IMG/VR virus record: IMGVR_UViG_3300024500_000038
Location: 1-56,064 of that record
From: a virus
Length of the DNA stretch: 56,064 nucleotides
Reading direction: 5' to 3' (one strand)
In this document: positions 1-56,064 of the stretch, piece by piece
How positions within the stretch are numbered: the stretch's first letter is position 1
Layout of the letters: each line of letters starts with the position of its first letter
Position numbers and translations under genes: made by a program
The notes under the pieces: model-generated
What the model saw: only the letters and a program-made list of their open reading frames with translations
Told to the model about the DNA's origin: nothing
Databases searched by the model: none

Positions 1-43
1 CTCGCGCTGCGCGCTCGCCGAACGGCCGGGCTACACCGCAAGT

Positions 44-49
44 ATAATG
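44..49 (+). promoter_or_regulatory. Possible -10 box for the early operon
   Basis: A perfect TATAAT hexamer lies about 105 nt before the first gene. I see no convincing -35 box. It is joined to the motif GCAAGTAT (38-46), which recurs in other intergenic gaps. A second -10-like hexamer (TATCCT preceded by TGG) lies at about 116-121, just after TTACCTGCGGGT. Either could drive the early plus-strand genes. Confidence 0.4.
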
Positions 50-154
50 TTACAAATTAGGCACACACACACACCATGGTTCATAAAAACCTGTTCAGGA
101 TTACCTGCGGGTATGGTATCCTAATCGAAAATCACATTAGAAGGGAGTGTGTTC

Positions 155-568
155 TTGACACACTACGAAATCGCGCAGCAAATAGTGCGCAAGTTAGCAA
201 TGGAGGCTGACCCTGAACTGAAGGGTGGATGGGATGAGTTAGTTGTAAGGACAGGTTTCAATAAAGAAAAACCAGTAGCAACATTAGTGTGGCCATCATG
301 GCGTCTCGAGATATGTACGTTTGAATTACCACAGCATTACATAGAAGATGAAGTCTGGCATATACGCACATCGGATACCACGTACGAGATCAATGGTAAG
401 TGCGTAACCAGAGCGCACGGAAAAGATAACTCACACGATTGGGATATGCATCCTAGAGCTTACGTATCAGATGTAGTCGATCAGTTTCTTGATGGGCTGT
501 GGACACCGCCGTGGCGATGCGGATTCTGCCGTGATCGTATCTCGGGCAAGGTAAAACCAAACTGGTGA
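155..568 (+). CDS. Hypothetical early protein
   Basis: I do not recognise this protein of about 137 residues. It is the first gene of the plus-strand early operon. The frame opens at a GTG at 149, but the ribosome binding site AAGGGAG (141-147) sits 7 nt before the TTG at 155, so the TTG is the likelier start. The protein is rich in Trp and acidic residues in the middle, with a CGFC pair near the C-terminus (residues about 122-125) followed by basic residues, which might bind metal. Its stop overlaps the next start. Function unknown; expression inferred from the ribosome site and operon position. Confidence 0.7.
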   Translation: MTHYEIAQQIVRKLAMEADPELKGGWDELVVRTGFNKEKPVATLVWPSWRLEICTFELPQHYIEDEVWHIRTSDTTYEINGKCVTRAHGKDNSHDWDMHPRAYVSDVVDQFLDGLWTPPWRCGFCRDRISGKVKPNW

Positions 569-1125
569 CAAGGCTTCACAATGCAGCAAAAGGCCATCCT
601 AACGCAGTCAATAGCTGGTTCTACTTGGTCCGCATCAAAGGACGACACGTCTGGTGTAAAACCAAGATGGAGGCTGAGAAACAGTCAATCATCAGCATTG
701 ACATAATGCGCACAAGGAAACTAACCGGTCTATTCACGCTGATTCGTGTATGCAAACCAAAGCCAGGTAATGAGAACTTCATTGCCTGGCTGAATGGTGA
801 TTGCCAATGGAAACTTGTGCGCGCAATACAGTTCAGTAACGGTGAGATTGTTGATCGTTACGCAAAGGATGCGTATTTCTGTTTTAATCCTGAGTGGCTC
901 ACGCCTGAAATGCATCCTTCCGTTGCTCACAGTAGCTGGGTGCGGTTATGCAGCGATGATCCGCTGGTTCTTGAGTTAGTAACGCGCGCACCTGATTGGC
1001 GTAGCATGCTAACTGCATTCAAATTGAGTGGGATTACACTAAGCAAGACGCGGCATAAGATAAATCAAACCATCGCGAAATACTTATGGAATTGGGCGCA
1101 CAATGTACGCAACGATGTTGATTGA
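565..1125 (+). CDS. Hypothetical early protein
   Basis: A 186-residue protein of unknown function. It starts with GTG at 565, overlapping the stop of the gene before it by four bases, so the pair is probably translationally coupled. The sequence is basic, with many Trp residues (for example WKLVRAIQF near the middle), and shows no signal peptide or membrane segment. It is followed by a 110-nt gap with no obvious terminator, so the genes beyond are probably in the same transcript. Confidence 0.65.
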   Translation: MTRLHNAAKGHPNAVNSWFYLVRIKGRHVWCKTKMEAEKQSIISIDIMRTRKLTGLFTLIRVCKPKPGNENFIAWLNGDCQWKLVRAIQFSNGEIVDRYAKDAYFCFNPEWLTPEMHPSVAHSSWVRLCSDDPLVLELVTRAPDWRSMLTAFKLSGITLSKTRHKINQTIAKYLWNWAHNVRNDVD

Positions 1126-1235
1126 TAAAGTTTACTAGGATATTCTACGCAAGTAGATAAGTAGCCAGACTGACGTGTTCGCTGGGAGCCAAATAAGCCA
1201 GCCTGGCCGGGGAGGTTATAGAAAGAAGTATACCA

Positions 1236-1649
1236 TTGACAGAGGCACAGCTTCAGACGCAAGTGCGTCACGTATTCGCTGCATTGGGCTATTACGTTAT
1301 CGAAGTAGGCAAGACCAGAGCTAAGTTAAAGTGCGCAAAGTGTGGGTCAATGGCTCACGCTACTGGATGGCAAGGTAACACGCCCGGCGCTCCAGACTTG
1401 TACTTTCATGCTCCTTGGTGGAAGCATCCCATTGCAGTAGCTATTGAACTCAAGATCAAGGGTGGGCGCGTACGCGAACAACAGAAACACCTTGACAATC
1501 TAGGAATGACTAAAGTCTGCCGATCTGTAGGCGCAGTGTTTGAAGTCATCAAGAATGTGGAACAAGAGTATGGGAATGATATTTCCCGTGAGAATTTAGA
1601 AAGGTTCGAGAAACTTAATGGACACCTTATGGCAGTGGGAAAAGACTGA
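1236..1649 (+). CDS. VRR-NUC-type nuclease, Holliday-junction-resolvase-like
   Basis: The 137-residue protein has the core of the VRR-NUC branch of the PD-(D/E)XK nucleases: GAPDLYF (residues about 51-57), then IELKIKGGR (about 70-78) giving the D...ExK catalytic set, then a conserved Gln in the following helix (REQQKHL). An inserted CAKCG pair at residues 34-38 may form half a zinc knuckle. Phage members usually cut branched or single-strand DNA during replication and recombination, which fits the ERF gene downstream. The start is TTG, with GAAAGAAG about 7 nt upstream; the stronger GGAGG at 1211 is too far away to serve it. Confidence 0.8.
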   Translation: MTEAQLQTQVRHVFAALGYYVIEVGKTRAKLKCAKCGSMAHATGWQGNTPGAPDLYFHAPWWKHPIAVAIELKIKGGRVREQQKHLDNLGMTKVCRSVGAVFEVIKNVEQEYGNDISRENLERFEKLNGHLMAVGKD

Positions 1650-2355
1650 CCTGTTCTTCATAACGCCGAAGGCATTGGAGACCGTTTACATCCTTGGAGA
1701 TATCAAGGATGGGTATCCAAGCGCAGTCACTAGCAACATCAATGGCAATTCATTGATTGTGCTTGGTGATGATAAAGAGTGCTGTGTCAAAACAGCTAAT
1801 CAAAAGCACAGTACGTTTGATGTCGTAGATGACATTGACGTGACAAAGTTCGATGCAAAACCTGTGCAATGGGGCGCCATCTCGCATCTGTTCAGGACTG
1901 TCTATTACAAAGGGCAGCCACGGTGCATCCGTGGTGGCGCTGACTACACTGTTTCCAACCTGCGATGCTGGCCTGGTGGGCCTTTGTTTCCTAGTCCCGT
2001 AGAGCAGGCTGGATACGTTGCGTACAACAAGCGACCTTACGTGAGTAATGACGGTGTTATGTACCTAACCCCAGATGCTCGCGACTTTGCTGCTTGCATG
2101 GAGATAATCAAGGACACAGGTGAAGGCGGATACGAGTTCGATGGGTATGAGTTCGAATACGTAAACACGAACTTAGGTGAGGTCGTTATTCTAGCTATGA
2201 AGCATGAAGTGAACACGATCTTCTACCGTGGCGCTGAATATGATGCCCGAGACCTAGCGTACAACATGAGATTGTTTGCTGAACTAGAAATGAAGAACGG
2301 AATCGGCGACCCTGAAGAGGAGTTGCTTTCGAAGATAAATGGAGAGAAAAAATGA
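1618..2355 (+). CDS. Hypothetical protein in recombination operon
   Basis: A 245-residue acidic protein that I do not recognise. The chosen ATG overlaps the nuclease gene by 32 nt and has only a weak ribosome site, so translation may begin a little further in. The sequence is mixed alpha/beta, with several Cys residues (CC near residue 60), no membrane segment and no signal peptide. It sits between the nuclease and the ERF annealing protein and ends in an ATGA overlap with the latter, so a role in DNA metabolism is plausible but unproven. Confidence 0.65.
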   Translation: MDTLWQWEKTDLFFITPKALETVYILGDIKDGYPSAVTSNINGNSLIVLGDDKECCVKTANQKHSTFDVVDDIDVTKFDAKPVQWGAISHLFRTVYYKGQPRCIRGGADYTVSNLRCWPGGPLFPSPVEQAGYVAYNKRPYVSNDGVMYLTPDARDFAACMEIIKDTGEGGYEFDGYEFEYVNTNLGEVVILAMKHEVNTIFYRGAEYDARDLAYNMRLFAELEMKNGIGDPEEELLSKINGEKK

Positions 2356-3047
2356 TTCAAAAGATGTCAGATGAGATTGGTGAATTGATAGCTGCGCTAT
2401 GCTCAGCACAGGCTGAAATGGGTAGCATCGGACGCGATGGCAAGAACCCACACTTCAAGTCGCAGTACGCTACATTGGACAACATCCTGGACACTGTCCG
2501 TCCGATCCTTGCAAAGAATGGCCTTGTGTTGATTCAGGGCTGCAAGAATGAGCAGACTGAAAAGATTAGCGGTCTTGATGTGACTACGACATTGGCCCAC
2601 AAGTCCGGTCAATGGATTGCCACACATGTGTACGTACCTGTCAACAAGCAGGATGCGCACGCTGTTGGATCCGCACTCACGTATGGTCGGCGCTATGGTG
2701 CTGCCGCCATCCTCGCTATCAGCACAGACAATGATGATGATGGTAACGCTGCTGTTACACAGCACCGAATGCAGCAACAACCACAACAAGTCAAGGTTAC
2801 AGGTAAGGCTGAAGTAACTCAGGCTGTCGATGACGCAACCTTGCGCAAGCAGTTCTTTGCTGCGCTCAAGGCATTGAACTCAGACATAACGGCTGACACA
2901 GCTAAGGAAGTTTTTATCCGGCTGATGGGTGATGTGTCCCTGTCAGGCCAAGCATTGAATGACGCGATTACTATGGTCACTGGCCATAAGACGTGGGACG
3001 CGTTCTATCAGTTCATGGACAGCCATGTAGCCGTGGGAGGTAAGTAA
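2352..3047 (+). CDS. erf: ERF-family single-strand annealing recombinase
   Basis: ERF proteins anneal complementary single strands and promote phage recombination and circularisation. Family marks are clear: NPHFKSQYATL (residues about 35-45), PILAKNGLVLIQ (about 54-65), GQWI and then AHAVGSALTYGRRYGAAAIL followed by the acidic DNDDDGN (about 98-132). The C-terminal third is Gln-rich and then helical, as is usual for these proteins. GGAGAG lies 5 nt before the ATG, and the start overlaps the previous stop as ATGA. It ends as TAATG with the Gam-like gene. Length (231) is normal for the family. Confidence 0.9.
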   Translation: MIQKMSDEIGELIAALCSAQAEMGSIGRDGKNPHFKSQYATLDNILDTVRPILAKNGLVLIQGCKNEQTEKISGLDVTTTLAHKSGQWIATHVYVPVNKQDAHAVGSALTYGRRYGAAAILAISTDNDDDGNAAVTQHRMQQQPQQVKVTGKAEVTQAVDDATLRKQFFAALKALNSDITADTAKEVFIRLMGDVSLSGQALNDAITMVTGHKTWDAFYQFMDSHVAVGGK

Positions 3048-3655
3048 TGGAAGACATAACGCAGATTGAGTGGGTCGAGATACCCGATGAAGAGGGACGT
3101 GTACATCTGTACCATCCAGAAACAGGCGAGTGGGCCGGCCCCAAAGGGGGCTGGCTTCCAGCCAGCATTGAGACGGATGATGACGTACATGTCGTGATGC
3201 GTCTGCATGCCAAGACTTGTGCGCAGATTAAGGCACAGCGCGAAGTTATCAAGCGCATCGTTGAGCAGGAGAGTCGCATGCTTCGCGGACTAACATCCCG
3301 CATCGAACGCATCGAATCCATGTACGCAGAGCAGTTGGGTAATTGGGCTGAACAGAACTTGCCACGCGATAAGAACGGCAACCTTCGTACCAAGACCATG
3401 AAGTTGCCATTCGGCGATATTGTCCTACGCGAAACAAAGGACAAGGTCGTTGTCACGAATCCTGAGTCGGCGATCCTGTGGGCAGAGGATTTCTGTCCCG
3501 CCGCAGTCTCGGTGAAGAAAAGCTTCTTGGTCAGTCAAATGCCTGACGATGTAAAGGCCAAGATGTTTGAAGACGAAGGCTTTGCTACCATTCATGGGTT
3601 GTCCGTCGAACGTGGCGCACGGACCGTTGCTATCAAGACCGTAACCAGTGAGTAG
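3047..3655 (+). CDS. Mu Gam-like DNA-end-binding / nuclease-inhibitor protein
   Basis: The 202-residue protein matches the layout of Mu Gam-like proteins: a long helical hairpin (residues about 50-110, for example RIERIESMYAEQLGNWAEQ), then the strand pair KTMKLPFGDIVLRETKDKV, then a segment ending in a lysine-rich motif (VKKSFLV). Proteins of this type bind double-strand ends and shield them from RecBCD-like nucleases. Its place directly after ERF fits a phage recombination module. The start has GGGAGG six nt upstream and overlaps the ERF stop (TAATG). The N-terminal 45 residues are extra to the core. Confidence 0.75.
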   Translation: MEDITQIEWVEIPDEEGRVHLYHPETGEWAGPKGGWLPASIETDDDVHVVMRLHAKTCAQIKAQREVIKRIVEQESRMLRGLTSRIERIESMYAEQLGNWAEQNLPRDKNGNLRTKTMKLPFGDIVLRETKDKVVVTNPESAILWAEDFCPAAVSVKKSFLVSQMPDDVKAKMFEDEGFATIHGLSVERGARTVAIKTVTSE

Positions 3656-3782
3656 TGTGCTGGTTGCAGTAACTGTCGTGGGCGTGATCATTGTGTTCAC
3701 GCCCATTCTTGTCCTCGCCTACATAGCCACAACCATAGAGCGATGGGTCAATGAAAAGAACGAAAGGTACGACAATGAGTAG
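3648..3782 (+). CDS. Small single-pass membrane protein (44 aa)
   Basis: This short frame starts with GTG at 3648, eight bases before the end of the Gam-like gene. It encodes 44 residues: a hydrophobic stretch from about residue 4 to 30 (VLVAVTVVGVIIVFTPILVL within it), then a charged tail (ERWVNEKNERYDNE). The arrangement predicts one membrane helix with a cytoplasmic C-terminal tail. It fills what would otherwise be a 120-nt gap in a tightly packed operon and overlaps the next start (ATGAGTAG). Function unknown. Confidence 0.6.
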   Translation: MSSVLVAVTVVGVIIVFTPILVLAYIATTIERWVNEKNERYDNE

Positions 3783-4347
3783 GGAAGAAGTTGTCCGCAT
3801 TGCCAGCATTCCAGATGCAATCCACATCAGCGATGTTGGTGTTACGTTTAGTGGACAGTTAGATGAGAACGACTGGATCCGACTGATGGGAACCCTTACC
3901 CGGCTAGAGAAAGCCATACAGTTCTCGATCGGTGACGCGCTCAACTACGGTAATGCCAGATACGGAGAAAAGTACAGCCAGGCCATGGAAGTCACAGGGC
4001 TGACATACCAAGCTCTTGCGAACTATTCATGGGTTTCGGCAGCGGTACCCATCGAGAATCGTAAAACAAACGTTACGTGGAGCCATCACAGACTGGCAGC
4101 TAAGTTACCGAAGGACGAACAGGCCACTGCTCTGTCGCTTGCCGAGCAGAATGATTGGACTCTAGATGAGATGAAGGAATACATTGACGGTAAACCAGCA
4201 AACCCACGCAACATTGAAACAGTAATTGTTCCGACAGGTATCAGCCCGAAGGAAGCGACCGACGTCCTGAAGGCATATGCAAAATGTCAACGCGAAGATG
4301 AACCCGTCGAGACATGCGAACGTTGTCCATTGAGGAGTATCGGATGA
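3775..4347 (+). CDS. ParB/KorB-type HTH-like DNA-binding protein, putative
   Basis: The frame opens at 3751, but the ATG at 3775 has GAAAGG seven nt upstream and overlaps the preceding stop, so I chose it (190 residues). The centre contains GLTYQALANYSWVSAAVP, then TWSHHRLAAKLPKDEQ and NDWTLDEMKEYI. Patterns of this kind (W-S-H-H, then paired helices) are common in phage and plasmid HTH proteins that resemble ParB DNA-binding cores. The C-terminus has a CERCP pair that may bind zinc. It precedes the initiator gene and overlaps it as ATGA, so a role at the origin or in early regulation is likely. Confidence 0.6.
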   Translation: MSREEVVRIASIPDAIHISDVGVTFSGQLDENDWIRLMGTLTRLEKAIQFSIGDALNYGNARYGEKYSQAMEVTGLTYQALANYSWVSAAVPIENRKTNVTWSHHRLAAKLPKDEQATALSLAEQNDWTLDEMKEYIDGKPANPRNIETVIVPTGISPKEATDVLKAYAKCQREDEPVETCERCPLRSIG

Positions 4348-5201
4348 TCGCTGTGACATTCGGGCATTTTCGTGGCGATAACCGCGACATAGCTGTGACA
4401 AATCTAAGTATGTACGGGGACTTCAAGGAACACTTGAAGTCCTTTCAGCCTACCGATTGGATGGTATTCACGTATCTAATTTTCCAGATGACAGCTAAGA
4501 CACCCGCTGTGGCCGTCTCTGTTGGCGAAATAGCGAAGAATTGTGGCCTGTCCGAGTCAACTGTCAGATCCACGGTTAAACGCCTCTCTACGGTCAAAAT
4601 CGGCGACCAGAGAATACTCATTGTCAAGCAGCGCACGGACTCGGATGGTAGTCCGATGCAGAACTTGTACGTGTTACTGCCCACCAATGAAGAGGTCGAA
4701 TGGTTTGAGGGTACTGTAGATTTTGGGGGTACCTCAAATTTTGAGGGAGGGGGTACCTCAAATTTTGAGGGAGGGGGTACCTCAAATTTTGAGGGACACT
4801 ATAGTAAGCCTGTTAATTCGGTAGGCTTATTAAATATAAATAAACCCCCTATAATTCCCCCAAAGCCAAAGAAGGGTGTTTCTTTACCTAAAGATGACGA
4901 TCCAGCGCTGCCTTTATTCCTGGCATGGCGGCGCACCGTGTACCCAGAACTGAACGATGAATACACATTAGCCGAGTGGAGGAAAGCTCACATAGTCCTT
5001 CGGCAAATGATTCACAAGGGTGTTACGGAGGACGACGTGCAACGTGCGACGTCAGTACTGATTCGTAAATGGAAGAACAGGGACATGGTAACAATGCATG
5101 CTCTGTGGAGTCACTGGGCTACAGCGAATACCGTTGGATCATCCGGCGTCGTTTCACAGGGAGCATTGAGTGCAATCAGAGCAGCAAAGGGTATTGACTG
5201 A
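4344..5201 (+). CDS. Winged-helix replication initiator, O/DnaD-like
   Basis: The start is set at 4344: GAGGAG lies six nt upstream and the ATG overlaps the previous stop as ATGA. The protein (285 aa) has an N-terminal winged helix (residues about 30-115: MTAKTPAVAVSVGEIAKNCG, then LSESTVRSTVKRL), typical of phage replisome organisers that bind origin iterons. Residues about 128-151 are three copies of the octapeptide GGTSNFEG, encoded by perfect DNA repeats. A proline and lysine linker follows, then a helical C-terminal domain (AWRRTVYPEL... onwards) suited to contacting the helicase or its loader. The gene therefore seems to hold its own binding sites, as lambda O does. Confidence 0.8.
   Translation: MIAVTFGHFRGDNRDIAVTNLSMYGDFKEHLKSFQPTDWMVFTYLIFQMTAKTPAVAVSVGEIAKNCGLSESTVRSTVKRLSTVKIGDQRILIVKQRTDSDGSPMQNLYVLLPTNEEVEWFEGTVDFGGTSNFEGGGTSNFEGGGTSNFEGHYSKPVNSVGLLNINKPPIIPPKPKKGVSLPKDDDPALPLFLAWRRTVYPELNDEYTLAEWRKAHIVLRQMIHKGVTEDDVQRATSVLIRKWKNRDMVTMHALWSHWATANTVGSSGVVSQGALSAIRAAKGID
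4725..4796 (+). repeat. Three perfect 24-bp direct repeats (iterons)
   Basis: Three identical head-to-tail 24-bp units run 4725-4748, 4749-4772 and 4773-4796. Each holds GGTACC and the inverted repeat CCTCAAATTTTGAGG (4732-4746, 4756-4770, 4780-4794), a 7-bp dyad about one central base. The 24-bp period is two helical turns plus a little, so the dyads lie on nearly the same helix face. The unit is in frame with the initiator and codes for GGTSNFEG. Confidence 0.9.
4725..4860 (+). other. Probable replication origin inside the initiator gene
   Basis: The iterons are followed at once by an AT-rich stretch (about 4797-4860, including TTAATTCGG and TTATTAAATATAAATAAA), a good candidate for the unwinding element. 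An imperfect hairpin (AAGCCT at 4805, AGGCTT at 4822) lies between them. Iterons plus an AT-rich tract within an initiator gene, beside helicase-loader and DnaB genes, is the lambdoid origin layout. Inference from sequence only. Confidence 0.7.
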
Positions 5202-5241
5202 TACTTGCCTGCTAGTGTATAAACAAATCGGGAGAGGTTAT

Positions 5242-5565
5242 ATGTACGATCCAGACACATACAAAACATATCCGTTTCACAGACTGGTTTATCGGTGGGA
5301 AGAACTAGGCGATGTTGACTGCTATAGTTCTACAATCGACCATTACACAAGAACTGTTACAGTCGAATGTGACAACATCAAAGAAGTCATTGAGATGGTG
5401 TTAGGTGCAGTTCGATTAGTTCGACAGAATGTCAGCATAGAAGTTGCGTGTACTGAAATGGGAATCAGACAACCAACGGAAGAAGAGCTTCGGTTCATCA
5501 AGGATCTAACAGATTACGATGATGATGAGGCCCAGGAAATTATCGAGGAGGTTATTAGTGACTGA
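5242..5565 (+). CDS. Hypothetical acidic protein in replication operon
   Basis: The frame opens at 5170, but GGAGAGG (5231-5237) just before the ATG at 5242 marks the likely start, giving 107 residues. The protein is strongly acidic at the C-terminus (DDDEAQEIIEEVISD). A helix about residues 48-75 (NIKEVIEMVLGAVRLVRQ) is the main visible element. It lies between the initiator and the candidate helicase loader and overlaps the latter. Possibly a regulator or adaptor of the replisome; no family recognised. Confidence 0.6.
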   Translation: MYDPDTYKTYPFHRLVYRWEELGDVDCYSSTIDHYTRTVTVECDNIKEVIEMVLGAVRLVRQNVSIEVACTEMGIRQPTEEELRFIKDLTDYDDDEAQEIIEEVISD

Positions 5566-6091
5566 GAAGACTTTTGTGGCGTTTGCTAACTTCATGAGTG
5601 CGATGCCAGCTAAGCAAGAATGGGATGAGCGATCATCTGGTTTGTATGCCCTAGCGATGAGTGATTGGTCTGATGATGTAGTCAAGGCTGTAACCAAAGC
5701 GGCCGCCACACGTTGCAATTTCAGGCCATCGCCTTTCGAACTTCGTAACATTGCATTCGACATTATCTTCAACGGTGTTGATATCAACAGGATTACAAAT
5801 GAGATTAAGTCGATCATCCTTCATAAGCCATTGTCAATGCGTAATTCAGCACTTGAATCAATGGCTGAGAACAATCCTGACCTTAGAATCGTAGCTGACG
5901 TCGTCAAGCAGGCCGGCGGTTGGTTAACGCTAGGTAGCGTAACACCTGAACGCTTTGATTCTGTTATCCAATCAGCATTAGTCTCCGTGCTAAACTCCAG
6001 TAAATATGAGTTATTGCTAACTAAACCCATGAATGAATGGGCGCAGCAAATTGGAGACTCCGATGGGCAGAAGGAAAAATTGCTTGGTTAG
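5558..6091 (+). CDS. Candidate helicase loader (G39P/DnaI-like)
   Basis: Start chosen at the GTG at 5558: GAGGAGG lies six nt upstream, and an internal stop-start overlap with the gene before it is preserved. The 177-residue protein is all helical. Its first 70 residues follow the pattern of small helicase loader/inhibitor proteins such as SPP1 G39P: a first helix (FVAFANFMSAMP), W..RSSGLYALAMSDWSDDVVKAV, then CNFRPSPFELRNIA, where the Phe-x-Pro-Ser box precedes a helix. There is no ATPase motif, so it is not a DnaC-type AAA+ loader. Position between initiator and DnaB supports the call. The C-terminal half is unrecognised. Confidence 0.55.
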   Translation: MTEKTFVAFANFMSAMPAKQEWDERSSGLYALAMSDWSDDVVKAVTKAAATRCNFRPSPFELRNIAFDIIFNGVDINRITNEIKSIILHKPLSMRNSALESMAENNPDLRIVADVVKQAGGWLTLGSVTPERFDSVIQSALVSVLNSSKYELLLTKPMNEWAQQIGDSDGQKEKLLG

Positions 6092-6347
6092 TCCAGGTGT
6101 ATGCCTCACAGGCCTACATAGCGAACTGGTAGCAGTGGAGGCATTACTGAACTTCACTGCTATCTGTTGCAGTCGGAAGGTACATCGACACTTTTGTTCT
6201 ATGGTCAAGAAAGCTAAGGCTGGTATCGCTGATCCAGTTGAGCTTCTTATAAAAATGGAATACACATTAGATTCATTCGCATACAGGAATGGCTTTATGT
6301 TCGGACAACACGAAGAACGTCCTGATGAATGGGGGTTTTATGAATAA
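6063..6347 (+). CDS. Hypothetical protein, 94 aa
   Basis: GGAG six nt before the ATG at 6063 marks the start; the frame itself opens earlier. The protein has 94 residues with five Cys in its first half (CLVSPGVCL, ICCSRKVHRHFC), which may form a metal site. It overlaps the candidate loader by 29 nt at its start and the DnaB gene at its end. Unknown function. Confidence 0.6.
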   Translation: MGRRKNCLVSPGVCLTGLHSELVAVEALLNFTAICCSRKVHRHFCSMVKKAKAGIADPVELLIKMEYTLDSFAYRNGFMFGQHEERPDEWGFYE

Positions 6348-7656
6348 TCCACCACCTCACAACATTGAAAGTGAGATGGCATTACTAGGCGCGATCCTTT
6401 TGGGGGGAGCGCCTGTTCTATCTAAAGTACTACCTTATATCCCGGATGGCGGCAGCTTTTACAGGCAAGCCCATGGCGTCATCTACGATGCATTTGCCAA
6501 GATTGGAAGCGAGAATAACCCTATAGACATTGTCTCGACAATGGACACACTGAACTCAAGGTCTGAGCTTGACAAAGTTGGAGGTATTGCATTCCTGATG
6601 CAGTTAGGTGAATTCGTACCTACTACATCCAACGCTGAATACTATGCCAAGATTGTGCGTCGTGATTCGGATCTGCGCAGAATCATTGAGCATTCAATGG
6701 AGATTATTGATCTAGGCTATAGCTCAGACCTGGAACCACAGGAGATTATAGACAAAGCAACGTTAATGATGGGGTCGATCACCAAGGATGGAAATACCGA
6801 AGTACATCATGTAGATGACCACATAGCAGAAGCCATCAATGATATTGCAAGTCGTCAGAATGACCACAAAGTATCTGGCATAAGTAGTGGTTACAAGGCT
6901 TTGGACGACATGATCGGCGGCTGGCGTAAAGGTGAGATGATAGTACTCGGCGCCCGTCCATCAATGGGTAAGAGTGCTTTTGCGATGGCACTAGCACGCA
7001 ATGCGAGTAGGCAAAACGCAAAGACATTGTTTATGAGCATTGAGATGTCCATGCAAATGACAATACATAGGTTGCTATCCTTAGAATCAGGCATAGACTT
7101 ACGACGTATCTCGAACAGTAAACTGACAGATTCTGAAATACTGCACCTGCGTGGCGCCAGAGCTAATCTGTTTGATGCACCATTATTTGTTGCAGCAAAG
7201 AATCCAATGTCCATGTCCGATATACGGAGCCTATGCATTAGGTTTAAGGAAAAGAATGGACTAGACTTTGTGATCATAGACTTTCTACAGATGGTGGAAA
7301 CTAAAGGCGTTAACAGAATTACCGAGATAGGAGCGGTAAGTCGTGGTGTGAAGCAGTTAGCAAGAGAGCTTGATATACCTGTGCTAATCCTGTCATCCCT
7401 AAACAGGGCTAGTGATAAGCGGGATGACAAACGCCCTACATTACCAGACCTGCGCGAGTCAGGAGACATTGAGTCCGATGCAGACGTTGTGGCATTCCTA
7501 TATCGTGCGAGTTACTACTCGGCTGTAGAGCCATCACCTATTGATGAAATCGAAGTCATCATCCGAAAGAACAGGAATGGACCGATTGGAACTGTATCCC
7601 TTGAATACAGACCAGCAATCGGTGCGTTTAGTGAATTGAGTTTTGGTGGACTATGA
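6340..7656 (+). CDS. dnaB: DnaB-like replicative helicase
   Basis: A 5'-3' hexameric helicase for phage replication, 438 residues from the ATG at 6340, which overlaps the previous stop and follows GGGGG by four bases. The N-terminal domain carries the usual PHNIESEMALLGAIL. The RecA-like domain has Walker A GARPSMGKSAF (residues about 203-213), the H1a-type segment LFMSIEMSM, Walker B DFVIIDFLQM (about 308-317), and LSSLNR...PTLPDLRESGDIESDAD with the DnaB motif 4 and arginine-finger region (YRASYY, then IIRKNRNGP). All key residues appear present. It is next to the initiator, origin and candidate loader. Confidence 0.95.
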   Translation: MNNPPPHNIESEMALLGAILLGGAPVLSKVLPYIPDGGSFYRQAHGVIYDAFAKIGSENNPIDIVSTMDTLNSRSELDKVGGIAFLMQLGEFVPTTSNAEYYAKIVRRDSDLRRIIEHSMEIIDLGYSSDLEPQEIIDKATLMMGSITKDGNTEVHHVDDHIAEAINDIASRQNDHKVSGISSGYKALDDMIGGWRKGEMIVLGARPSMGKSAFAMALARNASRQNAKTLFMSIEMSMQMTIHRLLSLESGIDLRRISNSKLTDSEILHLRGARANLFDAPLFVAAKNPMSMSDIRSLCIRFKEKNGLDFVIIDFLQMVETKGVNRITEIGAVSRGVKQLARELDIPVLILSSLNRASDKRDDKRPTLPDLRESGDIESDADVVAFLYRASYYSAVEPSPIDEIEVIIRKNRNGPIGTVSLEYRPAIGAFSELSFGGL

Positions 7657-8030
7657 GAGAAGTAAAAAGACTAACACCTTGGCTACGCGTAGTACTTATT
7701 ACATGTGTGTTGTGCAACGACAGAAATGAGGCAGCCAGACGACTCGGTATTAGTTACAGACGTATCAGAGATGACATAAGTAAAGTCTATTACCTGACCA
7801 ATACTAGAACGCCATGGCATGCAGCCCTCAGGCTAGGGATACTTCGAATCAACTACGATGAAATACCAGACTTTCTAGCAGTTGATGAAGTAGCCCTAGC
7901 GCCAGGCATATCGATTCTTATCGAACCTTATTCAGCCTCGGGTTCTTTCGTTTGGCGGCGGGACCGGCCTTTCGAGATGCTGACGCCAGAATCGCGCCAG
8001 CCCGATCCATCGGAATCCCCTGCTTCTTAG
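7653..8030 (+). CDS. Small HTH protein at the end of the early operon
   Basis: The 125-residue protein starts in an ATGA overlap with the helicase. Residues about 20-45 (NDRNEAARRLGISYRRIRDDISKVY) form a helix-turn-helix of the sigma-4/LuxR type, followed by a few helices. The last 35 or so residues (rich in Ser, Pro, Arg) are encoded antisense to a minus-strand gene at 7918-8088, so this tail is probably an accident of stop-codon loss or a real gene-end overlap. It may regulate late transcription; inference only. Confidence 0.65.
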   Translation: MREVKRLTPWLRVVLITCVLCNDRNEAARRLGISYRRIRDDISKVYYLTNTRTPWHAALRLGILRINYDEIPDFLAVDEVALAPGISILIEPYSASGSFVWRRDRPFEMLTPESRQPDPSESPAS

Positions 8031-8088
8031 CGATCTTTTGCTGCACAGCCTTGAATCCGGGATGTGCAGCAGACTTCTTACTATTCAT
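7918..8088 (-). CDS. Small basic phage protein, 56 aa
   Basis: This gene starts with ATG at 8088, with AGGAGG five nt upstream, and overlaps the end of the giant virion gene. The 56 residues are very basic: SAAHPGFKAVQQKIAKKQG, then DRAGAILASASRKAGPAAK, ending KRKNPRLNKVR. I recognise this as a type of small conserved protein found near structural genes in many phages, function unknown. It is the last gene of the late minus-strand operon and runs tail-to-tail into the HTH gene, overlapping it by 113 nt. I see no clear terminator beyond it. Confidence 0.75.
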   Translation of the reverse strand: MNSKKSAAHPGFKAVQQKIAKKQGIPMDRAGAILASASRKAGPAAKRKNPRLNKVR

Positions 8089-11000
8089 ACGTGCCTCCTG
8101 TAAACGCCTTTCCAGGCTTACCCTGCTTCAACAGATCAATAATGTTAGGTGTTTGGTCTGCGGTGTACAGGTTCGTCTCTTGCTTGCGTTCCTTGATTGC
8201 CGCCTGCGGCTTAATCTCAGTCTTGAGACCGAAGCTGTTTAGCAATTGGCTCGCGATCGTGTAAGCAGATGTGTTGCCTTCATACTTGTCAGTTGCAGAC
8301 ATAGTGTCAAGTATCGTAGCAACAGCAGTAGGCATTCGCTCAACAACAGCATTTGAGAATCTAACATCATCCATCCAAGGTTGATAGCTGCCATTTATCT
8401 CAATAAGACGAGGTTTGACGAACTTGTCATACACATACTTAAAGCTTTCGCTTTCACCAAACATTGGTTCACCAATAGGTGTGCGACCTGTGAAGAATGC
8501 ACCAGATATGAAGTTGTACAAAGGACTTGCCTTGTAAGTGAACTCGCGATGTAGGTCATCGAATGTATCGCGTAGTACCGTAGTTCCAGCTTCCTTAGCT
8601 TTCTTCTGCTCCGATGGTGTAATCATCCATGCGGCTTGAGCCAAGCGGAACCCAAGACGATAGTGGTCAAAGACGCCGGCTGGAGGGTCAATCCTAAAGT
8701 CCCCAACTCTAATACGTCCAAAGTTTCTATCCGTATTAGTTTCTACTTCAGTGCCTTCAGGCAGTTTATCTGCAATCAACTGAGAGAAGAACATCAAGAA
8801 CATCCATGCTCCTGCCATTCTCGCCCACATCTTCATACCGATAGCAGTTGCAGCCTTATCACCCTTGTATAGATCAAATACGGGGTTATCCTGACCCATA
8901 ACATTACGCATGAATCCAAAGTAAGAAGATGACAGGACGTTATTGATTACTGGGTCTATCAATGCCCTAGATAGTAACCAACGTGGAGCGGTGAACAATA
9001 CTTTGAATATACGTGAAGCCTTAGCATCCGTCTCGGTGTTGGTAGAGTATTTGATATCACCCACACTAACCGCAAGTATCCGCGCTGAATCACGAAGCGC
9101 AGTTTTGTACTTTTCGGATCCTGGTATATAACCGTGTGCCATGATTGCTTTCTTCATGTGATCAAACTGAAGAAGTAGAACCATGTCATGAACGATGGCG
9201 TTGTAACGCTCGAACATTCCCTGGCCTGGAATGTGTTGCGTCCAACGTCCTTTAAGGAACCATTCGTCGTTCGTTCCTAGTTCGTCAATGTCCATAAGCG
9301 TTGTCTTACAGTCATCGATAGTAGCGTTAGGATTAACGCGGCGTAGGTTATACAACTCAAGATCAAGAGCATCCTGTAGGCGCTCATCGATTGTGAACAT
9401 AGTTAAAGGAAGCTGAGCTTCGCGTGCTTCCTCGTATACATCCATTGCACGCAGTTCGTTGCCGATCTTGTGGAACACTTCGCGTCCAAACTTGCGAGTG
9501 CCATACGTCTTTCCATTGAACTCAAGTTGCATGTTAGGCGCGAAGAATCCACGGAAGCCGGCGATCAAAGCCTTCATACCAACAGCTGGGTTCGTCAGGA
9601 GAATAAGTCCAGCCTGCAATGTTGTAAATGCAAAGTCAGCTGAAAGCACAAGGCGGGTAATGTCATTGAACTGGTCAACAATGTTGCCCAGTACTTGATA
9701 CTTTTCAGGCTTCTTGACTGGGTTAAATTTCTCTGGCATCGAAGGTCCGCGCATGTCAGAGTAGTCAACACGAATTGGCATAGGCGCCGGAGTCGCATCG
9801 TATGCCATGTCATCCGTAGAATCGACGCGCTCGTACATGACGGTCAATGGCTCAGCAGTTCGTGTTACCTTGACCGATGTATCTTTCTTGGTCCATGACG
9901 CAACATTAAGTGCTGCATGAGAGTTACGTGGCACAGCGATGTTTTGCAAAGCGTTGTCACCGCCAACACTGTGTTTCACATTAAGGAATACAATACCGTC
10001 GCGGTTCTTATGCTTAGCTAGTAACTTACTAACGGTACCAGCATCCATACCGCCACCGTTTAGATCAATGACCTGTGGGTTGTCCATACGGACATACTTC
10101 ATCTTCTTGTTCTGGCCAGTTAGCCTATCAACACCAGATGGAAGTATGTATCCTTGAGCGGAACGCAACCAGATCGACGTTGGTGTGTCAGGTACAAAGC
10201 CTATCGTAACCAATGGTTTTCCAGTGCGTGGACGCAGAGCCGCTTCCTTGTACGCGGTCGCATCTTTCAGTACTGTTCGCGCAACATCAAACTTTGTCTG
10301 CTTCATATCAAGCTTTAATGCCATTTGAACTGAAGCGTTTTTAGTATTGCCGTCTGCTGCAAAATCTACGATTCGCTTGATTGTTTTAGGCGTTTTCTCA
10401 CCACGATAGAAGTCATCAAGTGCAATCGACAATGAATCCATATCGTCGTCAGTTACGACTGCTGATGACGCCATGTCCTCCATAATGGCCAACGCATCCT
10501 GGCCGGCCATATAGCGACGAATACTACTCAGGTATGCGGGTGGAACATCTCCTATGGTCACATCAGGCCGGATATCCGCATTGGCTACCGATTCCACAAG
10601 TGGATGACCACCAGACCATTGCTTAAACTCTGGCGATTCGGTACGTGCATAATGAGCAGCAGCTTGATTAGGCGACATACCCATGACCTTGGTCATCAAG
10701 CGGAATGCGTGAGATGAGTTGCCACGGTAATCACGAACAGCAGTTACCTTGCCATTGTTACCAATCGTTATGCGGTCAGCCTTTGCTAGATCAACCATGC
10801 CACGCTTGGTCTGCGCCAATATATCTGGCTGCTGAATGAAAGTATCGGTTGCAGCAGCGTCATCGAATGTGTCAACACTGTCGAACATGAATTGGGACAT
10901 TGGTATTACGGTATTTACATTTTCTTCACCTCCCCATTCCATTAAATGAGCTGCTGTCAGCACATACCTATTAATAGGCATTTTTGTATCTCGAAGAACG

Positions 11001-14000
11001 AGACCGGCGTTAACGGATAGTGCCTTTACCGTATTACTGACTGGTAACGGAACTATAGTTCCGTCTTCTTTACGAAGCTTAGCATCACCATTACGACTTA
11101 CGATAACCGTACCTTTTGGTACGTCGCTGCTACCTTTAACACGTTGATATGTAAATGAGTCGCCCTCCATACCTCTAGGTGCATAGGCAAAATCGCTACC
11201 TCGACCTTCTTTTGTGTTAAGCGTCCAAATGTTTGCAACAGCCTTATTGGCTTCGATACCAGATGCAACTAATCGTTGCATGTATGCACGGTGAACCTTG
11301 TTGTAGTCTCCATTAGGGACAAGTTGCGCGCTGAGAGTAACGGCCATTTTACCGATAGTTGTATGTAAGGAGAGTGCTGACGCAACTTCACCTACTGTAA
11401 CAAGATTACGAAGATAACCTATAGATGCTTGATGAGCTGAAGTGTAATCACCAAATTCAGACAACTCGCGGAATGTCTGAAGCATATCTTTAATAGGTTC
11501 TCTAAATTTTTCAACACGCCGCTTATTATCTCCAAGTCCTTCAAGGAAATCGGTTATGTGTTTGTCCGTTAAAGATCCGTTGTAAAGAGCAACAAGTTGA
11601 TCGCGAGTTACATCTGTACTCCTAACGTTGAATGCATTGTCATTAGCATATTCGGGAACAGAGTTAAACACCTCTGGATCTTTAATCATATTAAGGAGAG
11701 TTTCTCTAACTGTTCCATCCGTTTTAACCACCGATGACATATTAGACAGGAACTTGTGAACAACAGGATGATTTATTCCGTTACGCAAATATTGGCTATT
11801 GTGTAAGAATGACGCAAGCTGTACTAGACCAGAGAACCCCTCATTGCGATACATACGGCGAATAACTGTTATCGGTTGTACGCCTTCAAGCATCTCTGGT
11901 GTAACGTCGCGAACGAGTCCATCAATACTTGTTCGCATGATGTACGCCAAGTTTTCGACATTAGCCGTACTTAGCAGTGGGTCGTAAACACGGGTTGATG
12001 CAGATGGTTGTGCAATGCGCATTTTGAGGACACTGTCAAACATCTCACCATTTACATCTGCATATTGCGTTGCAAAGTTGGTGTATGCATCTTTTGTTTC
12101 CTGGCTACGAATAATGCGTCCTAACGTATGGACGTTGATACCAGGACCAAAGCTCGGATGCTTTTCAATGATCTGTCGCCGGAAGTCAACACCAATACCA
12201 ATAGGAGCAGTGTTTGATCCTGAAATAGAGAATATCTGTTGACTAGGATCGATAAGACCAAAGTCTTTAAGTCTTGGAGGGTTTGAGAAAACAAACACGT
12301 TTTCGCGTGGGATACCCAATGACTTAGCAAGGTCAGAATACGCCTCAATCGTAGCATCGGACATATTGATGTCTTTGATTAGGAATATCGGGAAATCGTA
12401 ATCACGCTTAGTTAATGGTTTATCCGACTCGTACGTGTTGTATGCTATTCGACCGCGAGGCATCCATACGTCACCGGTGTCATCGTCACCAGTTCCATCT
12501 TCATCGTCTCCAGTGCCGTCTTCGTCACCGGTGTCGTCACCTGTACCGTCTCCGAAGTCATCTCCGGATCCGTCACCGTCTCCACCATCGTCAGGCCCAC
12601 CTGTACCCGATTCATCAGCGGTACCATCGCCAGGCTCGGTGAAGCCCTCAAACATCTGTGGCTCGACAGCCTCAAGCCACTTCATGTTTTCGTCGTAGTA
12701 AGAACCGATGAACGAACTCAATGTATCCATCAAGTTAGCGTTCATACCATTGGTTAATCCACCGTATTCGATAACACTACTTATCGGAATCTCAAAGACG
12801 GAACGACCATCTGTAACGCTTACAAAACCAACGCGTGTACGGCTTTCAGGGTAGCGATCAAACTCTGCCTGATCTACTGTCGTAGCCTTCTTAGCAGTAA
12901 CCCATCGCTTACTTCCGTTATGATTGATGTATAGGCCAGTTCCAGCGTAAATCTTTGCACCAGTGTATGGCGCACGCCATCGCACTGTGTAAGTACCATC
13001 AGGACCGCGCCGAATTGGTCTCTTACTCGCAATTGTTTGTATGACGCTATTCAGGTAACGACGAGTACCCTGATAAACCGTGTTGAGCGCCTGCGCTGGT
13101 TGTACCTGCTTTCGTACTCTAGTCCCATCACTTTGCAGTACCTCTTCGACTCGTCGTGGCGCCATACCGTTTTGGATATCAGCAACCATCATTGCCACTA
13201 ATTGTTCTTCAATATGTGTAGGTAAGTTATCTATATCAGTAACTTCATTGATACCTGCACGGCTTAGCTGGTTCACTAACTTGCGACGTGACGCAGAATC
13301 CATACCACGGATAAGCGCATGTACGACTTCATGGATACCAGTCAACTGATCACGGGCAGCCAAACCAACGATGACATTCGATGACATACCAGTTTGTTTT
13401 GCACGCTTGAATATGAATCCGGTTGCTTCACCATCAAGTTTGGTGACATCATTGATAAAAGCAAACGATGCGAGTCGTTCTTTGTAGAACACGCGCATAT
13501 AAGCAGCAACACTTTTGAGTACATCAGGATCCGTGTTAAACATTTCCCGATAAACTTTTTCGTCAAGAAGGTTGCCTTCATCATCTCTGACTTCGACAAC
13601 TGCTTCCCCTGGCCGACCAGATGTCATTAACGCAGCATGTGTATCTAACGCTACACGTCCGCTTCCTTCGACTTGACGCATCGCCCAGGCTCTCGCAAAG
13701 TTATCGACTATACCTGTAAAGAAATAGGCACCATCGTTACTGAAATTGAATTGTTCAACCAATACAGTCTGTAACTGTCTGCGGTTCGCTACTTGGGTTG
13801 CGTCAGCTTCGACTACATCTCCACCGATGTCAAGTAGTACCTTCTCAATGACACGATTATTAACCACGTCAGATGGAGCTTCGTCTATATTCGGCCGCTC
13901 TCGAATACGGCGGCGCGACCTTCCACGGGATCTACCGGCGTCCTCTGCATCAGCACGCGCAGCCTCAAGTTCACGTTTAAGTCTTTCAAGTTCGGCCCGT

Positions 14001-17000
14001 GCCGCTTGGATTTCAGCCAGGTAAGCTTCTTCTCGTTGCTTAGCCTCGTCCATAGCCTTGTTCAACTTGTCTGTAAGTTCGGCTAAAGCAGCATCACTAA
14101 TTTGTGTCGCCAACTGCAAGTTGGATGATCGTTCGTTCGCGTCAGTGATAGCCTTTGTCAGAGCCTCGATAAGGTCCTGCATCGATGTAAGATCAGTGCT
14201 TGTCTGTGGACGCCCATTCTCTATTATGCGTTGTAGACTTGCGATAGCCGCCTCGTATTGTGCCTTCTGGTCTAACAGTTCCCTGCGGAGATCGTCAGCG
14301 ACTCTACGGGCTTCCTCACTGCTTGCCGCTGCCGCAGCAGCAGCTGCCTGCCCAAGTTCTGTACGAATCTTAGCCAGCTCTTCACGTAGAAGCGCCTGTT
14401 GTTCAGATGCACGACCTTGCTCCTCAGCTAACTTTTTCGTTAGTTCTTCGATGGCAAGTCTAGCTGCTTCCAGTTCTGCTGTCTTTGCTGCCTTTAATCG
14501 GTCAACCTCAATCTGCTGTCGTCGAAGTTCGCGGTTGGCTTCTTCTTGGATGCGACGTGCTTCCAATTGTTTATCGAGCATCTCACGTCGGAATTGGCGA
14601 TCACGCTCACGTTCAGCCTCGCGCTTTGCTTCAGCCTCTTCACGCTCGCGTTTACGAGCCTCTGCCTTATCGGCAAGTTCAGCTGCTCGGCGTGCCTTCT
14701 CTGCATCCTCTGCGGTGGCATCTGCAAGATGAGCTGTTACTACAAATGTTCGGTCACGAACAGCCTGGCCCGTAGCATATGCAACAGAGTACTGAATTGC
14801 TTTATTGACTGCTTCGCGACGATCTAGTGTTGACGCAGGTGTGTATACAGCATCTGGTGTACCAGTTGCGTCAGGACTAGACATAGAGTTATAGAGATTG
14901 AAACTTCCGTCCGGATTACCTCGAAGCGCATACGTCGTACGATAGTCTCCAGTAACCTCACCTTTAGGGTTGAATTCTTGCAGGCGCAGTTGCAGAGAGA
15001 CAGTACCGTTTTCGTTACGATCTATTGTTCCGTATACGTGCTTGTATCTGGTTCGGACGTTGAATGTTCGGGCTGAACTAAATTCTGTCGTAGCCTCAGT
15101 ATCTGCGACGTCAGTATCAACTGACTCACGCATCGGTAGTTCATCTCTACCAAGGATTTCTGGATCACCTTCAACAGCGTCTTCATCCGCAGTTTCACCT
15201 TCTACGCCAGTAGTATCCTCAATAATCGGTGTTTCAACTTCGGCTTCTGGTTCAGCAGTGCCGAGTTCCGGGAACATATCAGTGAAGTCTTCTGTTTCCA
15301 ACAGATTACGCAAAGCACTATTGACACGGCCCTTGGTTGCAGATGTTAGTTCAATGACATCAACATCTTCAGTAGCACGCGATTCTACTGGCGTCATTTC
15401 TGGTGTTTCTGCTGTACCTTCGCCAACTTCAGCAGATGTACGCGCAGATACTGATCCGACGCGGCCGTCACCGTCCACGTCTTCACCAATCATAGTTTCA
15501 GCTTCAGCTGGAGTAATGGGATTACCCAACTGGTCTGCGACAACCATATTGTTTTGAACAACAAAGGCAGCTTTACGTGGTTGATCAACTAGGCGGACTT
15601 TGTAACCACGGGGTGTTAGTTCTGTAATGATAGCGGTTTGCTGGCCAAACTCAGCGGTCATGACGTCTACAACATCGGCACGCTTGAACCTGCCATCTGC
15701 TGGCTCAAATCCCATAGCCTCTTCGACGTCGGCAGCAATCTCGGAACGAGCGGCTTCGATCGCCAGGTCTCTAGCCTTCTTATCGGTAATAGCCCGTGCA
15801 TTATCGAACAGGTAACTCTTAGCGGACCGAGCGCGTGATACGGCTCTATTCTGTTCTGGTGTTAGTTCTACTACGTCAGCGGTGTTCGTATCTGGGTCAT
15901 AGAACTTCCATTGCATGCGACCGACACGCTCTTGTGGTGCTAGTTCACCAAGATATGTTGGGAAGTATTCGTCACGTATGTTTCCAAGGACTTCTGGTTT
16001 TGCACCAGATGTATCCTCAATGTTGATTTGACCTTCGTTTACACGGATGTGTGTGCCGTCTGGCAAACCAACGATATACATACCCTGACGTGGGTCACCA
16101 ACTGCTTTGATTACGCGACCAGGAATTGGTTCCATACCTTCTTCAAGGTAGATATTCTGCTTGTAAACGTATCGGTCGGCGTTATCAAAGTTATCCGGAT
16201 TGAACTGCGATGGTCTTTCGTTTGGCGCAACACCTTGAGCAGCCATCGTATCGACCAGCTTTTCGGCAATCTTCTTGTTAGAGATTGCGCTAACCGGGAC
16301 AACCATGATCTTACTGCGGCCATCAGGTGTTACATCACGCACAACTACGCCGGCGTCTCTCGAGATACCAATTACGTTTCGCGTTACACCAGATCGCCTA
16401 TCACTGTAGGCAATGACTGGCTGTCGTTGGAACAGTGCAGTAATCGTCTGCAATTGTTCTGCTGCGTATTGTGAGCGACGGCCTTCCAAAGGTAACGCCA
16501 TATCTTCAAAGATAGTCGCTTTGCGATTCTTACGATCGAAGACAGCATACTCAGCACCAGCAAGTATCGGTCTACCTGCGGCGTCCACACCAGGGCTATA
16601 TCGACCACCAAGGTTCAGGCGCTGTAGTCCCTCATCACCGTAAGGCGTGATTTCTGACTCTATTGGACGAGCTGGTCTACCTAATTCACGGGACTGTCGA
16701 AGCTCTGTAAGCTTATTCAATGCATAGGCAGGATCTGTAATCTTATTCGCAAATTCAAACGACGCCTTGCCAAGTGGAGTTTCGCCACCAAGCAATGCAC
16801 CAATCGCGCCATTGAATAGAATCTCCTGCGGAGACAAACCAAAGCCACCCTTAGCTTTTGCCGCTTCACTCTGCTGGTACGATTCGAACATACCTTGCGC
16901 GGCTTCGATGGAGCGGTCACCAATGTCGCTGACAGTTGCTTGTACCTGTGTATTCTTTAGTGCTTTGGTCACACCACGACGGGATATCTGACGTGCGGCC

Positions 17001-17986
17001 TCACGGATACCGACGCCAGGGATTTTTAGGCTAGGCGCAAAGAATGTAAGGTCTCCGGCAAGTGAACCAGCTTGTGACATCAGTGGGTAATCTGCTGCTA
17101 ATTGACCTCGATAGTCTTCCTTTGCTTTAAGAGCAGCTGACCCTAACATTAGACCAAAAGCTTTGTCATTGATAGCAGAGTTAATGTCTGTACCAATCGT
17201 GCCGCCGCCAGCAGCTCCAAGTAAACCAGCCATAAGGTACGCGGCACCCTTGTATTTCTTAGGTGCTAACGCAGCTGCTAATCCACCGGCTCCACGGAAG
17301 CCCAGTGTGCCTCCAAAGATGGTTCCTGGCATAGATGCTATGCGTTCTTGGTAAGGTGTACCAAACGCTTCGCCAGCCGCGATGAGAGGGTTGTTACTTT
17401 GTTGGTAGGCCAGACTTGGGTCACCACTTTGTCTTCCTTCAACAAAAGCCTGAATGGGTTTGTAAATACCAGAGATCACGCCAACGCCTGCGTCTGGAAG
17501 TTGCTGGAAGCCCGTCTGTAAATCCCGGAATGTATATGGCTGTTCATTCCATCGCTGCACGTCGTCGCGCGTATACTTTAACTTATCAAGATAAGCTTCT
17601 TCGTCCTCGCGAGTCTTCTGTATCTGTTGTCCAAAGTCTTCTTTGGCAGACTGCCTTAGTCCATAGATAGCTTCTGGTGATAGGTCTGGACGATACTCGT
17701 TATCAGGCGTAAAGTACTGTCGCTTATCTTGGTCATTGACAAGTTCAATAGCACGACTTGCTTTGAACTTAGCTAATGTAACTTTGTCCTCGCGTGAAAC
17801 TAAGCCTTCCTTGAACAGCCTGTCTACATTGCGGGTAAATGATTTGGAAAATAAAACGTCATCGTATTGACTACCGTTAGCAATATACTCTCGCGCACCT
17901 GCTTTAGTAGTTAAGTCCGGGGAATCCCGCAGAGCCTTAATAGTCGGAGCAATTGATTGATATTGTCTAAGTTGACGTTCATTCAT
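8081..17986 (-). CDS. Giant internal virion / polyvalent protein, 3301 aa
   Basis: Last large gene of the late operon, in the position of T7 gp16, so probably ejected with the DNA. Visible parts: Gly/Ala-rich hydrophobic stretches (residues about 215-290) that could enter a membrane; a Ca-loop-like DVDGDGRVG near 838; a long charged coiled coil (about 1085-1360); a zinc-peptidase motif H1552-EVV-H1556 with E1592/E1593 downstream; an Asp/Gly linker (about 1785-1845); an ADP-ribosyltransferase-like segment (about 2590-2700, NRDGIVFLNV); and a C-terminal region (about 2760-3160, HIPGQGMFERYN, LFTAPRWLLSR) resembling domains of large phage polyvalent proteins. I see no RNA polymerase motifs. Size is far above T7 gp16 (1318). 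Confidence 0.8.
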   Translation of the reverse strand: MNERQLRQYQSIAPTIKALRDSPDLTTKAGAREYIANGSQYDDVLFSKSFTRNVDRLFKEGLVSREDKVTLAKFKASRAIELVNDQDKRQYFTPDNEYRPDLSPEAIYGLRQSAKEDFGQQIQKTREDEEAYLDKLKYTRDDVQRWNEQPYTFRDLQTGFQQLPDAGVGVISGIYKPIQAFVEGRQSGDPSLAYQQSNNPLIAAGEAFGTPYQERIASMPGTIFGGTLGFRGAGGLAAALAPKKYKGAAYLMAGLLGAAGGGTIGTDINSAINDKAFGLMLGSAALKAKEDYRGQLAADYPLMSQAGSLAGDLTFFAPSLKIPGVGIREAARQISRRGVTKALKNTQVQATVSDIGDRSIEAAQGMFESYQQSEAAKAKGGFGLSPQEILFNGAIGALLGGETPLGKASFEFANKITDPAYALNKLTELRQSRELGRPARPIESEITPYGDEGLQRLNLGGRYSPGVDAAGRPILAGAEYAVFDRKNRKATIFEDMALPLEGRRSQYAAEQLQTITALFQRQPVIAYSDRRSGVTRNVIGISRDAGVVVRDVTPDGRSKIMVVPVSAISNKKIAEKLVDTMAAQGVAPNERPSQFNPDNFDNADRYVYKQNIYLEEGMEPIPGRVIKAVGDPRQGMYIVGLPDGTHIRVNEGQINIEDTSGAKPEVLGNIRDEYFPTYLGELAPQERVGRMQWKFYDPDTNTADVVELTPEQNRAVSRARSAKSYLFDNARAITDKKARDLAIEAARSEIAADVEEAMGFEPADGRFKRADVVDVMTAEFGQQTAIITELTPRGYKVRLVDQPRKAAFVVQNNMVVADQLGNPITPAEAETMIGEDVDGDGRVGSVSARTSAEVGEGTAETPEMTPVESRATEDVDVIELTSATKGRVNSALRNLLETEDFTDMFPELGTAEPEAEVETPIIEDTTGVEGETADEDAVEGDPEILGRDELPMRESVDTDVADTEATTEFSSARTFNVRTRYKHVYGTIDRNENGTVSLQLRLQEFNPKGEVTGDYRTTYALRGNPDGSFNLYNSMSSPDATGTPDAVYTPASTLDRREAVNKAIQYSVAYATGQAVRDRTFVVTAHLADATAEDAEKARRAAELADKAEARKREREEAEAKREAERERDRQFRREMLDKQLEARRIQEEANRELRRQQIEVDRLKAAKTAELEAARLAIEELTKKLAEEQGRASEQQALLREELAKIRTELGQAAAAAAAASSEEARRVADDLRRELLDQKAQYEAAIASLQRIIENGRPQTSTDLTSMQDLIEALTKAITDANERSSNLQLATQISDAALAELTDKLNKAMDEAKQREEAYLAEIQAARAELERLKRELEAARADAEDAGRSRGRSRRRIRERPNIDEAPSDVVNNRVIEKVLLDIGGDVVEADATQVANRRQLQTVLVEQFNFSNDGAYFFTGIVDNFARAWAMRQVEGSGRVALDTHAALMTSGRPGEAVVEVRDDEGNLLDEKVYREMFNTDPDVLKSVAAYMRVFYKERLASFAFINDVTKLDGEATGFIFKRAKQTGMSSNVIVGLAARDQLTGIHEVVHALIRGMDSASRRKLVNQLSRAGINEVTDIDNLPTHIEEQLVAMMVADIQNGMAPRRVEEVLQSDGTRVRKQVQPAQALNTVYQGTRRYLNSVIQTIASKRPIRRGPDGTYTVRWRAPYTGAKIYAGTGLYINHNGSKRWVTAKKATTVDQAEFDRYPESRTRVGFVSVTDGRSVFEIPISSVIEYGGLTNGMNANLMDTLSSFIGSYYDENMKWLEAVEPQMFEGFTEPGDGTADESGTGGPDDGGDGDGSGDDFGDGTGDDTGDEDGTGDDEDGTGDDDTGDVWMPRGRIAYNTYESDKPLTKRDYDFPIFLIKDINMSDATIEAYSDLAKSLGIPRENVFVFSNPPRLKDFGLIDPSQQIFSISGSNTAPIGIGVDFRRQIIEKHPSFGPGINVHTLGRIIRSQETKDAYTNFATQYADVNGEMFDSVLKMRIAQPSASTRVYDPLLSTANVENLAYIMRTSIDGLVRDVTPEMLEGVQPITVIRRMYRNEGFSGLVQLASFLHNSQYLRNGINHPVVHKFLSNMSSVVKTDGTVRETLLNMIKDPEVFNSVPEYANDNAFNVRSTDVTRDQLVALYNGSLTDKHITDFLEGLGDNKRRVEKFREPIKDMLQTFRELSEFGDYTSAHQASIGYLRNLVTVGEVASALSLHTTIGKMAVTLSAQLVPNGDYNKVHRAYMQRLVASGIEANKAVANIWTLNTKEGRGSDFAYAPRGMEGDSFTYQRVKGSSDVPKGTVIVSRNGDAKLRKEDGTIVPLPVSNTVKALSVNAGLVLRDTKMPINRYVLTAAHLMEWGGEENVNTVIPMSQFMFDSVDTFDDAAATDTFIQQPDILAQTKRGMVDLAKADRITIGNNGKVTAVRDYRGNSSHAFRLMTKVMGMSPNQAAAHYARTESPEFKQWSGGHPLVESVANADIRPDVTIGDVPPAYLSSIRRYMAGQDALAIMEDMASSAVVTDDDMDSLSIALDDFYRGEKTPKTIKRIVDFAADGNTKNASVQMALKLDMKQTKFDVARTVLKDATAYKEAALRPRTGKPLVTIGFVPDTPTSIWLRSAQGYILPSGVDRLTGQNKKMKYVRMDNPQVIDLNGGGMDAGTVSKLLAKHKNRDGIVFLNVKHSVGGDNALQNIAVPRNSHAALNVASWTKKDTSVKVTRTAEPLTVMYERVDSTDDMAYDATPAPMPIRVDYSDMRGPSMPEKFNPVKKPEKYQVLGNIVDQFNDITRLVLSADFAFTTLQAGLILLTNPAVGMKALIAGFRGFFAPNMQLEFNGKTYGTRKFGREVFHKIGNELRAMDVYEEAREAQLPLTMFTIDERLQDALDLELYNLRRVNPNATIDDCKTTLMDIDELGTNDEWFLKGRWTQHIPGQGMFERYNAIVHDMVLLLQFDHMKKAIMAHGYIPGSEKYKTALRDSARILAVSVGDIKYSTNTETDAKASRIFKVLFTAPRWLLSRALIDPVINNVLSSSYFGFMRNVMGQDNPVFDLYKGDKAATAIGMKMWARMAGAWMFLMFFSQLIADKLPEGTEVETNTDRNFGRIRVGDFRIDPPAGVFDHYRLGFRLAQAAWMITPSEQKKAKEAGTTVLRDTFDDLHREFTYKASPLYNFISGAFFTGRTPIGEPMFGESESFKYVYDKFVKPRLIEINGSYQPWMDDVRFSNAVVERMPTAVATILDTMSATDKYEGNTSAYTIASQLLNSFGLKTEIKPQAAIKERKQETNLYTADQTPNIIDLLKQGKPGKAFTGGTYE

Positions 17987-18018
17987 ACCTGCATTGTACT
18001 GTAGAGTACTTTGCAGGT
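17987..18018 (-). promoter_or_regulatory. Nested hairpin before the giant virion gene
   Basis: ACCTGCA (17987-17993) pairs with TGCAGGT (18012-18018), and inside it GTACT pairs with AGTAC. The stem abuts the start codon of the 3301-residue gene and contains its only ribosome-site-like bases (GCAGGT). It could hide the start until ribosomes arrive from the upstream gene, or be a processing site. Confidence 0.5.
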
Positions 18019-18028
18019 ATGGCTTGCA

Positions 18029-19843
18029 TTACAGGTCTTTAAACTTTGGTGTACCTACAGGCTTCACTGGTTTAGTAGGTTTAGGTCTCGGTCCACCTGT
18101 AGGTTTTGTCGGTTTAGGCTGACCACCGCCGCCAGTGATCTTCACTGGTTTGACATCAGGTCCAACACGTCCGGTGAACCCGGGCATGAATCCACCGCCA
18201 CCACCGAAGGCACCCGCCGAATCTGGTTGTCGCCCCTGTCCAAAGTTACCACTACGTATGATGTCTTGGATGTAAGGTAAAGCATCTGGACTCAATCCTG
18301 GCTGAGTACCAAGGAACTGAGCAACTGGTAGCGGCGCAGATGAACCAAAGTTCATACTTGTGTAAGGCGTATTAATTATCTTGTTTGCGGCGGCTAACGC
18401 AGCTATTGCTTGTGGATTACCCGGATCCCAGGATAGACGCTCTTTGGCTTTCTCCGCAGATGCTATAGCATTTGCCACATTGACCATTGCGACCTGTGGG
18501 TTTCCAGTAGTTTCTTTAACCCATCGATCGACCTGATTGTAAAGCTCGCCAACGTCCTCGGATACTTTAAGTATTCTTGCGGCTTCTTCTTTATTGCCGG
18601 CTTTCATTGCAGCCGCATACGCACCAGCATTATTACTTTGTGTCAAACGCAAGTTACCAAGAGTCTGTTGTGCTTGTTGCACAATAGATGCCTGGTTCAT
18701 ATCCTGACGCTCGCTGAACTCACGTTCTTTTAAATCCTGACCAACGTTAAAACGACGCATGCGACCAGCTTCAGCATTGGCAGCAATTTGTGCAGACAGA
18801 TTACGGACAGCAATAGCTGCTTGCTTCAATTGCATCTCAACTGGTTTGAACGCGTTAGATAACTTAAGGCCAACTATCTTCTGTTCCAACAATGCGAGTC
18901 TTGGTGTAAGCGTCGATTTCAAATCAACAGCACGCTGCCTTGAAAGGTCAGTAGCGGCTCGCTGCTGGTCAATCTTTGCACGCGTCTGTTCACGCATGCC
19001 GTACGTAGCTGTCAGAGGAATCTGCCCCTGTTGTGCTTCTCGCTCACCGAACGCAACAACATCCTTTGGAACTTGTGTAGTTGGCTTACGGAAGCGCGAA
19101 TCAGGAACGCCACGCATGTTGTACGCAGCCACACCAAGGTCACGTTGGTCTTGTGGCAAAGCATCCACGTTAGGTGGGCCATACAAACCAACCATTCCCT
19201 GCTGTGCTGGGTTTAGTGTTTTACGCTCAAATGTCTCGAAACGTCCGGTCTGCGGGTTGAACTCAGCACCCGATGTCATACCCATGACGCCAGGGAATTC
19301 CTTTGCTGCCTTGTCGAGAGGCATGAGACCCTCGATAGCACCACGACCTTGCCCTTGATCGACTACTGCACCGGGTACGTTCCCAATTGTGTATTGACCA
19401 GCAATCTGCTCACCAGGCATAGGAACCATTCCGGCAATCTGCTCCGCCTTTAGACCATATGGTCTTGATTCAGGGTCATACCCTAGAGCTTGCTGTAATG
19501 AATTACGCAAAGCCGCAACGTTAGTCTTGATACTGTCTTCGTCAAGACCTTCCCACTCTTTGCGGTATTTGTTGATTTCACCAAGCGCGCTACTCAGTGC
19601 GTTCTGATTAAGGCTTGCGTATCTGTAATCACGATCGGCAGCAGCATCTTCACGCTTAAGCCTATTCTCATTAAGCATAGCCTGAAGTTTTGCGGCTTCA
19701 ATGGCGTTGCGGGAGCGATCAGACTTAATGCGTTGCATATTGGTCATCGTAGAGATGCGCTCGCGACGACCTTGATTTATAGCGTTTAGGTAACCGCTAC
19801 CAATGCCTTTAAAAACACTTGCTAGTCCTGATGATACTGCCAT
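18029..19843 (-). CDS. Internal virion protein, 604 aa (gp15-position)
   Basis: Second of three consecutive ejection-type genes. The protein opens with a short Gly/Ala segment (SSGLASVFKGIGSGYLNAIN), followed by long helices with many Arg, Gln and Ala. The C-terminal 70 residues are a flexible tail: a Gly run (GGGGG), then repeated PKPTKPTG/PKPTKPVKPV units rich in Lys and Pro. No enzymatic motif is visible. Neighbour order (nozzle, small protein, 443, 604, 3301) copies T7 genes 12 to 16, where the equivalent proteins form the DNA-ejection channel. Call is by position and composition. Confidence 0.65.
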   Translation of the reverse strand: MAVSSGLASVFKGIGSGYLNAINQGRRERISTMTNMQRIKSDRSRNAIEAAKLQAMLNENRLKREDAAADRDYRYASLNQNALSSALGEINKYRKEWEGLDEDSIKTNVAALRNSLQQALGYDPESRPYGLKAEQIAGMVPMPGEQIAGQYTIGNVPGAVVDQGQGRGAIEGLMPLDKAAKEFPGVMGMTSGAEFNPQTGRFETFERKTLNPAQQGMVGLYGPPNVDALPQDQRDLGVAAYNMRGVPDSRFRKPTTQVPKDVVAFGEREAQQGQIPLTATYGMREQTRAKIDQQRAATDLSRQRAVDLKSTLTPRLALLEQKIVGLKLSNAFKPVEMQLKQAAIAVRNLSAQIAANAEAGRMRRFNVGQDLKEREFSERQDMNQASIVQQAQQTLGNLRLTQSNNAGAYAAAMKAGNKEEAARILKVSEDVGELYNQVDRWVKETTGNPQVAMVNVANAIASAEKAKERLSWDPGNPQAIAALAAANKIINTPYTSMNFGSSAPLPVAQFLGTQPGLSPDALPYIQDIIRSGNFGQGRQPDSAGAFGGGGGFMPGFTGRVGPDVKPVKITGGGGQPKPTKPTGGPRPKPTKPVKPVGTPKFKDL

Positions 19844-19847
19844 GTCA

Positions 19848-21161
19848 TTACAACCTTATCTGCTCAATAGAACCAATACCACGATTAGCATCAATAGGTG
19901 GAAGGAAACCACCAGCCAATGGCATTTGTCCTAGTGATGGCCTACGACGACTAAATTGAGGCATAGATACTCCAGGTTCCTGACCGAAACCAATGCCATT
20001 AAGATCTATTGGATGGGTACGAATAGGAGCCATTCCAGGATCAGCACCGGTTACACCGTAACCTCTTGCCGGAATATTAAACGGTGGAAGAATCTGGTCT
20101 ATAGGAACTGGTGGGTTAAACCCGTCACCCATAGGTTCAATGTCATCGGCCGATTTATCACCGTACATATCCATGAAACGGTTCATGTCACGGCGGCTTT
20201 GTTCCATACCCATTGCCGTACCGGCTAGGTTTGCAATGCCACCCATTGCCATGGCCTCACGATCACGGTTAGCCTGGCTAATAGCCTGATTCTGTCGTTG
20301 CTCAGCAGAGTTCATGTTGTACAAGTTTTGGTCCACATTGAACATGCCTTGCCGACCAGTGTTTACATAGCGGTCGCCGCGATTGATCTGATTACCAATC
20401 GCACCTTGTAGTTGACCAATGAGTTGAGGTTGCATCGCAAGGTTACGCCCGGCGAGGTCGTAAGCACCTTGCGCCATACCACTGACGGCAGCTTGGTTGA
20501 TACCACCATAGCCAGACAATGCCTGTCCGCCACCAATCATTCCGCCTGTCGCACGCATACGTGATTCGGCAGCGCGGCGTGCGGCTTCGGTGCCTGCGGC
20601 AGCACCTGCCATCTGCGTCGTACCGTAACTAGAACTAAGGCCACGATTCGAAAGGTCTTGTAGACGCCCGATGGTTTCTTCCATCATCGGGTTATAACGG
20701 TCAAGCATTGACTGACCAGTGCCGATGTCGGCACCGTATGCGCCACGCATATTTGCTATATTGGCTTTTGCCTCACCCATCGCTATCTGTTCTGGGCTAG
20801 GTCCACGATTGCCGCCACCAAACAATGTCCTACCTAGAGATGATATTCCTTTGGATAGGAATGGCAAAGCGGCCATGCCAAGCTGTACTGCATTAACTCC
20901 AGGAATAGCCATCCCAAGAGCCTTCATTCCAGCTCCGCCTAATGCTTGGCGTAGAGCGTATTGTCCAAGCTGACCTGTCCCGCCAAAGTTATTTCCAAAC
21001 GCTTGATTTAAAAGATACTGTGGACCAATCTGCCTAGCAGTACTACCGAGCATGCCAAGTAGACCGTTAGGTTGCCCCATTGCCGCCTGTCCTGCACGTA
21101 TACGTCGGGCTAAGTCTGGAAACTGTTGCTCAACTGTGCTATCTGGTCCATTTGTACTCAT
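19848..21161 (-). CDS. Internal virion protein, 437 aa (gp14-position)
   Basis: The frame opens at 21179, but the ATG at 21161 overlaps the previous stop as TAATG and has AAGGTGG just upstream, so I chose it (437 residues). The protein is rich in Gly, Met, Gln and Asn, with an amphipathic or membrane-seeking Gly/Ala region around residues 70-115 (GGAGMKALGMAIPGVNAVQL) and a Gln/Asn-rich helical centre (NQINRGDRYVNTGRQG). Such composition is typical of small podovirus ejection proteins that enter the cell envelope. No homology recognised. Confidence 0.6.
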   Translation of the reverse strand: MSTNGPDSTVEQQFPDLARRIRAGQAAMGQPNGLLGMLGSTARQIGPQYLLNQAFGNNFGGTGQLGQYALRQALGGAGMKALGMAIPGVNAVQLGMAALPFLSKGISSLGRTLFGGGNRGPSPEQIAMGEAKANIANMRGAYGADIGTGQSMLDRYNPMMEETIGRLQDLSNRGLSSSYGTTQMAGAAAGTEAARRAAESRMRATGGMIGGGQALSGYGGINQAAVSGMAQGAYDLAGRNLAMQPQLIGQLQGAIGNQINRGDRYVNTGRQGMFNVDQNLYNMNSAEQRQNQAISQANRDREAMAMGGIANLAGTAMGMEQSRRDMNRFMDMYGDKSADDIEPMGDGFNPPVPIDQILPPFNIPARGYGVTGADPGMAPIRTHPIDLNGIGFGQEPGVSMPQFSRRRPSLGQMPLAGGFLPPIDANRGIGSIEQIRL

Positions 21162-21550
21162 TACGCCACCTTCAACCAACCACTGGTTGTCCCTATAGTT
21201 ACTCCGATAAACATTACTGTTGCGTACCTCGTTGCGAGACTACTGAAACCTGCTGGCGCAAAGACACTTTCTCCAGAAATAGGAGTAAAAGTCACGGCGT
21301 TAGCCGAAGTATCTGTCTTCACCACAACTAGCAGTTTACCGCCAGCAGCCCTACCGGAAGGTAACGTAAGCACTACGGCGCCACTTGTAGCGTCAACCGC
21401 AACTAAGCTGTTGTAATCAACCAAAGTCTTGCTTGCTGTTACATTCAGTTGCCTAGATAACGTAAAGCTGTAGTTCTCAGGGGCAACACCTACGGTCAAT
21501 GTTGTGCTTGCCGTATCTCCAGATGAACCACCTACTAGTACTGAACTCAT
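21161..21550 (-). CDS. Beta-rich virion protein, 129 aa
   Basis: The ATG overlaps the stop of the nozzle gene, and the stop overlaps the next start, so it belongs to the tail/ejection block. The sequence alternates hydrophobic and Thr/Ser/Gly residues (TTLTVGVAPENYSFTLSR, GAVVLTLPSGRAAGGKLLVVV), the mark of a small all-beta domain such as those used in phage tips and decoration proteins. No enzyme motif. Could be a tail-tip or fibre-attachment piece; unknown. Confidence 0.6.
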   Translation of the reverse strand: MSSVLVGGSSGDTASTTLTVGVAPENYSFTLSRQLNVTASKTLVDYNSLVAVDATSGAVVLTLPSGRAAGGKLLVVVKTDTSANAVTFTPISGESVFAPAGFSSLATRYATVMFIGVTIGTTSGWLKVA

Positions 21551-24500
21551 ACTCTTGGAATCCTCGCATCTGAAGAATGCACATGGGTGGCATATATTAC
21601 TCCGGGCGTGCGGCCGGATCCGGAAAGACTAATTTGCACACATTGTGAAAATACATCGCGATACACATCACGCAAAGCGATTGTCTTGTTTTGCCCCCCA
21701 GTAAATGTGAAAGAACTAGGTGTAGCGGCTGGACTAAAGATGCCATCAGATGACACTGATTGAATGTTGTAGTTCACTGTGTGGTCAACCAGATGTACAA
21801 AAGCACCATCATTTGAAAAGCCAGGATTTGCAACCTCAGCTCCACCCACAGTTGTCGATATCCTAAACTTATTCTTAGTCAAACCCGTGGCAAGCACGTA
21901 GTAGTTAGTGCCAGTGGTTACGACGCCTGACGTTCGCGTGAAACGTATGAGGTCGCCGGCCTGGAGATCTTGCGTGGCGAAGAAGTCGTTGCCAGTAGAA
22001 GGTTGCGTGTACTTAAACGACTTAGCCTTTGACTCATAATGGACATTAACCTGACTTACCCTGTTGAGGTTATAGTAAGCAATACCCTCGCTGTATGTCT
22101 GCCCGTACTGCCTTGTAGTCAATGTCCAGTTAATAGGTGTAGGATTGGATGTCGGATACAGAATGCGATCAGCAGTGCCAACTAGTTTGTATATCTGGCC
22201 AAACTCTGTGCCTATATACATTGTCGAGGTATCTTCACCGCCGGTCAAAGCAGCCGCAGCGGTAAAACCTGTGGTCGTAGACGTAAGCTCCGGAGCTAAC
22301 CATCGAGTCCAACCGCCTGTTCTAAGATCGTAAACGTATGCCGCAGAGTTCAGTGTGTCATATGTGGTCGGTGCAAACACAAATAATCGCATATCGTGTG
22401 CAAAGAACGCAATGTTCTTGAAAGGCGCCGCGGCGAGGTCGGCACTATTCATACTACTGTTCATACTGAGAAGCTTTCGCAATTGAATACTCTTGTTCTC
22501 AGGAACACCATTATTGAACTCTAGAACACCTTGCGGTGACATCCACATAAGACGTCCGAATAGACTTATCGTGCCGCGCGGTGATACGCATCCAACAGAT
22601 GGTTCTCGAAGCATTGACTGAATAGTAAAGTTTGTTGGATCAAAGCCAAGTACAGGTAGTACAGAATTTTCCCTTAGTACTAGAAGGACTGCGCTTGTAG
22701 TATTGTTGACGAACATCCCGTCACCTGCATAACTGAGCAGGGCTGTAATCTTTTCGTTGTCATACTTACTACTGACAGTGAACGACGTACCCTTCGTAAA
22801 GATATTAGGATCGGATTGATCAGGGACTAACGTCGTGTATACAGGCGCCTCATTGATACCGTTAAGCATCCACGTCGCATACACGGTGTTATCCTTGGCT
22901 AGGAACAATCGACGTGAATGTTCTGTTATTGCAGTACAACCAATTGGGACGATGTCACGACCACTCTCAAATGGGTACCCGGGTTCATAAGGGCCAGCCT
23001 CATAAAGGATGTCAGCATCCGGGACTCGATCTATAAACTTGATACGTTTAAAGGCAGACCCTGCAGTAACCGACGTGTATTCGGCACGCCAGTTTTTACC
23101 AATAGTAGCCGAGACTGCATCAGATGGTATTACTGCAATAAGCCGCAGGCGTCCATCCGGAAATACACCCTGGCCTCTACGATAGATACATATCCAGCTG
23201 TACTCAAGACCAGAATAGGCGCAAGTATGCTGGACCCATATAGGAAACGGCGCACTGGTTACAGACTTTATCGGGAATGTAAGTGTTGTTGGTACATAGG
23301 CAGTCACAGCAACGGTACGCGTAGTCCCAGTAGTGTCAACGTAGACCACAGAACCAGTTGCAGAGGAGACTACACGTTTCTGGTCAAGTGCTGGAACAGT
23401 GTTTGTAAAGTCCTGACCAACAGGGGTAGCTGCAACAATTTCAGTGGTGTCATATCTCAGATCAAGGTTATTGTTGTTACTGTCTGCTGGATTCAGTATT
23501 AACTCAGCCATACTCATAGCTGCGGTAGTCGTGACACTCTTACTTGGCAGACTTGGAAGTGATTCAACACCCTGAGCGTAAACTTCGTTTTCAATGTAGT
23601 ACGGTGGGCGTTCTACGCCACCCTCAGTCTTCCATCGAGTGAATACGTATTCGTACGTCACGTCAGGCGTCAATCCACCATCAGTTGTAAGTTGTCCTAT
23701 GGACATCAAGACTGTGTCATGCGTTGTATCAAAGTCTTGCTCAAGTCTGACGTAAACAGATGCAACGTTGTTTCGGTTGGCCTGGGATATACCAAAGATA
23801 TTCCAAGACATGTATCCATACTTAGGATCGTAAATGCCGTACCCTGTCCAGTTGATCGTACTAGATCCGGTATTCTTGATGCCTAGTGACATGTAAGGCG
23901 GGTTTGCTCTATATGCTTCTGGAAACTCCACTTGCAGGCTGACGGTGTCGCGATTACTTAGATCCGTAACAGCCAGGTTACTTATACGAACAGCAACACC
24001 TTTGACGTAACCTGCTCGTAGAGGAGCCAGCGATGTAGTCTGCTGGCGGGTGCGAATTTGTACTAACCCAGATGCGTTAGTTACTTCTGAGTTAGGCGCT
24101 AAATTACTGAGAATTGGATGCAATGCAATATTGTCTACTAGGATTCCACGACTATCTCCAGTCGTAGATTGTGCTGCATTAGCGGTCTGAAGCTTAATAC
24201 GTATTTGAGTCAACGTCCCACGGAATGCACGGAAGTCTATGAATAGACTGATCTCTTTCCAGTCGGTGACGCTCTGTGCAACAGTAGGCTGGACAATTTG
24301 TGTAAACACACATCCGACAATAGGGTTACCACCAGAATCTAATCCTGTGACTGTTACAAATACGCCATGGTTACGACGACTATCCAGTGAGTCGTTGTTG
24401 TACATCAAGCAACGCAAGCTGTACATTCCAATCTTATACGTAGTGCCGTCGTACGTATACGTCGGCGCTGTCATTGTCTTTTGAATCCAGTCGCCGCCAG

Positions 24501-25329
24501 CGTCAAGCAGTAATGCCTTATTACCAGTCTGGGAGGCGTAGTTAGATATCTTTTCTGCCCCACTCAATGCCGCATCAATAAGTGTGTACTGTTTTACGGT
24601 AGCCAGGCCGGCTCCACTATTCTGCCAAACTGTAGCATTAGGCACAGCATTATCGGTGTCGGATTCAAACGTGTAACCTTCCGACGTAGCGGTAGCCGTA
24701 ATCATCTCGTATGAAGCAGCTAACGAACTGAAAGCCATGCCAAAGGTTGTCGCAGCTGAATCGTTATCGATGTCAGATGCGCCTGTTATTCCTTTAGCCT
24801 CATATGTCTTTACGTTGGCAACAGGCTGTATATGATCTTTACCATTGATCATAGGTGCCTTAGGCATGAACACTTGTGTAACATTGGTGCCGTTGTACTT
24901 CCATATAGTCCCACCACTAGCACCAGGAATTCCGTATATGTACTTACCGTGCTGGACCATTCGTGAGTCTTGTGGGTATCCGTTAACTACAGTCAATGGT
25001 GTCAAAGCTGTAGCCCCATCAGACCACTCACTGATCGATGTAGTTGGAACAGTAGGGTCACCGCTAATAACCAGTATTTTTGATGCTACATTGGACGACT
25101 GTCTGTATTGCAGCATGTTGTGAATAGGATCACTTGGGCTAGTCAATTGCGCGTGCATACCAGGCCTGGTCGTCAAAGCACCACCATCGTTCCATAGGTT
25201 GTCTGCTACCTGTACATAACCATCCTGCAACCTATTTGGCGTCGTGTTAGTATCGATGCCAATAAACTGACGATCGCCAAACGTATATGTTTGACGCACA
25301 GCTTGTGCGTTACGTGTTGTATCTGCCAT
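21547..25329 (-). CDS. Tail nozzle-like protein (T7 gp12 / P22 gp10 type), 1260 aa
   Basis: The N-terminus fits podovirus nozzle proteins: GIDTNTTPNRLQDGYVQVADN, then DGGALTTRPG, where the G-x-TRPG turn is characteristic. The C-terminal part carries propeller-like repeats such as GCVSPRGTISLFGRLMWMSP, FKNIAFFAHDMRLFVF and YDLRTGGWTRWL. At 1260 residues it is much longer than T7 gp12 (794). The extra length (about residues 170-560) is beta-sandwich-like, with DSRGILVDNIALHP resembling carbohydrate-binding modules. It lies just before the ejection proteins, as expected for a nozzle. Starts in a TAATG overlap. Confidence 0.7.
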   Translation of the reverse strand: MADTTRNAQAVRQTYTFGDRQFIGIDTNTTPNRLQDGYVQVADNLWNDGGALTTRPGMHAQLTSPSDPIHNMLQYRQSSNVASKILVISGDPTVPTTSISEWSDGATALTPLTVVNGYPQDSRMVQHGKYIYGIPGASGGTIWKYNGTNVTQVFMPKAPMINGKDHIQPVANVKTYEAKGITGASDIDNDSAATTFGMAFSSLAASYEMITATATSEGYTFESDTDNAVPNATVWQNSGAGLATVKQYTLIDAALSGAEKISNYASQTGNKALLLDAGGDWIQKTMTAPTYTYDGTTYKIGMYSLRCLMYNNDSLDSRRNHGVFVTVTGLDSGGNPIVGCVFTQIVQPTVAQSVTDWKEISLFIDFRAFRGTLTQIRIKLQTANAAQSTTGDSRGILVDNIALHPILSNLAPNSEVTNASGLVQIRTRQQTTSLAPLRAGYVKGVAVRISNLAVTDLSNRDTVSLQVEFPEAYRANPPYMSLGIKNTGSSTINWTGYGIYDPKYGYMSWNIFGISQANRNNVASVYVRLEQDFDTTHDTVLMSIGQLTTDGGLTPDVTYEYVFTRWKTEGGVERPPYYIENEVYAQGVESLPSLPSKSVTTTAAMSMAELILNPADSNNNNLDLRYDTTEIVAATPVGQDFTNTVPALDQKRVVSSATGSVVYVDTTGTTRTVAVTAYVPTTLTFPIKSVTSAPFPIWVQHTCAYSGLEYSWICIYRRGQGVFPDGRLRLIAVIPSDAVSATIGKNWRAEYTSVTAGSAFKRIKFIDRVPDADILYEAGPYEPGYPFESGRDIVPIGCTAITEHSRRLFLAKDNTVYATWMLNGINEAPVYTTLVPDQSDPNIFTKGTSFTVSSKYDNEKITALLSYAGDGMFVNNTTSAVLLVLRENSVLPVLGFDPTNFTIQSMLREPSVGCVSPRGTISLFGRLMWMSPQGVLEFNNGVPENKSIQLRKLLSMNSSMNSADLAAAPFKNIAFFAHDMRLFVFAPTTYDTLNSAAYVYDLRTGGWTRWLAPELTSTTTGFTAAAALTGGEDTSTMYIGTEFGQIYKLVGTADRILYPTSNPTPINWTLTTRQYGQTYSEGIAYYNLNRVSQVNVHYESKAKSFKYTQPSTGNDFFATQDLQAGDLIRFTRTSGVVTTGTNYYVLATGLTKNKFRISTTVGGAEVANPGFSNDGAFVHLVDHTVNYNIQSVSSDGIFSPAATPSSFTFTGGQNKTIALRDVYRDVFSQCVQISLSGSGRTPGVIYATHVHSSDARIPRV

Positions 25330-26966
25330 TAGTCACAAGGTCCTCGGTTCCATTGTATTGCACTAGGTGGTTCCTGTTTGTACACGGGCAATGGCAGCTG
25401 ATTGTTGGTGTAGTTACATGAAACGTTATTTGCTACCGTATATACGTTTACTGGTTGATTATTACCAAGTATGTGTAATCTAAACACTGGCAGCGTATAA
25501 GGTAATACATAAAGACCTCTAGTTAAATTACCGTCCGGTAGCCAGTTATCGACGAGTGTTCCATTACTTGTAAACAAGTATGCTAATGTCTGTGGTTGCT
25601 TGAATGCAGATGATAGTGTGCCAAGTTTAGAGAAAGCATTGACGATAGTCTGTTCAACATTGTATGTCGGTACAACACATGTGTTGACTGTCCAATTACA
25701 GGTATTAGCATCAAACGGTATAGCCAGGTCATATATTCGATATACAGGAATAGTAAACGGGAATGGGTACGCTTGTTGGCTTACGCCATATCCATTTTGT
25801 ATCCAACCACATATAGTCTCATCAATGATCTGCCAAGGAGGACAAGTGCAAAGTTCTATGCCTCCGGACGTTGCATTGGCATTGATAGTGGCAATACCAG
25901 TAATGCTTGACGCACTAGACAAAACACATTGCCCAGTACTAGTAATAGACGCTACGCCGGTTATGCTTGAGGTGACTTGTTTCTCACAAGTACCCACGAC
26001 AACTATAGATCCAACACCTGTAATTGATGAGCTTACTTGTACTTCTTTTGTAAACGTACCAGTAACGGATGCTGTGCCTACAAGGCTTGATGAACCACGT
26101 TTTTCAGTGACACCATCCGCCGATATGGAAGCAACGCCAGTAACATTCGCTGCACCGTTTACAACACCACCAATGACGGCATTTGCTGTAACTGTTGCTA
26201 TACCACTAATACTAGCCGTGGCTCGTTTTTCAACAACGCCTACGGATGTTATCGATGCAACACCAGATACATTGGCTGTAGCCGTTACAATGCCGGAGAT
26301 TATTGCATCTGCATTGACTGTTGCAACGCCTGATATTGATGACGTGGCTCGTTTTTCAACTAGACCAGCGGATGTTATTGAAGCAACACCACTTAGTGAA
26401 CCGGTTCCGAGTTTCTCAACAACACCCGCACTAGCAACGGTTGCGATACCGGTAAGTGAACTACTCCCTAGTTTTTCAACAACACCTGTCGATGTTATTG
26501 ATCCAATGCCTGTAAGAGAACTGCTTCCTAGTTTCTCAACAATACCCGCGCTGGCAACTGTTGCAACACCATTGATACTTGCTGTCGCATTGACAACTCC
26601 AACAATGGATCCATTGGCTGTAACGGTTGCAATACCAGATAGTGACGATGTTGCTAGTTTTTCAACAACACCTGCACTAGTGATGGAAGCAATACCACTT
26701 AGTGAACTGCTGCCTCGTTTTTCAACGATAGCGGACGATGTAATGGTGGCAACACCAGTAAGTGATGATGCGCCTAACTTATCTACTTGACCGGCTGATA
26801 CTACTGTTGCAACACCAGAAGGATTAGATGTTGCTCGTTTTTCTACTAGACCTGCTGACGTAACAGCAGCCAGTGCAACAAGTGACGCACTGGCTGATAT
26901 GACCCCGGCGGTACTACCTTTACCAAAGGCCCATTTACCCCACCAGGAAATATAACCGTCAGCCAT
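25329..26966 (-). CDS. Virion repeat protein with about seventeen 20-residue repeats
   Basis: The 545-residue protein has a Trp-rich head (ISWWGKWAFGKGS), then about 17 near-identical 20-residue units of the form SSLSGIASITSAGVVEKLAT (residues about 20-370), and a C-terminal domain of about 170 residues with Cys pairs (CTCPP, CNWTVNTC) and Trp. Units end in VEKR or VEKL, or in a shorter variant with VVNATA. Regular short beta-strands separated by turns suggest a solenoid or fibre shaft, with the Cys-rich end as tip. It lies between fibre genes and the nozzle, so an adsorption structure is likely. Start and stop are both TAATG overlaps. Confidence 0.7.
   Translation of the reverse strand: MADGYISWWGKWAFGKGSTAGVISASASLVALAAVTSAGLVEKRATSNPSGVATVVSAGQVDKLGASSLTGVATITSSAIVEKRGSSSLSGIASITSAGVVEKLATSSLSGIATVTANGSIVGVVNATASINGVATVASAGIVEKLGSSSLTGIGSITSTGVVEKLGSSSLTGIATVASAGVVEKLGTGSLSGVASITSAGLVEKRATSSISGVATVNADAIISGIVTATANVSGVASITSVGVVEKRATASISGIATVTANAVIGGVVNGAANVTGVASISADGVTEKRGSSSLVGTASVTGTFTKEVQVSSSITGVGSIVVVGTCEKQVTSSITGVASITSTGQCVLSSASSITGIATINANATSGGIELCTCPPWQIIDETICGWIQNGYGVSQQAYPFPFTIPVYRIYDLAIPFDANTCNWTVNTCVVPTYNVEQTIVNAFSKLGTLSSAFKQPQTLAYLFTSNGTLVDNWLPDGNLTRGLYVLPYTLPVFRLHILGNNQPVNVYTVANNVSCNYTNNQLPLPVYKQEPPSAIQWNRGPCD
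25860..26900 (-). repeat. 60-bp tandem repeats within the virion repeat gene
   Basis: The 20-residue protein repeats correspond to degenerate 60-bp DNA repeats over about 1 kb. On the plus strand their common core reads TTTTTCAACAACACC or GTTTTTCAAC followed by GCAACACCAGTAAG-like blocks. Because copies are close in sequence, unequal recombination could change repeat number. Boundaries are approximate. Confidence 0.75.
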
Positions 26967-27388
26967 TAGGTCACACTAATAGTTAGGTTGCTTGCTAAAA
27001 ATTTAAATACGTCACCAGATGCAACAACTCTCGGAGTCGTTAATGCTCCACCGAATAAAAAGTTACCAGCACTTACAGCATTCCATATACCAACGTGTGT
27101 AACTCCGGGAGACGAAGCACTCCATGTGACAGTACCTGACGCAGGAAAAACAATTTCGTTAGTATTGGTTGCACTTGCTGTGCCACCAGTAGTTTTAGTC
27201 CAACCTGCTGACGTAACAGGAATACGAGCGTAGTTACCACCAGTGACTTCATTTGCACCTGTATCTGCTGGGTCTGCGGTATGCAGTGATACCCATACAG
27301 TTCCTGTAGTAGGCAGTGTAGCAAACGTGGCGCCTGAAAACGCCCATCCAATAATCTGGTCTTCCAAGTAGTTTGAGAATGCTGACAT
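26966..27388 (-). CDS. Conserved phage structural protein, 140 aa
   Basis: The pattern WVSLHTADPADTG...YARIPVTSAGW, then NEIVFPASGTVTWSASSPGVTHVGIWNA and GNFLFGGALTTPRVV, is one I recognise from a widespread family of small phage structural proteins of about 130-150 residues, usually near tail or fibre genes. The fold should be all beta. AGGAGG five nt before the ATG is one of the strongest ribosome sites in the late block, so it may be made in large amounts. Confidence 0.7.
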   Translation of the reverse strand: MSAFSNYLEDQIIGWAFSGATFATLPTTGTVWVSLHTADPADTGANEVTGGNYARIPVTSAGWTKTTGGTASATNTNEIVFPASGTVTWSASSPGVTHVGIWNAVSAGNFLFGGALTTPRVVASGDVFKFLASNLTISVT

Positions 27389-27396
27389 AATTCCTC

Positions 27397-28416
27397 CTAT
27401 GTAGGATCTATACTTATTATAGGGTTAGCCGATGGATCAGAACCGACAGTAGCAGTCCAAGCAGCCGCTGTGTCATCTTCCTGATAAACAGTCAATGTCC
27501 CCGACGCAATGACTGATTTGTTACGAATAGCTCTCATGGCTGAAAGCACGTCACGTCCAGTTACTTTAGTGGCAGTAAATGCACCAGTTGACGAAGTACC
27601 ATTTGCTAATCCACCTTGCGTAAGAGCAAGTTGGAATGTGGTAGATGAAAGGTTAGTCGATACAACCCAATAAACAGTTCCTATTACAAAGTTATTTGGA
27701 GCAGTGCCTACGAATGTAACTCTGTCATCGACCACTAATGTGTTAGATGCTTGAAATACGTTAGCCACAATAGACGTGATTGCAATATTGTTAACTGCAC
27801 CGGCTGAAGCCAAACTGCGAGTTAGTAATCCATCTGCAATTTTGTCTATTGCTGATGTTGCAAATTCTGCGGCTGTAAACGCATCAGTAGCAATTGAAGC
27901 CGCAGTAATTCCACCAGTTGCTATCGATCCTACGGAACCAGTAACATTACCAGTAATATTGCCTGTGACGTTAAACGTCTGTGTACCAGACAGTGAGTAG
28001 CCAGTCTTGTCGTTGTTAGTCGCAACAATGACTTGTCCAGTTGCACTCGCGTCTAGTGTACGACCAGCTGTGGTTGGATATAAATAGGCTTGATCACGCA
28101 TTGTAAAACGTCCAACACATGACCCTACAACGCTAACAGAATCAACTGTTCCAGTTGTAATAACGCATTCGTACGATGAACCGTCAACGTAAAATGCACC
28201 AGTGGTGGCTATAGAAACAAAGTTAAGTCCTGTAACGCCATCGTAGTTCGTAGTCAATGTAACACCCGCAGTGTCTTGTGTAAGGTTATTGTCCTTATAT
28301 ACAGACACAACGGGCGTTCCTGCTAAAAGAAACGGCGCACCAGTTGATGGTCTATATGTCGTAAACATAAAAGTAATTGTGTCATTCTTACTGAAGTCAC
28401 CAATATATTTACTCAT
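27397..28416 (-). CDS. Fibre/appendage protein with shared C-terminal module, 339 aa
   Basis: The N-terminal third is beta-rich (KNDTITFMFTTYRPSTGAPF...), like domains that dock fibres to the virion. The middle has Gly/Thr/Val repeats (NVTGNITGNVTGSVG), typical of a trimeric shaft. The C-terminus, DVLSAMRAIRNKSVIASGTL followed by TVYQEDDTAAAWTATV, is closely matched in the gene at 29758-30750, so the two are partial paralogs. Probably part of the adsorption apparatus. Starts in an ATGA overlap with the beta-helix gene. Confidence 0.65.
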   Translation of the reverse strand: MSKYIGDFSKNDTITFMFTTYRPSTGAPFLLAGTPVVSVYKDNNLTQDTAGVTLTTNYDGVTGLNFVSIATTGAFYVDGSSYECVITTGTVDSVSVVGSCVGRFTMRDQAYLYPTTAGRTLDASATGQVIVATNNDKTGYSLSGTQTFNVTGNITGNVTGSVGSIATGGITAASIATDAFTAAEFATSAIDKIADGLLTRSLASAGAVNNIAITSIVANVFQASNTLVVDDRVTFVGTAPNNFVIGTVYWVVSTNLSSTTFQLALTQGGLANGTSSTGAFTATKVTGRDVLSAMRAIRNKSVIASGTLTVYQEDDTAAAWTATVGSDPSANPIISIDPT

Positions 28417-29537
28417 CGCACGTACCCCGCTAACGGATTAGCTGCTAGTCCACCAGATGTGTATAGTGTAGTCTGTTCAGATGCACCAATGGCTGGTGGG
28501 GATGGACGAGTAGTCCCATGCACGTCATCGGTTGGCATACCTGTAGCAGTACCATCACCGTTTATGATGTTAGTAACGTATGGCATATACCAAGGCGTAC
28601 GAGGATCAATATCAAAAAGAAATGATCTACCCATATCTATACTTAGGTTGCCAACTAGATTCGTGTTAGCTCCATTGGTTGCTATGTTAGAAGTAGGTGT
28701 AGAACACATTGTAAACCTATTAAAGTTTTCAGATACCTGCCCAGATGTTCCAGCCGCTATACCAGTCTGACATTGATAGAACAAAGTGTTTGTTACTACA
28801 ACTCCTGCTGGGCCAGTTCCGTAAGCGTTAGCTGCCACTTGAATACCTGTTGCCGAGCGTATAGTACAGTTTTTCACTGTAACAGCAGACGCGACACGAC
28901 CACTATTTGCAGACGAAAAAAATATTCCACGATTTAATGTAGACGTTATTACACAGTTTTCAATATTAAGGTTTAAGTTCCAATCAGAACCGCCACCTAA
29001 GTTTGGCACAATCAATATTGCATCCGACAAACCACTTATTATGCATCGTCTAATATTGCATCCCAACGCAACACTTGCGCCAGATGACATTGCTATTGTG
29101 CCTTGATTTTGATTTATAAGAACGCAATCTTCAATGTCTATATTGATTGACCCGTTAGGCACATCAATACACCTGGAAACACTTTCCATTCTAATTCCAC
29201 GAATGGTTATATTGTCTCTCCCATTTAGGTTCAACAGGGTTGTACCAGTACCTGACGCGTCATCAGTGGTGAGAAAACCAGACAATCTAACTTCACCAGC
29301 CGTACCAAATATAGCACCGTTGTAATCGCCAATGACAAAAGCGCGTGTAGTCGGAGATGTGTTTAGTGCTGTTACTGTTTCGCGATATACACCAGGTTCA
29401 ACGTACACCGTGTCACCACTTGTAAATCCAGATGCTGAAAACGCTTTAGTAAACGTAGCCCAGGCAGTGGTAGTACTAGTCCCAGCAGCTGCATCGCTTC
29501 CTCCGTTTGCCGGAGTCCTTACGTAGTACGTAGCCAT
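28413..29537 (-). CDS. Right-handed beta-helix tailspike-like protein, 374 aa
   Basis: The sequence has the features of pectate-lyase-like beta-helix proteins: an opening YYVRTPANGGSDAAAGTS, then SGDTVYVEPGVYRETV (the standard entry strand), followed by coils with Asn/Cys/Ile ladders such as NITIRGIRMESVSRCIDVPN, NIDIEDCVLINQNQGTI and AVTVKNCTIRSATGIQV. Phage proteins of this form bind, and sometimes cleave, surface polysaccharide. At 374 residues it is short and shows no obvious catalytic acid cluster, so binding without cleavage is possible. The C-terminal PSPPAIGASEQ motif often ends such helices. Confidence 0.75.
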   Translation of the reverse strand: MATYYVRTPANGGSDAAAGTSTTTAWATFTKAFSASGFTSGDTVYVEPGVYRETVTALNTSPTTRAFVIGDYNGAIFGTAGEVRLSGFLTTDDASGTGTTLLNLNGRDNITIRGIRMESVSRCIDVPNGSINIDIEDCVLINQNQGTIAMSSGASVALGCNIRRCIISGLSDAILIVPNLGGGSDWNLNLNIENCVITSTLNRGIFFSSANSGRVASAVTVKNCTIRSATGIQVAANAYGTGPAGVVVTNTLFYQCQTGIAAGTSGQVSENFNRFTMCSTPTSNIATNGANTNLVGNLSIDMGRSFLFDIDPRTPWYMPYVTNIINGDGTATGMPTDDVHGTTRPSPPAIGASEQTTLYTSGGLAANPLAGYVR

Positions 29538-29758
29538 TACGGAGTTACTTCATCCTTGATGTACGTAATGAACATACCAAGAATGTCAAGCTGGAAGTCT
29601 TCAGATTGACTGTTCCACCAACTATTGATATCAGTGCCATCTGGCCCAAAGTCAGCAACTTTGTTGCCTTCTGTGTCATACACGTCTGCTTTTATAATCC
29701 AGTTAGGCACGGGTTGTGTCACGCGAATGTACTCTACGTTTTTAAGTACAGTAGTCAT
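29537..29758 (-). CDS. Hypothetical small acidic protein, 73 aa
   Basis: A 73-residue acidic protein with many Trp residues (NWIIKADVYDTEGNKVADFG, then NSWWNSQSEDFQLDILGMF). It lies between two fibre genes, joined to both by overlapping stop/start codons (TGATG, TAATG). It could be a chaperone or a small virion component of the fibres. No family recognised. Confidence 0.6.
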   Translation of the reverse strand: MTTVLKNVEYIRVTQPVPNWIIKADVYDTEGNKVADFGPDGTDINSWWNSQSEDFQLDILGMFITYIKDEVTP

Positions 29759-30750
29759 CAGGTTGGATCCACCGTTACGTTAGCCGTGTTCGATAGCGAG
29801 GCAGTCCATGCTGTTGTAGCATCGTCTTCTTTGGTGACAGTCATCACGCCAGACGCTACAGATACCTTATTACGCATTGCACGTAATGCTGATCGAACTG
29901 TGCGTTCGTTTAGCGTATCTGTACCATTACCAGTACTGTCTAAGTTACGATTTAATACGGCATCTGCAACCTGAACTGCGGTTGGTGCTGACAGGCCAGT
30001 TTGGATTTCAGTAACAAAGGATGAGTCCGTAGCAGCTGCTGTCAACACGTCTGGCTGAAATTGGTGAATATCGGCTGCCGCATGATTAGACCCAGTGACT
30101 TGTATTTTGAAATTCGTATTAGAAGACAACAACGGGTAACCACCAAATGTGTCAAATGTTATAAACCTGGCGTTACTAGCCGTGGCGTCATTGCCTAATC
30201 TCATAGTGATAGCATTATTAGCAATTGTAGTAGCAGTAATAGCACCTGTTCCAAATGCGGCATTAGTAATTGATCCTGCTGTAAAACCACCTACCGTTAC
30301 GTTTCCAGATACTGTAACTGGACCAGTAAGTGTACGTGTGGTTGCTGCCCAAATTTGCGATGCTGTAGGATCCAAAGAAGCAGTCAACTGCCTGTCAGAG
30401 TGACTCCAAACCTGTGCAGCAGTAGCACCGCTAGGTTGCATCCAGTCATAGTTTAAGACTTCAGCCATCAACACTACAGGACGGATATTAGTATCACTGA
30501 CCGTAACCGTAAGTATTCCAAGGTCACTAAGGTATGTTTGAGGGATTTCGTAATACCAATGACCAACACTAATGTGGGTTAAAGTTGCTGGAGTCAAAGG
30601 CTGTGAGCCAAATGCAACGCCATTACGAAATAAATTGACTGTTGCTCCTGAGAGAGAAGTTACAGGTGTATACCCATCAGTAGGAGAAGCCAAGAACATA
30701 TAGATACGTCTATACGTTGCCGTTGTTTCATTTTGCTTGAACTTCTGCAT
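29758..30750 (-). CDS. Fibre/appendage protein, paralog of 27397-28416
   Basis: A 330-residue protein. The N-terminal domain (ATYRRIYMFLASPTDGYTPV, SGATVNLFRNGVAFGSQPL) is beta-rich and differs in detail from its paralog, but both are followed by a Thr/Gly/Ala shaft (GNVTVGGFTAGSITNAAFG) and the same closing module: RTVRSALRAMRNKVSVASGV, then MTVTKEDDATTAWTASL. The last residues (VDPT / IDPT) also match. Likely a second fibre or a base-plate piece. Starts as TAATG with the gene before it. Confidence 0.65.
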   Translation of the reverse strand: MQKFKQNETTATYRRIYMFLASPTDGYTPVTSLSGATVNLFRNGVAFGSQPLTPATLTHISVGHWYYEIPQTYLSDLGILTVTVSDTNIRPVVLMAEVLNYDWMQPSGATAAQVWSHSDRQLTASLDPTASQIWAATTRTLTGPVTVSGNVTVGGFTAGSITNAAFGTGAITATTIANNAITMRLGNDATASNARFITFDTFGGYPLLSSNTNFKIQVTGSNHAAADIHQFQPDVLTAAATDSSFVTEIQTGLSAPTAVQVADAVLNRNLDSTGNGTDTLNERTVRSALRAMRNKVSVASGVMTVTKEDDATTAWTASLSNTANVTVDPT

Positions 30751-31853
30751 TAGTTAATACCTGCGTTTATTGTATACCGAGGGGCTGCCGTTAATGTGCT
30801 TGGAGGTGTTGGTCCAGTCGCTGGACTAAAACCATCGATATCCAGGTTCATCACATACCTGAAAGTCCCGGACTCCGTCCACGTATTTGCAGTAATATCT
30901 GCCTCTACTCCAAACGTCGGAATGTCGGATAGGCAGTTTGCATCCTGCGCACGATTGAATGTAAGTTTAGGGATGTTAAAGGCATCCCCACTATTCTGTA
31001 TTCCAACAACATATTTTACGCCTGTAGTTAAAAGCTGTGGCGTGGTAAATGGGAAATACGTATGACCATTAGTTGTATAAGTAGCATTTACAAATGAGGG
31101 AGCAGCCCCATCTCCTATAACTCTACTAGTTATTAAAGTTGGTGGGTATGAGGTTGCGTTATATAACCTCAAAGAAGCTGTTACAAAGTTTGGGTTTGCG
31201 CCTATAGGTGCAAGTATCCCTTGCAATGTACAAGTACCACCCATTGAGGTAGGAACCGTAAACGCTACTCCAGCCAACGTGTTAGTACTAAATGAACCAA
31301 TATTGACAATACTTTGACTTTGCACAGGATACCCATATGTTTTTGTTGATGAGGCAACTCCGAATCTAAAGGGTCCTATGTCTTGAGTCCACGTTCTTGC
31401 AAATGGCTGTGCAGACATCAGCGTGTAGTCACGTTTATTTTGATCCTGCGTTGACACCAAGCTAAGTCCACCACTCCACGTCCCATACGTTTCAAGACCT
31501 ATGGCAACTGTATTACCCCTAGTAATATTTTGTGGTGTAGTAAGATTCCACCATATAAATGTCGGCGTACTGATGCCTGGTGTAATACTGACTGGATTCG
31601 GATCAGTGTAAGTTTTAGTGGTCAGAGGGTTTGCTGGCAATGACTGTCCTTTGACATATTGCCACATAGCAATCCGGACGGGTGGAGTGCCAGACGAACT
31701 AGATACGCACATACCTAGTTGTGTAATAGTCATATCTTCTTCTGCTGTAAACACGTTGACTATGTATTGACTAGCAGCAGTGAATGTCCATTGAGAATAA
31801 CCGAAGGCTGGAACAAAGCCAGTGCCATATCTGCTGACTGTGTTGATAATCAC
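30750..31853 (-). CDS. Beta-sandwich appendage protein, 367 aa
   Basis: The frame opens at a TTG at 31868, but the GTG at 31853 overlaps the previous stop as GTGA and has GGGTGG seven nt upstream, so I chose it. The protein seems to have two similar beta-sandwich domains: SQWTFTAASQYIVNVFTAEEDMTI... and, from about residue 185, FSTNTLAGVAFTVPTSMGGTCTL..., each with a later segment (GNTVAIGLETYG / GVKYVVGIQNSGD). Such tandem jelly-roll proteins occur in phage adsorption structures. No catalytic motif seen. Confidence 0.6.
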   Translation of the reverse strand: MIINTVSRYGTGFVPAFGYSQWTFTAASQYIVNVFTAEEDMTITQLGMCVSSSSGTPPVRIAMWQYVKGQSLPANPLTTKTYTDPNPVSITPGISTPTFIWWNLTTPQNITRGNTVAIGLETYGTWSGGLSLVSTQDQNKRDYTLMSAQPFARTWTQDIGPFRFGVASSTKTYGYPVQSQSIVNIGSFSTNTLAGVAFTVPTSMGGTCTLQGILAPIGANPNFVTASLRLYNATSYPPTLITSRVIGDGAAPSFVNATYTTNGHTYFPFTTPQLLTTGVKYVVGIQNSGDAFNIPKLTFNRAQDANCLSDIPTFGVEADITANTWTESGTFRYVMNLDIDGFSPATGPTPPSTLTAAPRYTINAGIN

Positions 31854-32110
31854 GATGCGACCACCCAAATATTGTCTGGGTCGCTGATTGATAGAGACGC
31901 GGTTTTACCATCAACTCTTTGTTCTGAATAGTCCAGCAACAAAAGCGTTCTCAGTAATAGTTTTATTTGTGGCGTTAAGTCGGTGCAATAATCTAAAAAA
32001 GCTTGGTCGTTCTCAAACACCAATGACTCAGATTCATTCCACCAGATAATTAACCTACCATCCGGCATTTGATCAGCTCGATATATATGTGCAGAATCTT
32101 GATACGTCAT
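31850..32110 (-). CDS. Hypothetical protein, 86 aa
   Basis: A small acidic protein (MTYQDSAHIYRADQMPDG, then a helix QIKLLLRTLLLLDYSEQ). It begins in a TAATG overlap with the holin-like gene and ends in a GTGA overlap with the appendage gene. No membrane segment, signal or family mark recognised. It may be a small fibre component or chaperone. Confidence 0.6.
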   Translation of the reverse strand: MTYQDSAHIYRADQMPDGRLIIWWNESESLVFENDQAFLDYCTDLTPQIKLLLRTLLLLDYSEQRVDGKTASLSISDPDNIWVVAS

Positions 32111-32388
32111 TACACTTCAATCTTTTTAATTAACTTTTCAGCTATGGCATTTACTAATTGAACAGATCTAAGACCTAAAATTCCAACTGCAAATGCAACT
32201 CCTACAACTTGATCTGGCGTATTCCAGCCTACTTGCTTAGCAATAATTGGAGTTAAATAAACTGCTGAGAAGGTGCCAGCAATAACACCAGATAGACCAT
32301 GCCAAAAGTTTCTGACTTTGGTTTTATCCCACCAGTCTGTACCAGCAACAGCTCCAACTGCACCTGCAATAAGTTGCTCTTTATCCAT
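32110..32388 (-). CDS. Holin-like membrane protein, 92 aa
   Basis: The ATG at 32388 has GAGGGA five nt upstream and is preferred over the frame start at 32409. Hydrophobic stretches near residues 5-15 (IAGAVGAVAG), 32-50 (GLSGVIAGTFSAVYLTPI) and 60-75 (QVVGVAFAVGILGL) suggest two or three membrane segments, and the C-terminus is basic (AEKLIKKIEV). This is the general shape of a class II holin. It pairs with a second membrane protein just upstream. The endolysin is far away (47426-47962), so the lysis role is inference. Confidence 0.55.
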   Translation of the reverse strand: MDKEQLIAGAVGAVAGTDWWDKTKVRNFWHGLSGVIAGTFSAVYLTPIIAKQVGWNTPDQVVGVAFAVGILGLRSVQLVNAIAEKLIKKIEV

Positions 32389-32677
32389 CGATGTCCCTCG
32401 TCGTTTCACTGACTTTTCTCACCTCCGGTACGTTTATTGAAAACACTGGAAGGCTGCTATCTTGTCGCATAAAGAAGGCAATCAACGCAGTTGTCATTGC
32501 GGGTATACCAGCACGAAGGCCTTCAATGCCAGAAATTAATAGAGCGCGAGTCACCGTGCCAAAAGATGCTGTATCAGCAATGTGTTGTGCTTTCCAGGCG
32601 GCGTCGAATTCTGGTGCAGCTGATGCAACAAATGCACCAAGCCCGATTAGAATCATACGACCCCAAGCTACATTCAT
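32381..32677 (-). CDS. Membrane protein, possible holin or antiholin, 98 aa
   Basis: A hydrophobic N-terminal segment (GRMILIGLGAFVASAAP) and a second one near residues 55-70 (GIPAMTTALIAFFMR) indicate two membrane passes; the C-terminal tail is charged and soluble. It overlaps the adaptor-type gene as ATGA at its start and reaches into the next holin-like gene. Two small membrane proteins side by side often form a holin/antiholin pair, but a virion or spanin-like role cannot be ruled out. Confidence 0.5.
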   Translation of the reverse strand: MNVAWGRMILIGLGAFVASAAPEFDAAWKAQHIADTASFGTVTRALLISGIEGLRAGIPAMTTALIAFFMRQDSSLPVFSINVPEVRKVSETTRDIDG

Positions 32678-33420
32678 TTCGGCATCACCGGAGGTATCGC
32701 AAAAGGTCCACCTGGCGTTCTTAGTCCAGAGTCAAGCTGAGCATACAACGTCATGCGAATATTATTGTACATAGCATTAAGAAAGCTACGTTCAGCTATG
32801 GTTGGATCATCAACATTCTTCATCACTATCCGATTGGCGGCATAGGCAGCGAGTGCTTGTCGCAAGATGTCGTCTGGTAGAAATGAGAATGACTTTAAGT
32901 TATCTGTTCCAGCTATCCCACTAAGCGCAGTGTCCGGCATTCCATATCCGTAGACAGTTATAGTTAATGATGCGCTGCAATAGGGATACAAACTGATTGC
33001 GTAGTTGTCATGTCGATACCAATGCGTAACGGAAGTTGTTGTCGCTGTAATATTGGCGGCGTAACCTAGATCATGCGCGCGAATACTGGACTCACTAGCA
33101 TGAGTCAACCTCGTACCAGCAAGATATACATCGGACGGAAACCATAATTGACCACTTGCAGGAAGAGTAATACTTAAATCAGATAGTTGTTTTGTGCGAA
33201 TATTGGCACCATATGCAATTGTTCCACTAGCGGGGATAGCGACGCACGATCGGCAAAGTTCTGCTACACCCTCCATGATGAACTTGTTAATATTCGAATC
33301 ACTATCATCACCGGATGCTACTGTGCCAAGTCCCGTAGATAAAGCGCCAACAGTACTGTTCGTGGCCTCATTTAGGAGCTTATAGACCTCCTTACGGATA
33401 GTCTGAATGGTTTGCGCCAT
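32674..33420 (-). CDS. Head-tail connector or adaptor-type protein, 248 aa
   Basis: The protein has an N-terminal helix set (TIRKEVYKLLNEATNS; NKFIMEGVAELCRSC), a beta-rich middle (LPASGQLWFPSDVYLAGTRL, SLTITVYGYGMPD) and a C-terminal helix pair (DDILRQALAAYAANRIVM...ERSFLNAMYNN). Helix, beta, helix in this order is the plan of podovirus adaptor proteins (P22 gp4 / T7 gp11 type). It directly follows another protein of similar plan. Start TAATG. Confidence 0.55.
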   Translation of the reverse strand: MAQTIQTIRKEVYKLLNEATNSTVGALSTGLGTVASGDDSDSNINKFIMEGVAELCRSCVAIPASGTIAYGANIRTKQLSDLSITLPASGQLWFPSDVYLAGTRLTHASESSIRAHDLGYAANITATTTSVTHWYRHDNYAISLYPYCSASLTITVYGYGMPDTALSGIAGTDNLKSFSFLPDDILRQALAAYAANRIVMKNVDDPTIAERSFLNAMYNNIRMTLYAQLDSGLRTPGGPFAIPPVMPK

Positions 33421-34067
33421 TATGGTGTCCTTCGCGCGTACGTGGCGGCGTATGACTCTACAAGACCAAGCCGCTCATTATATTGTGCGTTGTAGATAGT
33501 GAAGCCGCCTTCATTACCAATCATGGCAGCTTTATTGGCCAACATCCCGTATACGACACAGTCGTGCGCTACATCAGGCAACGGGCATTCATCATTGTCT
33601 GTAGGATTCTGTGCGACGCCGGCAGTTGAGTAAACCCAGTAATCGCCAGGCACGGCATATCCCTCTACTAGTAATCCTTGAGTTACAGCAGCCGTAGGAA
33701 TCGGATAGACACCTATGCGATTCATTCCATAGATAACTGCGTACTCAGGATACGAAGCGGTTGGGTCGCTTCTAAATTGGTCAACCTTTTGATCAAACGC
33801 ATCAAACAATCGCATGCGTCGATATTCGCCAAGGTTGTTTTTGGCCTGTATGTTACGAATTTTGTATAGGTCTGGCGCACAATACTCTTTAGTATTTGCC
33901 ACCAGATCGAGATACCGACGGCCAAAATAGCAGTCGGTAGCTCGAGCGATCTGATTGGTCGTCTCAATAATGAGCAGGTCGAGACCAAACGGATCTTGGT
34001 CCGGATCCGAACCAAAGTAGTGCCGACCAAGTAGTCGGAACCGCCGTTTGATCTCTCCCCTAGTCAT
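33420..34067 (-). CDS. Head-tail adaptor protein (T7 gp11-like position), 215 aa
   Basis: An N-terminal helical region (TRGEIKRRFRLLGRHYFG, LLIIETTNQIARATDCYFG) precedes YLDLVANTKEYCAPDLYKI and a beta stretch with GVYPIPTAAVTQGLLVEGYAVPG; the C-terminal helix (AHDCVVYGMLANKAAMIG...AQYNERLGLVESYAATY) is typical of adaptor proteins where the final helix docks on the portal. It lies between cement protein and a second adaptor-like gene. Identification rests on the secondary-structure pattern and gene order. Confidence 0.6.
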   Translation of the reverse strand: MTRGEIKRRFRLLGRHYFGSDPDQDPFGLDLLIIETTNQIARATDCYFGRRYLDLVANTKEYCAPDLYKIRNIQAKNNLGEYRRMRLFDAFDQKVDQFRSDPTASYPEYAVIYGMNRIGVYPIPTAAVTQGLLVEGYAVPGDYWVYSTAGVAQNPTDNDECPLPDVAHDCVVYGMLANKAAMIGNEGGFTIYNAQYNERLGLVESYAATYARRTP

Positions 34068-34588
34068 TACGAGTAGGCCCCATCCTTACCGGAGACGATA
34101 GCCGCGGTAGATGTATAGGTAACGTTTGGAGTTGTTCCACCATTGAAGATTGGTGTAGCGGTTACACGCAAACGGTTGTAGTTGTCCTGGACGTTATTGC
34201 TTGCATCAACAAAAGACTGAGGTACGACTACAGGAAGGAATGCCGTAACGCCGCCATCAGCAACACCGGATGCAACTGTCATTTTTAGTCCATCTGGAAG
34301 CTGTGCAAACGTACCAGTTGTTGCGGCTCCTAGCACCTGGCCTGGCGTAGAGCTAACAGTGAAGAAGTTAGTTCCATCATCAGATGCTTCTACACTAAAG
34401 ATCCATGCAATACCAGTAGGAGTGCCGACTGTAGCTGTTGCATTCACGGTGAAACGAACAACCAACTCACGACGATGTCCCTGAATAAATGGGTCAATAG
34501 TCAGTGTGTTTGACGTTTGCTTCGTACCACCTGTTGCGGTAGCTCCTCCAGTAAATGCAGGAAATACAAGTAATCCATCTCTTGCCAT
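34067..34588 (-). CDS. Capsid cement/decoration protein, Bbp16-like
   Basis: A 173-residue beta-sandwich protein directly after the capsid gene. It opens ARDGLLVFPAFTGG, with ELVVRFTVNATATVGTPTG in the middle and RLRVTATPIFNGG near the end. Cement proteins of the Bordetella BPP-1 Bbp16 type have this size, place and beta-rich look. AAGGAG upstream of ATG is a strong ribosome site, as expected for a protein needed in hundreds of copies. The specific family match is my reading and unverified. Confidence 0.6.
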   Translation of the reverse strand: MARDGLLVFPAFTGGATATGGTKQTSNTLTIDPFIQGHRRELVVRFTVNATATVGTPTGIAWIFSVEASDDGTNFFTVSSTPGQVLGAATTGTFAQLPDGLKMTVASGVADGGVTAFLPVVVPQSFVDASNNVQDNYNRLRVTATPIFNGGTTPNVTYTSTAAIVSGKDGAYS

Positions 34589-34598
34589 AATTTACTCC

Positions 34599-35621
34599 TT
34601 AAGCAATCTTGATGTTGAATACACGACCGATTGCGCGAGTATGTGGTACCCACAAACCAACGCCCCAATCGAAGACGATATTGTGCAGGACACCGTTTTC
34701 TTTCGACAAACCAAGGTATGTCGGTTTAAACGGACCTGGCTGCCAACCTGTGCAGTAGCCATCACCGTAGCGGACTGCGAACAAAGACTGGAATCCACCT
34801 GCACCCGGTACACCTGCCGCGGTCTCAGATCCAAGGATATGAGTTACACCGTCGGAACGACGTCCAACGGAGCGAATCTTAGCACCCTTGTACATCTCAA
34901 CAGGTCGGTCAAAGGAGTCCTTAGTGACATCAAATCCAGCACCGATACCCATGGTACGGATACCGAATTCGATAGCACGCTTCAGAGCTTCTGAGACGTA
35001 GATTACAACACCATCACCATCAGGTGCGTTCATGTTGTCGAGAAGAGCCTGGAGACGCTCCATAAAGCGGTTTGTACCAGCTGTCGTCGTCAAGTCAGCG
35101 CCAGAGGCACCGTTACCGTTGATAGACATTTCGCCGGGGATGTCAAACTGCTCTGGGTTGGTAAGGCGGTAACGAAGACCAGGGAAGCAGTCAACGTCGT
35201 TGCCAGCGGCAGTGGACGTTGGGTCATTGTCTATGAATTTCTGGTTGAAATCATAAGCGAGAGCTTCCATAAAATAGTTGATCTGCATCTGAACAGGATC
35301 AACGATGTTGTTTGGCTGATCAAGCAGCACATGGTCAACCTGAATCTTGTTACGAATCAGGTACATGCTTTCTTCGTACTGCTTTGGCTTACCCTTACTA
35401 ACAACAGGTTCTTCGTTTACCGTAGCCCAGTTAATGGTTGGAAAAGCGTTAGCCTGGTTGATCATACGTGTGCCAACCTGGCGGAGAGAAGGGTTGGTGA
35501 CAAGCGGGATGTCTTTCAATGCATTCCATGTCTGGTGCAGAGATTTTGTGATCTCTTTTACCAATGGGTCATTCGAGATAATCGCTTGATCGGCAAGTGT
35601 CAATGCATTTGCGTCTGGCAT
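34599..35621 (-). CDS. Major capsid protein, HK97 fold
   Basis: The 340-residue size, the place between scaffold and cement, and the sequence fit an HK97-fold capsid protein: N-arm (ALTLADQAIISNDPLVKEI), E-loop region (NWATVNEEPVVSKGKPKQYEES), a long spine helix region (QMQINYFMEALAYDFNQKFID), P-domain (RFMERLQALLDNMNAPDGDG, VIYVSEALKRAIEFGIRTM) and a C-terminal A-domain with beta-strands (VEMYKGAKIRSVG, LFAVRYGDGYCTGWQPGP). It resembles BPP-1-type podovirus capsids. Ribosome site AGAGGA lies before the ATG. Confidence 0.8.
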   Translation of the reverse strand: MPDANALTLADQAIISNDPLVKEITKSLHQTWNALKDIPLVTNPSLRQVGTRMINQANAFPTINWATVNEEPVVSKGKPKQYEESMYLIRNKIQVDHVLLDQPNNIVDPVQMQINYFMEALAYDFNQKFIDNDPTSTAAGNDVDCFPGLRYRLTNPEQFDIPGEMSINGNGASGADLTTTAGTNRFMERLQALLDNMNAPDGDGVVIYVSEALKRAIEFGIRTMGIGAGFDVTKDSFDRPVEMYKGAKIRSVGRRSDGVTHILGSETAAGVPGAGGFQSLFAVRYGDGYCTGWQPGPFKPTYLGLSKENGVLHNIVFDWGVGLWVPHTRAIGRVFNIKIA

Positions 35622-35633
35622 TTCTTAATCCTC

Positions 35634-36518
35634 TTATAACGAATTTCGTCCTCGGTTGATACCAAGAAGATCAGACCATCCAGCACGTCTCTGTTGACCA
35701 TTATTTACGGGAGCCATACGAGGCGAACCGCTTTGGCCAATAGGTTGTGGAGCGCGACGGCCCTGACTTACTTTTGCAGCAACCTCAGGTACGAGTGAAG
35801 AAACGATTGTGCGAACCTGTTCATGTACTGCCTCTACTGCTTGATATGGGTCATATCCAGCAGCAATGAGGTTGTCAACAAGCGCAGGTGCGCGCGCAGC
35901 CAACGGGAACTGTTCCAATGCAACATCTCTCTGTTGCATCATCATGTAGTTGTTGACTTCTTCCATCTGTCGTTCATACTGCATCTTGGAAAGCTGAGCT
36001 TCCATTTGCATCTGCGCAACATTTGGATCTAACCCTTGTTGGTCAACGAGGCCTTGGTAATACTGCCGGAGCTGTGCTTCCTCGGCTTTTGCTGCCTGTT
36101 CCGCTTGCGCGGCAAGCACTGCCTCAGCGTCTCCGTACCCCTGGCTTTCAAGCTGTTCAATAACTGAACTCCACTTGCTAAGCTTTGACTCAACATCTTG
36201 AAGCTGCCGTGCCTTCTCATTTACCTCACGAAACCTTTCGTAGGGTACAGCGCCCGGCTGCTCATCGGGTTCTTGTGGTGTTACGGTGCGATTAATACCT
36301 AAGACTTCATCAAGGATGTCGTCGTAGTTGTTATCCTCGTAGCCACCATCGTAATCTTGACTCGCAGCCTGACCATCATGCTCGCTTGTCGCCCATTGCG
36401 AGTTATCTCCGGGAGCGGCGTTCTCCTGGATAAAGTCCCGAACCGCGTTCATCATTCCTGACTCGCCCGTCGCCGCTGCTGGTGAGTCAGCGGTACGTGT
36501 CACCATCTCTTCAGGCAT
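35634..36518 (-). CDS. Capsid scaffold protein
   Basis: The 294-residue protein lies between portal and capsid genes. It is acidic with disordered ends (NDY- and Asp-rich, residues 40-80) and a Gln/Glu/Ala-rich helical centre (VLAAQAEQAAKAEEAQLRQY; QMEAQLSKMQYERQMEEVNN), the standard composition of phage scaffolds, which direct capsid assembly and then leave. The C-terminal basic tail (RAGWSDLLGINRGRN) could bind the capsid protein. GGAG precedes the ATG. Confidence 0.75.
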   Translation of the reverse strand: MPEEMVTRTADSPAAATGESGMMNAVRDFIQENAAPGDNSQWATSEHDGQAASQDYDGGYEDNNYDDILDEVLGINRTVTPQEPDEQPGAVPYERFREVNEKARQLQDVESKLSKWSSVIEQLESQGYGDAEAVLAAQAEQAAKAEEAQLRQYYQGLVDQQGLDPNVAQMQMEAQLSKMQYERQMEEVNNYMMMQQRDVALEQFPLAARAPALVDNLIAAGYDPYQAVEAVHEQVRTIVSSLVPEVAAKVSQGRRAPQPIGQSGSPRMAPVNNGQQRRAGWSDLLGINRGRNSL

Positions 36519-36544
36519 ATATCAGTTACTCCTATCTTAGCACA

Positions 36545-38761
36545 TCAACTTTTTTGTTTTGGTACACGGGTACCCTGTTGCTGCGCTTCCCCTGCTCCTT
36601 TACCGGAGATTAGGTCCCTACTAACATCAGTGATGGCCTTAGCCGCATAGTTGTTAGTGTCGATCTTGGCTTGCTCTTGCATCTTCTGTACATCGAGCTG
36701 AGCCTTCGCTTGATCCTGTTGCATTTGCAATTGAGCCTTCATCTGCTCTGCCTCAGGATTGAATTTCTGTTGAGCGGCCATTTGAGCCTGTTGCATCTGC
36801 ATCATCTGCTCCTGCATTGCCTGCTGTTTTTGAGCCTGGAATGCGAGATTCTGTAGGATGTCAGATGTTTCCGGCAGTTGTAGCATACGTACAACCATGG
36901 CGTTTGTCTCTGGGTCGTTTGGATCTCCGAATAGACCCATCTGCCGAAGCATAACGACCTTCTGTAGTTTCTGGTCATCCGACTCGCGTTGCGAAGAACC
37001 AGGAATGTACACAACACGATACTGACCACCAGAACGGATTGAATCGTACGTGATGATCCCCTGTTGGATTTCATTGCGTGGGTTGATGTTGTCATCCACA
37101 GAACCGATGAACGGCGCGACAGCGAACTGCTCTACTAGTGCGATCTCCCACTCTTTGATAGTGGCGATACTGCGTTCGATATCAGCTCGAATATAACTGT
37201 GCTGAGTGTTATCTGCACGCTGTAGCAACTTCACCGCTTCAGCAGGTGTTCCGGCCTGGGCCTGACCCTGACTAACATCATGAAGACCAGCAATGTCCAT
37301 CATGTCCTTTTCAAAAGACTGAAGCATTGGGAAGATCTCATTGGAAATGCCAGGCGCTCGTTGGATTACAGGAGGCTGAGAACCGCGGTTATAGTAAACC
37401 TTACGGTAGATACGAGCCTTATCATCGATGTCATCACTTGACTGTTGGAAGGCATCGGCGCCAATGTTAGCTCCGCGCTCTACCATGATGTAGTCTTTGT
37501 TCTGCTCGAACTGTTCGATCATGCGGCTATAAACACGGTTGTATCCAAGCTGCAATGGGCAAAGGTCGAACGCCAGGCTATGACCATACGGCGTGCCTGA
37601 TCGTGGCTGCCAGCGCAGAGGGATAAACGGAAACTTATCCTTCTTGTTGTATGGCCAATCGCCGGCGTACAACAACGCAGTGTTTGTACTTACGATGTAA
37701 CGCCCATTAGGGTAAACCGCAGTGGGCTTTTCCCAGTATTCGTAGACAATAGCACTTGCCTTCTTAATGTCTACGTTATTAAGTCTTGCAGTAGACGGCT
37801 GTACCCATCCAGTTCCACTTGCATTAGCGCCTTCAAGGTAAGCATCCACATAACCAGCGTTCTGACCAGTGACTGCGTCAGGCTCGACAAGCTTACCAGC
37901 ATCACCGTAGTTGTCAACGAACCACGAAAGCGGTTTGATTGATGCATGAATTATGTAACGAACATCCTCGTCACGTTGGGCTTTTGGATCAAGAAATACA
38001 TTGAAACATGGGACGATTTCTTCATCCACATCACCAAGCGGTAGTTCTTTGTAACCGGTAATCTCACCGCTGTCCAAGTCTCGCATTGGAATTACAACCG
38101 GCGACTTAGCATTCCAACTGACCTTGACAAAGCTGGTACCAGTGATACACGCCCAACGGACGCGCTCTTTTGTCTGGGTTTCGCGTGAGAACTTACGTGT
38201 GTAATGGCCTGCGATAAAGTTTGCTTCATCGGCTGCTTGTTGATCCTTAGGATTGTAAGACAATGGAACAGCGCGACAGTCTGGCGCGACCTGTGTCAGT
38301 TTTCCTACTACACCGTCAATCAATGGCCGAATCTTATTGACCGTCATGTAACGATGAGGTGGATCTCTGTCGCTCTGAAGTGTAACCAGGTTACGTGTTT
38401 GACTGTTGATGCGAAACCACTGACGGCCTTCGAAGAATGCCAAAGCCTGCGCCCATTCGATTTCCATCTCCTGGCGCGCGCGATACGCTTCATCAAACTG
38501 ATTACGTACGTACCCGGTGACTTTCTTGGCTTCTTCGGGTTGTTCCTTTGGATCAACTGACCATTGGTTTGGCTCGATGTCGATACCAAGGATGTCTTCA
38601 TCTTCTACATCCGTAGACTTTACTTCAAAGCTACCACGCATACCTGTCGCCTCTGGGCGTTGCAGGGCAGCCATCTGTGGCGGCTTGCGTAACTTAGCTG
38701 TGATATTAGCCAACATCTGTGGGAACAGACTGTTGGGTATCTTTGGCTGCTTTGGTTCCAT
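36545..38761 (-). CDS. Portal protein, podovirus type
   Basis: A 738-residue portal, forming the twelve-fold DNA gate of the capsid. The N-terminal clip/wing part has QFDEAYRARQEMEIEWAQAL followed by AFFEGRQWF, a hallmark of P22-like portals, and later MTVNKIRPLIDGVVGKL. The body ends with helices of the crown type. The C-terminal 120 residues are an unusually long Gln/Met coiled region (QKQQAMQEQMMQMQQAQMAA), a barrel-like extension such as P22 gp1 has. The start overlaps the small membrane gene as TGATG. Confidence 0.85.
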   Translation of the reverse strand: MEPKQPKIPNSLFPQMLANITAKLRKPPQMAALQRPEATGMRGSFEVKSTDVEDEDILGIDIEPNQWSVDPKEQPEEAKKVTGYVRNQFDEAYRARQEMEIEWAQALAFFEGRQWFRINSQTRNLVTLQSDRDPPHRYMTVNKIRPLIDGVVGKLTQVAPDCRAVPLSYNPKDQQAADEANFIAGHYTRKFSRETQTKERVRWACITGTSFVKVSWNAKSPVVIPMRDLDSGEITGYKELPLGDVDEEIVPCFNVFLDPKAQRDEDVRYIIHASIKPLSWFVDNYGDAGKLVEPDAVTGQNAGYVDAYLEGANASGTGWVQPSTARLNNVDIKKASAIVYEYWEKPTAVYPNGRYIVSTNTALLYAGDWPYNKKDKFPFIPLRWQPRSGTPYGHSLAFDLCPLQLGYNRVYSRMIEQFEQNKDYIMVERGANIGADAFQQSSDDIDDKARIYRKVYYNRGSQPPVIQRAPGISNEIFPMLQSFEKDMMDIAGLHDVSQGQAQAGTPAEAVKLLQRADNTQHSYIRADIERSIATIKEWEIALVEQFAVAPFIGSVDDNINPRNEIQQGIITYDSIRSGGQYRVVYIPGSSQRESDDQKLQKVVMLRQMGLFGDPNDPETNAMVVRMLQLPETSDILQNLAFQAQKQQAMQEQMMQMQQAQMAAQQKFNPEAEQMKAQLQMQQDQAKAQLDVQKMQEQAKIDTNNYAAKAITDVSRDLISGKGAGEAQQQGTRVPKQKS

Positions 38762-38904
38762 CAGATGTAGTGATCCTTAGTGCGCTGGTATTCAACATGA
38801 ACTTCTTGGCGCTTACGAATTGTATTCAACTCACGCCAAGTAAGTCCAGTAAAAATAGCCGTAATTAACATCAATATACTTTGGATGATATCAAACAGCG
38901 TCAT
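38761..38904 (-). CDS. Small membrane protein between terminase and portal (47 aa)
   Basis: A short frame fills the gap between large terminase and portal and is coupled to both: its ATG overlaps the terminase stop (ATGA) and its stop overlaps the portal start (TGATG). It encodes 47 residues: a hydrophobic helix at about 5-22 (DIIQSILMLITAIFTGL), then a charged tail (REL..IRKRQEVHVEYQRTKDHYI). One membrane segment is predicted. The conserved coupling makes it very likely a real gene. Function unknown. Confidence 0.65.
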   Translation of the reverse strand: MTLFDIIQSILMLITAIFTGLTWRELNTIRKRQEVHVEYQRTKDHYI

Positions 38905-40622
38905 ATGTACTGGTCCTCGTTATTGTCTTGCATCCACACTGGCTTCCACGGAGTCTTTCCCTGAGTCTCCGGACATGTCACTGGGTATTCACGCCACATA
39001 ACACCGTAACGACATGAGTCTAGTGCGTGGTCAGATTTGGTACCACTGTCGAGGTCTTCTGGATCTTTCGGGTCCGCCATAGCAGCAGTTAATTCACGTA
39101 TCAAATTAGGGCATGCTCTACGTACAATTCTAAACCTGGGTTGATGCTGGCCATCCTTGACGCGCACGGATGCTAACCATTCCTTAAGTCGCCGCCAACC
39201 AGCTTTACGATCTTTAACCGCAGCAACAGCTGGAAGTCCACGTCGCCACCAAACCTCAACAGGATATTCACCGATACGTTGTTCGTGATTCTTCGGAGGG
39301 AATGTGTTTGCCCAGTCAAAAGCAATAGCCTCGAGTTTTGTCAGCCAAGGCCCATCGGGTTTGTCTTTATTGACAGGGGCTGCATACCCGCGTTCTTTCA
39401 GTAACTGAAGCGTATCTTCTGCTTGTTTAGAACTGACACGGCCGGCTTCGTATATCTCACCGATTACGTAAATGTCTTCATTCTCATCCGACGCGTACAA
39501 TAGCGTTGCTGCCGGCGCCCCAGTACCAAAGTCATGTGATGCCCAAACACGCCACCATGGTTGCACTTGAACATGATCGATTACATGCCACGGTTTCCCA
39601 GTCGTATCGTACTCTTGGAACTCAGGGAAGAACCGACCACCGACGCCGACTTCATGTTGACACTCACGTAGGAATGAGATGATGCCATAGTCGTCGATCT
39701 CTCTTTGGCACACTTCAATACTTTTGTGAGACCAAGTATTTGTGCCACCAGTAATCCGGTATCCGGTTCGACCATCCTCGCGCTCGAAAGGTTCGTAGGT
39801 AAGTCCTTTGATCGCAGGCACAATAGGTGACTGCACGCGATATTGAAGCATGTCTAGTTCACCAGACAACACCTGTGCCATAACACTATTGGCATGGATT
39901 TTGTTCTGCACAAATACGATTGCGCAGTCCGTACTTTTAGCTGGCAAGATAGTCTGAGTTATCGTAGCAATCTTCTTATCGACACGATTAACAGAGTCAT
40001 CAAGTTCATCAATGTCGTCAAGAATGATGAAATCAGGACGCAGGTGATCGAGCTTGACACCGCGAGCGCCAGTATCCAACCCAAACGCCAACACGTTAAA
40101 TCCGTTAGCGGTCCGAAGTTTCGAAGCGTTCCATCCCTTTGAAAAACCATATTTATTAAGCGCCCTTTCAATCCCACAACGCTCCATTGTGTGTCCAATA
40201 TCCGATACGTGACGGTCGGCAGCCTCCTGTGTAGAACAGACGTACAAGAGAAATCGTCTGGTGCCTTTTACTGCGATGCGAGCAGCAATATGCTCCATGG
40301 TGGTGGACTTACCACCACCACGAAACCAGCACTCGATCAATGCTGGCGGAGCGACCCCAGGCTCTATTGACTCAGCCCATTCCCACGCGCGCTTGTGATG
40401 CTCACCAAGTGACGACGACATAGCATGCGGTGCATATGTTCTCAACCATGTGTTGTAATCCAATTTAGATCCATCTATTGCGAATGCTCGCCCACTGTCG
40501 TAATCACCAGTCTTAATGACATCAGATATCTGCGCGTCTAACGCTTCCAGTAGTGCTACTGATAGCGGTTTATCACTGCGCGTAAATTGCTTAAACTCCT
40601 TAGGTACTTTCTGGTATGCCAT
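38901..40622 (-). CDS. terL: Terminase large subunit
   Basis: The 573-residue packaging motor has the ATPase Walker A-like FRGGGKSTTMEHIA (residues about 98-111), Walker B DFIILDDIDEL (about 195-205) and, in the C-terminal RNase H-like nuclease, the first catalytic Asp in WASHDFGTGAPAAT (about 364-377) and a later VAAVKDRKAGWRRL segment. It uses ATP to pump DNA into the prohead and cuts it to unit length. It overlaps the small-subunit candidate by 23 nt at its start. Confidence 0.93.
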   Translation of the reverse strand: MAYQKVPKEFKQFTRSDKPLSVALLEALDAQISDVIKTGDYDSGRAFAIDGSKLDYNTWLRTYAPHAMSSSLGEHHKRAWEWAESIEPGVAPPALIECWFRGGGKSTTMEHIAARIAVKGTRRFLLYVCSTQEAADRHVSDIGHTMERCGIERALNKYGFSKGWNASKLRTANGFNVLAFGLDTGARGVKLDHLRPDFIILDDIDELDDSVNRVDKKIATITQTILPAKSTDCAIVFVQNKIHANSVMAQVLSGELDMLQYRVQSPIVPAIKGLTYEPFEREDGRTGYRITGGTNTWSHKSIEVCQREIDDYGIISFLRECQHEVGVGGRFFPEFQEYDTTGKPWHVIDHVQVQPWWRVWASHDFGTGAPAATLLYASDENEDIYVIGEIYEAGRVSSKQAEDTLQLLKERGYAAPVNKDKPDGPWLTKLEAIAFDWANTFPPKNHEQRIGEYPVEVWWRRGLPAVAAVKDRKAGWRRLKEWLASVRVKDGQHQPRFRIVRRACPNLIRELTAAMADPKDPEDLDSGTKSDHALDSCRYGVMWREYPVTCPETQGKTPWKPVWMQDNNEDQYI

Positions 40623-41391
40623 TTGTTTCTACTACTTCCGCTTCCTGTACATCGTCATCGCTAGATGTATACATTCGTATGAGCTTACCGACGCCACTAC
40701 GTATTGCAATGAGTGTCTCCTGATCTCGTATCGTCTGCTTCATAAGCTCTACGATCTGCATAACAAGCATAAGTGCTTGGTCTGCTTCAATTGTATACGC
40801 TCTCGTCTGCATCATTCGTTGCTCTGCTTCGACAAGTTCCGCCCGACGTTCAATTAGATCCAATACGTCTTTACTAGCATCGTACTCGTTCATGCGTTCG
40901 TTCAGAAGATCGCCTATCTGTTCGAATGCATCAATGAAGTCAGGAGAACCAAGCTTTGATTTAGCCAGATGATATGCAGACTCAATCTTTCTATATTGCT
41001 CTAATCCAACGCCTTCAGCTGCGGCCTCTGCCCTGACGTCAACTAGTGCAGTTACGTAAGCAGTATCATCACGTAAACTAAACAAGTCTGGGTCGTCACG
41101 ATAGTTATCAACTTTCGCTAGTAGTTCTGTGCCGACGCGCTTAAACCTACTGCGCTCTTTCTGAAATAAGTGTTGTAGGTACTGTGGTTTTTCTGATTTC
41201 TTAAGATGTGTTGATCCATGATGCGCGCAATACTCTTTACCTTTTAAGGCTGGGTTTTTGCATTGTCGGTTTACGTCACCATCACGAATGATAGCGCTGC
41301 AACACTTTGCGTAACCGCTACCAGATCTCCTGTATAAGCCGTCATCTTTCTCGATGAAAAATGGATCGTCAACACCTTTTGAGTCGAACAT
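40600..41391 (-). CDS. Probable terminase small subunit with zinc-binding N-terminus
   Basis: From the ATG at 41391 the protein has 263 residues. Residues about 30-58 hold C-C...C...C-x-H-H-G (CCSAIIRDGDVNRQC, then GKEYCAHHGS), a variant of the Cys/His box common on phage small-terminase proteins. Long helices follow (RIERR..., ELVEAEQRMMQTRAY...). It overlaps the large terminase start. There is no ribosome site; a TATACT box ends only 7 nt before the ATG, so the message may be leaderless. The frame opens further upstream (41445), but that extension would cross the divergent promoter. Confidence 0.65.
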   Translation of the reverse strand: MFDSKGVDDPFFIEKDDGLYRRSGSGYAKCCSAIIRDGDVNRQCKNPALKGKEYCAHHGSTHLKKSEKPQYLQHLFQKERSRFKRVGTELLAKVDNYRDDPDLFSLRDDTAYVTALVDVRAEAAAEGVGLEQYRKIESAYHLAKSKLGSPDFIDAFEQIGDLLNERMNEYDASKDVLDLIERRAELVEAEQRMMQTRAYTIEADQALMLVMQIVELMKQTIRDQETLIAIRSGVGKLIRMYTSSDDDVQEAEVVETNGIPEST

Positions 41392-41406
41392 ACTTGCAAG
41401 TATACT
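41390..41406. promoter_or_regulatory. Overlapping divergent -10 boxes on a 14-bp palindrome
   Basis: ATACTTGCAAGTAT (41390-41403) is a perfect palindrome. It gives TATACT on the plus strand (41401-41406, six nt before the ATG at 41413) and TATACT on the minus strand (41404-41399, seven nt before the ATG at 41391). Each start codon is thus about where transcription would begin. A dimeric repressor could bind the palindrome and shut both sides. Confidence 0.55.
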
Positions 41407-41412
41407 GGACCG

Positions 41413-41670
41413 ATGAGTAAAACAGCACCAGACCACTATCGGCAAACATCTATCGACACATGTACAGTTGCAGACGCGTGGGACCTTAGTCGATGGCTAA
41501 CGATGTCACTCAAGTACATTCAGCGAGCCGGCAAGAAAAGCCAAGAGTCTAAGATGGATGACATACGAAAAGCAGTGTGGTATCTCGTATACGACGTTAC
41601 AAAAGACCACACTGCTGCTGATGAAGTTTTAAAGGTTTTTCTTGAGCGCTCTAACAACTCTCTTAAATGA
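41413..41670 (+). CDS. DUF3310-family protein
   Basis: The 85-residue protein has the DUF3310 pattern: PDHYRQTSIDTCTVADAW, then LSRWLTMSLKYIQRAGKK and KMDDIRKAVWYLVYDV. These small phage proteins are widespread; some are annotated as nucleotide kinases or dATP-related, but the role is not settled. It is the only plus-strand gene inside the late minus-strand block. Its start shares a divergent promoter with the small terminase gene, and its 3' end overlaps the 343-residue minus gene by 42 nt. No ribosome site is visible, suggesting a leaderless message. Confidence 0.8.
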   Translation: MSKTAPDHYRQTSIDTCTVADAWDLSRWLTMSLKYIQRAGKKSQESKMDDIRKAVWYLVYDVTKDHTAADEVLKVFLERSNNSLK

Positions 41671-42660
41671 GTTAGGTTTACCTGTTGATGCAGCAGCTTT
41701 ACCGTAAACAGCGTTGCGTGCTGCGTTAAGACCACCAGGCGTTTGCGCGAATCGATTAGGAATACGCTGAGTCAAAGTGTTACCTCTGCCTCTAGCTGCT
41801 GACATAGCCATCAAGTCACGTACGCTGTCAAGCTGACTATACGAAGGCGCCATTTGTGGCATACCCGTGTATCGGTCTGCACCTAACTGCATCCCACGTT
41901 CTTCATCGGTACGCTGAGATTTTAGTAACGGCATCGTAATCCTTGGTTGATCAAGTTCATCAGGATTACTTAATACACGCTTCCAATCTTGAAGTTTGCC
42001 AGCATTGAAGTTAGGCTTCTTTTCAATAAAAGCCTCATTCATAAAAGATTTGATATCCATAGATGGATCATTATAAATAGCTTGGTAAATCGTGTTTAAG
42101 GTATCCCTATCTACAACTCCATCACCAATACGCAGTTTTTTCATTGGCTGCATTATGTTGTGGAGTTTTTCAAATTCTGGGTCCCACTGTTGACCACGTT
42201 GTTGGTATTCCTTTTGCCATTTACTTAAAGGCTCAATGATACCGAACATCATTTGTTCATATTCACGACTGAAGCCAGCAGGGCGTGGATTAAGTATTTC
42301 ACCTGCGACTATCTGTGCTACTGGACCAATGCGACCAAGTTGGTTACCTGCCAATTTAGCGGTATCACCAACGACCTTACCTGCGTTTCGAACTGTCTGA
42401 ACAAGACCGCGTGATCGAGCCATCTTTGGCAAAATATCGGCGGCAGTCTTTGCATACTTACCGCCAGTTATTCCGCGCAGTAATGCCTTACCACCCTCAA
42501 TACCACCTTGCGTAAGTGCGGCACCAAGACCAGCACCAAACATACCCGGGTTCGTACCTTGAAGAAAACCTTTTACATCGTCGCGTGCATCTTCGTAGGC
42601 TCCCTGAGCAATTTGCCCAGGGATACCTAGAAGATCACTAAGTACGTTACCTTGAGGCAC
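41629..42660 (-). CDS. Virion-type protein, 343 aa
   Basis: Starts with GTG, preceded by GGGAGAAGG, inside the end of the previous gene. The N-terminal half is Gly/Ala/Lys-rich, with a weakly hydrophobic stretch (GMFGAGLGAALTQGGIEGG) and repeated basic helices (GGKYAKTAADILPKMARS); the rest is hydrophilic and helical. Such proteins are common beside internal virion genes. It converges on, and overlaps, the DUF3310 gene. No recognised family. Confidence 0.55.
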   Translation of the reverse strand: MPQGNVLSDLLGIPGQIAQGAYEDARDDVKGFLQGTNPGMFGAGLGAALTQGGIEGGKALLRGITGGKYAKTAADILPKMARSRGLVQTVRNAGKVVGDTAKLAGNQLGRIGPVAQIVAGEILNPRPAGFSREYEQMMFGIIEPLSKWQKEYQQRGQQWDPEFEKLHNIMQPMKKLRIGDGVVDRDTLNTIYQAIYNDPSMDIKSFMNEAFIEKKPNFNAGKLQDWKRVLSNPDELDQPRITMPLLKSQRTDEERGMQLGADRYTGMPQMAPSYSQLDSVRDLMAMSAARGRGNTLTQRIPNRFAQTPGGLNAARNAVYGKAAASTGKPNSFKRVVRALKKNL

Positions 42661-43585
42661 TAGCCTTCTCCCTCATCTGCTGTAGCGTTGTGCCTTTAGC
42701 ATACTTGCCACGATAAGCTTCAAGGAGAGCGCCACGTTTGTTTGGATTCTCGGCATCAAATTCTTCGGTTACTCCACTTGTCTTGTAACCCTTCAGCGAT
42801 TCCTGGTTGCCGATTTCATTATCGAAACGCTTCATAAGTCGCATTCCAGTTTCATTGTCAACACCATCACGTTGAAGCATAGCAGCAAGATGTTTGCGAC
42901 CCGTAGCTACACCTTTTTGTACAGTAGCGTCGAAAGCCTCACCAAGATAAGACTTCGCATCACGTACTGCACGCTGATTACGTTTCATCGTGTCAGTCAA
43001 TGAAGACTGGCCACCACGATACCCTCCACCACCCTGTCCACCCACAGCGGACGATGGTGCAGATCCACCAGCAATAATGCCACCAGTATCAGCACCACGG
43101 AAACTTGGTGCGTTTACGCCTGGACGCTTGATGTCTTCGTATGGCGGACGGATGACCTTTTCCGGTGCATCTTTCTTACCCTTGACATATCCACCAAGGA
43201 AACCGAGTCCTCCACCTACAGCAAGAGCAGATGGAACACCAATGATTGCAGCACGGCGTAGTTTCTTGTTACCAACCTTAAGCTTGCCTGCAAGTTTAAG
43301 TACTTTAGCCGCACGACCTTTATTTGTTTCTGCAATTCGCATTGCTGAATCGCGAGCTAATTCGGCGGCTTTTCGTGCAGTACGTTCAGCACGACGGCCA
43401 GCACCTAAAGCAAGACCACGTCTACGTGTCACATCACGCGCTGCTCGAGCGGCATCACGTTCACCACCTATACGTACAGCATTGGCAAGTTGTGCTGCGG
43501 CACCACGTTCTGCGGTTCTACGTAATGCTCCTTGTCTCCGTGCAGCTGCTGTCCCTACTATACGGGCAATGCTTTCCAAATCCAT
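42647..43585 (-). CDS. Basic membrane-associated virion-type protein, paralog of 43588-44424
   Basis: The 312-residue protein has a very Arg/Ala-rich N-terminus (residues 10-100, for example ARAARDVTRRRGLALGAGRR), one hydrophobic segment near 112-135 (AAIIGVPSALAVGGGLGFLGGY), a Gly/Ser linker and a C-terminal helical domain (DAKSYLGEAFDATVQKG..., LLEAYRGKYAKGTTLQQM) that is clearly related to that of the neighbouring gene. The basic part could bind nucleic acid. GAGG lies before the ATG. Probably a virion component; function unknown. Confidence 0.6.
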   Translation of the reverse strand: MDLESIARIVGTAAARRQGALRRTAERGAAAQLANAVRIGGERDAARAARDVTRRRGLALGAGRRAERTARKAAELARDSAMRIAETNKGRAAKVLKLAGKLKVGNKKLRRAAIIGVPSALAVGGGLGFLGGYVKGKKDAPEKVIRPPYEDIKRPGVNAPSFRGADTGGIIAGGSAPSSAVGGQGGGGYRGGQSSLTDTMKRNQRAVRDAKSYLGEAFDATVQKGVATGRKHLAAMLQRDGVDNETGMRLMKRFDNEIGNQESLKGYKTSGVTEEFDAENPNKRGALLEAYRGKYAKGTTLQQMREKASASR

Positions 43586-43587
43586 GA

Positions 43588-44424
43588 TTATTTACCTCGG
43601 GCCAAATCTGTAATTTCAGCTGCGGTAGCACCTTTACGATATCCACCATACTTACCACGATAGGCATCAAGCAATTTCTTTGCTTCGCCGCCCTTTTCAT
43701 ACCCAGCAACAAGACCATCCTTCTTAGACGTAAGTGATTCGTCGTTAGCAAATTTCTCTTGGAAACGACCAAGAATTTCCTGTTGCTTCTTATCTGATAC
43801 GTTATCCTTCGCAAGCTGAGACTTAAGGTATTCTCGTCCTTTACCTACGCCGCGTCGTAGTGATGCATCAAAAGCTTCACCCATGTAGTCGCGATCGCCT
43901 CGAACAACTTTAGCACTTGTCTTCATGTCCTCTTTCATTGACGACAAAGCAGACCCATCGGTCTTTACTTTCTCTGCCGCCTTTGGAGGAGAACTTGCTT
44001 TGATTGAGTTTAACTTCTTGTAATCGCGAAGTGTCTGGCCCATCTGTGTCAGGCCGACAGCAAACTTAGTAGCCTTATCGTACTTTGGCGCACTAGATAC
44101 TTGTGCAGGCGCAGGTTTAGGTGCAGTTGATTTACGATTACCACCTGTGTTTCGTGGGTCGTTGCGGTTTGCATCCTGCGCTTCACGATTCTGGCGCGCA
44201 CGCAATCGTTGCGTCTCAGCGTCATCTTGCGCTGAAGCCGATACGCGTGTAGACCTACCACCTGTGCCACCAATATTACGCGGATCGTTTTCATTCTTTA
44301 TAATGTTGCGATTGCGTACTTCTCTAGCCTCAAGATTACGATAGTACTGACGACTACCTTCTTCAGAGACAGGTCTTAGGCGTAATGTCGTTATAGGTAC
44401 ACCAATCGGTGCGCGCCCAGGCAT
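43588..44424 (-). CDS. Basic virion-type protein, paralog of 42647-43585
   Basis: The 278-residue protein has a disordered basic N-terminal half with two copies of NDPRN(I/T)GG and many Arg/Asn, a helix AVGLTQMGQTLRDYKKL, and a C-terminal domain: GDRDYMGEAFDASLRRGVG, REYLKSQLAKDNVSDKKQQE, LLDAYRGKYGGYRKGATAAE. This domain aligns with that of the next gene, but here the membrane segment is missing. Both probably derive from one duplicated gene. Confidence 0.6.
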   Translation of the reverse strand: MPGRAPIGVPITTLRLRPVSEEGSRQYYRNLEAREVRNRNIIKNENDPRNIGGTGGRSTRVSASAQDDAETQRLRARQNREAQDANRNDPRNTGGNRKSTAPKPAPAQVSSAPKYDKATKFAVGLTQMGQTLRDYKKLNSIKASSPPKAAEKVKTDGSALSSMKEDMKTSAKVVRGDRDYMGEAFDASLRRGVGKGREYLKSQLAKDNVSDKKQQEILGRFQEKFANDESLTSKKDGLVAGYEKGGEAKKLLDAYRGKYGGYRKGATAAEITDLARGK

Positions 44425-44427
44425 AAC

Positions 44428-44517
44428 CTAGCACTTGCCCTTCTTGCATCCTGCACACTTACATCCAGCAGGATGTGGTTTCTTGATACCCATGATCTGT
44501 GACATAGTCTTCTTCAT
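44428..44517 (-). CDS. Cys-rich mini-protein, 29 aa
   Basis: Starts with ATG overlapping the stop of the 79-residue gene and follows a good GAAGGAAGGG ribosome site. The 29 residues end in AGCKCAGCKKGKC, a set of four Cys (CxC, then two more) flanked by Lys that could hold one zinc ion. Very small phage Cys/Lys peptides of this type recur near structural genes. Real because start, ribosome site and coupling are all present. Confidence 0.5.
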   Translation of the reverse strand: MKKTMSQIMGIKKPHPAGCKCAGCKKGKC

Positions 44518-44753
44518 TTTCTTGCCCTTCCTTCGTGACCGCGACCAACAATGATTTTCCCATCCCTCTCATGTTCCTTACGCTCCATTTGCAGGAGTTC
44601 GGACATGGTAGGTTTCCGTTTAAGTTGATGCTCCTTTTGTTCCATAGACAACATCTCTGACTTAGTAGGATTCCTCTTAAGCCCATGTTCCCTACGTTCC
44701 AATCCTGGCAGGTCTTGTAAATACAGGTTCCTGTGAAACAAATGTTTGTTCAT
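44514..44753 (-). CDS. Basic repeat protein, 79 aa
   Basis: A basic protein built of about two and a half near 20-residue repeats: ERREHGLKRNPTKSEMLSM, EQKEHQLKRKPTMSELLQM, ERKEHERDG. Each repeat predicts one amphipathic helix with Lys/Arg and Glu. A competing frame (44459-44686) on the same strand lacks this regularity and is rejected. It lies between the DUF6321-like gene and the Cys mini-protein. Function unknown; nucleic-acid or protein bridging is possible. Confidence 0.6.
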   Translation of the reverse strand: MNKHLFHRNLYLQDLPGLERREHGLKRNPTKSEMLSMEQKEHQLKRKPTMSELLQMERKEHERDGKIIVGRGHEGRARK

Positions 44754-45001
44754 TAACAGTTCCAGGCCCTAAGCGATTTATTAATCCTGCTATTCGGATC
44801 GTTTGCAGTCTTAGACGAAGTCAACTTAGCCTTCATTCCAGACATGCGTGCGCAAAACGATTTGCGTCTTGCAGCATCTTTGGGTGTCTTCGGCTTCGGT
44901 GCTGGCGGTTTTAGATTGGCACCAGTTGTACGCTTGAAGTACGCGCGGCCAGCCGCATTTAGTCCACCTTTAGGGTTCTGCAATTTCTTAGTGACGCCCA
45001 T
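44753..45001 (-). CDS. DUF6321-like small basic protein, first gene of the late operon
   Basis: Using the ATG at 45001, the 82-residue protein reads GVTKKLQNPKGGLNAAGRAYF, then PKTPKDAARRKSFCARMSGM and SRINKSLRAWNC. I recognise this as a widespread small phage/prophage protein (DUF6321 type, KLQNPKGGLNAAGRxYF box), usually beside structural genes. Strongly basic, one Cys at the end and one in SFCARM. The frame also allows an earlier start at 45025. It is the first gene of the long minus-strand late block. Confidence 0.75.
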   Translation of the reverse strand: MGVTKKLQNPKGGLNAAGRAYFKRTTGANLKPPAPKPKTPKDAARRKSFCARMSGMKAKLTSSKTANDPNSRINKSLRAWNC

Positions 45002-45053
45002 AGGTTGATTGTACGTCAAACACATGTTCTATAAACACGCGCAAGTAAGCAGG

Positions 45054-45059
45054 TATAAT
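45054..45059 (+). promoter_or_regulatory. -10 box of the dut-thyX operon
   Basis: A perfect TATAAT ends five nt before the dut ATG (45065), and no ribosome site is present. The motif GCAGGTATAATG resembles GCAAGTATAATG at 38. There is no clear -35 box. Transcription should begin near the ATG itself. Confidence 0.5.
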
Positions 45060-45064
45060 GTACT

Positions 45065-45523
45065 ATGGATGAAACAATTAAGGTCACATTTTGGCCTATG
45101 GATAACATGCAACCAACGCTGCCAACTAAAGCGACTAATGGTGCTGCTGCGTACGATCTTTATGCATGTGTAGAAAAACCAGTGCCGATTCAACCAGGGA
45201 AACGTGTGTTGATCGAAACTGGTTGGAAGTTAAAGATGCCTGTGACGATGGCTGCTTATGTCATGCCACGTAGCGGATTAGCATGGAAAAACGGCGTAAC
45301 TGTGCTGAACGCACCAGGTTTAATTGATAGTGATTACCGTGGTTCCATCAAAGTGTTATTAATCAATCATGGCGACGAACCATTCTTCGTATTGCCAAAC
45401 ATGCGCATAGCGCAGCTGATGTTTGTTCCCTCTGCAAATACCGAATTGGTAGTGATCGAAACAGGATCTCTATTTGATGATACGCAACGTGGCGCCGGCG
45501 GGTTTGGGAGTACTGGTGTATGA
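45065..45523 (+). CDS. dut: Deoxyuridine triphosphatase (dUTPase)
   Basis: A trimeric dUTPase hydrolyses dUTP to dUMP and keeps uracil out of phage DNA. All five motifs are present in the 152 residues: GAAAYDLYA (26-34), PRSGLA (68-73), NAPGLIDSDYRG (82-93), NMRIAQLMF, and the C-terminal P-loop-like RGAGGFGSTG. dUMP made here would feed ThyX, the next gene, whose ATG overlaps the dut stop. Possibly leaderless; see the promoter entry. Confidence 0.95.
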   Translation: MDETIKVTFWPMDNMQPTLPTKATNGAAAYDLYACVEKPVPIQPGKRVLIETGWKLKMPVTMAAYVMPRSGLAWKNGVTVLNAPGLIDSDYRGSIKVLLINHGDEPFFVLPNMRIAQLMFVPSANTELVVIETGSLFDDTQRGAGGFGSTGV

Positions 45524-46140
45524 GGCAGCGAGCGCGATTAATTTGGATTACTGAAAATGCAGAGAAGCACATTGCTTACTGCGCGCGCGTGAGTAACCCA
45601 AAGAACCAGGAAAACGACGAGTTTGGCAAATTGCTAAAGTATTGTAAAAAGCATGGTCACTGGTCAGTATTTGAGATGGCTAGTGCATGCTTTGAACTTA
45701 AAACCACAGTAGCAATTGCTCAGCAGTTAGTACGACACAAGAGTTTTTCTTTTCAAGTGTTCTCTCAACGTTACAGCCCTGTGTCAGAGAAACCTGATCC
45801 TATTCGATTACGCCTAAAACATCCGACCAACCGTCAATCATCCATTGATGTAAGTGATACTGGCATTCTGCATGAACTCGAGGCCCTAGCTGATGAGTCT
45901 GTAGCTCTTGCCTATGATACGTACGACAAGATGATTGCAGGCGGTGTGGCACCAGAAACAGCACGTAACGTATTGCCTATGTGTACACCTACTACACTGT
46001 ATATGGTTGGCACGTTGCGTAGCTGGATCCATTACCTCGAGACTCGCCTTGCTGAAGGGACACAGGGCGAACATCAAGAACTGGCTAAACTTATTCACGC
46101 AGTTCTACGGAATCGATGTCCCACGATATGGAGTGAATAA
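45520..46140 (+). CDS. thyX: Flavin-dependent thymidylate synthase ThyX
   Basis: ThyX converts dUMP to dTMP using FAD, NADPH and methylene-tetrahydrofolate. The signature reads RHKSFSFQVFS(QR) near residue 70, where the family form is RH(R)x7S; here Lys replaces the usual third-position Arg. Other fits are the CKKHGHWSVFEMAS segment and ARNVLPMCTPTTLYMVGTLR (about residues 147-166), which holds the substrate-binding region. 206 residues is on the short side. It overlaps dut as ATGA, so dUMP and dTMP synthesis are coupled. Confidence 0.9.
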   Translation: MRQRARLIWITENAEKHIAYCARVSNPKNQENDEFGKLLKYCKKHGHWSVFEMASACFELKTTVAIAQQLVRHKSFSFQVFSQRYSPVSEKPDPIRLRLKHPTNRQSSIDVSDTGILHELEALADESVALAYDTYDKMIAGGVAPETARNVLPMCTPTTLYMVGTLRSWIHYLETRLAEGTQGEHQELAKLIHAVLRNRCPTIWSE

Positions 46141-46141
46141 C

Positions 46142-46405
46142 ATGGAAGAGCAGGAAGTACCAGAAGTCAAAGACGTGGCGACTGCCAACAATGAGTTGCA
46201 GTATCCATTGTCGGAACGCGAACTCGAAGTCCTCGAGATGCTGCCACGTAACCGCACAGCTAAGATGATGGGCGTCGCTATGGGAATCAGTCACCGTACG
46301 GTGCAGTTCCATATGGACAACCTATATTGGAAGCTCGGTGTGTCTGGCCTCAACGCCAAGGATAGAGCCATAAAGAAAGGCCGATCGCTCGGCCTAATCA
46401 AATAA
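46142..46405 (+). CDS. LuxR/GerE-type HTH transcription regulator, 87 aa
   Basis: The ATG at 46142, preceded by GGAG and one base after the ThyX stop, gives 87 residues. A LuxR-type HTH fills almost all of it: LSERELEVLEMLPRNRTAKM, then GISHRTVQFHMDNLYWKLGV. There is no sensor domain, so it is a stand-alone DNA-binding unit, like those of some phage late or early regulators. It ends 3 nt before the start of the terminator stem. A regulatory role is inferred. Confidence 0.8.
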   Translation: MEEQEVPEVKDVATANNELQYPLSERELEVLEMLPRNRTAKMMGVAMGISHRTVQFHMDNLYWKLGVSGLNAKDRAIKKGRSLGLIK

Positions 46406-46407
46406 GT

Positions 46408-46436
46408 AAAGGGGAGTTTCCACTCCCCTTTTTTTT
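46408..46436 (+). terminator. Strong intrinsic terminator (bidirectional)
   Basis: GGGGAGT (46411-46417), loop TTCC, ACTCCCC (46422-46428), followed by a run of T to 46436; AAA before and TTT after extend the stem. It ends the dut-thyX-HTH transcript. Read the other way it follows the minus-strand gene at 46435, so it can end that operon too. Confidence 0.93.
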
Positions 46437-46734
46437 AGTCCGTGAGGTCTCTAAACCTTTGGACGATGATTGGTTGATACGGGCCTACAAAGGCTCCGGA
46501 TATGTTGAACTCGATGTATTCAGCAGCATCTTCGGCTGTGCATTCCTCGTCAATCATTGACTGCACCATTAAAGTGTAGTCATAAACAGCAACGGTCCGG
46601 CGCGTATTATCGCGCCAGACGTCTGCTATACCAATCAAGCAATCCTCGAATCCATCAATGTAAAGAGCTTCTTCATCAGCATACTCTTGTACTAGTTCGA
46701 TTACTGGATTAGGCGAATGGGTCTTCGATGTCAT
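46435..46734 (-). CDS. Conserved small phage protein, 99 aa
   Basis: Start at the ATG at 46734, with GGAGG five nt upstream. The pattern ALYIDGFEDCLIGIAD, then VAVYDYTLMVQSMIDEECTAEDAAEYIEFNISGAFVG is typical of a common small phage protein family (acidic DGF(D/E)xxIIG box, then EEAxE-x-FN-GA-VG). Function unknown. It is the last gene of the SSB operon, ending at the bidirectional terminator. Confidence 0.7.
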   Translation of the reverse strand: MTSKTHSPNPVIELVQEYADEEALYIDGFEDCLIGIADVWRDNTRRTVAVYDYTLMVQSMIDEECTAEDAAEYIEFNISGAFVGPYQPIIVQRFRDLTD

Positions 46735-47092
46735 CAAAACCTCCAGGTTGGGGTCGATTCAACGGTTGCGCTGGCGCGTCACCAGCAGTCTTGTTGCTAT
46801 CCAGTGGGTACAACTGATCGCACACTACTTCAAACCCACGGCGCTTAGAACCATCCTCGGCTTGCCATTCGCGTGTGCGAATCTTGCCGATGACGCCAAT
46901 CTTACGACCTTTAGCAAGGTACTTAGACGCAAAGTCAGCAGTCGATTGAAATGCCGTAAGGTCGATGAAGTCGGATGGTTGATCCTTGCCACGATCAACA
47001 GCCAGGCGCATCTTAGCAATGCCCTTGCCGTCACTCATGGTCTTGTATTCGACGTCTGCGACCAAGCGGCCGGCTAGTACTACATTATTCAT
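46709..47092 (-). CDS. ssb: Single-stranded DNA-binding protein
   Basis: A 127-residue OB-fold SSB: MNNVVLAGRLVADVEYKTMSDG, MRLAVDRGKDQPSDFIDLTAF, FASKYLAKGRKIGVIGKI. The C-terminal disordered tail ends DDIEDPFA, close to the DDIPF tip with which SSB recruits replication and repair partners; here it is followed by one extra Ala. It covers exposed single strands during phage replication. Overlaps the genes on both sides. Confidence 0.92.
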   Translation of the reverse strand: MNNVVLAGRLVADVEYKTMSDGKGIAKMRLAVDRGKDQPSDFIDLTAFQSTADFASKYLAKGRKIGVIGKIRTREWQAEDGSKRRGFEVVCDQLYPLDSNKTAGDAPAQPLNRPQPGGFDDIEDPFA

Positions 47093-47358
47093 TCTTCACC
47101 ATCCAAAACAGACTTACTGATTACAGCAGAAAATGAGCTAATAACGTCATCTGCCAATTCAAGCAGGACGCGATTTGGGATCTTATAACTAGTGGTCAAA
47201 CCAAGCAGCAGATTCCATGCCTTTACTGGACTGAGTTGTGTTGCGCATGTGATTCCGTCAGTGCCGACGTACTCTACATCGTATTCTGCCAGGCCATTGC
47301 GGTGGCTTAGGCGGATAGTGACGTCACTATCGCGCCCGGTCTTACAAATCGTGATCAT
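47089..47358 (-). CDS. Hypothetical protein, 89 aa
   Basis: An 89-residue protein, beta-rich in the first half (TVRLSHRNGLAEYDVEYV-like strands) and helical in the second (VLLELADDVISSFSAVIS). AAAGGA about six nt before ATG is a clear ribosome site. A possible -10 (TATCAT in GGTATCATGTTGAC) lies 40 nt upstream on the minus strand. It precedes ssb and overlaps it as ATGA. Function unknown. Confidence 0.6.
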   Translation of the reverse strand: MITICKTGRDSDVTIRLSHRNGLAEYDVEYVGTDGITCATQLSPVKAWNLLLGLTTSYKIPNRVLLELADDVISSFSAVISKSVLDGEE

Positions 47359-47425
47359 TTGGTATCCTTTAACAGTAAAGTGTAATCACCTTACGTCAAC
47401 ATGATACCACGCCCAGCAAGTATTA

Positions 47426-47962
47426 CTAGAAGTTTACGCGTAAGATCCCGCCAAACTGTCCAAGCTCGTTCCATTCACGCATTTTGCGGTAAACGCCATC
47501 TCCGTCACGGTTGACTTCTGTAACATCTGATGGTTCTGGGCCAGTGTTACCCTCAATCGTCCATACACCGTTCTCGAATGACTGCGTCACAATACCGATG
47601 TGTGCAATGCGACATTTGGTGCGACTGTAGAACAATGCTAGGTCACCTCTGCGCGCCGGCGTGTGGTCCAAGGCAAGCTGCGCTCTTGGTATCCAAAGAT
47701 CGTTTGCTTTTGCATAACGCTCCCAGTCCGGTGTAAATCCAGATCGTGGGAACCCAGAGACGTAAGTTGTGTTTAATTCTGTGGCAGCAATCTTCATGCA
47801 CGCGCGAACAAAAGCTGCGCAGTATGGTGATCCTGGAGTCAGGGCAGGCACAGCCATCTTTTGAAACATCTCTACCTCGTCGCCGCGGTTTTCACCTTCT
47901 TCTCGGACGTGTAGATATCTCTTTGCTACTTCAACTGTTTTCAGAGCTATTTGCCGACTCAT
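47426..47962 (-). CDS. CHAP-domain endolysin
   Basis: A 178-residue peptidoglycan amidase/peptidase. CHAP marks: GSPYCAAFVRACMK (residues about 42-55) with the catalytic Cys, RRGDLALFY (about 104-112), and RIAHIGIVT...VWTIEGNTG (about 117-140) with His and the acid/Asn residue. There is no signal peptide, so release depends on a holin; the holin-like pair is about 15 kb away (32110-32677). GAGG precedes the ATG. It overlaps the upstream Tad2-like gene by 32 nt. Confidence 0.85.
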   Translation of the reverse strand: MSRQIALKTVEVAKRYLHVREEGENRGDEVEMFQKMAVPALTPGSPYCAAFVRACMKIAATELNTTYVSGFPRSGFTPDWERYAKANDLWIPRAQLALDHTPARRGDLALFYSRTKCRIAHIGIVTQSFENGVWTIEGNTGPEPSDVTEVNRDGDGVYRKMREWNELGQFGGILRVNF

Positions 47963-48278
47963 TGATATCCTCTTGTGTAAAGATTTCTGGCCAGACTTGC
48001 CAATCCGTCGCCGTTAAGTCATCAAGTGAGATTATCCAATCCCACGATTCAAACAATGGTAAGTCCGGCGCACCCGGGCTAATAGAGATAATGTTTTCCT
48101 CAGGAACTCCACGAATACATATCCCCTGATTCAACTCCAACTCAAAATCCTCATCAGACACAAATAATCCGCTATGCAGGTTGTTGCCGTTGAATATGGA
48201 GTAAAGATAGCCATCATCCGACATCCTGTGACAAAACCTGCCAGCAATTAAGTATGGCCGGATCTCTTCAAAGGTCAT
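47931..48278 (-). CDS. DUF2829/Tad2-like protein, 115 aa
   Basis: The frame opens upstream, but the ATG at 48278 overlaps the previous stop as ATGA, and the residues from there on fit a folded domain: MTFEEIRPYLIAGRFCHRM at the start and SWDWIISLDDLTATDWQVW near residue 90. This opening helix, a central beta-sheet and closing D-L-x-A-x-D-W-x-V is the DUF2829 pattern, a group that includes Tad2, which binds the Thoeris signalling nucleotide. The match is by eye and the function is inference. Confidence 0.5.
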   Translation of the reverse strand: MTFEEIRPYLIAGRFCHRMSDDGYLYSIFNGNNLHSGLFVSDEDFELELNQGICIRGVPEENIISISPGAPDLPLFESWDWIISLDDLTATDWQVWPEIFTQEDINESANSSENS

Positions 48279-48448
48279 GGGGTGCGTTTGCGAAGCTCCT
48301 TGCCGCATGCTGCAAACAATTGTTTGAGTTGTGTCGTAGACATTAGTTCGACTTCGCGATCCAGATCCAAACCTAGCATGTATACCGACAGTGAAGTGAC
48401 TTCTCGATCTACCAGTTTCAATTTCTTCCGTAACCATTCACGCAACAT
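48275..48448 (-). CDS. Hypothetical small basic protein, 57 aa
   Basis: The ATG at 48448 has AGGAGG six nt before it; the frame start at 48490 lies in the leader hairpin. The 57 residues are helical and basic at both ends (REWLRKKLKLVDREV ... GKELRKRTP). It is the first gene of an operon with a Tad2-like gene and the endolysin. Function unknown. Confidence 0.55.
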   Translation of the reverse strand: MLREWLRKKLKLVDREVTSLSVYMLGLDLDREVELMSTTQLKQLFAACGKELRKRTP

Positions 48449-48480
48449 TATCCACCTCCTACTGGCCATTCTACAACAAA

Positions 48481-48510
48481 CAGGGACCACGTATACCTAC
48501 GCAGTCCCTG
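48481..48510 (-). promoter_or_regulatory. Leader hairpin, possible attenuator
   Basis: Read on the minus strand, CAGGGAC and GTCCCTG form a 7-bp stem with a 16-nt loop, followed by TTTGTTGT. The surrounding ACAACA/TGTTGT can extend it imperfectly. This sits in the leader of the 48448 operon and looks like a terminator or attenuator. A second palindrome, CCGGGT-A-ACCCGG, is about 25 nt further upstream (48531-48543 approximately). Confidence 0.45.
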
Positions 48511-48682
48511 CCATTTGTGTTGTTGTTGATACCGGGTAACCCGGTTTCCAATAAGCTCACTCAGTTACGATGTGGCAATTGATTGTACCTATGAGTGCGA
48601 TAATATATGCGTCGAAACGCGATGAAAACTTAAAAGTCCACCCATCATGCCAAAACCTATGACAATTGAGTCGAGCGAATCT

Positions 48683-48706
48683 AAAGCCCCTTCACAGAGG
48701 GGCTTT
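48683..48706. terminator. Intrinsic terminator after the SNase gene
   Basis: AAAGCCCC (48683-48690) pairs with GGGGCTTT (48699-48706) around an 8-nt loop. It lies just past the stop of the minus-strand SNase gene. On the minus strand the 3' side reads TTTAGATT, a weak T-tract; on the plus strand TTTTCTAATT. It probably ends the nuclease operon. Confidence 0.75.
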
Positions 48707-48711
48707 TCTAA

Positions 48712-49059
48712 TTAGCGTTTACCGCCTTCGTAATCAACACCGTGACCCGCTAGTTTGAGCGCGTCGGCAAGGCTCTGACCATCAGAAACAACTGTTCCTA
48801 GAATACGTCCGTACTTGTCTTCGCGGTGGTTTTTCACGCTGATTACAACGTCTGACTTCTTGCTAGTGACCCAATTCCACGTAAACTGCTTGGCTGTTAC
48901 TCCAGCCTCAGTATCCTTCTCAGGGCAGTTAATATGCTCAAGGCGAATCTTCTTACCCGCAAGTATTACGCCGAAGCCCAGGTCAAGATCAGCCTTAAGC
49001 GTGTCGCCATCTACAACAGATATATTCTTCAATGAGTATTGATATAGAGTTGATTTCAT
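48712..49059 (-). CDS. Staphylococcal-nuclease-like (SNase) protein
   Basis: 115 residues with the SNase OB-fold plan: VVDGDTLKADLDLGFG, KKIRLEHINCPE (R and E of the active site), VTAKQF, and DKYGRILGTVVSDG, which holds the second active-site Arg. It ends GHGVDYEGGKR, the usual close of the family. SNases cut DNA and RNA with Ca2+. There is no signal peptide, so it would act inside the cell or the virion. It overlaps the DUF5872-like gene as ATGA. Confidence 0.85.
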   Translation of the reverse strand: MKSTLYQYSLKNISVVDGDTLKADLDLGFGVILAGKKIRLEHINCPEKDTEAGVTAKQFTWNWVTSKKSDVVISVKNHREDKYGRILGTVVSDGQSLADALKLAGHGVDYEGGKR

Positions 49060-49442
49060 CGGTGCCTTGCCGCCTTACGTGCAATGGATTTTGGCTGTGC
49101 TACGAACTGTTTGCCTGCGCGATTACCGGCAGCTTTAGCTCGGTTAGTAGCAGCTACTTCACCTTTAGACAATGAACCCCACGCCTTGTCTGGTAGGTAG
49201 CGTTTCTTTCCTTCACTAGGCGTTCCATCGGATGTGCGCCACTTCTGATCAGTCCATTTTGCTAAACTGTTGTCAGCCTTCTTTGGACCTACGTAGCCGC
49301 CACCAGACTTCTTGTATTGCTGTGTAGCAAGCTGCGCTTTGCGAGCAGACCACTCACCAGGATCGCCACCCTTTGTACCAGCTTTAACACTTGCGACGAT
49401 ACGTTTCCACTTAGCGGGATCACGCTTTACAGCACTAGACAT
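49056..49442 (-). CDS. Conserved basic phage protein, DUF5872-like
   Basis: 128 residues, strongly basic: RDPAKWKRIVASVKAGTKGG, GEWSARKAQLATQQYKKSGG, NSLAKWTDQKWRT, RYLPDKAWGSLSKGEVAATN. The pattern (W-x-ARKAQLA, Y-K-GG, then YLP-x-KAW-x-xLS) is one I know from a widespread small phage family with unknown function, often near small basic genes like 44753-45001. A TATACT box ends five nt before the ATG, and no ribosome site is visible. Confidence 0.7.
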   Translation of the reverse strand: MSSAVKRDPAKWKRIVASVKAGTKGGDPGEWSARKAQLATQQYKKSGGGYVGPKKADNSLAKWTDQKWRTSDGTPSEGKKRYLPDKAWGSLSKGEVAATNRAKAAGNRAGKQFVAQPKSIARKAARHR

Positions 49443-49447
49443 GTCTC

Positions 49448-49453
49448 AGTATA
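49448..49453 (-). promoter_or_regulatory. -10 box close to the start codon (minus strand)
   Basis: Minus strand TATACT ends five nt before the ATG at 49442 (TATACTGAGACATG). The -35 position holds only a weak TTTTTG. It lies just after the terminator of the upstream operon, so it probably starts the nuclease operon, with a leaderless first gene. Confidence 0.45.
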
Positions 49454-49473
49454 GCAAAAGCCATAAACAGCAA

Positions 49474-49500
49474 AAAGACCAGCATGGCGGACTGGTCTTT
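49474..49500. terminator. Intrinsic terminator, both strands
   Basis: AAAGACCAG (49474-49482) pairs perfectly with CTGGTCTTT (49492-49500), with a 9-nt loop. On the minus strand the stem is followed by TTTTTGCTGTTT, a good T-tract, so it ends the operon that runs from 51403 to 49552. Confidence 0.85.
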
Positions 49501-49551
49501 CTGTTTGCAGAGTTTGTGTGTGTCGGGACTGACCGGGTTTCTGGCCTTTCC

Positions 49552-49728
49552 TTATTGATCTTTCGATCGATCAGATTCTACCATCTTGTTGACATCAACA
49601 ATATGGTCGTACACGTCCTTGCGCATAAACATAACTGCGTCCCCTTTAATAAGTGATGCGTCTTTTAACTTATTAGTAAAGGGTTTAGCAAAGGCAACTA
49701 GCCTAGTTCGTTTCTGGCCATTTTTCAT
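49552..49728 (-). CDS. Hypothetical small protein, 58 aa
   Basis: ATG at 49728, with AAGGGA eight nt upstream, overlapping the end of the preceding gene by 26 nt. The 58 residues are basic in the first half (MKNGQKRTRLVAFAKPFTNK) and charged and helical in the second (RKDVYDHIVDVNKMVESDRS). Last gene before the terminator at 49474-49500. Unknown function; called from ribosome site, coupling and operon position. Confidence 0.55.
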   Translation of the reverse strand: MKNGQKRTRLVAFAKPFTNKLKDASLIKGDAVMFMRKDVYDHIVDVNKMVESDRSKDQ

Positions 49729-49996
49729 TAGTGCTATCCCTTGTTAATACTGTTCGCTTTGCAGTGTTAAGTTTGTGACGATGCAGTGCGATGTGTACTG
49801 CCTCGATCATCTCATCAAACATGGGGTTGTTTATTTTCCCAGATACAACAACTTCACCATTGTCTTCCATTACAAACTTAACAAACGGCTCATCTGGATT
49901 AGCGTTAAAGTAAGTGACCAGCATACCAGCAGCTTCGTGTAGATCAGGATCGATGTCCTCGTCAGTTTTGCACACAGGCACAATTTTAAAATTCAT
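49703..49996 (-). CDS. Hypothetical protein, 97 aa
   Basis: An acidic protein of 97 residues with a helix (DLHEAAGMLVTYF), a strand pair (PFVKFVMEDNGEVVVSGKI) and a helix (MFDEMIEAVHIALHRHKL). The start overlaps the Tad2-like gene at 49993 as ATGA. Not recognised. It is in an operon of small regulatory or anti-defence-type genes. Confidence 0.6.
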   Translation of the reverse strand: MNFKIVPVCKTDEDIDPDLHEAAGMLVTYFNANPDEPFVKFVMEDNGEVVVSGKINNPMFDEMIEAVHIALHRHKLNTAKRTVLTRDSTNEKWPETN

Positions 49997-50181
49997 TCCA
50001 TTACCTCCCAGTCATCATGTAATAGGTCATCTATTGTTGGCTTACCATGCAGTTTCTCGTCTTTGTAGCGACATATGATGACCCTCGAATCTACAACTAT
50101 TGCGTACGTTCCTGGCAGCCATCTAGCCTGGCGCACGCGCTTGCCGTCACGTAATGCCTGTAGGGCTTCAATACCTGTCAT
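49993..50181 (-). CDS. Tad2-like (DUF2829-type) small protein, 62 aa
   Basis: The sequence MTGIEALQALRDGKRVRQAR, WLPGTYAIVVDS, then DDLLHDDWEVME follows the Tad2/DUF2829 pattern closely: a first helix with EAL..L..GK..R...W, beta-strands, and a closing D-L-L-x-D-D-W. Tad2 proteins sequester the Thoeris signal; others of the family are only hypothetical. The start overlaps the previous gene by 14 nt. At 62 residues it is shorter than Tad2 (about 90), so function is open. Confidence 0.6.
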   Translation of the reverse strand: MTGIEALQALRDGKRVRQARWLPGTYAIVVDSRVIICRYKDEKLHGKPTIDDLLHDDWEVME

Positions 50182-50575
50182 TCACAGCCTCCCAAGCAAG
50201 TACAACCCAGTCCTTTGCCAATAAGTCTTCCAGGCTAAGATCCAGCGTATATGTGATGCATTCCATTATTCCTTCTGGACAACTGTAAGCTCGGACAAAC
50301 CATCTGTTTTCAATGTCGTAGTAGTACCAACACTGCCAACATTTACGTGTAAACGGCAATCCAGTCTTGATCAACTCCATGCAACTATCTAAGGAAGAAC
50401 GCTTGAGCTTAACCTCACCGTTACGCATAGCTGACTGGATCCTATATATGTGTGTTGTACTGACACTCCATTTACGAGCAACCGTTTTAACGTTTACGCC
50501 AGCCGTAAGCTCATCCTGAATCCCTTTAATGTCTTTCTCGCTTAACTTCCTACGGTTATCGGTACTAGTGGCCAT
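50168..50575 (-). CDS. HTH protein fused to a Tad2-like domain
   Basis: The ATG at 50575 has GAGGA five nt upstream and overlaps the XRE gene; the frame itself opens at a GTG at 50590. The 135-residue protein has an N-terminal helix-turn-helix (LSEKDIKGIQDELTAGVNVK, then TVARKWSVSTTHIYRIQSAM) like the resolvase-type HTH, and a C-terminal domain with SCMELIKTGLPFTRKCWQCW and LSLEDLLAKDWVV, the Tad2-like pattern. A DNA-binding domain joined to a possible nucleotide-binding domain would suit a ligand-responsive regulator. Confidence 0.6.
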   Translation of the reverse strand: MATSTDNRRKLSEKDIKGIQDELTAGVNVKTVARKWSVSTTHIYRIQSAMRNGEVKLKRSSLDSCMELIKTGLPFTRKCWQCWYYYDIENRWFVRAYSCPEGIMECITYTLDLSLEDLLAKDWVVLAWEAVNDRY

Positions 50576-50894
50576 AGTATTCCTCGTCACCGCGAAGCTT
50601 AATTACAAAAGCCTTGTAGGCTTCCATAATCGTTTCATGATCGCCATCGAACTCATCAATCAGATACTTGGGGAACCGACCAACATAGAAACACAGGATC
50701 CAGTCATCGACTAGCAAAGCTTCCGCCAGATCGTCGATGTAAGGCTCATAGCTGCGGCGCCCATGCTCGATACAGTTCATCATCTGTGGAGAAATGGATC
50801 CGTCGCCATCCAGGCGACGAACCCTACGCGCGAGCGCACGCTGTGACATGCCAAGGGCCTCACGGCGCTGCTTGATGTACTCATGCCCCTTCAT
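50565..50894 (-). CDS. XRE-family transcription regulator
   Basis: The 109-residue protein has a classic XRE HTH in its first half: IKQRREALGMSQRALARRV, then SISPQMMNCIEHGRRSYEPY. Helix 3 with SPQ..NxIE is the recognition helix. A short C-terminal region follows (DDLAEALLVDDWILCFYVG...) that may dimerise. It could repress early genes or its own operon. ATG at 50894 overlaps the upstream stop (ATGA). Confidence 0.8.
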   Translation of the reverse strand: MKGHEYIKQRREALGMSQRALARRVRRLDGDGSISPQMMNCIEHGRRSYEPYIDDLAEALLVDDWILCFYVGRFPKYLIDEFDGDHETIMEAYKAFVIKLRGDEEYYGH

Positions 50895-51141
50895 CTTTTA
50901 CCTCCACTCCCCAGATAGGCGATTTGCCCATCGGGTGCCATTTACCAAGGACCCAGCAAGGATCGCAAAACGTATCAGCCTCAATCTCAATCGTCTCAAG
51001 CAAATGCTCAGACGGACCGTTATGCATAACAAACATCAACTGTAATTCCGAATACCGCAGGTATTCATCATCATTCCAACAATCGAGGCGTGCAGGGTAC
51101 CCATGCATAATCCACTCCAACGCCTTACTGATCGTTACCAT
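50881..51141 (-). CDS. Possible Tad2-like protein, 86 aa
   Basis: The start VTISKALEWIMHGYPARLDC, then WNDDEYLRY resembles the opening of the Tad2-like proteins (helix, G, then R-x-x-W and a beta-strand), but the closing acidic-Trp box is not clear, so the match is weaker than in the neighbours. The protein is acidic (pairs such as EIEAD) and Trp-rich in the second half. It overlaps both neighbours in the operon. Confidence 0.45.
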   Translation of the reverse strand: MVTISKALEWIMHGYPARLDCWNDDEYLRYSELQLMFVMHNGPSEHLLETIEIEADTFCDPCWVLGKWHPMGKSPIWGVEVKDEGA

Positions 51142-51403
51142 TGCGTACCTTTATCCCTAGCTTATGAAGCAAACCAACCTTCTCCTCTGGCCGAAATTCA
51201 GAGTAATCACCAAGCGCTTCAAGCGCATCGATAGCTTTGTGGATAGCCCACGTAACGTCACGCGTGTCCTTCAAGAACGACGCCGACTCATACAAATCAT
51301 CTACAACAATGTCCCTGCGCAGCTTCTCGTACGCGCTCTGGCACGCAAGCATAGACGCCAACACACTACGATACTGCGACCACGCAGCTTCTCTCTTATT
51401 CAT
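51125..51403 (-). CDS. Hypothetical protein, 92 aa, first gene of its operon
   Basis: The ATG has GGTGGAGG upstream and a TATACT promoter 18 nt before it. The 92-residue protein is helical: AAWSQYRSVLASMLACQSAYEKLRR, FLKDTRDVTWAIHKAIDALEAL, and a short C-terminal helix. No family recognised. It heads the operon with the Tad2-like and HTH genes. Confidence 0.6.
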   Translation of the reverse strand: MNKREAAWSQYRSVLASMLACQSAYEKLRRDIVVDDLYESASFLKDTRDVTWAIHKAIDALEALGDYSEFRPEEKVGLLHKLGIKVRNGNDQ

Positions 51404-51421
51404 AACAAACCTCCACCCGCA

Positions 51422-51427
51422 AGTATA
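51422..51427 (-). promoter_or_regulatory. Extended -10 promoter (minus strand)
   Basis: TGGTATACT on the minus strand gives an extended -10 box, followed by TGCGGG and the ribosome site GGTGGAGG. The joined motif TATACTTGCGGG is one of several intergenic copies of ATACTTGC in the window. It should drive the operon from 51403 down to the terminator at 49474-49500. Confidence 0.6.
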
Positions 51428-51444
51428 CCATGCAATCGCGCATA

Positions 51445-51996
51445 CTACGCGACTTCATTACCCCATACGTCCCAGCCAGGGTACGGTCTACGCGCGAACA
51501 ACTCGATCTTACGCATGCCCGGATACAACTGATCTATACGCTCATGCACAGCATCAGGCTTCCTGCTATGCTCCATTCGCGGCGCCATAACTACCTGTCT
51601 GACGCTCTCGTCAGACAGCTTCAAAGGCCTACCAGACTTGCAAGGGCTACCAACCAACACAAGCTCCGTCGTAGGCTTTACAACGCTAGGACGGACGCCC
51701 TGCGCGCCCACAGGCGTACCATCCTGCTTCGTCTTCACCCACACAAAGCCAACCCCCCTATACGCTAAGCCCCAGCCTCGCAATAAGTCCAGCGCAGCGT
51801 CCAGACGCGGACCAGTAGCCCACATAAACACCACGCTGCGCGAATGCAACAGCTGCTGGACAGGCAACGCCAACAGATCAGCGTCGCTCATCGTTGGGTA
51901 GAACTTCGCGGCGGCGCCCCACTTATCCTGGCTACCGCTATACGACCACGGGGGGTCACACAACACTACGTCATACTGAACGGAAGGGAAATCCAT
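51445..51996 (-). CDS. MT-A70-like DNA adenine methyltransferase
   Basis: The 183-residue protein has YDVVLCDPPWSYSG with the DPPW catalytic motif at residues 14-17, then FMWATGPRLDAALDLLRGWG (the later core strand and helix) and GFVWVKTKQDG. This is the fold of MT-A70-type and small phage N6-adenine methylases, which methylate adenine in DNA. GAGG lies five nt before the ATG at 51996; the GTG at 52002 is less well placed. The phage could protect its DNA from host restriction, or mark promoters. No cognate endonuclease was seen. Confidence 0.85.
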   Translation of the reverse strand: MDFPSVQYDVVLCDPPWSYSGSQDKWGAAAKFYPTMSDADLLALPVQQLLHSRSVVFMWATGPRLDAALDLLRGWGLAYRGVGFVWVKTKQDGTPVGAQGVRPSVVKPTTELVLVGSPCKSGRPLKLSDESVRQVVMAPRMEHSRKPDAVHERIDQLYPGMRKIELFARRPYPGWDVWGNEVA

Positions 51997-52140
51997 ATAC
52001 ACCTCGGTACGTTATAACATGGCTTCTACGGCGGGAGAAAGTCAATTTTGAGGAGATGTTCCGTAGGCGTGGGGATCGTAAGAAAAAAATAATAAGGGGG
52101 CGGGGGCTTGCCATACCCCCCTGCCACACACGGTGTGTGA

Positions 52141-52156
52141 GGGAGGGAGGGGAGGG
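52141..52156 (+). other. G-quadruplex motif with one-base loops
   Basis: The run GGGAGGGAGGGGAGGG has four G-tracts of three or more separated by single A bases, the form expected to give a very stable parallel quadruplex in DNA or RNA. A nearby GGGGGCGGGGG (52096-52106) adds to it. It lies in the structured region upstream of the gene at 52448. Confidence 0.8.
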
Positions 52157-52184
52157 AAGGCACGGCGTCGCGTGCGTAGGGCGG

Positions 52185-52327
52185 CCCGCGGTAGCGGGCT
52201 GCTTCTCTTGGAGGGGGAGGCTTCCCCCGAACGGAAGCCATGCGGACGCATGGCCGCAGCTCCGCGCGGATGCGCGGGGCTGTAGCTCGCGCGGTAGCGC
52301 GATCTATTCCCAGCCGCGGATGCGGCT
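52185..52327 (+). repeat. Hairpin family, cluster 1 (GGTA/GGAT/GGAC loops)
   Basis: Five perfect hairpins with four-base loops: CCCGC-GGTA-GCGGG (52185-52198), CCATGC-GGAC-GCATGG (52238-52253), CCGCGC-GGAT-GCGCGG (52262-52277), TCGCGC-GGTA-GCGCGA (52287-52302) and AGCCGC-GGAT-GCGGCT (52312-52327). Stems are 5-6 bp and differ from each other, but pairing is kept and the loop stays GGAT, GGTA or GGAC, closed by C-G. Confidence 0.88.
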
Positions 52328-52447
52328 TGTTTGCGTTCCTGTTCAAAAGGCGGCGGCAGCCGACTTGCGAACAGGAGCATCCATCCCCCCAGCAAGTATG
52401 CGATACTGTCCCTGTTGGTGGTTGGAACACTCTGAAAGGAAACTAGT

Positions 52448-52828
52448 ATGGAAAAAGATAGAATGTTTGCTATTTGCCGTGCGGCGAATACCTACTTCAA
52501 GAATATCGGTCACATCGACTGGGCGACAGACCGACAGTGCAAGTCATGGAATGTGGACTATTGGCGCATAACGCAGTCCGACAATGATTTTGCTGAGCCT
52601 ACCGCGTACGTTGTCGAATTCGACCTTGCAGTCTTCACCGATTGTGAAGGCGTAGAAAGTACTTGTGAAGGTACTTGCGACATGGGCGAAAGTGAACAAT
52701 TCCGCATCCATGTAGAATCCGGTCACGACGCGGAATGTTTGATGAAATACGCGCTGGCCGACCCAGACTGCTGGATTATGTCCATCAGGTCGGAACCTGA
52801 TAGCGTGCGAAAGTGGACGACTAGATAG
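52448..52828 (+). CDS. Hypothetical acidic protein, 126 aa
   Basis: AAAGGA is seven nt before the ATG, and a likely promoter lies about 40 nt upstream. The protein is acidic with six Cys (ICRAANTY; TDCEGVESTCEGTCDMGES; HDAECL; PDCWIM), some in a C-x6-C-x3-C cluster that may bind metal. The sequence YVVEFDLAVFTDCEG looks like a strand pair. No family recognised. It is the first gene of an orphan plus-strand block. Confidence 0.65.
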   Translation: MEKDRMFAICRAANTYFKNIGHIDWATDRQCKSWNVDYWRITQSDNDFAEPTAYVVEFDLAVFTDCEGVESTCEGTCDMGESEQFRIHVESGHDAECLMKYALADPDCWIMSIRSEPDSVRKWTTR

Positions 52829-52837
52829 TTTAGACTG

Positions 52838-52859
52838 CCTGCCCGGGCAACCGGGCAGG
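52838..52859 (+). repeat. CCTGCCCG-GGCAAC-CGGGCAGG hairpin
   Basis: An 8-bp perfect stem (52838-52845 with 52852-52859) with loop GGCAAC, in the gap between the two orphan genes, just before the ribosome site of the second. It has only a weak T-tract. The core CCCGGGCAACCGGG recurs at 53179-53198, and CCCGGGCGACCGGG at 53281-53298. Confidence 0.75.
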
Positions 52860-52880
52860 TTTGAAGGAAAGGAAAGTAGA

Positions 52881-53168
52881 ATGAAACTCAAAACAATTGC
52901 AGGATTAGACGGGTACGAATTTGCTGGTGCTATCAGCAAGGCGACAGATAACGCGGAAATTGCCGAAGCGGCATATCAGCGTGCTAGAAATGCCAAACAT
53001 AACGCCAATTATCAAATTGAATGTCCGACAGTCTTTATCAGCGAAGCGGCCGCGGATTGGGATACTGTAATTTCATTGTCTGATATTCGCGCATTGGTAG
53101 CAAGCGTTGAAATTATCGCCGCAGAAAACGGTATCTTGCTGCCGCAGAATTGGCAGGTAATCTATTGA
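52881..53168 (+). CDS. Hypothetical protein, 95 aa
   Basis: GAAGGAAAGGAAAG gives a strong ribosome site before the ATG. The 95-residue protein has a Lys/Ala/Asp-rich first half (MKLKTIAGLDGYEFAGAI, then AEIAEAAYQRARNAKHNA), a Trp in AADWDTVISLSDIRALV and a helical end. No family recognised. The stop overlaps the next start (TGATG). Confidence 0.6.
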   Translation: MKLKTIAGLDGYEFAGAISKATDNAEIAEAAYQRARNAKHNANYQIECPTVFISEAAADWDTVISLSDIRALVASVEIIAAENGILLPQNWQVIY

Positions 53169-53272
53169 TGCGGCGGAATAGCCCGGGCAACCGGGCTAGA
53201 CTTCGCGAGTTTATAGGTTTTGTTCTAATATTCGCGCTCGTAGTATTGGCCAGTGGCCTAAATAACAATTGA
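53168..53272 (+). CDS. Small single-pass membrane protein, 34 aa
   Basis: The ATG overlaps the previous stop (TGATG), so it is likely translationally coupled. The 34 residues have a basic N-terminus (MRRNSPGNRARLREF) then IGFVLIFALVVLASGL, a single membrane helix, and Asn at the end. Its first codons are encoded by the second CCCGGGCAACCGGG hairpin (SPGNRA). Positive-inside rule predicts the N-terminus in the cytoplasm. Function unknown. Confidence 0.5.
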   Translation: MRRNSPGNRARLREFIGFVLIFALVVLASGLNNN

Positions 53273-53280
53273 AACTTTAC

Positions 53281-53304
53281 AGCCCGGGCGACCGGGCTTT
53301 TTTT
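53281..53304 (+). terminator. Intrinsic terminator of the orphan operon
   Basis: AGCCCG (53281-53286) and CGGGCT (53293-53298) with loop GGCGAC, followed by a run of seven T. It ends the transcript of the genes 52448-53272. The stem belongs to the same hairpin type as 52838-52859 and 53179-53198, but only this copy has the T-tract. Confidence 0.9.
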
Positions 53305-53312
53305 CCGGCCGG

Positions 53313-53349
53313 CCATTGAAGCCCAGCAGGTATGCGAGGGCTTCAATGG
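53313..53349 (+). repeat. 12-bp inverted repeat with conserved motif in the loop
   Basis: CCATTGAAGCCC (53313-53324) pairs with GGGCTTCAATGG (53338-53349); the 13-nt loop is AGCAGGTATGCGA. The string CCCAGCAGGTATGCGA matches CCCAGCAAGTATGCGA at 52387-52402 with one change. Here the motif sits in the loop; there it sits in a likely promoter. Confidence 0.85.
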
Positions 53350-53511
53350 TGAGAGTAAAAGACAGTGTCACAAAGTGACGGCCTGATTATTTGTAGATAA
53401 TAGAATCAATATTAGACTCCACAAAAATAGTAATAGTAACCACGCGCTCCACTATATAGATCCATATACACATACACACATCGTTCTCTCAACCCTTTCA
53501 GTGGCGCGTAG

Positions 53512-53853
53512 CGCTGCGGATGCAGCGGTACGCAGGTCGCGTCCTTCCTCCCAGCTTTCTTCTACACAGGGCGTAGGTGGCGCGTGTGCGTCGCGGTAGC
53601 GTCCACATGCAGTGGGCGGTTGTGCTTTGCGAAGCGTAGGCGGTGCCTGGGATCAGGTATAGCCGTAGCGCAGCAGCTTCTCAATTCCCTCGCCGGGCAG
53701 TCGCCGGGCAACACATACACGCAGGTAAGCGGGTGCCTCGCCGGGCCGCGCGGGGCGCCGCGGTAGCGGCGTCCTGCGGCTGCGCGGAGCGCTGCGGATG
53801 CAGCGGTCTGCACCCCGCGGTAGCGGGGTTAGCACATAGCTGCGCGGATGCGC
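53512..53853 (+). repeat. Hairpin family, cluster 2 (GGAT/GGTA loops)
   Basis: Perfect hairpins of the same type as cluster 1: CGCTGC-GGAT-GCAGCG (53512-53527) and the same again at 53790-53805 (a 20-base identical stretch), CCTG-GGAT-CAGG (53646-53657), CGCCGC-GGTA-GCGGCG (53756-53771), ACCCCGC-GGTA-GCGGGGT (53812-53829) and GCGC-GGAT-GCGC (53842-53853). Stems vary, loops do not. Confidence 0.88.
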
Positions 53854-54288
53854 GGGTATGTATTCGGGGGCCTCACAATTTGCTGTCGCTGTGCTATCCC
53901 CCTTGATGCGTTACACAAAGCGTGGAGTAGGGAAAAGGATCGCGAAGCGCACATACTTCTTCTCGGCAGCAGTGCGCCCACGCTCGCCTACCTGATTGCG
54001 TACTGTTCGTAGTGGGGGCAGATCGTATAGACACAAGCCTAAGCGTGGAAGCACGTCAGCTGCCGGGAAAAATTTTTTGGCCTTTCTGGGGGGAGTCTGG
54101 CCAGTTGTCGTACTGCACTAGGTCGCGCGCAATTGTGGAGGGCGCGCGCTTGGGCTGGCCGTTGGGGTTGTTCGGGCTGTCGATCGTGTCGCGCTAGGTG
54201 GTGCGGGTATGTGGCAATTTCGCTGTTGGCTACGTTCGCGCAACCTTGTTGCATTCTTTCGCGAAGCTCCGCGCGTTTTACACTCCGT

Positions 54289-54318
54289 TTGTCCGATTGC
54301 GTCCACTTGTCGTATACT
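54289..54318 (+). promoter_or_regulatory. Candidate promoter for the 54363 gene
   Basis: TTGTCC (54289-54294), 18-nt spacer, TATACT (54313-54318). A stem-loop (GCCTGC/GCAGGC, 54326-54343) would be near the 5' end of the message. Confidence 0.55.
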
Positions 54319-54362
54319 GTGCTGTGCCTGCGGCGTTGCAGGCCTGAAGGGTAATAGATCCA

Positions 54363-54674
54363 ATGTTTGATTATCTTACGCGCGCGGAAGTTACGCGGCT
54401 GGCTGTCCGGCTGGCGTGGTACGCGCTCTGCTTGCTTGGTTGTTTGTTTGCCGTTGGGTTGTGTTGTGCGTCCATTCTGGGGGCGTTTGATGTACCGGGC
54501 GTTATTCCATCGGATCGCATTAAATACGCGCGCGTTGCGTTGTTGGTGTTGTCTGGCATGGCGTCCATGGGGGCGTGGTGGTCAATCGATGACGCGCTCC
54601 GCGGCGCGGCGTTTCTGTCGTTTGGCCGTGGTTTGTCCCTGCGTGCGCGGGGTGTAAAGGGTGCAGGTAATTAG
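54363..54674 (+). CDS. Membrane protein, 103 aa
   Basis: Two hydrophobic segments (residues about 14-40, LAWYALCLLGCLFAVGLCCA, and about 57-75, ARVALLVLSGMASMGAWW) give a two-pass membrane protein with a basic C-terminus. AAGGG is 11 nt before the ATG, a little long. High GC codons set it apart from the core phage genes. No family recognised. Confidence 0.55.
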   Translation: MFDYLTRAEVTRLAVRLAWYALCLLGCLFAVGLCCASILGAFDVPGVIPSDRIKYARVALLVLSGMASMGAWWSIDDALRGAAFLSFGRGLSLRARGVKGAGN

Positions 54675-54675
54675 A

Positions 54676-55239
54676 ATGAGTGAACATGACATTGATAAAG
54701 TGCGCGCGATAATTAAGGCGTCGTCGGTCTTGGCGTCTGGTATAGAGTGCGCGCTATTGGCGGCGGGTTGCCATCGCGCTTATGCAAAACAAATAAGCTT
54801 TGATGTCGTATTTGAGTGGGCGCGCCTTAGCGGATCGGATCCATACCGCGCTCCGCGTGCTAGTGTGGGATCTGTGGCCGCTATGGTGGCGGGGTATTAC
54901 CGGCTGGCGGTGTGCTGGGATTATCCCGATGATGTCGCGGCAGGTGTGACGGCGCAAAAGCTCTGCGATACGGTCGCGGCTGTGTCTGCGCTTGATGGGC
55001 GGTGGTCGTTGGGTATCACATCGCCTCCTGTGCGCATTGTGCCTGTTGGCGTGTGGCGTTCGATGTCTGCTGATGGGGTCGCGCGCTTATTGGTTGCTGT
55101 ATCGCATGGTGTCCGAAGTCAAGGGGTGGATAATTTGACGCGGACACATCGTGATACCGGTTTTGCTCTGGTGTCTCTTGATGGGGAATTGCCGCTGTCG
55201 GCATATCTCGATCATGTCGCAGAGAATAAAGGGGAATAG
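54676..55239 (+). CDS. Hypothetical protein, 187 aa
   Basis: The ATG at 54676 follows the previous stop by one base. The protein is mixed helix/strand, rich in Ala and Val (SVGSVAAMVAGYYRLAVC; VAAGVTAQKLCDTVAAVSAL; DGVARLLVAVSHGVRS). Its codons are very GC-rich, like those of the neighbours. Not recognised. In the orphan operon that ends the window. Confidence 0.55.
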   Translation: MSEHDIDKVRAIIKASSVLASGIECALLAAGCHRAYAKQISFDVVFEWARLSGSDPYRAPRASVGSVAAMVAGYYRLAVCWDYPDDVAAGVTAQKLCDTVAAVSALDGRWSLGITSPPVRIVPVGVWRSMSADGVARLLVAVSHGVRSQGVDNLTRTHRDTGFALVSLDGELPLSAYLDHVAENKGE

Positions 55240-55243
55240 TGTT

Positions 55244-55543
55244 ATGGGATTGGATTTTGAGGGCGCGTTGTTCGCGTGGTTAGGTTATGATTCCGACGCG
55301 GTGAAAAACGTCGTGTATGACATTGTGAAGGATCCAGACACGGGCGAATATGCCGATTCATACTTTAGTTGGGCTGGTTGCGATTGTTGCAACCTTGACG
55401 GGGCTACGCGTGGCGGGTCTGTCTATGACGTCAACATTATTGCATTCGGCGCAGGGTCTGAGATCATCGGCCAGACTCTGGCGCAGGTCTGCGGGGATTG
55501 CTTGTACGGTCTGGAGTATGGGGAGTGGCCAGATAATGAGTAG
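55244..55543 (+). CDS. Cys-containing hypothetical protein, 99 aa
   Basis: AAAGGGG is nine nt before the ATG at 55244, which is favoured over the upstream frame start. The 99-residue acidic protein contains GCDCCN (three Cys in four residues) at about residues 45-50 and CGDC near residue 84, a possible metal site. Function unknown. The stop is inside the start of the next gene (ATGAGTAG). Confidence 0.6.
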   Translation: MGLDFEGALFAWLGYDSDAVKNVVYDIVKDPDTGEYADSYFSWAGCDCCNLDGATRGGSVYDVNIIAFGAGSEIIGQTLAQVCGDCLYGLEYGEWPDNE

Positions 55544-56064
55544 ACGCGAATTACCGGTTTTCACCGATTCGGTGATACCTAAAAGCGGGATAAGTTCCAA
55601 CGGTAAACTGGGCGGCTGTGGCGCTACCTATCGCGCGGTTGGTTGCGGCGTCGCGTCTGGTACCTGTCCGGCTACTTGTTCCTATCTTCCAGAGTCCGCA
55701 GGCGGTTTGCCTGCGGCGCTTTGGTCGGCGCGTCTGGTAGCGGGGGCGGCAGGTTTTCCGGCCGTGCAGGCGGCCGCGCTAGAATGGGCGGCGGATCTGG
55801 CCGCAGGGCGTGCCAAGCTTGATAGGTGTTACGTCTTGGGGGCGCCTGCGGAATTCTCCGCGCGGCGCGCGCCGGGGTTGGATTCGTCCACGGGTTTGAT
55901 TCCGGGCGGGCTTGATGTGCGTTTGCACGTTAGCGGGGATTTCCTCCGGGCAGATAGGCGGTTTGATGCGGCGCGTCTTACCCGTTGTATTGATTGGGAA
56001 TATGTCGATCGCGTTTGCGAATTTGCCGCTATGCATCGCGGCCGCTGTTGGGTTTATACTCAAG
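55536..56064 (+). CDS. Cys-rich phage protein, gp88-like, truncated by window end
   Basis: ATG at 55536 with GGGGAG upstream; the frame stays open to the window end (176 codons). The protein shows NGKLGGCGATYRAVGCGVAS then GTCPATCSYLP, with three or four close Cys, later RCYVLGAP, and LDVRLHVSGDFLRADRRF, YTQ at the end. I recognise this as the pattern of a phage family with a Cys-rich N-terminal box and an RxHVSGDF motif (gp88/DUF7227 type), with no settled function. The C-terminus is missing. Confidence 0.65.
   Translation, partial: MSRRELPVFTDSVIPKSGISSNGKLGGCGATYRAVGCGVASGTCPATCSYLPESAGGLPAALWSARLVAGAAGFPAVQAAALEWAADLAAGRAKLDRCYVLGAPAEFSARRAPGLDSSTGLIPGGLDVRLHVSGDFLRADRRFDAARLTRCIDWEYVDRVCEFAAMHRGRCWVYTQ

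Follow-up and report, generated by a model that had tools for sequence, protein, structure and literature searches.

Two arrays of GGTA/GGAT-loop hairpins with covarying stems in the noncoding DNA of an uncultured phage, possibly structured RNAs

The early promoters of phage N4 are characterized by a variable but paired outer stem and an invariant GC...GC that surrounds a G-rich loop (PMC4496689). GOLLD and ROOL are large structured noncoding RNAs of phages with unknown function (PMC12286853), REP palindromes carry a fixed tag at one end, either GTAG or CGTC (PMC3733652), and TIGR stem-loop arrays are composed of tandem variable palindromes located in phage genomes (PMC12045711). The two hairpin arrays described here, both on the + strand (array 1, 52110–52378, and array 2, 53500–54078), resemble each of these in some respects. 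The N4 sequence GCGGAGC has its counterpart in GCGGWWGC, with the two pairs nearest the loop nearly invariant and the others varying yet remaining paired, and the hairpins of both systems are strand-asymmetric and positioned in a control region; however, the N4 loop consists of three bases, whereas the loops of the present family consist of four and occur in arrays, in ten or more copies. Like GOLLD and ROOL, array 2 is an elaborately folded noncoding phage stretch of several hundred nucleotides, but the arrays match no Rfam covariance model (the scans returned zero matches to any family), their genome includes no tRNA genes, they are built of repeated hairpins with one loop type, and they are known here from sequence alone. 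With REP and other GTAG-tagged palindromes they share short hairpins, short loops, compensatory variation in the stems, and clustering between genes (PMC3733652), the difference being that no conserved tag, dispersed copies, or transposase was found and that their position is conserved between phage species. The likeness to TIGR arrays lies in the tandem variable palindromes; no Nop-domain Tas protein is present among the proteins scanned, which do not include every small ORF, the layout of spacers and boxes C/D is not seen, and this reading was set aside.

The window, that is, the whole stretch of 56,064 nucleotides analysed, is an IMG/VR contig (IMGVR_UViG_3300024500_000038) of an uncultured phage for which metagenomes are the sole source. 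The same phage was found again in three further IMG/VR contigs with 99.97–100% identity, and these also carry the hairpin region, which excludes an assembly artefact. Since one of them bridges the ends of the window via 4,166 missing bases, the genome can be drawn as a closed map of ~60.2 kb. It encodes terminase, portal, an ERF annealing protein, a Gam-like protein, and an O-like initiator, as well as DnaB helicase, SSB, dUTPase, ThyX, and a DNA methyltransferase. The terminase and portal have only distant matches in cultured phages, and a search for the host via the terminase among 84,980 genomes yielded no match.

The leftward late genes occupy approximately 8081–52002, the replication genes run rightward, and the arrays are located at the point of divergence, in GC-rich noncoding DNA of a genome with ~47% GC. 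Array 1, positioned close to the minimum of the cumulative GC skew, is flanked on one side by the leftward methyltransferase gene (51445–51993, − strand) and on its 3′ side by a small rightward ORF (52448–52828, + strand) without a family match. The segment 54000–56000 of the window differs from the remainder of the genome in its AT skew (−0.29) and GC content (57%), and its sequence is common to other contigs of the same phage. The octamer GCAAGTAT is present in 14 copies in the window, compared to 2.5 expected, a count reached in none of 100 shuffles; its sites include 38–45, 47416–47423, 51419–51426, and 52392–52399, as well as others, and it is also found in contig L005. Several of the copies are intergenic, lie on the + strand, and lead into a TATAAT-like sequence, and the octamer is a possible phage promoter or regulator site.

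A direct scan of the two arrays located nine perfect hairpins with stems of 6–7 bp, at 52184–52327 and 53512–53829, with the loops GGTA (four), GGAT (four), and GGAC (one). A tenth, with a GGAT loop (53840–53855), has a single T.G pair in an otherwise perfect stem, and in an eleventh, CCTG-GGAT-CAGG (53646–53657), four perfect pairs are followed by G.T and T-A. Eleven perfect stem-loops had been reported in the first-pass annotation; all eleven are present, together with its tally of six GGAT, four GGTA, and one GGAC, although two of them are imperfect. That random sequence might yield as many had been named as a possible refutation; in 300 dinucleotide-preserving shuffles of 52001–54100, hairpins of 5 bp or more with one of these loops average 0.02, with a maximum of 1. 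Hairpins with any 4-nt loop number 17, compared to a shuffle average of 2.3 and a maximum of 8. All members of the family share the same orientation, being on the strand that is sense for the rightward genes, and both arrays also contain conserved hairpins other than those of the GGTA/GGAT family.

Alignment of 20 hairpins reveals a fixed architecture that was absent from the first-pass annotation. Pair 1, adjacent to the loop, is C-G in all 20, and pair 2 is G-C in 19 and G.T once, whereas pairs 3–6 are variable in sequence and paired in every hairpin. Pair 7 is Watson-Crick in only 4 of the 20, being otherwise G.G (seven), G.T or T.G (five), or C.T (four), and pairs 8–12 are mostly paired, so that most stems consist of 6 bp, a non-Watson-Crick pair, and ~5 bp. 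The loop consensus is GGWW, with GGTA being the commonest (11/20). Pairing extends to 85% of the cells in the alignment; cells changed on both sides number 64, compared to 24 in shuffles, and the covariation is 0.69, compared to 0.24, values reached in 0 of 500 shuffles, a count that is not a probability, because the 20 hairpins share kinship. Neither control slides nor shuffles reproduce this architecture.

Array 1 forms a near-continuous chain of hairpins, with a consensus structure derived from the alignment of two species (the second phage is described below), and is bounded by a leftward promoter-like site on one side and, on the other, by the promoter that serves the rightward gene 52448. 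Its family hairpins, all on the + strand, are found at 52178–52205 (loop GGTA, 52190–52193), 52237–52254 (GCCATGC-GGAC-GCATGGC, with the loop GTAT in the sister phage), 52252–52287 (loop GGAT, 52268–52271, with a long lower stem), 52281–52308 (loop GGTA, 52293–52296), and 52306–52333 (loop GGAT, 52318–52321). A related hairpin on the same strand, GGGGGA-GGCT-TCCCCC (52213–52228), corresponds in the sister phage to GGGCAA-GGCT-TTGCCC, with two compensatory pairs and the same loop. At 52338–52377 (+ strand) a stem CCTGTTC/GAACAGG encloses an inner hairpin that is not a member of the family, with the loop GGCA here and a GGA triloop in the sister phage. Inside array 1 there is also a G-quadruplex-like run, GGGAGGGAGGGGAGGG (52141–52156, + strand), largely retained in the sister phage.

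Array 2 is a conserved structured noncoding stretch and a candidate RNA of ~600 nt. It contains a family hairpin at 53506–53533 (loop GGAT, 53518–53521) in which pair 7 is a G.G mismatch, and continues with the tip CGC-GGTA-GCG (53592–53601, loop 53595–53598), where a stem of 3 bp within a longer helix provides a twelfth loop, and with the CCTG-GGAT-CAGG hairpin listed above, whose closing pair is G-C. The hairpin that follows at 53750–53777 (loop GGTA, 53762–53765) has GG/CC in its lower stem where the sister phage has AA/TT, and further on are 53784–53811 (loop GGAT, 53796–53799, replaced by GGTA in the sister phage), 53812–53829 (ACCCCGC-GGTA-GCGGGGT), and 53834–53861 (loop GGAT, 53846–53849, also GGTA in the sister phage, with a G.G mismatch as pair 7), all on the + strand. 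The last element is a conserved long branched stem (53960–54078, + strand) with arms at 53960–53970 and 54059–54069, followed by a run of six T residues (54073–54078); this terminator-like 3′ end of the array folds in the same way in both phages. An intrinsic terminator of the preceding operon (53281–53304, + strand), with the stem AGCCCGG, the GNRA loop GCGA, and a T run, sets array 2 apart from upstream transcription, and a transcript ending at 54078 would therefore probably start within the noncoding gap.

Both arrays are found in the same place in a second species, IMGVR_UViG_3300032323_001444, the portal protein of which is 95% identical. The ten orthologous family hairpins differ by compensatory changes, in the upper stem (for example, CCGCGC/GCGCGG to CTGCGC/GCGCAG) as well as in the lower one (GGGG/TCCT to GAAG/GTTG), and not a single upper pair is broken. 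Three changes are one-sided, each of them giving G.T, and the loops are exchanged from GGAT to GGTA three times and from GGAC to GTAT once. This comparison, as well as the counting of pairs, supports the earlier proposal that changing stems with a constant loop are the sign of a selected structure. Absence of the hairpins from close relatives had been named as evidence to the contrary; both arrays are present in the single close relative, and the more distant ones lack them.

Among the relatives compared, the arrays are found in these two species only. The covariance model of the 20 hairpins, applied to thirteen other relatives (portal identity ~60–74%), detected no convincing member outside the sister phage. 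Four contigs that span the divergent region (G012, G013, G015, and G023) contain there only RNA-type hairpins of the UUCG, GAAA, or GNRA-like kind or unrelated intergenic ones, no such array is seen in contig G008, which reaches ~1.7 kb beyond the junction, and relatives traced via the neighbouring methyltransferase have the hairpins solely in contigs that were already known. The triple-loop scans of viral contigs, which like those of genomes required a fixed loop order, returned mostly unrelated repeats among the matches listed. In unrelated viral contigs, tandem repeats contain hairpins of the form C-GGTA-G or C-GGAT-G (L389, 14449–14600; L331, reverse strand, 5853–5935; L201, reverse strand, 1065–1150), and another, L485 (1085–1810), has repeated palindromes GCCGGTACGT near a related methyltransferase. 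In contig L005, a hairpin at 3952–3979, located between positions 56062 and 1 of the window, scores with the family model, has the loop GTAT, and is followed by eight T residues; at least one similar hairpin thus looks like an ordinary terminator.

The two strands are not equivalent in their ability to fold. Mismatches read on the + strand as G.T outnumber those read as A.C by 22 to 3, and by 5 to 0 in the upper stem, although the + strand is G-rich here and its composition accounts for part of this excess. In the two-species alifold comparison, which shuffles columns in simple windows and does not keep dinucleotides, the z-scores are −11.3 on the + strand and −8.1 on the − strand for array 1, and −7.7 and −4.4, respectively, for array 2, compared to −1.9 and −2.5 for a coding control. 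The G.T excess and the stronger z-scores together indicate that it is the + strand that folds. With the family hairpins masked, array 2 still scores −4.2 on the + strand, but double changes are then no more numerous than in shuffles, and its long-range helices have little independent covariation.

We regard both arrays as noncoding elements of one phage lineage that fold on the + strand and, in the reading that we place first and hold with about even confidence, are transcribed structured RNAs. The tolerance of G.T pairs, the structure of array 2 that extends beyond its hairpins, the 3′ stem with its T6 run downstream of a separate terminator, and the single orientation of the family are consistent with RNA; that the arrays are transcribed, that they act as RNA, and that they bind a partner are inferences. 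On the other side, the loops GGAU, GGAC, and GUAU are neither GNRA nor UNCG and are not among the tetraloops favoured by RNA, whereas ordinary intergenic hairpins of the same phage use GNRA loops, and no convincing sigma-70 promoter was found upstream of either array. Array 2 would yield a free-standing RNA of ~600 nt ending with the stem and U6 at 54078, and array 1 either a structured RNA of smaller size or a leader for the rightward gene 52448. Each repeat, comprising an upper stem of 6 bp with C-G and G-C beside the loop, a loop that reads GGUA or GGAU, a pair 7 that is not Watson-Crick, and the lower stem, could serve as a docking site for one partner, which might be an RNA-binding protein, encoded by the phage or its host, or a different segment of the RNA itself. 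More tentatively, we propose that the arrays may belong to large structured phage RNAs of a new class, in which a repeated module of fixed geometry, with GGAU and GGUA equivalent, provides a multivalent scaffold or decoy.

A serious, if somewhat doubtful, alternative is that the + strand hairpins fold as DNA, either single-stranded or extruded by negative supercoiling, and that SSB or a protein of replication, recombination, or transcription reads the GGTA/GGAT hairpins much as N4 promoters are read, with tetraloops instead. Among mismatches, DNA tolerates G.G and G.T best, a DNA energy model folds the + strand hairpins better than those on the − strand, and the arrays are located between divergent operons, where negative supercoiling is high. 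The loops GGTA, GGAT, GGAC, and GTAT, always closed by C-G, all fit d(cGNNAg) or d(cGNABg), although ~11% of tetraloops (28/256) would do so by chance and the loop types are not independent; these are DNA tetraloops selected thermodynamically for stability, to judge by the title of Nakano 2002 as given in the references of PMC9969394. The replacement of cGGCAg in the inner hairpin of array 1 by cGGAg in its ortholog also produces the loop of the N4 promoters (PMC4496689). However, the DNA parameters of ViennaRNA do not single out the family loops and rate GGAC poorly, the conserved structure of array 2 beyond the hairpins and its end resembling an RNA terminator are not accounted for, and no hairpin-reading polymerase was found in the genome.

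Promoters of the N4 type proper, as had been suggested, are unlikely in view of the four-base loops, the arrays of ten or more, and the lack of similarity to the N4 virion RNA polymerase, vRNAP (gp50), for which blastp and phmmer against all ORFs of at least 50 aa, as well as hhalign against a giant protein of 3301 aa, returned nothing significant, although a polymerase of very remote kinship may have escaped these comparisons. This protein, encoded at 8081–17986 at the convergent junction, was considered as a vRNAP on account of its size and position and rejected for its dissimilar sequence; it has no relatives above threshold in Pfam, PHROG, or PDB and is possibly an ejected polyvalent protein. 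Replication offers the DNA reading little help, as lambda-type iterons are located away from the arrays, at 4707–4796 within the O-like initiator gene (4314–5201), where three exact copies of the 24-bp GGGGGTACCTCAAATTTTGAGGGA and a weaker one form a likely lambda-type origin. The arrays are thus unlikely as the main origin in spite of the nearby GC-skew minimum; they may still act as the primase or initiation sites listed earlier, with the iteron origin elsewhere.

It is improbable that the hairpins are REP-like mobile or host-derived palindromes accumulated in the intergenic DNA of the phage, as the many similar units in DNA more GC-rich than the genome, one duplication of 38 nt, and the lack of arrays in more distant relatives might suggest. 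The sister phage retains all ten in place, and the two species differ there by compensatory changes instead of gains and losses. In the phage itself only the two arrays were seen. GTAG or GGAG does precede two hairpins, but these bases, located in the lower stem, also occur as ATAG, GGGG, GAAG, and AAAG and change together with the opposite arm, unlike a REP tag. No transposase is present among the proteins scanned, and with the one pattern used, paired arrays in the order GGAT-GGTA-GGAT were absent from 84,980 species genomes of bacteria and archaea, where none of 57 pattern matches forms a paired hairpin array, leaving the proposed host palindromes unsupported in these genomes. Least probable is that a GGA-binding regulator of the CsrA/RsmE type uses the hairpins as a landing site or is titrated by them as by a sponge, the latter also among the earlier proposals, because GGA, exposed by the GGAT and GGAC loops, is missing from GGTA (11/20 loops), which replaces GGAT at three orthologous positions with loss of the GGA core.

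Of what had been proposed for this locus, the selected structure thus stands, whereas N4 promoters and a CsrA sponge are unlikely. Noncoding structure with strong covariation and no match in Rfam usually corresponds to a signal, in RNA or DNA, that has a definite partner, and the fixed spacing of a constant loop and a non-canonical pair is what would be expected of one module recognised as a unit. If the arrays act as RNA, the reading preferred here, they would include a candidate for a new large RNA of phages; if they act as DNA, they would show the tetraloop counterpart to the N4 promoter hairpin in natural use.
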